A DNA stretch of 21,902 nucleotides from a virus. The stretch is taken from positions 11,330 through 33,231 of the IMG/VR virus record IMGVR_UViG_3300000553_000168. The stretch is one strand, 5' to 3'. Positions 1-21,902 of this stretch are shown here, one piece after another. The position numbers and the translations under genes are program-made. The stretch's first letter is position 1. Every line of letters starts with the position of its first letter. The notes under the pieces are model-generated. The model was not told the origin of the DNA, did no database searches, and saw only the letters and a program-made list of their open reading frames with translations.

Positions 1-312
1 GTGTTTGGCAATATAGACAATATCACCAGCCACTAATACCCGACCATTACAATCCACAATTCCAACAACTTCAATTTCATTTGGCTTAAATTCTTTGATT
101 GATGGTTGATGATAATAACTTTTGTAACCACTTTCCAACATTACATTACCATTGGGAAGAATATCAATGATTCTACCATACCCTTCCCCATTATCAGGAT
201 TTAATCCAAGGGTTTTGTAATACCGATGTAATTTTAAATCGGGGTAATAATCTGTGGGTGAATCCGGAAAACTCTTGGGCACAACAATTTTTGCAAAATC
301 TTTAATTTTCAT
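1..312 (-). CDS. hypothetical protein, 3' end cut by window edge
   Basis: The ATG lies at 312 and the frame stays open to the left edge, giving 104 codons without a stop; the C-terminus is missing. The start MKIKDFAKIVVPKSF and the later part (VVGIVDCNGRVLVAGDIV) look like a small beta-rich domain with a KOW/SH3-like 'GDIV' turn, but I do not recognise the family. It follows the 314-493 gene with one base between stop and ATG, so the two are probably co-transcribed. No clear SD is visible before it. Confidence 0.7.
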   Translation of the reverse strand, partial: MKIKDFAKIVVPKSFPDSPTDYYPDLKLHRYYKTLGLNPDNGEGYGRIIDILPNGNVMLESGYKSYYHQPSIKEFKPNEIEVVGIVDCNGRVLVAGDIVYIAKH

Positions 313-313
313 G

Positions 314-493
314 TTAGTCTTTTAATTTCATACCAAGTATAGATGCTTTTGATTTACCTGTCAACCACAATTCGTATTGTTCTTGCCAATCGGGACAAAT
401 TTCAAAATGAAGTTGCTTACCATTCTTATCTGCCAGATAGAAAATGTAATTTTCCGTGTTATGACCACCCCAAAATTTTGGCTTAGTCCACAT
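314..493 (-). CDS. small hypothetical protein (59 aa)
   Basis: The protein begins MWTKPKFWGGHNTENYIFYL and ends in LKD. A TTG nine bases upstream (502) is also in frame, but the ATG at 493 is preferred because a TTGACA-N16-TATCAT promoter ends 8 bp before it, so the longer start would lie inside the promoter. Aromatic-rich and soluble in appearance; no recognised domain. The next gene on the same strand begins one base after its stop. Confidence 0.6.
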   Translation of the reverse strand: MWTKPKFWGGHNTENYIFYLADKNGKQLHFEICPDWQEQYELWLTGKSKASILGMKLKD

Positions 494-501
494 AATTATC
501 A

Positions 502-529
502 ATGATACACTTTATTATAAAAATGTCAA
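502..529 (-). promoter_or_regulatory. sigma70-like promoter for the 314-493 gene
   Basis: On the minus strand TTGACA (529-524), a 16-bp spacer and TATCAT (507-502) are followed after 8 bp by the ATG at 493. The -35 box is written inside the last codons (TTG ACA) of the 515-634 gene. Transcription should start at or next to the ATG. Confidence 0.6.
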
Positions 530-634
530 CAATTTATCTGCGGCTTTTTGAGCAGGCGTCTTATCAAAAAACTCATCAATAACATCCATACAAATTTTAT
601 TTTTGGATTTCACAACTATAGTAGTTTTTGCCAT
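515..634 (-). CDS. small hypothetical protein (39 aa)
   Basis: The frame runs from ATG at 634 to TAA at 515 and encodes a protein beginning MAKTTIVVKSKNKICMDVID and ending LLTFL. An AGGA motif lies about 8 bases before the ATG. Its start overlaps the end of the 616-792 gene by 19 bases in another frame, as in a translationally coupled operon. Its 3' end carries the -35 box of the next gene. Basic N-terminus and acidic middle; no family recognised. Confidence 0.55.
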   Translation of the reverse strand: MAKTTIVVKSKNKICMDVIDEFFDKTPAQKAADKLLTFL

Positions 635-792
635 ATTAGTATTCCTGTTGGTGATTGGTGAATGACATACCGTTGATGAGGATTATCTTTGATTAAGAGA
701 GCAGCAACTTTATAGAACATACTTTGGTTTTTCTTTCTGAACAGAGTAATAATCCATCTAAGAGATACCCGAAACAATTTAATTATGGACAT
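616..792 (-). CDS. small basic hypothetical protein (58 aa)
   Basis: Starts MSIIKLFRVSLRWIITLFRK at 792; the ATG overlaps the last codons of the 783-977 gene (ATGTCCATAA on the minus strand), a stop-start overlap that suggests coupled translation. The N-terminal third is hydrophobic and basic and could associate with a membrane. The rest (KDNPHQRYVIHQSPTGILIW) looks like ordinary coding sequence. No domain recognised. The main doubt is whether such a short overlapped frame is expressed. Confidence 0.45.
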   Translation of the reverse strand: MSIIKLFRVSLRWIITLFRKKNQSMFYKVAALLIKDNPHQRYVIHQSPTGILIWQKLL

Positions 793-977
793 TGGCACCA
801 CTTCAATTTCTTATTGCAATCAGGACAAACAGTATAGGGATTATCTTTCTTGAATTCTACCCAAGCACGATTGTCTTTGATTTCCTTTTCGTGTTCAACA
901 ATCCACTGAACAAGGTCTGCGGTTTCCTTATCGTAACTTTCCAATGGGGGAACAGGTGCAATCAGTGTATCGTTCAT
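783..977 (-). CDS. small protein with C-terminal zinc-ribbon-like cysteines (64 aa)
   Basis: The protein begins MNDTLIAPVPPLESYDKE and ends in CPDCNKKLKWCQCP, a CxxC-x6-CxC cluster that could hold one zinc ion. A longer in-frame start at 1019 is rejected because it would place a TTGACA-N16-TATTCT promoter inside the coding region; that promoter ends 7 bp before the ATG at 977. It heads a small operon with the overlapping 616-792 and 515-634 genes. Function unknown; a nucleic-acid or protein-binding adaptor is a guess from the cysteines. Confidence 0.65.
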   Translation of the reverse strand: MNDTLIAPVPPLESYDKETADLVQWIVEHEKEIKDNRAWVEFKKDNPYTVCPDCNKKLKWCQCP

Positions 978-984
978 ACCAGTA

Positions 985-1012
985 AGAATATCAAAAGTTA
1001 TAATAATGTCAA
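985..1012 (-). promoter_or_regulatory. sigma70-like promoter for the 783-977 operon
   Basis: TTGACA (1012-1007), 16-bp spacer, TATTCT (990-985), then 7 bp to the ATG. The stop codon TGA of the 1009-1206 gene lies inside the TTGACA hexamer, so gene end and promoter share bases. Confidence 0.65.
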
Positions 1013-1206
1013 CTGTCAAGTTCCAATGTCAATATATCCCCATCCATAAAATAACAACCATCATCTGAACACATCGGAGCATCCAAGTAATACCCATTGT
1101 GCCACTTATCTGGAATGCACTTGATACACTTAATAGGGCGTTCATTCCTGTAATAATAGAAGAAAACCTGTCCGACCTTAATATCAGAGAATTTAACGTA
1201 TTTCAT
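1009..1206 (-). CDS. small hypothetical protein (65 aa)
   Basis: Starts MKYVKFSDIKVGQVFFYYYR and ends TLELDS. The 'DIKVGQVFFY' opening is a small beta-barrel-like pattern seen in many short phage proteins, but I cannot assign a family. Three cysteines are scattered (CIKCIP, MCSDDGC). The ATG sits 6 bp after its own promoter, so the message should be leaderless. The terminal TGA is reused in the -35 box of the next promoter. Confidence 0.65.
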   Translation of the reverse strand: MKYVKFSDIKVGQVFFYYYRNERPIKCIKCIPDKWHNGYYLDAPMCSDDGCYFMDGDILTLELDS

Positions 1207-1212
1207 TTATAT

Positions 1213-1240
1213 AGAATACCAAAAATTATAATAATGTCAA
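1213..1240 (-). promoter_or_regulatory. sigma70-like promoter for the 1009-1206 gene
   Basis: TTGACA (1240-1235), 16-bp spacer, TATTCT (1218-1213), 6 bp to the ATG at 1206. Confidence 0.65.
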
Positions 1241-1259
1241 TGATTATTTAATTGGACGC

Positions 1260-1276
1260 GCCAAGTATTACTTGGC
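1260..1276 (-). terminator. short hairpin at the end of the lipoprotein gene
   Basis: GCCAAGT and ACTTGGC form a perfect 7-bp stem around a 3-base loop, spanning the stop codon of the 1268-1621 gene. In the direction of transcription it is followed by GCGTCC and an A/T stretch rather than a U-run, so it is at best a weak terminator or an mRNA 3'-end stabiliser. Confidence 0.4.
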
Positions 1277-1621
1277 ATACATTTCCTGATAACTTAGTGC
1301 TTCAAATTCTGCATGATATTCATGCCACTTTATTGAATCACCGTGATTTAATCGGGTTACTTTTACATCTCCGCCAAGATGAATTACATTTCCATTTTGG
1401 TCTTGAAATAACCACCCAGAACCATGTTGGTCTGATTGAACCATTACATTGTGTAGAACCCACATATCCATAATTTTACCACCACTATCATTACGAACAA
1501 TGTAATCTCCTGAATAGCTTCCAATCCATCCACCATCTGCCGCAATTTCATTTCGCCACTTGGCACATCCCGTTAGAGACAATGTCGTAATCATCAACAA
1601 TACAATTAGCATGTTCTTCAT
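1268..1621 (-). CDS. predicted phage lipoprotein (117 aa)
   Basis: The first 19 residues (MKNMLIVLLMITTLSLTGC) form a classical lipoprotein signal: basic start, hydrophobic core and a LTGC lipobox with C19 as the lipidated residue. The mature part, from AKWRNEIAADGGWIGSYSG, is soluble and beta-rich. The ATG at 1621 is preferred over an upstream in-frame ATG at 1732 because it gives the signal peptide and has an SD (AGGGG, 8 bases away) just after the stop of the 1626-2303 gene. A membrane-anchored periplasmic protein made early by a phage could exclude superinfecting phage, as known phage lipoproteins do; that role is inferred only. Confidence 0.75.
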   Translation of the reverse strand: MKNMLIVLLMITTLSLTGCAKWRNEIAADGGWIGSYSGDYIVRNDSGGKIMDMWVLHNVMVQSDQHGSGWLFQDQNGNVIHLGGDVKVTRLNHGDSIKWHEYHAEFEALSYQEMYAK

Positions 1622-1625
1622 TGTG

Positions 1626-2303
1626 TTATCCCCTGAACCGGAAAATCTTGCCATTTTGAATCTTGGATTTGAGATACCGACGAAAATCCTTGGTTCCCAA
1701 CTTATGACCTTCGATATATTTGTCATCTTCATTCAATACATTCAGTGTTCGCAATACACCATCATCATAATAAAAATGGACTTCATCAATATACATCGGC
1801 TCTGGTTCAATCTTCGTAAGAAAGATTTCATTGAATACGAGATACCTAGTTCCAAATACCGCAGGTTTTTCAACCGTAACCATTTCGGGCAATTTAACCA
1901 AATAATTGGATTTTTTCGCGAAATTAGTATCGGGGCAAATATCAGAAACATCACGGAGAATTACCCCCGTTCCATCAAACCGGCCACAACTAATCTTGAC
2001 TTTATCACCGACATTTAAATGGATTTCTTTAAGATTGAGGTTATACCATACAACAAAATCATTGAAAGTATGGATATTCTTTTCAATTTTACCATTACCT
2101 GAACGATTCCACATTTCTGACCACCAACTAAGTTGATGTCCCGTTGTAATATCAATTACTTCGATTGTATTATCGCCGATTGCTGCACCGTCAACGTCTG
2201 AGCAAACTGTGCCCCCGACCGATTTCCAAAACTTGACAATCTCACGAATGACATGTTTGTTATTATAAACGTTAAAATAGACCGCATTTGTTAGTGTTTT
2301 CAT
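1626..2303 (-). CDS. hypothetical protein, paralogue of the 2339-3001 gene (225 aa)
   Basis: Begins MKTLTNAVYFNVYNNKHVIR. It shares an overall plan with the protein of the 2339-3001 gene: an N-terminal domain (FNVYNNKHVIREIV compared with LNVFNDKAIIELIV, then a SWWS / YWWS motif), a central KOW/SH3-like stretch (LNVGDKVKI compared with FNVGERVFI) and a closely similar C-terminus (DEVHFYYDDGVLRTLNVL, then YIEGHKLGTKDFRRY). The tandem arrangement indicates gene duplication. Its own promoter ends 7 bp before the ATG. Function unknown; the YIEGHKxGTxDxRxY tail is the most conserved block and likely functional. Confidence 0.7.
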   Translation of the reverse strand: MKTLTNAVYFNVYNNKHVIREIVKFWKSVGGTVCSDVDGAAIGDNTIEVIDITTGHQLSWWSEMWNRSGNGKIEKNIHTFNDFVVWYNLNLKEIHLNVGDKVKISCGRFDGTGVILRDVSDICPDTNFAKKSNYLVKLPEMVTVEKPAVFGTRYLVFNEIFLTKIEPEPMYIDEVHFYYDDGVLRTLNVLNEDDKYIEGHKLGTKDFRRYLKSKIQNGKIFRFRG

Positions 2304-2310
2304 ATTATTG

Positions 2311-2338
2311 ATTATATCCTTTTTTGTACCGATGTCAA
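2311..2338 (-). promoter_or_regulatory. sigma70-like promoter for the 1626-2303 gene
   Basis: TTGACA (2338-2333), 16-bp spacer, consensus TATAAT (2316-2311), 7 bp to the ATG. The -35 box directly abuts the stop codon of the 2339-3001 gene. Confidence 0.7.
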
Positions 2339-3001
2339 TTACATTTTATTGGAACTGTAAATCTTACCGTTAATCTTTGACTTGGAATATTTGCGGTAAT
2401 CAGTCGTACCAACCTTATGACCTTCGATGTAATACATATCTTCCTTCAACACATTGATGTTGCGTAGTTTACCATCACTATAAGTAAAAACTACTTCATC
2501 AAGATAAACTGGGTTTGGGGAAGGTTCGTTAAGGTGCATACCATAAACCACAACCTTTTCAATAACATAATTCTTATTTGCCAATGGTTCTGACTCGTCC
2601 AATTCAACAAGAAATAGTCCGCCACTGTGATTTGTGATTTCAAGAATTGTATCAACCACACCTTCACACTGGAGATTGTTGGTAATGAACACTCGTTCAC
2701 CAACATTAAATTTGGCAGTTTTCTTCTTTTCGGGAGCAACTGTTTTCTTAATTGGAAACAAGACATTCAACACAGCATCACAGTCTGAAAACGACTTGAT
2801 ATCATATTTTAAAGAACTACCATTGTAAGGGTCAGTACTCCACCAATATACCCTGGATTCATCAATCTGGATACACCCGACATTTTTATTCGATTTCCAA
2901 TCAACCATATTGGGTGCGAGTTTCTTGCCATTCTGTAAACAACGATTGACGATTAGTTCAATTATTGCTTTATCATTAAATACATTTAATAAAATATTCA
3001 T
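2339..3001 (-). CDS. hypothetical protein, paralogue of the 1626-2303 gene (220 aa)
   Basis: Begins MNILLNVFNDKAIIELIVNR. Domain order is as in its downstream paralogue: N-terminal 'Y/FNV-N/D' domain with a YWWSTD motif (roughly residues 1-75), a KFNVGERVFITNN barrel-like segment near 97-109, and a C-terminal block (DEVVFTYSDGKLRNINVL, YIEGHKVGTTDYRKY). Sequence divergence between the copies is large, so the duplication is old. The ATG is 7 bp from a perfect TATAAT box. No function can be assigned. Confidence 0.7.
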   Translation of the reverse strand: MNILLNVFNDKAIIELIVNRCLQNGKKLAPNMVDWKSNKNVGCIQIDESRVYWWSTDPYNGSSLKYDIKSFSDCDAVLNVLFPIKKTVAPEKKKTAKFNVGERVFITNNLQCEGVVDTILEITNHSGGLFLVELDESEPLANKNYVIEKVVVYGMHLNEPSPNPVYLDEVVFTYSDGKLRNINVLKEDMYYIEGHKVGTTDYRKYSKSKINGKIYSSNKM

Positions 3002-3008
3002 ATTCTCT

Positions 3009-3036
3009 ATTATATCCTTTTAACTTAATTTGTCAA
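3009..3036 (-). promoter_or_regulatory. sigma70-like promoter for the 2339-3001 gene
   Basis: TTGACA (3036-3031), 16-bp spacer, TATAAT (3014-3009), 7 bp to the ATG at 3001. Confidence 0.7.
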
Positions 3037-3043
3037 CTATTAT

Positions 3044-3244
3044 TTATGTTCCCCTTGGACTAATATGTGTAACACCAGTTTTGTTTTCAATGATTTCAAA
3101 CGACCAATCGGCAGGTAATGTATCTTCATATGCCATCAATACCAATCCAAGTGCTTCGGATTCGGTGTCAGCAATAACGACACAATCATAATCCTGATAG
3201 GTGCCATATTCCCAAAATTGATTAAAACGTCCGTGGTAAATCAT
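3044..3244 (-). CDS. small hypothetical protein (66 aa)
   Basis: Starts MIYHGRFNQFWEYGTYQDYD and ends HISPRGT. It follows the kinase gene with 2 bases between stop and start, so it is the second gene of that transcript. Acidic and aromatic-rich; no known domain seen. Its close coupling to the polynucleotide kinase could mean a shared pathway, but compact packing is general here. Confidence 0.6.
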   Translation of the reverse strand: MIYHGRFNQFWEYGTYQDYDCVVIADTESEALGLVLMAYEDTLPADWSFEIIENKTGVTHISPRGT

Positions 3245-3246
3245 AA

Positions 3247-3693
3247 CTAGTGTCTCACAATTTTAACATCTGCTTCGGGGTTCGGAATGGTCATATTATC
3301 AACTTGACGTTTGATAATATCATCAGGAACCTGCCTTGAACGCAATTTCTGTCGGTCAATCAACGTTTGCAATGGAACCTGAAATACATGCCACTCAATC
3401 TCTGCGTTAAATTGTTTTGCAAGCTTGTTAATTAATTCTCTGTTTTTTTCATTATATGCGGTTGCGTCCCAACATACGGACTGTCCATTTCTCAAATGTT
3501 GAATCAGTTCTTGGGTTGCAATCCTAAACACTTCTGCATTTTTTGTTTGGTCGCCTTCTCCAGTTCCAATTCTTGCTCGTATTGTGTCAGGACATACAAT
3601 AGGAAGGTTGTTTTCCTTGGCAAATTTATTAATGAATGTGCTTTTACCTGACCCACTTGCCCCGCATGTGCTATAAATAGTCAATTTGTTCAT
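3247..3693 (-). CDS. polynucleotide-kinase-like P-loop kinase (148 aa)
   Basis: The protein starts MNKLTIYSTCGASGSGKST: a Walker A loop (GASGSGKST, residues 11-19) on a strand. It then shows a DTIRARIG motif like the substrate-binding DDYRQ of T4 Pnk, a DATAYNEKNR segment matching Pnk's SDTNLNPERR, and an arginine lid (RQKLRSRQVPDDIIKRQ). T4 Pnk has about 300 residues with a C-terminal phosphatase; this protein has only the kinase domain. An ATG at 3717 is rejected because the promoter (TTGACT-N16-TATTAT) ends 7 bp before 3693. With the RNA ligase at 6029-7117 it could repair cleaved tRNA as in T4; phosphorylation of RNA 5' ends is inferred from the family. Confidence 0.75.
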   Translation of the reverse strand: MNKLTIYSTCGASGSGKSTFINKFAKENNLPIVCPDTIRARIGTGEGDQTKNAEVFRIATQELIQHLRNGQSVCWDATAYNEKNRELINKLAKQFNAEIEWHVFQVPLQTLIDRQKLRSRQVPDDIIKRQVDNMTIPNPEADVKIVRH

Positions 3694-3700
3694 TAACAAT

Positions 3701-3728
3701 ATAATAACACATTTCACACAATAGTCAA
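3701..3728 (-). promoter_or_regulatory. sigma70-like promoter for the kinase operon
   Basis: TTGACT (3728-3723), 16-bp spacer, TATTAT (3706-3701), 7 bp to the kinase ATG. It decides the start codon of that gene. Confidence 0.65.
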
Positions 3729-3759
3729 TATTTATTTCACTTTTTATTCTTTCACTTAA

Positions 3760-3767
3760 TACTTATA
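3760..3767 (+). promoter_or_regulatory. possible late-type promoter box before the solo MGRKK gene
   Basis: TACTTATA lies 20 bp before the ATG, the same distance as the TATTTATT box of the second HNH cassette. The following bases (GTATGGAGAACA) contain the SD and resemble the leaders of the two HNH cassettes. A better match to the box, TATTTATT, lies further upstream at 3729-3736. Confidence 0.35.
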
Positions 3768-3787
3768 TGTATGGAGAACAACACATT

Positions 3788-3937
3788 ATGGGAAGAAAAA
3801 AGTTACACCGAACAATCGAAGAAATCCGAGAGCAGTGGAACAATCGTTCAAAACGATACTACTACAAAAACAAAAAGGCGTGCAATGAAAAATCAATGGA
3901 AAGATACTGGAAAAATAAGCGGCATCTACATTCTTAG
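3788..3937 (+). CDS. solo MGRKK-family small basic protein (49 aa)
   Basis: The protein begins MGRKKLHRTIEEIREQWNNR, continues with a RYYYKNKKA segment and ends in KRHLHS. It is clearly related to the small ORFs opening the two HNH cassettes in this window (5204-5347 and 12385-12239). The shared features are MGRKK at the start, an IEEI or TEEE segment, (R/K)YYxKN, and a later (R/K)Y. The GRKK start recalls an AT-hook-like DNA contact. An SD (GGAGA) lies upstream. Unlike its relatives there is no HNH frame after it: where they have an overlapping second ATG (121 bases in), it has ACTGG. It is probably the remnant of an HNH cassette on the opposite strand to its neighbours. Confidence 0.65.
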   Translation: MGRKKLHRTIEEIREQWNNRSKRYYYKNKKACNEKSMERYWKNKRHLHS

Positions 3938-3965
3938 ATACTACTATATTTTATAAATACATCAA

Positions 3966-4403
3966 TTAGAAAGTTAGCTCACCTTTATAAATCTGCCAAA
4001 TAAAATCATAAGCAGACCGAACATCTTTTTTTTCTTTACGATGATGTGCCCAATCAAAAATATCTTCTACAAAAAGCAAAGTCCCTGAATTTCCATAAAG
4101 ACCTGTGCCGAATCGGTAATTATATGCAGTTTTTTTGGGATATTTTGTCTTAATCCACGCTTTACTCATAAATCCAACAGTTCCATTCCAAATTAAAGGA
4201 GCAAACATACTACGTGGGTAATATGGGGGATTTTTTTCACGAGATAATTGCCGAGCCTTCTCTTTTAAGTCTCCAATTGAAACAAATGTGACTTCTGCTG
4301 GATTCCAATCTGAGTATTCGGTAGCCTTGGCAGATTCCCAATAATCCAACGTCCCATCTTGTGTCATTTCAACAAACGGAAGGTGTGTCAATTCAAGTTT
4401 CAT
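3966..4403 (-). CDS. hypothetical protein (145 aa)
   Basis: Begins MKLELTHLPFVEMTQDGTLD and ends FIWQIYKGELTF. Rich in Trp, Tyr and Pro; the middle (PPYYPRSMFAPLIWNGTVGF) looks like a folded enzyme-like core, but I recognise no motif. It has its own promoter, with only 4 bp between the -10 box and the ATG, the shortest gap of the set. It converges on the solo MGRKK gene, 28 bases beyond its stop. Confidence 0.65.
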   Translation of the reverse strand: MKLELTHLPFVEMTQDGTLDYWESAKATEYSDWNPAEVTFVSIGDLKEKARQLSREKNPPYYPRSMFAPLIWNGTVGFMSKAWIKTKYPKKTAYNYRFGTGLYGNSGTLLFVEDIFDWAHHRKEKKDVRSAYDFIWQIYKGELTF

Positions 4404-4407
4404 TGTA

Positions 4408-4435
4408 ATAATACCACTTTTTATAATGGTGTCAA
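4408..4435 (-). promoter_or_regulatory. sigma70-like promoter for the 3966-4403 gene
   Basis: TTGACA (4435-4430), 16-bp spacer, TATTAT (4413-4408), 4 bp to the ATG. The TGA stop of the 4432-4656 gene lies within TTGACA. Confidence 0.6.
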
Positions 4436-4656
4436 CTATTAAATTGTTGTTTTATGAGTTTTCCAACTTCATCCAATAGAATAACGGGAATCCACCCAGA
4501 ACTAAATTTTCGAGCACTTATAACAATACCGTTGATAATTCTGCCATCAACAAAATATCCATAATGAAGAACATCCCCTCTGTTCTCAATCTTGGAAATT
4601 TCAAAAACATAACCTTGATATTCTACAACATTACCTTTTTCAAATTTGTGTTTCAT
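4432..4656 (-). CDS. small hypothetical protein (74 aa)
   Basis: Begins MKHKFEKGNVVEYQGYVFEI. The opening 'FEKGNVVEYQGYVFEISKI' is typical of a small SH3-like or KOW-like beta barrel; the end (LLDEVGKLIKQQFNS) is helical. No function can be named. Its stop codon TGA is shared with the -35 box of the following promoter. Its own promoter ends 6 bp before the ATG. Confidence 0.65.
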   Translation of the reverse strand: MKHKFEKGNVVEYQGYVFEISKIENRGDVLHYGYFVDGRIINGIVISARKFSSGWIPVILLDEVGKLIKQQFNS

Positions 4657-4662
4657 TCGTTT

Positions 4663-4690
4663 ATATTACACTATTTTATAAATTAGTCAA
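4663..4690 (-). promoter_or_regulatory. sigma70-like promoter for the 4432-4656 gene
   Basis: TTGACT (4690-4685), 16-bp spacer, TAATAT (4668-4663), 6 bp to the ATG. The -35 box overlaps the last codons of the 4683-4856 gene. Confidence 0.55.
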
Positions 4691-4856
4691 GGTCAATTAT
4701 CGTGTCAGCGAACTGCTGTAGCAATGCGTCATTATAGATTAATTCCATATCACGCAATTCATCGTAGGTTAATGGCGTATCTGTATCTTCCCAGTAAAAA
4801 CAAAAGAACCCACTATAATCTTTATGACAAATCACTCGTTTGGCAATTGGTAACAT
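4683..4856 (-). CDS. small acidic hypothetical protein (57 aa)
   Basis: The frame runs from ATG at 4856 to TAA at 4683. The protein starts MLPIAKRVICHKDYSGFFCF and ends DTIIDLD; the C-terminal half is strongly acidic (WEDTDTPLTYDELRDMEL). It follows the 4865-5098 gene by 8 bases and has no promoter of its own, so the two share a transcript. No SD is evident. Family not recognised. Confidence 0.55.
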   Translation of the reverse strand: MLPIAKRVICHKDYSGFFCFYWEDTDTPLTYDELRDMELIYNDALLQQFADTIIDLD

Positions 4857-4864
4857 ATAATTAA

Positions 4865-5098
4865 TTATCGGTTACTAGGATAACCACTATCAACGAAGTA
4901 TTGCTTCATTTCATTAAGGAAATTCTCAAAGGAATCTCTGCTTGTCCAGTAAAAACTAGGTCCATCCCACCTATCATCAACCGGCCCAGTGATTGTCCAC
5001 ATCGAATCACTTCCATCTTCAACAAAACAAATGTGAAACTCAAAGTGCTCAGCAATTTGCTTGATTACCGGATTCAATATCGTAGCTGGATTGTCCAT
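4865..5098 (-). CDS. small hypothetical protein (77 aa)
   Basis: Begins MDNPATILNPVIKQIAEHFE and ends SGYPSNR. The pattern of a helix, a CFVEDGSDSMWTITGP hairpin and a helix (SFENFLNEMKQYFVD) suggests a compact alpha/beta fold, but no family is recognised. Promoter immediately upstream (7 bp), message predicted leaderless. First gene of a two-gene unit with 4683-4856. Confidence 0.65.
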   Translation of the reverse strand: MDNPATILNPVIKQIAEHFEFHICFVEDGSDSMWTITGPVDDRWDGPSFYWTSRDSFENFLNEMKQYFVDSGYPSNR

Positions 5099-5105
5099 AC
5101 CTTAA

Positions 5106-5133
5106 ATAATACCACTTTTATATTAAATGTCAA
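5106..5133 (-). promoter_or_regulatory. sigma70-like promoter for the 4865-5098 operon
   Basis: TTGACA (5133-5128), 16-bp spacer, TATTAT (5111-5106), 7 bp to the ATG. Confidence 0.65.
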
Positions 5134-5178
5134 TCTATAATTTATTAATCTTTTTTGTGTTTTTATTGTGCTTGATAC

Positions 5179-5186
5179 TATTTATT
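5179..5186 (+). promoter_or_regulatory. candidate late promoter of the first HNH cassette
   Basis: TATTTATT, inside the inverted repeat ATACTA...TAGTAT, lies 17 bp before the first ATG of the cassette, followed by the SD AAGGA. The second HNH cassette has the same ACTATTTATTAG block. The role is inferred from repeated placement and the gp55-like sigma gene in the window. Confidence 0.45.
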
Positions 5187-5203
5187 AGTATAAGGAAATT
5201 ATT

Positions 5204-5347
5204 ATGGGACGAAAGAAAAAATATATCACGGAAGAAGAAAGAATACAAGCAAAAAATGCAAGACGAATGAAATATTATTGGAAAAACTGCAAGTCAGAAA
5301 AGAAGAAAAACTTGGAGAGATATTATGCAAATAAAGAAAAATATTGA
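5204..5347 (+). CDS. MGRKK-family small basic protein, first gene of HNH cassette 1 (47 aa)
   Basis: Begins MGRKKKYITEEERIQAKNAR and ends RYYANKEKY. It belongs to the family of three small basic proteins in this window and resembles the N-terminal part of single-chain phage HNH proteins. The next ATG (5325) is in the +1 frame and lies inside its last codons, with an SD-like GGAGA six bases before it, so translation of the endonuclease is probably coupled to it. The same 121-base ATG-to-ATG distance occurs in the second cassette. Likely a DNA-binding or regulatory partner of the endonuclease, or a split-off domain of it; both are inferences. Confidence 0.65.
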   Translation: MGRKKKYITEEERIQAKNARRMKYYWKNCKSEKKKNLERYYANKEKY

Positions 5348-6032
5348 AGATATGACAGATTTAGAATTGTTGGATGATACTATTAAATTGTTGAAATTAA
5401 AACTGAGAAATAAGAGGAATTATGAAAAAAACAAAAAACAAAGATTGGCATATGCCAAGGAAAAATATAGTGAAAATAAACAACAATTAAAACGATATTA
5501 TAAAATTAAGGATACAGATGAATACAAAACAAAAACGAAAAAATATAATACAGAATATCATCAATTAAATAAAATTCGTCAGAATGAAAGAAGTCGAGAG
5601 TATAGAAAAAATAATGTTATCAAAGTGACTAAAAAAATTAAAATGTGGAAGAAAAGAAATCCGGGTTACTATAAAAAATATTATAAATCTGCAAATCTTT
5701 ATAGAAATAATAAAAAGAAAAGTGACATTGGATATAAATTAGGACTTGCGTTGCGTAACAGATTATATTGTGCCTTAAAAAATCAACAAAAACGAGGGTC
5801 TGCTGTTAAGGATTTGGGGTGTTCAGTAGAAGAACTTAAAATATACATTGAGTCAAAATTTCAACCGGAAATGACTTGGGAAAATTGGGAAATTAACGGG
5901 TGGCACATAGACCATATTACTCCGTTAGCATGGTTTAATCTTGAAGATAGAAATCAGTTTTTAGTGGCGTGTCATTATACCAATCTTCAACCTATGTGGG
6001 CAGATAATAATTGGAGGAAATCTAAAAATTAA
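5325..6032 (+). CDS. HNH homing endonuclease (235 aa)
   Basis: The C-terminal nuclease is clear: GWHIDHITPL (residues 192-201, with H194, D196 and H197) followed by ACHYTNLQPMWADNNWRKS (215-233), the usual phage HNH layout with N228 and a closing basic tail. Residues 1-150 are very basic, Tyr/Lys-rich and repetitive, a probable DNA-binding arm resembling the upstream MGRKK protein. The family makes site-specific DNA breaks that spread its own gene. The gene faces against its neighbours, and its TAA overlaps the stop codon of the RNA ligase gene on the other strand, consistent with insertion as a mobile cassette. Confidence 0.85.
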   Translation: MQIKKNIEDMTDLELLDDTIKLLKLKLRNKRNYEKNKKQRLAYAKEKYSENKQQLKRYYKIKDTDEYKTKTKKYNTEYHQLNKIRQNERSREYRKNNVIKVTKKIKMWKKRNPGYYKKYYKSANLYRNNKKKSDIGYKLGLALRNRLYCALKNQQKRGSAVKDLGCSVEELKIYIESKFQPEMTWENWEINGWHIDHITPLAWFNLEDRNQFLVACHYTNLQPMWADNNWRKSKN

Positions 6033-7117
6033 CGGATTGATTGAAAGATTAATTTCTTTTTTTGGTCAACAGTCAATTCACCTTTATCTTTAAGTGTGAA
6101 TAGGAAAGATGCACGGTTTGTATTACCCCACGCAGAAATCACTTTAAGAGCAAAATCCTTACGAATTAAACCATCATTTTCTTTAACAAATTCTTTCATA
6201 TGATTAATGATTTTTTGGGTTTCCTTCCAAGCATCCACAATTTTACTAATATTACCACGAAATTCGTTGGCAGTTTCAAAATCAATGGTGATTTCAATGT
6301 TAGTAAAAAATGTATTGTAATCCGGAAATCCCAATTCAATATACAAATCCACTAAATTGTCAATACTATTCAATTTGCTCTTTAATGCGTGTCTAAACAA
6401 ATACCAATTAGACTTCATTTTAACACGGTTTTTATCGCCATTGTAATTAAGAACAACACCTTCTTTACGTTCCCATTGTTGAATGACGGTAGCAATATCC
6501 AAAACACTACCATTCATCTTATAAATTTCAGGAACTTTACAATTAACAAATGATTGAATTTCTTTGCCGAGTGGGCTATAAAATGAATGGTAAGTATTAT
6601 CTCGTTTATCATAAGCACCGAGAAAAACAATTTCGGGTTCACTATATGGTTTCAAGACGATTACATTATTAGGACTATAAATTTCAAATAGAATAGTATA
6701 ATCAGAATATTTCGTAGTAACTTCAACAATTGGATATTTGCCAATCACAAAATCAAAGTCAGAAGAGTTATCAAGAGACATATAACTAATAGTGCCTCTC
6801 GTTCTAACATTAAATTCGCCATTGATAAAATCGCAAATCATTAATGAACCATCTTCTTTGTTAGACAACACCCAATCCTTAAACTTCTCAGGATGAGGAT
6901 ATAGGTCGGGTTGTTCACCCATATTGTAAAATTTGCAATATGCCTTACTAATCACATTGCCAAGTTCATCAACCATAACACTACGAAGCATCATCGTCTC
7001 TTTGGTAAATTTACACTTAATGTCGTGTGGATTAATAAGATACACAGATTTACCACCAATGTTTCCTTCTTTGATGATAAACATTTCTCGGTCTATCTTG
7101 GTTAAGTCAATCTTCAT
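6029..7117 (-). CDS. rnlA: T4 Rnl1-type RNA ligase (362 aa)
   Basis: Nucleotidyltransferase motif I is SNKEDGSL (residues 85-92) with K87 the predicted AMP-accepting lysine; T4 RNA ligase 1 has KEDGSL. A motif III-like stretch (YTILFEIYSPNNVIVLKPYS) and motif IV/V (EGVVLNYNG, then RVKMKSNWYLFRHALKSK) follow in order, and the length is close to T4 Rnl1 (374). The family joins 3'-OH and 5'-phosphate RNA ends, in T4 to reseal tRNA cut by host anticodon nuclease. A kinase of the partner type is present at 3247-3693. It is transcribed from its own promoter 9 bp before the ATG. The symbol is by analogy to T4. Confidence 0.88.
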   Translation of the reverse strand: MKIDLTKIDREMFIIKEGNIGGKSVYLINPHDIKCKFTKETMMLRSVMVDELGNVISKAYCKFYNMGEQPDLYPHPEKFKDWVLSNKEDGSLMICDFINGEFNVRTRGTISYMSLDNSSDFDFVIGKYPIVEVTTKYSDYTILFEIYSPNNVIVLKPYSEPEIVFLGAYDKRDNTYHSFYSPLGKEIQSFVNCKVPEIYKMNGSVLDIATVIQQWERKEGVVLNYNGDKNRVKMKSNWYLFRHALKSKLNSIDNLVDLYIELGFPDYNTFFTNIEITIDFETANEFRGNISKIVDAWKETQKIINHMKEFVKENDGLIRKDFALKVISAWGNTNRASFLFTLKDKGELTVDQKKKLIFQSIR

Positions 7118-7126
7118 AGTAGTAGG

Positions 7127-7154
7127 AGTATACTATAATTTACATTAAAGTCAA
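7127..7154 (-). promoter_or_regulatory. sigma70-like promoter for the RNA ligase
   Basis: TTGACT (7154-7149), 16-bp spacer, TATACT (7132-7127), 9 bp to the ATG. Confidence 0.6.
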
Positions 7155-7166
7155 CAAGTAATTAAT

Positions 7167-7219
7167 AATTAAGTAAGGCGCGTCACTTATTATAAGTGAC
7201 TGTTATTTAATTACTTAAT
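7167..7219 (-). terminator. perfect hairpin between the 7240-7611 gene and the ligase promoter
   Basis: GTCACTTAT (7182-7190) and ATAAGTGAC (7192-7200) are perfectly complementary; flanking ATTAAGTAA and TTACTTAAT can extend the structure. It lies downstream of the 7240-7611 stop codon. Read leftward it is followed by GCGCCTTACTTAATT rather than a U-run, much like the hairpin at 1260-1276. A terminator or 3'-end stabiliser is plausible; a protein-binding palindrome is the alternative. Confidence 0.4.
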
Positions 7220-7239
7220 AGTGGATTGATATCGAGACA

Positions 7240-7611
7240 TTAGTCTGATTCTGCAAGTGTCAACAATTGATTTAGTGTGTCCACATTTAGTGTCACATTC
7301 CCAAACTTAACACAATTACCAATTTTGGTAACAACGTCATTTCCTATCATAAACGGAGTTTTAACGACTCGATTAAGAAATTCTGCCAGTGTATTAACTT
7401 GACAGTCGTTTCTATCACACCCCCATCCCATAATTGAATCGTCACTGCCCAATCCAATGACAGGATATGATTTAAAGTCACGGGAAAATTCTGTGGGATT
7501 CTTATCGCTTTCATCAATACCAAAAGCATACTTATATCCGAGACATTCAAGGATTACACAAACTTGTTTTTGTTCTTCCTGCGATTTACAACGATATGCA
7601 ATTCTAGACAT
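7240..7611 (-). CDS. hypothetical protein, paralogue of the 7623-8000 gene (123 aa)
   Basis: Begins MSRIAYRCKSQEEQKQVCVI and ends LNQLLTLAESD. It matches its neighbour at both ends (YRCKSQEE.. compared with YRCKTADE.., LxYKYxxxxD, and LTLAESD compared with LAFAESN) and in the middle (NPTEFSRDFKSYPVI compared with NPEDFRRTFNTYQSI). An SD (AAAGGA) lies nine bases before the ATG, as expected for the second gene of an operon, in contrast to the leaderless first genes. Six cysteines; function unknown. Confidence 0.7.
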   Translation of the reverse strand: MSRIAYRCKSQEEQKQVCVILECLGYKYAFGIDESDKNPTEFSRDFKSYPVIGLGSDDSIMGWGCDRNDCQVNTLAEFLNRVVKTPFMIGNDVVTKIGNCVKFGNVTLNVDTLNQLLTLAESD

Positions 7612-7622
7612 AATTTATTCCT

Positions 7623-8000
7623 TTAGTTTGATTCTGCAAATGCCAACACTTCCTTAATCTTGTCAATGGTAACCGTGGTGCAACCAATCTTAACGCCACC
7701 ATCAATCTTGATAACTTCAAATTCGCCAACCATAAGGTTCACATCACTGGCAGCCTCAACGAATGCGATTGATGTTTTATACTCGATACCAGTAAAATCA
7801 AAGGCAGGATTACATGCTGTAATTTGGTTGTTTTCATTAATACGAATACTTTGATATGTGTTGAATGTACGACGAAAATCTTCAGGATTTCGGAAGTGGA
7901 TGTCGAGATTATGGTCATATTTATATCCCATTGCCACCAAGATTTTAACCATGTTTCCAAGTTCATCTGCGGTCTTACAACGATACATAATTGATTTCAT
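7623..8000 (-). CDS. hypothetical protein, paralogue of the 7240-7611 gene (125 aa)
   Basis: Begins MKSIMYRCKTADELGNMVKI and ends VLAFAESN. The two-domain look is an N-terminal alpha/beta unit up to about residue 70 and a C-terminal unit (FEVIKIDGGVKIGCTTVTID) with its counterpart in the paralogue (DVVTKIGNCVKFGNVTLNVD). Tandem duplication with only 11 bases between the genes. First gene of the pair, with a perfect TATAAT box 7 bp from its ATG. No known family recognised. Confidence 0.7.
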   Translation of the reverse strand: MKSIMYRCKTADELGNMVKILVAMGYKYDHNLDIHFRNPEDFRRTFNTYQSIRINENNQITACNPAFDFTGIEYKTSIAFVEAASDVNLMVGEFEVIKIDGGVKIGCTTVTIDKIKEVLAFAESN

Positions 8001-8007
8001 GTTATTT

Positions 8008-8035
8008 ATTATATTCCTTTATTTTGTTTTGTCAA
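8008..8035 (-). promoter_or_regulatory. sigma70-like promoter for the 8000-7240 operon
   Basis: TTGACA (8035-8030), 16-bp spacer, TATAAT (8013-8008), 7 bp to the ATG. The TGA stop of the 8032-8250 gene lies inside TTGACA. Confidence 0.7.
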
Positions 8036-8250
8036 CTACCAATATATGTGCTTGTATGAGCAGTAGAAATTACATCGCCATCAAGAAGCAATTCCACAGT
8101 AAGTCCCAAGTAGTTACTATTATCCTCATATTGTGTATCTTGACTGATGTTGACAGTCAGATTGTCAGTCAAATACTCCTTGATAGCAGCATTAAACTTC
8201 GCCTGTTCATATTCTTTTTGAGTCATTGCCGAATCAGCTAATAGTGTCAT
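8032..8250 (-). CDS. small hypothetical protein (72 aa)
   Basis: Begins MTLLADSAMTQKEYEQAKFN and ends STYIGS. N-terminal half helical and charged, C-terminal half beta-like (YLGLTVELLLDGDVISTAHT). It follows the 8254-8400 gene by 3 bases, so it is the second gene of that transcript. Its stop codon TGA forms part of the -35 box of the next promoter. Family not recognised. Confidence 0.6.
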   Translation of the reverse strand: MTLLADSAMTQKEYEQAKFNAAIKEYLTDNLTVNISQDTQYEDNSNYLGLTVELLLDGDVISTAHTSTYIGS

Positions 8251-8253
8251 AAT

Positions 8254-8400
8254 TTAGTCCCAATTCTTTCCGTATTTATCTTTTCTCTTGTAAATGGTTT
8301 TCTTGTCGGGTACGACTTTCGTAGTTGGGTTAAATGCCGTAATCATCTTTCGTGCTGAACGGATATACTCAACTTGACTTGGCTTCATCTTGCGTTTCAT
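8254..8400 (-). CDS. small basic hypothetical protein (48 aa)
   Basis: The frame runs from ATG at 8400 to TAA at 8254. The protein begins MKRKMKPSQVEYIRSARKMI and ends KRKDKYGKNWD. Strongly basic, Lys/Arg about one third, with a central helix; a nucleic-acid-binding role is possible but unproven. A TTGACT-N16-TAGTAT promoter ends 6 bp before the ATG, and another promoter with a 10-codon ORF lies just upstream. Confidence 0.6.
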   Translation of the reverse strand: MKRKMKPSQVEYIRSARKMITAFNPTTKVVPDKKTIYKRKDKYGKNWD

Positions 8401-8406
8401 TTGACT

Positions 8407-8434
8407 ATACTACACGATTATATAAATAAGTCAA
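8407..8434 (-). promoter_or_regulatory. sigma70-like promoter for the 8254-8400 operon
   Basis: TTGACT (8434-8429), 16-bp spacer, TAGTAT (8412-8407), 6 bp to the ATG. It overlaps the stop codon (TGA) of the 10-codon ORF upstream. Confidence 0.55.
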
Positions 8435-8463
8435 TCAAATTCTGGAATAATTTTGTGTTTCAT
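8431..8463 (-). CDS. 10-codon micro-ORF with its own promoter
   Basis: ATG at 8463 reads MKHKIIPEFD then TGA. It would hardly be called a gene, except that it has the same promoter geometry as all neighbouring genes: TTGACA-N16-TATAAT, 7 bp to the ATG. It may be a leaderless micropeptide, a leader peptide for the 8254-8400 gene, or the remnant of a gene whose body was deleted while its promoter survived. Confidence 0.35.
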   Translation of the reverse strand: MKHKIIPEFD

Positions 8464-8470
8464 ATTGTTT

Positions 8471-8498
8471 ATTATAACCCACTTATTGATAATGTCAA
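8471..8498 (-). promoter_or_regulatory. sigma70-like promoter in front of the micro-ORF
   Basis: TTGACA (8498-8493), 16-bp spacer, TATAAT (8476-8471), 7 bp to the ATG at 8463. One of the best consensus matches in the window although almost nothing is coded directly after it; it can also serve the 8254-8400 operon. Confidence 0.6.
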
Positions 8499-8502
8499 AC
8501 AA

Positions 8503-8820
8503 TTATTTCAACAATTTATCCATCTGTTTTTGACTTGCCACGCATCGGATGGTACCCTCAAACAACGGAGAATATTCTTCACGGTATAATTGAGAATCGT
8601 CAATAAAATTATGCAATTCCCAATAGAGAATATCCGTAAGATTCCTGTTAACCATTGGGTAAACCATTGGGCAAACCTTACCGAGAACTGAAGCAATAAT
8701 ACCTGCTTCAGCCTTACTAAGTTCAATGGTAATGGTTTCGGGAGTATTAATTTCGGGAGAGATAACGATGGTCTGAGTCTTGGCTGGCGTGTGAACTGCT
8801 GGTGTAATTGTCGTATTCAT
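8503..8820 (-). CDS. hypothetical protein (105 aa)
   Basis: Begins MNTTITPAVHTPAKTQTIVI and ends SQKQMDKLLK. The first 30 residues are Thr/Pro-rich and probably flexible. The rest looks globular and mainly helical (LSKAEAGIIASVLGKV, then TDILYWELHNFIDDSQLY). Own promoter with TATAAT 8 bp before the ATG. No family recognised. Confidence 0.65.
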   Translation of the reverse strand: MNTTITPAVHTPAKTQTIVISPEINTPETITIELSKAEAGIIASVLGKVCPMVYPMVNRNLTDILYWELHNFIDDSQLYREEYSPLFEGTIRCVASQKQMDKLLK

Positions 8821-8828
8821 TGTTATTT

Positions 8829-8856
8829 ATTATATCCTTTTTGTATTAAATGTCAA
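8829..8856 (-). promoter_or_regulatory. sigma70-like promoter for the 8503-8820 gene
   Basis: TTGACA (8856-8851), 16-bp spacer, TATAAT (8834-8829), 8 bp to the ATG. Confidence 0.7.
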
Positions 8857-8859
8857 CCA

Positions 8860-9066
8860 TTAACTAATCGGGTATTGTGTACCATCAGCAAGTCCAGTAA
8901 TCTGTGGCAATGCATCAATCATCTGTCGAGCATCACGCATGGAAAACTCTTGGCCCAACAGATAATTAAATGACCCCAATTTACCCTTATAAAACACACC
9001 GTCCAACCAGCAACCATGAATCTTAAAAGTGTCCGTACAATCAATAACCATACAATCAATGTTCAT
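8860..9066 (-). CDS. small hypothetical protein (68 aa)
   Basis: Begins MNIDCMVIDCTDTFKIHGCW and ends ADGTQYPIS. A longer frame to 9132 exists, but the ATG at 9066 is chosen because a TTGACT-N16-TATAAT promoter lies immediately before it. The C-terminal helix (SMRDARQMIDALPQITG) and an N-terminal beta hairpin suggest a small alpha/beta fold. Unrecognised. Confidence 0.65.
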   Translation of the reverse strand: MNIDCMVIDCTDTFKIHGCWLDGVFYKGKLGSFNYLLGQEFSMRDARQMIDALPQITGLADGTQYPIS

Positions 9067-9073
9067 AATCAGT

Positions 9074-9101
9074 ATTATAATCCTCTTTATATTAAAGTCA
9101 A
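9074..9101 (-). promoter_or_regulatory. sigma70-like promoter for the 8860-9066 gene
   Basis: TTGACT (9101-9096), 16-bp spacer, TATAAT (9079-9074), 7 bp to the ATG. The -35 box abuts the stop codon of the 9102-9206 frame. Confidence 0.65.
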
Positions 9102-9206
9102 TTAGAATGTTGAGGGAAGGCGTTTTTTCCATCCACCATCACAACACGCCATAATATGCATTACTCGATTATTTGGTTCGTGGCATACACATTGGCATTT
9201 CTCCAT
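9102..9206 (-). CDS. cysteine-rich microprotein (34 aa)
   Basis: The ATG at 9206 gives a protein beginning MEKCQCVCHEPNNRVMHIMA, continuing CCDGGWKKRLPSTF and ending at TAA. Five cysteines and two histidines (CxCxCH ... H ... CC) in 34 residues could bind zinc. It is the first recognisable gene of the leftward cluster and its stop directly precedes the next promoter. A promoter about 200 bases upstream (9434-9406) could serve it, with a long leader unlike its neighbours. Short and not supported by relatives here. Confidence 0.45.
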   Translation of the reverse strand: MEKCQCVCHEPNNRVMHIMACCDGGWKKRLPSTF

Positions 9207-9212
9207 TACCCA

Positions 9213-9369
9213 TGTTTTAATCGGAAATGATTTACCAGATGAACAGAAAGATATGCCTATCGCTATCCATATCACCAATTAAGATGATTGGTTCGCAATG
9301 GAGAATAAATTGGACATTATTACTTGGACAGATGAACTTCCAATCGGTACACCATACCTAACCATCTAA
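9213..9369 (+). pseudogene. possible gene fragment with an internal stop
   Basis: One plus-strand frame reads protein-like sequence (LIGNDLPDEQKDMPIAIHIT), meets TAA at 9280, then continues in the same frame (DDWFAMENKLDIITWTDELP) to TAA at 9367. The second part alone has an ATG at 9298 and would be 23 aa. No SD or promoter is seen. It may be a decayed gene; chance in non-coding DNA is the alternative. Confidence 0.25.
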
Positions 9370-9378
9370 TCATTAATC

Positions 9379-9398
9379 ACTTACCATATATGGTGAGT
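9379..9398 (-). other. hairpin at the predicted 5' end of a leftward transcript
   Basis: ACTTACCATA and TATGGTGAGT form an almost perfect 20-base inverted repeat (one G.T pair) around the palindrome ACCATATATGGT. Its right edge falls where RNA from the promoter at 9434-9406 should start, so the RNA would begin with the stem. It could protect the 5' end, or the DNA palindrome could be a repressor site. Confidence 0.4.
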
Positions 9399-9405
9399 AA
9401 TAATA

Positions 9406-9434
9406 AGTATACCACATACCATAGGGGATGTCAA
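9406..9434 (-). promoter_or_regulatory. leftward sigma70-like promoter at the early/late divide
   Basis: TTGACA (9434-9429), a 17-bp spacer and TATACT (9411-9406). Unlike the other leftward promoters it is not next to an ATG of a long frame; the nearest plausible gene, 9102-9206, is about 200 bases on. It may make a small RNA or a leader. Confidence 0.5.
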
Positions 9435-9546
9435 TACTCTACCCCAGGTGCCATGGGGATAGCCATAAATAGACTCCTTACCCCCAATATACCCCTCAAA
9501 ATGAGGGGGGGACCCTTCTGAACATGGGGGGTAGCCGACACCCCCC
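9424..9546. other. GC-run hairpin cluster in a non-coding divide
   Basis: In an AT-rich genome this stretch packs runs of 4-7 G or C: GGGG 9424 and 9455, CCCC 9442, CCCCC 9481, CCCC 9492, seven G at 9505, six G at 9526 and six C at 9541. CCCCTCA/TGAGGGG (9492-9498 with 9502-9508) and GGGGGG/CCCCCC (9526-9531 with 9541-9546) form stems, and the runs can also pair in other ways. No frame is convincing. It sits between leftward and rightward transcription, so a replication origin, a transcription barrier or a structured RNA are the options. The rest of the gap (9547-9753) shows only AT-rich sequence. Confidence 0.5.
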
Positions 9547-9753
9547 TTGAAGGATACCTCTTTTACACATGCTGGTCATTTTTTCTATTAGATTTTTCGT
9601 TCTTAAAAGGGTAAATTGGTAAGTTATAATAGTGGTTCTCATTAATAAGTGATTTTGGTATGTACTTTTTTATCTTTTCTGGGTGATTTTTGAAAAAAAC
9701 ACGCGGGAAAAATTTCACCTGAAACTTTTGGTTCGGTTTTCGTTAATTTTTAA

Positions 9754-9761
9754 TATTTATA
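9754..9761 (+). promoter_or_regulatory. candidate late promoter for the rightward genes
   Basis: TATTTATA, 4 bp before a short leader ORF and 51 bp before the 9813 gene. The same 8-mer precedes genes at 10748, 13883 and 17286. Confidence 0.4.
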
Positions 9762-9765
9762 AGAT

Positions 9766-9816
9766 ATGTTCAATACTGTCTTAATTAGATTATGTTTATA
9801 TTTGAGGTATAGATGA
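9766..9816 (+). CDS. 16-codon leader ORF coupled to the 9813 gene
   Basis: ATG at 9766 reads MFNTVLIRLCLYLRYR and ends in a TGA that overlaps the ATG of the next gene (ATGA). It begins 4 bp after a TATTTATA box. An SD-like GAGG for the next gene lies within it. A leader peptide that couples translation is plausible; coincidence is possible for so short a frame. Confidence 0.3.
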   Translation: MFNTVLIRLCLYLRYR

Positions 9817-10706
9817 TTAATAATGATTTACAACTGAAGGAAATACTGATTGAGGGGTATTTGGATGAGATGTGTTATATAGAGAGACTGTTGAAATCTC
9901 CTAATAGCAAGGAAGTCCGTTTAAAGGGTGGATTGGACAGATTAAGTAAAAAATTAAGATATATTAAGAATAGGTTATTGGAAGTAAGACCACCGAGATT
10001 TCCGGAGACATTATATAGAAAAATAATAAGACGATATAGGGATCCCATTAAGGCATATAAGGTGATGTGGTCTTTACATAATAAGCACCGGGATAAATTG
10101 GATGAGATGTGGTTAGCATTTGAAGGTAAATTGAATGAGTCATTAAATAGTGATAATAACTGTGGGTTACCTTTGATAAAACGGGGGTTTATTGGGGAGA
10201 GTCCTGACCATTTATTTTGTATGAACAAGGCATTGCATTGGGATGATGAGGATGCGATGTCGATTGTTATTTTTATGGATACCGCGATAGTTCGTGGACA
10301 TGGGGATTGCCATAAGGACATGCTAACTAAATTTGGGGATTTCTGCAAAGAACTTGTTGAGGGTCATATAAGGGAAGACAAGTTGACATATGGGAAGAAG
10401 ATGTTACTTCCCATTTATGGTTCGACCCGTGCATTTTATTTCGGTAGAGTTATAAACCGGCAATTTTTCGTGGAGTTTAATGCATACTTTAAAAGAATGC
10501 GCTATTCGCCAAGTGCTGTGTGTCAGGACTTGGATACCGGGAGGGTATGGACTGATAGCAAGGTAATAAGTTTCTGGGGGAATGGCAATACCGAAAAGAA
10601 TGTTGAATTGACAGCCGAGGCGCTAAATCTTAGCCCCGACGAACTGAATCGAGAAAATCATTTTGGAAATGTGGTAAATTCAAATCAATTACAATTATCC
10701 GCGTGA
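9813..10706 (+). CDS. hypothetical protein (297 aa)
   Basis: Begins MINNDLQLKEILIEGYLDEM. Residues 1-110 are charged and helical (coiled-coil-like), with clusters such as LDRLSKKLRYIKNRLLEV. The C-terminal part has aromatic and Gly-rich segments (LPIYGSTRAFYFGRVINRQF) and a closing LTAEALNLSPDELN that resembles a small helix-turn-helix or DNA-end motif. SD GAGG six bases upstream. It opens the rightward gene set. I do not recognise the family. Confidence 0.7.
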   Translation: MINNDLQLKEILIEGYLDEMCYIERLLKSPNSKEVRLKGGLDRLSKKLRYIKNRLLEVRPPRFPETLYRKIIRRYRDPIKAYKVMWSLHNKHRDKLDEMWLAFEGKLNESLNSDNNCGLPLIKRGFIGESPDHLFCMNKALHWDDEDAMSIVIFMDTAIVRGHGDCHKDMLTKFGDFCKELVEGHIREDKLTYGKKMLLPIYGSTRAFYFGRVINRQFFVEFNAYFKRMRYSPSAVCQDLDTGRVWTDSKVISFWGNGNTEKNVELTAEALNLSPDELNRENHFGNVVNSNQLQLSA

Positions 10707-10733
10707 TTTATAATTAATTAATTTCTCAAATAC

Positions 10734-10741
10734 TATTTATA
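10734..10741 (+). promoter_or_regulatory. candidate late promoter of the cysteine protease
   Basis: TATTTATA within ATACTATTTATATAGTAT, 6 bp before the ATG and with no SD between, so the message would be leaderless. Same box as at 13870 and 17271. Confidence 0.45.
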
Positions 10742-10747
10742 TAGTAT

Positions 10748-11512
10748 ATGAATAGAAACTATAAATATGGACATAAACGGGATGTGGTGGATATAAGAGA
10801 TAGAAAATTTAAAGTTGCCTCTCCAATTTCATTGCCACCTGTCATTGATTTAAGATCATCCCCATTTATGCCAGAAGTATGGGACCAAGGGAAATTGGGT
10901 TCTTGTGTAGCACACTCAACCGGATGCATATTTAATTTTGAACAACGCAAGCAAGGGAGTCCTGATTTCATTCCCAGTCGATTAATGATTTACTATAACG
11001 CTCGATTATTAGAAGAGAATGTAAATAATGATGACGGGTGTCAAATTCGTGATGCTATCAAAGCATTAATTAAGCAAGGTGTGTGTGATGAAACAGAGTG
11101 GGCATATGATGAAAGCAAATTTGCGATTAAGCCATCTGATAATTGTTACATACATGCCGAAAAACATCAAGTAATTCAATATATGAGTGTTCCACAAACA
11201 TTGATTGGTATTAAGACTGCGTTGGTACAAGGATATCCGATATCATTTGGTATACAGATATATGAGAGTTTTGAGAGTGAACAAGTTATTAATAGTGGAA
11301 TAGTACCGATGCCTGATGTGGAACGGGAACAATGTCTTGGTGGACATGCGATAGTAATAGTTGGGTATGATGATAATAAAAAGATATTTATATGTCGCAA
11401 TAGTTGGGGTAATAAAGTTATGATGGGTGGATATTTTACTTTACCATATGGATATGTATTGGTTAATGTGTTGGCAAGTGATTTTTGGATAATACAGAAG
11501 AACGAGGATTAA
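10748..11512 (+). CDS. papain-family (C1) cysteine protease (254 aa)
   Basis: The papain active site is present in order: WDQGKLGSCVAHS (residues 45-57) with oxyanion Q47 and nucleophile C53, GGHAIVIVGYDD (198-209) with H200, and CRNSWG (216-221) with N218. LPPVIDLR (29-36) is the usual start of the mature fold. There is no signal peptide and almost no propeptide (about 28 residues), so it should be active in the cytoplasm or in the virion. Its target is unknown; capsid maturation, host takeover or lysis timing are possibilities. Its TAA overlaps the stop codon of the opposite-strand HNH gene. Confidence 0.85.
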   Translation: MNRNYKYGHKRDVVDIRDRKFKVASPISLPPVIDLRSSPFMPEVWDQGKLGSCVAHSTGCIFNFEQRKQGSPDFIPSRLMIYYNARLLEENVNNDDGCQIRDAIKALIKQGVCDETEWAYDESKFAIKPSDNCYIHAEKHQVIQYMSVPQTLIGIKTALVQGYPISFGIQIYESFESEQVINSGIVPMPDVEREQCLGGHAIVIVGYDDNKKIFICRNSWGNKVMMGGYFTLPYGYVLVNVLASDFWIIQKNED

Positions 11513-12264
11513 TTATGTTTCGTTTTTCCAAAACTAATATTTCTACAATGCTCTTGTGTAAATGTTCGTTTTTTTCCGGTATTATTTTTATGCATTTCTT
11601 TTAATTGTTCTAATTGTTTTTTAGTGGGCGGGCATTTTAATCCTTTATTCCATGGAATTATTTTCGTACGAGATTTTCCAAGCTTAACGTTGTCAATGAA
11701 TGTCTTGTTCATTTTCTTTCCCTTGTTCCAAGAAACCTGACATCCTGATTTTCCTTTATTCCACGGGATTCTTCCTTTACTTGATTTTCCACATCCAGCA
11801 TTAATACAAGATAACCGGCGTTTTCTATTGGATTCTTCCGTTTGTTTTTTTCCAAAATTGGGATTATTTTTTCCCATTTTCATATCACTCAATAATTTTA
11901 TAATTTCTGGCGAATGTTTATAAAATTGTTTGCGTTCTAATTTAAATTTTTCATAGATTTTACTATTAAGATATCTAACATGGCATTTACCACTTTTTGA
12001 TGCCGTATTCATACAATTAAATGCAAATGCCATTTCTCTATTACCATATGTTTTCCATAACATATAATGTGCCAAATAATGCGCTCGTGGTGTTAATTTT
12101 ACCAAATTTATTTTGTTGTTACTTCCACCCATCGATTTTGGAAGGATATGATGGTTTTCTGTGTAAACATCGTCTTCCGGTAGATTTAGTTTGTAATGAT
12201 TGATAAGTTTTAGATATCTTCTATAATAATGCCACGATTTAATCCAATTTACATTTGTTGTCAT
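11509..12264 (-). CDS. HNH homing endonuclease with NUMOD3 repeats (251 aa)
   Basis: The nuclease is near the N-terminus: ENHHILPKSMGGSNNKINLV (residues 36-55, H38/H39 and N49/N50), then LTPRAHYLAHYMLWK (57-71) with H62 and H66. From residue 130 come NUMOD3-type DNA-binding units: GKNNPNFGKKQTEESNRKR (131-149) and three WNKG motifs (168-171, 179-182, 205-208). Typical of homing endonucleases that bind long sites. It begins inside the end of the small MGRKK gene in another frame and converges on the protease gene with overlapping stops. The gene is leftward in a rightward region, a sign of insertion. Confidence 0.88.
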   Translation of the reverse strand: MTTNVNWIKSWHYYRRYLKLINHYKLNLPEDDVYTENHHILPKSMGGSNNKINLVKLTPRAHYLAHYMLWKTYGNREMAFAFNCMNTASKSGKCHVRYLNSKIYEKFKLERKQFYKHSPEIIKLLSDMKMGKNNPNFGKKQTEESNRKRRLSCINAGCGKSSKGRIPWNKGKSGCQVSWNKGKKMNKTFIDNVKLGKSRTKIIPWNKGLKCPPTKKQLEQLKEMHKNNTGKKRTFTQEHCRNISFGKTKHN

Positions 12265-12385
12265 AATATTTTTTCATACTCTTTTTGTTGATTGCTTCTT
12301 TATTTTTGTAATAATACCGCAATGATTTTTCTATATTTTGTTTTTTAATTTCTTCAATTGATTTATATAACTTTTTTCTTCCCAT
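12239..12385 (-). CDS. MGRKK-family small basic protein, first gene of HNH cassette 2 (48 aa)
   Basis: Begins MGRKKLYKSIEEIKKQNIEK and ends YYDNKCKLD. It is close to the solo copy at 3788 (shared MGRKKL, IEEI, RYYYKNK, KSM) and more distant from the copy at 5204. The HNH ATG is 121 bases downstream of its ATG, inside its last codons, exactly as in cassette 1. Upstream are an SD-like GGGGAA and a TATTTATT box. The pairing in two independent cassettes suggests that the small protein and the HNH protein form a working unit. Confidence 0.65.
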   Translation of the reverse strand: MGRKKLYKSIEEIKKQNIEKSLRYYYKNKEAINKKSMKKYYDNKCKLD

Positions 12386-12405
12386 ATAGTAATGTTCCCC
12401 ATGCT

Positions 12406-12413
12406 AATAAATA
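12406..12413 (-). promoter_or_regulatory. candidate late promoter of HNH cassette 2
   Basis: On the minus strand TATTTATT in the context ACTATTTATTAG, 20 bp before the ATG; cassette 1 has the identical 12-mer. Confidence 0.45.
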
Positions 12414-12464
12414 GTTGGTAAAAGAATAAAAGTAAAAGAAATCTTAATTATATTTTGATTATTG

Positions 12465-12493
12465 TTGACATTTTAGATAATATACAATATATT
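12465..12493 (+). promoter_or_regulatory. sigma70-like promoter upstream of the tmRNA region
   Basis: TTGACA (12465-12470), 17-bp spacer, TATATT (12488-12493), 7 bp to ATG 12501. No better promoter is seen nearer the tmRNA, so the tmRNA may be processed from this transcript. Confidence 0.55.
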
Positions 12494-12500
12494 TAATATT

Positions 12501-12673
12501 ATGAAGAAACAATTAATAGAATTGGCAGAATTATTGAAGAAAATAAAACAAAATCGAGTGCAGATTCTAGGCGGCTTCTTACTATTTTAGAAAAACAAAA
12601 TTTAGTGGCTGCATTTGGTAATAATTTGTCATTAAATGAATTGTGTGACTTTTTAGAAGAAGAGAAGTAACTG
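12501..12673 (+). pseudogene. small gene with a -1 frame break
   Basis: From the ATG the frame reads MKKQLIELAELLKKIKQNR and stops at 12590. The -1 frame continues convincingly from the A-run near 12537-12550: NKTKSSADSRRLLTILEKQN, then FGNNLSLNELCDFLEEEEK, ending at TAA 12671. One extra A would restore a protein of about 57 aa. Either a real frameshift mutation, programmed frameshifting or a sequencing error in a homopolymer. The MKKQLIELAELLKK start loosely recalls the MKKxxLKQLIKE motif downstream. It lies 14 bases before the tmRNA. Confidence 0.5.
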
Positions 12674-12687
12674 ATCTTTGATATGGG

Positions 12688-13123
12688 CCTGAACAGAATC
12701 GACTTAGAGACATGAAGTTGATTGCAAGTCGAGAATGATGGTTGGTCTCGTTAAAAATCCATTAAAACATAAATGCTAACACACTTATGAGTTTCGATTA
12801 CGTTCCTGAGAATGTCGAGACTGTTGCAACTGAAAATGTTGTTGATAGTTTTGTATTCGACTGGAGTGAAGCCGAAGCAATTGCTGCTTAAATTAAGCAA
12901 CACGTTATGTAGATGATTCACGGTAATCTATAATAACGATAATATCGTGACTCGTTCATAATGATTGATTTGCTTGGTATGAATGAGTATAATGTAAATC
13001 CTAGTAATATTGTGGTTGATGTTTACCGGTGGTATTATGAAATCCAAAAACATACAAACTTGTAGTATATTAACGTTGTGGCCTTTACAGGACGCGAATA
13101 GCATCATTTCGCCAGGTCCACCA
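12688..13123 (+). ncRNA. ssrA: phage-encoded tmRNA (one-piece ssrA, 436 nt)
   Basis: The first 7 bases GGGCCTG pair with CAGGTCC (13113-13119) to make the acceptor stem, with the diagnostic G.U third pair for alanyl-tRNA synthetase, followed by encoded ACCA. TCGAC at 12702-12706 matches the conserved 5' tRNA-like segment. GTTGAT (12719-12724) with ATTAAC (about 13068-13073) and CAAGT with ACTTG near 13058-13062 form long-range helix P2. ATGG, then TTGGTCTCG, then CCAT is pseudoknot 1. The resume site is TAAAT-GCT at 12775, and the tag stop lies in a TGCTTAAATTAAGCA hairpin. The T-arm is odd: a GCGAA/TTCGC stem with a 9-base loop instead of TTCRANY. It rescues stalled ribosomes and marks their products for proteolysis. 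Confidence 0.88.
12775..12891 (+). other. tmRNA tag reading frame, 38 residues
   Basis: From the resume codon GCT the frame stays open for 38 codons to TAA (12889-12891). It opens ANTLMSFDYVPENVE and closes DWSEAEAIAA; the C-terminal AIAA resembles the ALAA/AVAA degrons read by ClpXP. The other two frames from the resume site close at once. Most bacterial tags are 8-15 residues, so this one is very long. It is acidic and includes an internal ATG at 12787. Confidence 0.75.
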
Positions 13124-13235
13124 ATTTAAATTAATCAATGGTAAAAAGCATGAAGATGGATACAGAAAGTGCCCATTTAAAGAACAGCGCATTAAACTTG
13201 AACGTTGCCCGAATGCCATCGTAATTGTTGATTAA
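13122..13235 (+). pseudogene. possible 3' gene remnant after the tmRNA
   Basis: A frame without a start codon begins at the tmRNA 3' end and reads QFKLINGKKHEDGYRK, CPFKEQRIKLERCPNAIVIV, D, then TAA. The composition is protein-like. ssrA 3' ends are common integration sites, so a gene cut by an insertion would fit, but chance is not excluded. The bases 13236-13345 hold only an AT-rich leader with the SD for coaD. Confidence 0.25.
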
Positions 13236-13345
13236 TAGAACCTATTATAATTTTATCATTTCGTCATTAACTATAAATGAACAATGATATGTTAACATGT
13301 AATAGGTTTAATTTAAAATCCGTGGTATTATATGAAAGGAAATTT

Positions 13346-13861
13346 ATGAATAACATAGGGATTTACGCCGGAAGTTTTGACCCGGTTACCAACGGGCATT
13401 TTTGGATGATTCGTAATGGTTTAAATTTATTTGACCGTCTTATTGTGGCTGTTGGTGTTAATCCGACAAAAAAATCAATGTTTACCGTTGAAGAAAGAAT
13501 GGAAATGCTAAGAGATTATCAATGGTTTCCGGTAACAGAGTTGTATGCAAATAGATTTACAGTTATGTCATTTGAGAATAAATATTTGGTTGAATTTGCT
13601 AAGGAAGTTGGTGCTAATTATATTCTTCGTGGTATTCGTAATTCTACTGACGCTGAATTTGAACGTGGTATGCGTAATATCAATCAGGATTTAGCTCCAG
13701 ATATTCAGACTGTATTTTTGATGCCTCCCCGTGATTTAGCCGAAGTTAGTTCAAGTTTGGTTAAGGGATTAGTTGGACCTGATGGTTGGAAATTGGTGGT
13801 AAGTAATTATGTTAATCCTATGGTTTTGGATATGTTGGAAAAAAAGTATCGAAATACATAA
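13346..13861 (+). CDS. coaD: phosphopantetheine adenylyltransferase (171 aa)
   Basis: The protein opens MNNIGIYAGSFDPVTNGH: the PPAT nucleotidylyltransferase start with T15 and H18 of the TxGH motif. Next come FTVEERMEML, ILRGIRNSTDAEFERGM (R95 equivalent to the conserved RGxR) and SSSLVKGL (135-142), the ATP-binding SSS/TxxR-type motif. Length is close to the bacterial enzyme (about 160). It transfers AMP from ATP to 4'-phosphopantetheine, making dephospho-CoA, the fourth CoA step. An upstream ATG (13277) is rejected because AAAGGA lies seven bases before 13346. In a phage it is an auxiliary metabolic gene that might keep CoA supply up during infection. No other CoA gene is in the window. 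Confidence 0.9.
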   Translation: MNNIGIYAGSFDPVTNGHFWMIRNGLNLFDRLIVAVGVNPTKKSMFTVEERMEMLRDYQWFPVTELYANRFTVMSFENKYLVEFAKEVGANYILRGIRNSTDAEFERGMRNINQDLAPDIQTVFLMPPRDLAEVSSSLVKGLVGPDGWKLVVSNYVNPMVLDMLEKKYRNT

Positions 13862-13869
13862 AATAACTA

Positions 13870-13877
13870 TATTTATA
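13870..13877 (+). promoter_or_regulatory. candidate late promoter before the motif-sharing genes
   Basis: TATTTATA in the perfect inverted repeat AACTATATTTATAGTT, 5 bp before the ATG at 13883 and 9 bp after the coaD stop. The inverted repeat could alternatively be a small terminator-like hairpin, but it has no G/C and no U-run. Confidence 0.4.
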
Positions 13878-13882
13878 GTTAT

Positions 13883-14374
13883 ATGATTAATATTCAAGTA
13901 TTAACTGATGATTTTGGGGGTCGTGATGATGTTGCATTTTTGAAGAAAATAAATGGAATGTCATTGGAAGAATTGCTTCCGGTATTGGAAACGGCAAAAA
14001 AAGACTTGAAATGGTTGTATAACAATTCTCGCGGTAAAGGTGTGATGTTACTTTTTATGAAAAAAGATGCATTGTGGGTAAGACAGCGGGTTAAATGGTT
14101 AGAAGAAACAATTAAAAAGAAAACAAATGTGGTAAAGGAAAATATTATGAAGAAATCCCAACTTAAACAGTTGATTAAAGAAGTTATTAATGAGACCGGT
14201 GAACGTAAAGAATTTCGCGTTAATATTAAACTTGGTAATGAAGCAGCATCTACCAATGAAGATATTGTTAATATGCTTCAACAAGTAATTAAGAAACTTA
14301 ATAGTGGTCTTGATGTTGGCACCATTGTAGATATAAATGGAAATTATGTTGGTAAATTTGAAATTTGGGATTAA
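13883..14374 (+). CDS. hypothetical protein, probably two genes in one frame (163 aa)
   Basis: Residues 1-88 begin MINIQVLTDDFGGRDDVAFL and form a charged helical unit. Residues 89-163 begin MKKSQLKQLIKEVINE, which is exactly the kind of N-terminus found in the next two genes, and an SD (AAGGA, 7 bases) precedes that internal ATG. So either two genes have become fused by loss of a stop, or the second is also made alone from an internal start. No family is recognised for the first half. Confidence 0.6.
   Translation: MINIQVLTDDFGGRDDVAFLKKINGMSLEELLPVLETAKKDLKWLYNNSRGKGVMLLFMKKDALWVRQRVKWLEETIKKKTNVVKENIMKKSQLKQLIKEVINETGERKEFRVNIKLGNEAASTNEDIVNMLQQVIKKLNSGLDVGTIVDINGNYVGKFEIWD
14147..14374 (+). 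CDS. internal-start product with the LKQLIKE N-terminal motif (75 aa)
   Basis: ATG at 14147 with AAGGA seven bases upstream, in the same frame as the 13883 gene. Starts MKKSQLKQLIKEVINETGER, then a compact domain (FRVNIKLGNEAASTNEDIVN, later GTIVDINGNYVGKFEIWD). The N-terminal motif is shared with the 14377 and 14694 genes, which suggests this is an independent translation start. Confidence 0.55.
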   Translation: MKKSQLKQLIKEVINETGERKEFRVNIKLGNEAASTNEDIVNMLQQVIKKLNSGLDVGTIVDINGNYVGKFEIWD

Positions 14375-14376
14375 TC

Positions 14377-14691
14377 ATGAAAAAATCTGAATTGAAACAA
14401 TTAATTAAAGAAATATTAACCGAAACATATGGGGCCAAATATTATATAGATAATGATATTAAATCCAATTTTGAAGAAGCGAAAAAAATTGCTAATGAAA
14501 TATGGGGCAATGATGTTAAAGAAGTAATAATAGATGGGGAAAGGTCTGGATATTTATGTTATAGAATTACGACTGATATTTCTCAATATTATAATTGGTT
14601 GATGCGAAATAGGCGGGATGGTTTGTGGTATTATGCAGATGGAAATTTTAGAGATAAAACTCCTAAATACATACTATGGCAAGGAAAATAA
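14377..14691 (+). CDS. hypothetical protein with the LKQLIKE N-terminal motif (104 aa)
   Basis: Starts MKKSELKQLIKEILTETYGA two bases after the previous stop. The body is alpha/beta with many aromatics (ISQYYNWLMRNRRDGLWYYA). A TTG start four codons upstream is possible but would overlap the preceding gene and dilute the motif. The first 16 residues match those of the genes on both sides, while the bodies are unrelated, so the motif acts as a separable tag. Target or partner not known. Confidence 0.65.
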   Translation: MKKSELKQLIKEILTETYGAKYYIDNDIKSNFEEAKKIANEIWGNDVKEVIIDGERSGYLCYRITTDISQYYNWLMRNRRDGLWYYADGNFRDKTPKYILWQGK

Positions 14692-14693
14692 TT

Positions 14694-15392
14694 ATGAATA
14701 AAAATGATTTAAAACAATTAGTTAAAGAGTGTATTTTGGAAAGATATCGTGGTGAGATTCCGGAATTTAAATATAAAGCTAGTGATGGTCAGATATATAA
14801 ATTAAGAGTAGACCGTGAAGAAGAAGAAGATAATATTAAGAATTTTCATTATATTATATTTCCAAATGGCAGAAGTGAAGCATTACATCTTTCTCCGTAT
14901 GTGGGTGGTCAACCAGAATTTATGTTGATTGTAGAGTTGTATATTAAAACCAAAGGTAAATTTCCGTTAAAAGACCCTCGTCATGGTAATTGGGATTATA
15001 AAGATTTAAAAATATTGGCTGATAAGTTAAATATAAAAGTTCTTCAAGAATCCAATGAATTACCGTATGATGCTAAATCTCATATTGAGTATAGCAAGAA
15101 GAATAAACCTTCCACTCCATGTACAGTTCATGATATTAATTTTGGTGGTTCATGTTTTAATTGTGGCTATGACCCCAAAAAACACAATGCTAAAAATGTT
15201 AAAGAATGGGGTATGCCGGTTGAGGGTGAGGTTGATAAAGCAAATATTGATATTAACAAATTAGAAATTTCTGATTTGGAGAAATTGTTGGCAAATCCTG
15301 ATCCAAGAATGGTAAAGATGTATGGCGGAACAAAGTATCAAGACATGCTTCGCAAGAAAATTGAAAAATTACGATCCGGTAATCAAGAATGA
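14694..15392 (+). CDS. hypothetical protein with LKQLVKE motif and zinc-ribbon-like segment (232 aa)
   Basis: Begins MNKNDLKQLVKECILERYRG. ATG 14694 is preferred to 14676 because it restores the shared N-terminal motif and has AAGGA nine bases upstream. A globular domain follows (FKYKASDGQIYKLRVDRE; then FPLKDPRHGNWDYKDLKILA). Residues about 145-165 (PCTVHDINFGGSCFNCGYDP) carry C/H...CxxC ligands for a probable zinc site. The C-terminus ends in a helix. Overlaps the next gene by ATGA. Unknown function. Confidence 0.7.
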   Translation: MNKNDLKQLVKECILERYRGEIPEFKYKASDGQIYKLRVDREEEEDNIKNFHYIIFPNGRSEALHLSPYVGGQPEFMLIVELYIKTKGKFPLKDPRHGNWDYKDLKILADKLNIKVLQESNELPYDAKSHIEYSKKNKPSTPCTVHDINFGGSCFNCGYDPKKHNAKNVKEWGMPVEGEVDKANIDINKLEISDLEKLLANPDPRMVKMYGGTKYQDMLRKKIEKLRSGNQE

Positions 15393-15670
15393 ATAACATT
15401 GTTATAAAGTGTGAATGTTGCAGTGAAGCATTGGAAATTGAATATGATTCAGAAATGGATCAAATCGAATTATCAATGTGGTATTACAGTATGTGTAATG
15501 GAACGCTTAGTTGGAAAGAGAGAATTAGATGGTGTTATCATATATTAAAAACGGGCAATCCTTGGTGTGACCATATCATATTAAATCATAAAAAGATGAA
15601 TGATATAATTAAGTGGTATACCGCGATTAAAAAAACTGACAAACAATTATTATTTGATTCTGCGAAATAA
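15389..15670 (+). CDS. hypothetical cysteine-rich phage protein (93 aa)
   Basis: Begins MNNIVIKCECCSEALEIEYD. CECC at 8-11 with later cysteines (MCNG, WCYH, WCDH) could form a metal site. The order of an N-terminal CxC knuckle, a beta strand with acidic residues and a helix (LSWKERIRWCYHILKTG) has the look of a small zinc-binding adaptor. Its start overlaps the stop of the preceding gene (ATGA), so it is coupled to it. Function unknown. Confidence 0.65.
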   Translation: MNNIVIKCECCSEALEIEYDSEMDQIELSMWYYSMCNGTLSWKERIRWCYHILKTGNPWCDHIILNHKKMNDIIKWYTAIKKTDKQLLFDSAK

Positions 15671-15673
15671 TTG

Positions 15674-15701
15674 TTGACATATTCTTAATAACTGTTATAG
15701 T
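15674..15701 (+). promoter_or_regulatory. sigma70-like promoter for the 15710 gene
   Basis: TTGACA (15674-15679), 16-bp spacer, TATAGT (15696-15701) with an extended TG at 15693, 8 bp to ATG 15710. Same compact layout as the leftward early promoters. Confidence 0.65.
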
Positions 15702-15709
15702 TAATTATT

Positions 15710-15910
15710 ATGACAAATACAAACACGCGAAAAGTTAAGTATGTGGTGGTTCGTGATAACATCAGGGTGTCCGAAACCGAATATGATAACGAAAGTGATG
15801 CGCAGGGAGAAGTTGCTCACTGGAATCGAGTAATTACACGGTGGCCAGATGGCACCAAAATCAAGGTTGTCGAAAAGGATAATCGAATTCATCGGACCTA
15901 TACACTATAA
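15710..15910 (+). CDS. small hypothetical protein (66 aa)
   Basis: Begins MTNTNTRKVKYVVVRDNIRV and ends IHRTYTL. The beta-strand pattern (KYVVVRDNIRVSETEYD ... TKIKVVEKDNRIHR) suggests a single small sheet domain. Its ATG lies 8 bp after a TATAGT box, so the message should be leaderless. Followed by the 15919 gene after 8 bases that contain an SD. Confidence 0.65.
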   Translation: MTNTNTRKVKYVVVRDNIRVSETEYDNESDAQGEVAHWNRVITRWPDGTKIKVVEKDNRIHRTYTL

Positions 15911-15918
15911 GGAATATT

Positions 15919-16104
15919 ATGGGATTAAAACAAGATATCGCAGCATGCAAGACCGAAAAGGAAGTGTTGTCATTATTGGATAAGGGTGCAACATTTCAGT
16001 GGGCAAGTGGAAGAACAAAGCGTTGTTGGAAAGCAACTGCACGAAAAGTATTGGTTTCATTTGGTCCTCCAAAAGCTGAAAAGACACAAAAACAAAACGA
16101 CTAA
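15919..16104 (+). CDS. small basic hypothetical protein (61 aa)
   Basis: Begins MGLKQDIAACKTEKEVLSLL. N-terminal helix-turn-helix-like segment (KEVLSLLDKGATFQWASG) followed by a basic stretch (RTKRCWKATARKVL). SD AAGGA six bases before the ATG, consistent with a second operon gene. A Rho-independent terminator follows 29 bases after the stop. Not recognised; DNA binding is a guess from charge. Confidence 0.6.
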   Translation: MGLKQDIAACKTEKEVLSLLDKGATFQWASGRTKRCWKATARKVLVSFGPPKAEKTQKQND

Positions 16105-16133
16105 AAGACACTAAAAAATAACAAAATATAATT

Positions 16134-16162
16134 GGGGCATATTGTGAGATATGCTCCTTTTT
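16134..16162 (+). terminator. Rho-independent terminator
   Basis: GGGGCATAT and ATATGCTCC form a 9-bp stem (one G.T) with loop TGTGAG, followed by TTTTT. It closes the 15710-16104 transcript. Confidence 0.85.
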
Positions 16163-16181
16163 GTTGATATGTATTGGTGTT

Positions 16182-16517
16182 ATGGGAAAGAAGGTTAATA
16201 CAGAAAATAGTTTCACACCATTGACATTGCCTGCCAATGACAAGCAATTGGTATCATATGTTAATCAAAACAAGGTGGCACTAATGGAAAACGTTCTTAC
16301 ATCCATTGAATATGGAATTTCCAAGAATTTGCCTATAGTCGAAACGTTTTCATTCGAAGGAACCGATTTTATCATAACAATCAATAGTCACACATTCAAG
16401 GAAAATGTGGAACAGATATATGATTATTATATAAAGAATGAGAAGTATGAGTTATGTCCTCGTGTCGTTCGCTTACTTGAAAAATTAACACATGAAACAC
16501 AAAAAAAGCCGAAATAA
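16182..16517 (+). CDS. hypothetical protein upstream of phoH (111 aa)
   Basis: The preferred start is MGKKVNTENSFTPLTLPAND at 16182. A longer in-frame start at 16161 lies in the terminator tail and is unlikely. The body is helical with a beta hairpin (TFSFEGTDFIITINSHTFKE). No SD is evident. It overlaps the start of the PhoH gene by 26 bases in a different frame, so the two are probably translated together. Unrecognised. Confidence 0.6.
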   Translation: MGKKVNTENSFTPLTLPANDKQLVSYVNQNKVALMENVLTSIEYGISKNLPIVETFSFEGTDFIITINSHTFKENVEQIYDYYIKNEKYELCPRVVRLLEKLTHETQKKPK

Positions 16518-17265
16518 AGACATTGTGGGAACTGCCCCGACAGCAGAAAAGGTTGATACTAGCCCAATCATTCATCAACGCGCAAAAATAAAAAATAATT
16601 TAAGGATTTTTGAGAGACCAGATTTAACAGAAAAACAACAGGATTTTTTACGCCTTGCATTTAGTAAAGATGTAAAGATGATATTTGTATCTGGACCGGC
16701 AGGAACAACCAAAAGTTATCTTGCAGTATATGCTGCACTAAAACTGTTAAATGACAGAAAAATTAGTGATTTAATTTATATTAGAAGTGCGGTTGAATCT
16801 GCTACGAGTCATTTAGGATTCTTACCGGGATTAATTTCTGATAAGATGCATCCATATATACAGCCTCTCATAGACAAGTTGGAAGAATTGATACCCAAGA
16901 ATGAAATTGAGATGTTAAAGAAAGAAGAACGGATTGTTGGGATGCCGATTAATTTTCTTCGTGGTTTGAATTTCAATGCCAAAGCAATTATTGGCGATGA
17001 ATTCCAAAATTGCACATATGAAGAAATTTTTACATTTATTACACGAACCGGAGAATTTTCCAAAGTGTTTATTTTAGGTGATCCTGACCAATCCGATATT
17101 GGTAAGCACAGCGGATTCTCCAAAATGGTCCAACAATTTGATGATGACGAATCAAGAAGTAATGGTATTTACTCTTTTAAATTCGATGAAACTGACATCT
17201 TACGGTCTGGATTGGTGAGGTATATAATTACCAAACTGAATAAATTGAATAAAAAACCCATTTAA
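16492..17265 (+). CDS. phoH: PhoH-like P-loop ATPase (257 aa)
   Basis: After a basic leader, ERPDLTEKQQDFLRLAFSKD opens the PhoH domain. Walker A is GPAGTTKS (residues 68-75), Walker B IIGDEFQN (167-173), and the third motif FILGDPDQSD (193-202). Length and order fit phage PhoH proteins, which are widespread in marine and T4-like phages. The family binds and hydrolyses ATP and is related to helicase cores; a role in RNA metabolism or phosphate stress has been proposed but is unsettled. The walker loop TTK replaces the usual TGK, as seen in phage members. It overlaps the 16182 gene. Confidence 0.88.
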   Translation: MKHKKSRNKDIVGTAPTAEKVDTSPIIHQRAKIKNNLRIFERPDLTEKQQDFLRLAFSKDVKMIFVSGPAGTTKSYLAVYAALKLLNDRKISDLIYIRSAVESATSHLGFLPGLISDKMHPYIQPLIDKLEELIPKNEIEMLKKEERIVGMPINFLRGLNFNAKAIIGDEFQNCTYEEIFTFITRTGEFSKVFILGDPDQSDIGKHSGFSKMVQQFDDDESRSNGIYSFKFDETDILRSGLVRYIITKLNKLNKKPI

Positions 17266-17270
17266 TCTTA

Positions 17271-17278
17271 TATTTATA
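17271..17278 (+). promoter_or_regulatory. candidate late promoter of the fibre-like gene
   Basis: TATTTATA, 7 bp before the ATG at 17286. No SD lies between, so a leaderless start is possible. Confidence 0.4.
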
Positions 17279-17285
17279 TTCAACT

Positions 17286-18218
17286 ATGAATATACCCCAG
17301 CTTTACGATAGTAAGAAAATAACTGAATTAGCAACATTATCCTCTGCAAGTTTGTCTTGTCAAGATATTGTTCCCATAGTTGACGTATCTGCCAAAGAAA
17401 CAAAATCCATATCTATAACTGAACTGAACAAGGGGCTATACCCATTACATACTTGTTGTTCGGACTATTCCACATTAGCACAATCATCGGTTACTGCGAG
17501 TTATGCAAATAGTGCTGGCAATGCTGTTACTTCTGATTATTCAACAAACGCTGGTTATTCAATTAATTCCGGGTTTGCAGACTGTTCGGGATTTTCCGAT
17601 TGTTCCAATCATGCTACTTGTGCTGATACTGCAAGTTATGCTTTAACTGCCGGTGGTATTACAGGAATTGGTACAGTTGGGACGATTACTAATATCAATG
17701 CCGGTTATGGTATCAGCGTCACTAATCCTTCTGGTCCATCCACCACCGTTATCAACTCCGGTGTAACAAAGATAATTGCAGGGACGGGTATTTCTGTTAA
17801 TAGTAACACCGGGGATGTTACCATAAGTTCTGGCGTCATTGGTAGCAATATTGGGGCTAAGGCATTTATTCTTTTTGATTATCACGGAGATACACAACCA
17901 ATCACATCATCCGTTTTTAATATCAACACATTTAATTCATACGGAACCGGAACATCAAGGGGCTGCGGAGATCCAATTAGATATATAGTAAATTTTACAA
18001 CTCCCATGAATTCTTCAAATTATATTATCAATGGCCAGGGATTTGCAGAAGATTTTCGTGAATACGCTATTCAACTTCTCCCACTAATGCAAACAGGCGG
18101 TTCGTTTAATCTTCCGGTATGTAAGACTCAAAATACGGTATGGTTAACTGGTGTGGGAAATAATGGTGGCATTCATCACGTATATCAAGGATCATTCATG
18201 GTCTTTGAATACCCGTAA
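17286..18218 (+). CDS. tail-fibre-like structural protein with TASYA-type repeats (310 aa)
   Basis: The N-terminal domain MNIPQLYDSKKITELATLSS resembles virion-attachment ends. Residues about 65-120 carry degenerate repeats of the type ASYANSAGNA, SDYSTNAGYS, FADCSGFSDCSNHA and TASYALTAG, which fold as trimeric rods in phage fibres. Then comes GTGISVNSNTGDVTISSG, the VxxGTGIxV...GxVTI pattern of fibre shafts, and a globular C-terminus (from FILFDYHGDTQ) that may bind a receptor or end the trimer. The repeat region is unusually cysteine-rich (CSGFSDCSNHATCAD). Structural or adhesin role is inferred from composition. Confidence 0.75.
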   Translation: MNIPQLYDSKKITELATLSSASLSCQDIVPIVDVSAKETKSISITELNKGLYPLHTCCSDYSTLAQSSVTASYANSAGNAVTSDYSTNAGYSINSGFADCSGFSDCSNHATCADTASYALTAGGITGIGTVGTITNINAGYGISVTNPSGPSTTVINSGVTKIIAGTGISVNSNTGDVTISSGVIGSNIGAKAFILFDYHGDTQPITSSVFNINTFNSYGTGTSRGCGDPIRYIVNFTTPMNSSNYIINGQGFAEDFREYAIQLLPLMQTGGSFNLPVCKTQNTVWLTGVGNNGGIHHVYQGSFMVFEYP

Positions 18219-18228
18219 ATATAAATAG

Positions 18229-18257
18229 TTGACATAATTTCCGTATATTGCTATAGT
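18229..18257 (+). promoter_or_regulatory. sigma70-like promoter for the 18266 gene
   Basis: TTGACA (18229-18234), 17-bp spacer, TATAGT (18252-18257), 8 bp to ATG 18266. A TATAAATA sequence (18221-18227 region) lies just upstream and may be a T4-type late box. Confidence 0.65.
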
Positions 18258-18265
18258 AATAGCAT

Positions 18266-18922
18266 ATGAATTATACAGAAAAAGAACTTGGTGAAAATTA
18301 TAATAAGTTTATTGATTTGATTAAATCGCAATTTACGGGTGACCGACTTAATAAATTGCTTAACCTCTATGGAGACAGTGAGTATGGTTATCAGGTCTCT
18401 ATATCTCCCGCATCACCAAAGGATTACACAAATAACGCATATATTGGTGGCTATATTGACCATGTTATGACACTTCACAAAGCGAGTCTCGGTGTTAAAA
18501 AATTGTGGGAAATTATGGGGGGAATCATTGATTTTACAAGTGAAGAATTAGCATTTTCGGTGATTAATAATGGGCTGGGAATACTTGGTGACAAGGATGT
18601 TGGGGAATATTATCTTCCAAATGATAGCGAATGGCATGTGAAAAATACTGGGACTTTATATAAAACCAATGCTGATTTACAACATATGCTTATCAGTGAT
18701 CGGTCATTATTCACATTGCAAAAATATGGTATTGTATGCACTTGGAAAGAATATCTGGCAATCAAGTTAAGTAATGGTTTGTATAATGAAGGAAACAAAT
18801 CTTATTTGTATACGTTTACTAAAGATATGGATTTGAAAACGAATTTGCCCAAAGTTGTCCACGAAGCATACATGATGGCATACCAGTCAGAAATTGATAT
18901 TGAGAAGCAAAAAACCCTATAA
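18266..18922 (+). CDS. HD-phosphohydrolase-family relative, active site probably lost (218 aa)
   Basis: The segment AYIGGYIDHVMTLHKASLGV, the later YYLPNDSEWHVKNTG, SDRSLFTLQKYGI and LPKVVHEAYMMAYQ match, from memory, an HD-domain family common in marine T4-like phages. In that family I expect an HDLG(K/I)-type metal motif and HQADMMA; here the corresponding stretches read NNGLGILGD and HEAYMMA, so the paired His-Asp and a later Asp are missing. It may be a non-catalytic binding protein. It has its own promoter and terminator, so it is a single-gene unit. The family call is fairly sure, the loss less so without an alignment. Confidence 0.6.
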   Translation: MNYTEKELGENYNKFIDLIKSQFTGDRLNKLLNLYGDSEYGYQVSISPASPKDYTNNAYIGGYIDHVMTLHKASLGVKKLWEIMGGIIDFTSEELAFSVINNGLGILGDKDVGEYYLPNDSEWHVKNTGTLYKTNADLQHMLISDRSLFTLQKYGIVCTWKEYLAIKLSNGLYNEGNKSYLYTFTKDMDLKTNLPKVVHEAYMMAYQSEIDIEKQKTL

Positions 18923-18950
18923 ACGTGACTTAAAATATAATAAATTGAAG

Positions 18951-18982
18951 GAAACTGCTAAAAAATAGCAGTTTCTTTTTTT
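18951..18982 (+). terminator. Rho-independent terminator
   Basis: GAAACTGCTA and TAGCAGTTTC form a perfect 10-bp stem with loop AAAAA, followed by seven T. It ends the 18266-18922 unit. Confidence 0.9.
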
Positions 18983-19007
18983 ATATTCATATATATTGGT
19001 CTACATA

Positions 19008-19934
19008 ATGAAGAAAAATACTCTGTTCCCTCTAATACTTATATCCTCCGCTTTAGCATTATCCGCATGTGCCGGATATTATTCCGTATATGGAATTGCA
19101 AATTTGTTTTCGGGGGCAGTGATTCAAATATCGATGATGATGGGACTATTGGAAATATCCAAGTTGGTATGTTCCAGTTACCTATTTAGATATTGGAATA
19201 CATGTAAAGTATTCTTAAAAACATATATGGCTATTGCTGTGATCGTATTGATGCTTATTACAAGTTCAGGAATATTCGGGTATTTGTCAGCAGCATACCA
19301 AAAATCAGAAATCCAAAACAAAATATTGACACAAAAGATAGAATTGATAGACGGTCAAAAATCTACATATAATAATCAGATTGAACAATATAAAAAACGT
19401 ATAGATTTCAATACACAACTTCGAGAGTCACAGGAAAAAAGACTTAACGAGGCATTGAAGAACGATACTATTACAAAAAATGTTGTTCAACTACAGGAAG
19501 TGCAGAGTCAATCGTCAGAATTAATCGCAAAGACAGATAAGGATATTGCTGACTTGACCAAGAATATACAGACAACTCTTGACAGTGTGAAATCATTAGA
19601 TAAGGATATGTTTGATTTAAAGATAGAGTCTTATAAACAGAAAGACATCCTTACCTTCCAATTCGTGGCTGAGATATTTGGAACTACTATTAATAAGGTA
19701 GTAAAATGGTTAATTATAATGTTAATCTTTGTGTTTGATCCGCTTGCTATCTGTATGTTGTTAGCATATAATTCCATAATTTATACCGACGAGAAACCAT
19801 CAACAATTCCCAGTGTCGAGGCTAAACCGACAGAAACCATTCCTTCATTGAAGGAAGAACTTCCAAAAACAATCGAAGATTCTAAGTTTAAGAAAATACT
19901 AAAGAAGCCATTTGGAAGATTTTACGGTAGATAA
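19008..19934 (+). CDS. membrane protein with long coiled coil (308 aa)
   Basis: The start MKKNTLFPLILISSALALSA is hydrophobic and leads into a second hydrophobic stretch (residues about 30-50). A third membrane segment is near 74-94 (MAIAVIVLMLITSSGIFGYL). Residues about 95-205 are a charged coiled coil (KIELIDGQKSTYNNQIEQYK and onward), followed by another membrane span near 225-252 and a basic tail (KKILKKPFGRFYGR). The N-terminal SACAG is not a convincing lipobox. Similar proteins occur in T4-like marine phages. Possible roles are inner-membrane remodelling, holin-like regulation or a tail-associated rod; none is shown. No SD is seen. Confidence 0.65.
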   Translation: MKKNTLFPLILISSALALSACAGYYSVYGIANLFSGAVIQISMMMGLLEISKLVCSSYLFRYWNTCKVFLKTYMAIAVIVLMLITSSGIFGYLSAAYQKSEIQNKILTQKIELIDGQKSTYNNQIEQYKKRIDFNTQLRESQEKRLNEALKNDTITKNVVQLQEVQSQSSELIAKTDKDIADLTKNIQTTLDSVKSLDKDMFDLKIESYKQKDILTFQFVAEIFGTTINKVVKWLIIMLIFVFDPLAICMLLAYNSIIYTDEKPSTIPSVEAKPTETIPSLKEELPKTIEDSKFKKILKKPFGRFYGR

Positions 19935-19997
19935 ATTAAAATAATGTTATTGTAAAATTCGAGACTATATAAGAGAAATGATATGGAGAATACTATT

Positions 19998-20135
19998 ATG
20001 AGTGAAATGGATGTTAAAGATGCTATATGTCAATTGAAATTCGCAGTGAGACATGAGGAATGGTCATCTGTTAAGGATGTTATAGAATATTTACAAGATT
20101 TCTTAGAACCAGAAGATTTAGAAGAAGAGGAGTAA
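19998..20135 (+). CDS. small acidic hypothetical protein (45 aa)
   Basis: ATG 19998 with GGAG nine bases upstream; an in-frame ATG at 19983 is the alternative. Begins MSEMDVKDAICQLKFAVRHE and ends in an acidic tail (EPEDLEEEE). Mainly helical. The GAGGAG at its 3' end serves as SD for the next gene. Function unknown. Confidence 0.55.
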   Translation: MSEMDVKDAICQLKFAVRHEEWSSVKDVIEYLQDFLEPEDLEEEE

Positions 20136-20138
20136 TAT

Positions 20139-20459
20139 ATGATAATTGTTATACTCAGTGTAATCACTACAATATTCGCCGCAACTATTTTATTTCTTGG
20201 TGTTGCATTAAATGCACAAGTAACTAAAGTAGAGAATCTTGAGAAAGAACTTGACAAGTATGATGAATATGTGTTAGAGTATCATAACATGTTGAAAGAG
20301 ACTTATATCCGACTAAAAGAAGTAGATGATAGGAACTTATTTGAAAAAGATGATGATGTTGGTGGAACGTTTAGAGACATAGTTAATATCATTGAGGAGA
20401 TAAGTAGACGGAGTGACATTGTAACAGATGCTTCCAAAGTTGAAAAGACCGATATTTGA
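20139..20459 (+). CDS. single-pass membrane protein with coiled coil (106 aa)
   Basis: Residues 1-27 (MIIVILSVITTIFAATILFL and on) form one membrane anchor. A coiled coil follows (VENLEKELDKYDEYVLEYHN) and then an acidic helix-rich end. The short N-terminal anchor without a lysine start is compatible with a spanin- or Rz-like inner-membrane protein, but no partner is seen, so this is speculation. A strong SD lies seven bases before the ATG. Confidence 0.6.
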   Translation: MIIVILSVITTIFAATILFLGVALNAQVTKVENLEKELDKYDEYVLEYHNMLKETYIRLKEVDDRNLFEKDDDVGGTFRDIVNIIEEISRRSDIVTDASKVEKTDI

Positions 20460-20463
20460 TAAT

Positions 20464-21294
20464 ATGAAAAAAACCAAAGCTTCCCAAAGAATAAACAGAA
20501 AGGTAAAGAAGATATTAAATAAGAAATCAGTTAAAAAGATTAAAGTGGCAAAAGTAGTGCCGGTTCTAAAAGTAGAAGAACCTAAAAAGACAAGAAAACC
20601 CTCCATTGAAAAGATGTATTTTACCAAGGATACTGAGGATGCAATTATAGCATACAATAAGGAACCTGACCAGACAAAGAGAGAAGAACTTTATAATAGT
20701 AAAATTAAACATTCATTTGAGAAATTGGTAGAGAACATTTACAATACATTTAAATTTACATATTTTGAGGTTGGTCCGTTGGATGTCCAGAAAGAAACAC
20801 TTTCTCATTTAGTAGCTAATATGGACAAGTATGTGGAGGGGAAGGGCAAAGCATTTTCATATTTTAGTATAATTGCCAAGAATTATTTGATATTTCATAA
20901 CAATACCAATTACAAACGATTCAATAGACATGTGGATATTACGGAAAATCACGAAGATCACGGGATTCAGTTACAAACAAACGACAAACACCGAGAACAT
21001 CTCCAAAACCGGGAATTTTTGGATTTGGTTATAGGATTCTGGGACACAAATCTGGGAAAAGTGTTCAAGAAAACAAGGGACTTGAAGATTGCAAATGCTG
21101 TGATAGAAATTTTCAGGTATGTCGATAACATTTCATCATTCAACAAGAAAACTTTATATCTGTACATTAGGGAAATATCGGACTGTAAGACTTCACAGAT
21201 AACTAAAGTTATTAATAAGATGAAACCTTATCAAAAACAGATAACCGAGAACTATCTTAATAATGGGCATTTGTTGAAAAATTTTAACAAATAA
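20464..21294 (+). CDS. 55: late sigma factor, T4 gp55-like (276 aa)
   Basis: A basic N-terminal tail (MKKTKASQRINRKVKKILNK) precedes a sigma-region-2-like domain: YFTKDTEDAIIAYNKEPDQT (52-71), KLVENIYNTFKF (87-98), then GKAFSYFSIIAKNYLIFHNN (128-147), the signature of gp55-type factors. The C-terminal 110 residues are longer than in T4 (gp55 has 185 residues) and have a helix-turn-helix-like end. The family joins host RNA polymerase to late promoters. An ATG at 20428 is possible but overlaps the preceding gene further. TATTTATA/T boxes in the window may be its targets. Confidence 0.75.
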   Translation: MKKTKASQRINRKVKKILNKKSVKKIKVAKVVPVLKVEEPKKTRKPSIEKMYFTKDTEDAIIAYNKEPDQTKREELYNSKIKHSFEKLVENIYNTFKFTYFEVGPLDVQKETLSHLVANMDKYVEGKGKAFSYFSIIAKNYLIFHNNTNYKRFNRHVDITENHEDHGIQLQTNDKHREHLQNREFLDLVIGFWDTNLGKVFKKTRDLKIANAVIEIFRYVDNISSFNKKTLYLYIREISDCKTSQITKVINKMKPYQKQITENYLNNGHLLKNFNK

Positions 21295-21313
21295 GACAAA
21301 CTATACACTATAT

Positions 21314-21703
21314 ATGGGTATGGATTTATCAGAATTTGAAATTTATAAGGGGAAGACCTTTGCATCTTTATGTAAAGATATTATAACCAATCAGAACAAA
21401 AAACGAGATCAATTGGATATATTGATTGATGAATTGCGGGGATTTGTCAAGACTGCCAATGATGCTTATACAATCATTCCATGTATTCGAGACTATTTTG
21501 ATATTGGTGTTAAGAATGATGAACAATTGGTAAAGTTGGCAATGGTAATCCAACGAATTATATGTAAAAGCGGATCTGATACTGATGATTCTGGTTCTTT
21601 ATCTCTGACAGATGAAGAACGGAAACAATTGATGGAAGAAGTTGATTCCGTTAAGAAAGCCGTCGAAGATCCCGTAAAATTTACATATAAAAAAGAGGAG
21701 TAA
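21314..21703 (+). CDS. conserved hypothetical phage protein (129 aa)
   Basis: Begins MGMDLSEFEIYKGKTFASLC. An all-helical protein: helices near KDIITNQNKKRDQLDILIDE, DAYTIIPCIRDYF and NDEQLVKLAMVIQRIICKS, ending in an acidic Lys/Glu tail. From memory, proteins of this kind stand beside baseplate genes in marine T4-like phages, but I cannot name it. GAGGAG at its end is the SD of the next gene. Confidence 0.6.
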   Translation: MGMDLSEFEIYKGKTFASLCKDIITNQNKKRDQLDILIDELRGFVKTANDAYTIIPCIRDYFDIGVKNDEQLVKLAMVIQRIICKSGSDTDDSGSLSLTDEERKQLMEEVDSVKKAVEDPVKFTYKKEE

Positions 21704-21706
21704 TTC

Positions 21707-21902
21707 ATGGCTAGGACGATAAATAAGGCGGTATTTGATACCTCTATTTATAACATCGAAAATCCTCTTGTTACAAGAGCAGATTTAAAAAATACCGAGA
21801 AATGGTCTAACATTGAACAATGGGAACCGGGGGTGGTATTAGATATCATCTTGGATGATAGCCACCCGTTATTCAATACTGAGATTTCAAATGTTTCTGT
21901 TC
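21707..21902 (+). CDS. probable structural protein, N-terminal part only
   Basis: ATG 21707, with GAGGAG seven bases upstream, starts MARTINKAVFDTSIYNIENP; the frame runs off the right edge after 65 codons. It follows the late sigma gene block and a helical protein, the position where T4-like phages begin baseplate or head genes. The visible segment (PGVVLDIILDDSHPLFNTEI) is beta-rich and suits a virion protein. Identity cannot be determined from this fragment. Confidence 0.6.
   Translation, partial: MARTINKAVFDTSIYNIENPLVTRADLKNTEKWSNIEQWEPGVVLDIILDDSHPLFNTEISNVSV

Follow-up and report, generated by a model that had tools for sequence, protein, structure and literature searches.

The question raised by this locus is whether a tmRNA-like gene in viral DNA, with a tag frame of 38 codons, is a functional tmRNA, and where its long tag comes from. 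The window, which is the whole stretch analysed (21,902 nt; positions 11,330 to 33,231), is part of IMG/VR record IMGVR_UViG_3300000553_000168, a record of viral class with 33,231 bases. The Rfam model RF00023 matches a full-length tmRNA at 12685–13123 on the plus strand (82 bits, E 9.8e-31, model positions 1–374; curated cut-off 47 bits). The initial annotation, which was made from the sequence alone, had proposed this search together with an ARAGORN run, which reported neither a tRNA nor a tmRNA in the window. It had also placed the gene start at 12688, which is 3 nt too far 3´, as the acceptor stem begins at 12685. The twin IMG/VR contig 3300020711_000112 is identical over 8,898 bp, and the tmRNA lies inside this shared stretch. 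The gene is made up as follows:

12685–13123, plus strand: tmRNA (ssrA) gene, 439 nt, matched by RF00023
12685–12691, plus strand: 5´ strand of the acceptor stem, GGGCCTG, with G3 at 12687; 7/7 pairs with 13113–13119
12730–12763, plus strand: pseudoknot 1, CGAG (12730–12733) with CTCG (12747–12750) and GATGG (12737–12741) with CCATT (12759–12763)
12770–12777, plus strand: resume signal TAAAT (12770–12774) and resume codon GCT (12775–12777), aligned with related tmRNAs
12775–12891, plus strand: tag reading frame, 38 codons and TAA
13094–13112, plus strand: T-arm GCGAA-TAGCATCAT-TTCGC, with a non-canonical 9-nt loop
13113–13123, plus strand: 3´ strand of the acceptor stem, CAGGTCC (U70 at 13117), and encoded ACCA (13120–13123)

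The features of alanine identity are present, which include the 7-bp acceptor stem, the G3·U70 pair and the CCA end. Both stems of pseudoknot 1 are found, and the Rfam alignment contains the long P2 helix with a few non-standard pairs. These elements had been recognized correctly in the initial annotation, including the G·U third pair and the ACCA end. The parts are arranged in the standard order (model positions 1–374) and not in that of the circularly permuted two-piece form, in which the 3´ half of the tRNA-like domain comes first. Judged by its sequence, the gene truly belongs to the tmRNA family and stands out by its tag. It is likely that 12685–13123 is a functional phage tmRNA that works by the known mechanism and carries a lineage-specific enlarged tag.

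The tag frame translates to ANTLMSFDYVPENVETVATENVVDSFVFDWSEAEAIAA followed by the stop, which is 38 codons with an AIAA-UAA end, and the stop lies near P5. An open frame of this length is expected by chance in about 5% of cases from the base composition and in 6.6% of shuffles, and the length alone (about 5–7% by chance) was rejected as proof of a tag. When the codons were scored by the codon use of the long ORFs of the window, the coding log-likelihood of the tag frame is +10.2 bits, and that of the five other frames is −12.7 bits or less. None of the 20,000 shuffles matches the score of the tag frame, in which 20/38 codons start with G. The tag frame is the one frame supported by codon composition. 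The register of the resume codon is identical, base for base, in related tmRNAs (AACATTAACT followed by GCT, compared with AACATAAAT followed by GCT). The UAAAU-resume codon arrangement is also present in the tmRNAs of the huge phage LR756500 and contig L127, and the Lak-B2 tmRNA has a similar TTAAAT. GCT 12775 after TAAAT, as well as the start, length, AIAA end and acidic character of the tag, are as initially annotated.

The genes around the tmRNA are of phage type, and the region includes the following features:

12465–12493, plus strand: sigma-70-like promoter TTGACA-17-TATATT, with 11/12 consensus matches (9 sites versus 7.1 expected in the region)
13346–13861, plus strand: coaD-like pantetheine-phosphate adenylyltransferase (CTP_transf_like; PF01467, E 5.3e-18), directly downstream of the tmRNA; phage homologues are so annotated
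16161–17265, plus strand: small conserved gene (16161–16517) and phoH (16492–17265; PF02562, E 1.1e-46), with 57–65% identity in kin; the anchor of synteny
17286–21703, plus strand: downstream genes, whose order is conserved in kin (tblastn 35–63% identity in L272–L275, L278, L279, L282, L284–L287 and L292)

BLAST of the tmRNA and of the tag against 50,697 phage records returned nothing useful. Patterns for the 5´ end, the region from pseudoknot 1 to the resume codon, the T-arm and a degenerate tag, when scanned against IMG/VR, brought up the twin contig alone among mostly chance matches, and the twin contig was the sole match to a coaD probe. A general tmRNA pattern scan yielded the viral contig L249, which encodes a 33-residue tag and a PhoH that is 50–51% identical to that of the window; 80 viral loci were then gathered by PhoH alignment. 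The loci with 57–65% PhoH identity share the gene order of the window (the small gene at 16161, phoH, and the genes at 17286, 18266, 18996, 20139, 20428 and 21314). In most syntenic loci, the tmRNA shares the strand of phoH and precedes it by 1–5 kb. The distance is larger on the L288 and L293 contigs, and the tmRNA of L249 is encoded on the strand opposite to phoH. By this gene order, the window is a member of a group of uncultured phages with a conserved arrangement around phoH. In the PhoH tree, the window pairs with a contig that bears a 25-residue tag (97/91 support); the tree does not settle the order of the deeper branches, nor with it the ancestral tag length. In L293 (5720–7525) and L312 (5726–7543), tblastn recovers phoH in two pieces with about 1 kb between them, which looks like the effect of an insertion. 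A search of bacterial genomes for the host gave one distant PhoH match on a gammaproteobacterial MAG contig (38% identity), which is too weak to name a host.

Long acidic tags are encoded by 20/20 complete tmRNAs on contigs of the group, a count that takes in the window and some near-identical sequences. The tags have 19/20, 25, 30, 33 or 38 residues. One form is AEDNVVSYDFSYD(D/E)VVA(L/I)AA and close variants (19–20 residues), and the tags of 25, 30 and 33 residues belong to L293, L288 and L249, respectively. The kin tags found through phoH are AEDNVVSYDFSYDEVVALAA, AKENVVSYDFSYEDVAAVVA, AKNVIAYDFIPVEEEVLVVA, ANRLSQLAAMDEVDLSVDCEELAIA, ANNDISEMLGEISANPDAVLAEFASENVLV and ADNTDSILAEAEHIFNNADEYLAGIEDEMLLAA. 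Many differences between the tags of close kin are synonymous or conservative (e.g. TAT/TAC, GAC/GAT/GAA and CTT/ATT/GTT). The tags of the window and its kin are net acidic (−3 to −9), and the C-terminus is hydrophobic-Ala-Ala in the window and most kin and VVA, VLV or AIA in some kin. Enlarged acidic tags are a trait of the phage group.

The other phage tmRNAs that we checked mostly have tags of 8–13 residues. Outside the group, long tags are found in L109 (18 residues), L113 (19), L126 (26) and L127 (41), and these records contain no related PhoH; long tags therefore arose more than once. The tmRNA of L127, an unrelated viral contig (3670–4093, minus strand), encodes the strongly acidic (net −11), helix-like tag GEGYNTVEELLEAAREEYAVSQVIEEATALYGELEELEMAA, of which ARAGORN reports the last 28 residues only; the window tag is therefore not the longest found. 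L134 and L136, where the ARAGORN calls lack an Ala-Ala end and have a poor 5´ part, were left out of the tally, as was L128 with its unclear frame. A 120-locus scan, which was swamped by host tmRNAs beside enterobacterial prophages, was not used for phage tags except for L249. Published tags range from 8 to 35 residues (PMC8012679, PMC3968760), with 10 as the most frequent length (PMC11915505). The initial annotation gave 8–15 residues as usual; measured against the published range, 38 residues is just past the upper limit and not far outside it. The description of ssrA as rare in phages requires a qualification: the gene is uncommon, yet well known, as tmRNA is present in 402/18,146 phage genomes (PMC9004378).

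New here are the long tags common to a phage group and an insertion of 18 codons in the window that resembles a second tag copy. When the tmRNAs are aligned, the kin tag falls on the second part of the tag in the window, which has 54 extra bases, exactly 18 codons in frame:

12775–12828, plus strand: first tag unit ANTLMSFDYVPENVETVA, the 54-nt in-frame segment that is extra compared with 20-codon tags and corresponds to a 54-column gap in kin
12829–12888, plus strand: second tag unit TENVVDSFVFDWSEAEAIAA, which resembles kin tags

Compared with the kin tag by global shuffles, the first unit gives p 4e-4 and the second unit p 8e-4. The two-unit fit of the window tag, with the split point free and the ends fixed in the shuffles as well, reaches a score of 69 (shuffle mean 28, maximum 62; p 3e-4). 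Such a fit is absent from three control tags (L249, L127 and L354), which restricts our claim of duplication to the window. Direct comparison of the two parts of the window tag gives a weak resemblance (p 0.02 global, 0.13 local). An in-frame duplication of the 20-residue tag, followed by divergence, is therefore a probable but unproven origin of the tag length, and the one that we favour.

In known trans-translation, the tmRNA is charged with alanine and delivered by SmpB and EF-Tu; the ribosome then switches to the resume codon and translates the tag, and release and proteolysis follow (PMC8012679, PMC3968760). In the window, the phage tmRNA would be transcribed during infection and loaded with alanine by the host AlaRS via G3·U70. 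Host SmpB and EF-Tu would bind the charged tmRNA, which would enter ribosomes stalled at broken mRNA ends. The ribosome would switch to GCT 12775, add Ala and 38 residues, and be freed at the UAA at 12889. The tag itself would most likely have gained its second 18-codon copy in frame. LAA is a ClpXP-type signal in most bacteria (PMC9382460), and the LAA-like Ile-Ala-Ala at the C-terminus would most likely send the product to ClpXP. Since the tag retains a hydrophobic-Ala-Ala end, the usual ClpXP-type signal appears to be kept, and the tag is probably still directed to ClpXP. The extra acidic residues may provide a longer unstructured lead for the protease, provide an adaptor site or have no effect.

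The SmpB search (PF01668) covered the 33-kb record and 18 related records, which are mostly fragments but include one of 354 kb, and gave no match in any of them; the same search recovers SmpB in Lak-B2 as the positive control. From these results we infer the use of host SmpB, and the phage tmRNA probably depends on it; host AlaRS and EF-Tu would be needed as well. The initial reading that the phage supplies its own ribosome-rescue system holds for the tmRNA, which is phage-encoded, but is overstated with respect to SmpB.

A different role of the tag, raised in the initial annotation as a change of protease or a phage factor that holds the tagged protein, is unlikely, although it fares better than the other alternatives. 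The tmRNA would be real, and the tag would mainly stabilise, sequester or recruit, with the acidic extension bound by a factor of the phage or the host, or by some protease instead of ClpXP. The recurrence of long acidic tags in the group and in the unrelated L127 is consistent with this role, as are the kin tags with VVA, VLV or AIA in place of LAA at the C-terminus. Mollicutes ssrA (e.g. Mesoplasma florum), like that of the window, encodes a tag far longer than 10 residues, and Lon is the protease that reads the long tag of Mesoplasma (PMC9382460). The Mollicutes tags, however, end in NYAFA, whereas the AIAA end of the window is nearer to the ClpXP-type LAA, and the window and most kin keep the hydrophobic-Ala-Ala C-terminus. 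Short of a systematic search, no candidate partner for binding emerged. We regard as equally improbable the extension of this idea, in which the enlarged acidic tag of this group would be a phage-specific recruitment module that routes phage-rescued proteins unlike those rescued by the host tmRNA, and the doubled tag of the window would serve an adaptor or protease as a two-site ligand.

The main doubt on function comes from the D-loop and T-loop, since known tmRNAs make use of the contacts between them in binding SmpB, and E. coli tmRNA needs these contacts for it (PMC3968760). The D-loop of the window contains AG in place of the consensus GG, which, like the 9-nt T-loop, had been missed in the initial annotation. 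An AG D-loop is also found, together with the 9-nt T-loop GTGCGACTC, in L272, L276, L285 and L298; this T-loop also allows a drawing in which a 6-bp stem closes a 7-nt loop. The TAGCATCAT and GTGCGACTC loops alike contain GC where UC (positions 55–56) is expected. The AG D-loop and the 9-nt T-loop co-occur in the sequences seen, and the other kin have GG and mostly TTC loops. Kin that score 102–110 bits in Rfam likewise deviate from the canonical D-loop GG and T-loop UUCRA, which indicates that the canonical contacts are not strictly needed for membership of the tmRNA family. The tmRNAs of L272 and L278 have near-identical middles and differing ends, and the 9-nt type is scattered across the PhoH tree, which points to a swap of the ends of the tRNA-like domain (TLD) among kin tmRNAs. 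The near-identical tags in both types argue that the 9-nt and canonical T-loops both work.

The non-canonical loops would also suit a decoy RNA that occupies SmpB or ribosomes and thereby blocks host trans-translation, and so would the SmpB result in the record and its 18 relatives. This role has been suggested for mycobacteriophage DS6A, whose TLD-only RNA, also a phage-borne tmRNA relative, has no mRNA-like domain; a DS6A-like RNA inhibits tmRNA, and the host tmRNA is the presumed target (PMC4131195). In contrast, the window keeps the full tag frame. A decoy requires no mRNA-like domain, resume signal or coding-constrained tag, all of which are kept in the window and kin, and near-identical tags are found with canonical and 9-nt T-loops (L278 and L272), which makes a decoy quite improbable. 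Slightly less credible still is a real tmRNA with a shorter tag, in which the 54-nt insertion would be a structural hairpin or be skipped, and translation would resume near the second unit. The tag region does form a hairpin (z −2.4 versus shuffles) and kin tags have 20 residues, but the second unit has no TAAxT-like signal ahead of it, the first unit is coding by its composition and resembles kin tags, and the resume site is aligned with kin. A decayed pseudogene, suggested by the odd T-loop and an Rfam score below those of kin (82 versus 83–119 bits), can virtually be dismissed because the acceptor stem, CCA, pseudoknot 1 and resume signal are intact, the tag is open with a coding signal, and kin with equally odd T-loops have conserved tags.

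The functional tmRNA with an enlarged tag, which we prefer, resembles the bacterial one-piece tmRNA (RF00023) in its TLD with G3·U70, CCA and pseudoknot 1, in a resume codon that follows a UAAxU motif, and in a tag that ends in hydrophobic-Ala-Ala-UAA. It differs in its 38-codon tag (usual 10; range 8–35) and 9-nt T-loop, and in being phage-encoded and missed by ARAGORN. Phage-borne tmRNAs, mostly without a phage SmpB, are also known from Bacillus phage G, mycobacteriophages (e.g. Rey), Lak megaphages, the huge phages LR756511 and LR756500, and OM43 phage Melnitz, the last of which is a permuted two-piece form (PMC9004378). In contrast to the window record, Lak-B2 contains a phage SmpB, and the tags read in these phage tmRNAs have 9–13 residues versus 38 in the window. 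Tags of two to four times the usual length in a phage group whose other parts would come from the host bear on why phages carry tmRNAs, and a swap of the tag would directly test its effect on protein fate or phage growth. Since ARAGORN, a common gene finder, does not detect such tmRNAs, phages probably have more long tags and odd T-loops than have been counted.

Several minor observations were made. On either side of the tmRNA lies an open frame that looks coding but lacks a usual start codon (12500–12667 and 13110–13232, both plus strand), the second of which runs out of the tmRNA 3´ end; neither has convincing homologues in the loci compared. ARAGORN also missed a tRNA-like gene in L080 (10484–10600, minus strand; G000:C1:10484-10600, outside the window), which scores 45.9 bits in Rfam and whose anticodon loop carries about 46 inserted nt. 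A Lak megaphage tmRNA (L090, 1501–1910, plus strand) scores 47.3 bits, which is at the Rfam cut-off, and its tag reads DDEIEFRMAA by eye; an SmpB gene accompanies the Lak tmRNA (L090 and L098, the latter MK250021.1, Lak-B2). A homing endonuclease gene with NUMOD3 is located near the tmRNA at 11509–12264 on the minus strand of the window, and an ORF that looks like GIY-YIG by eye lies upstream in the record (L080, 3536–4444, plus strand).
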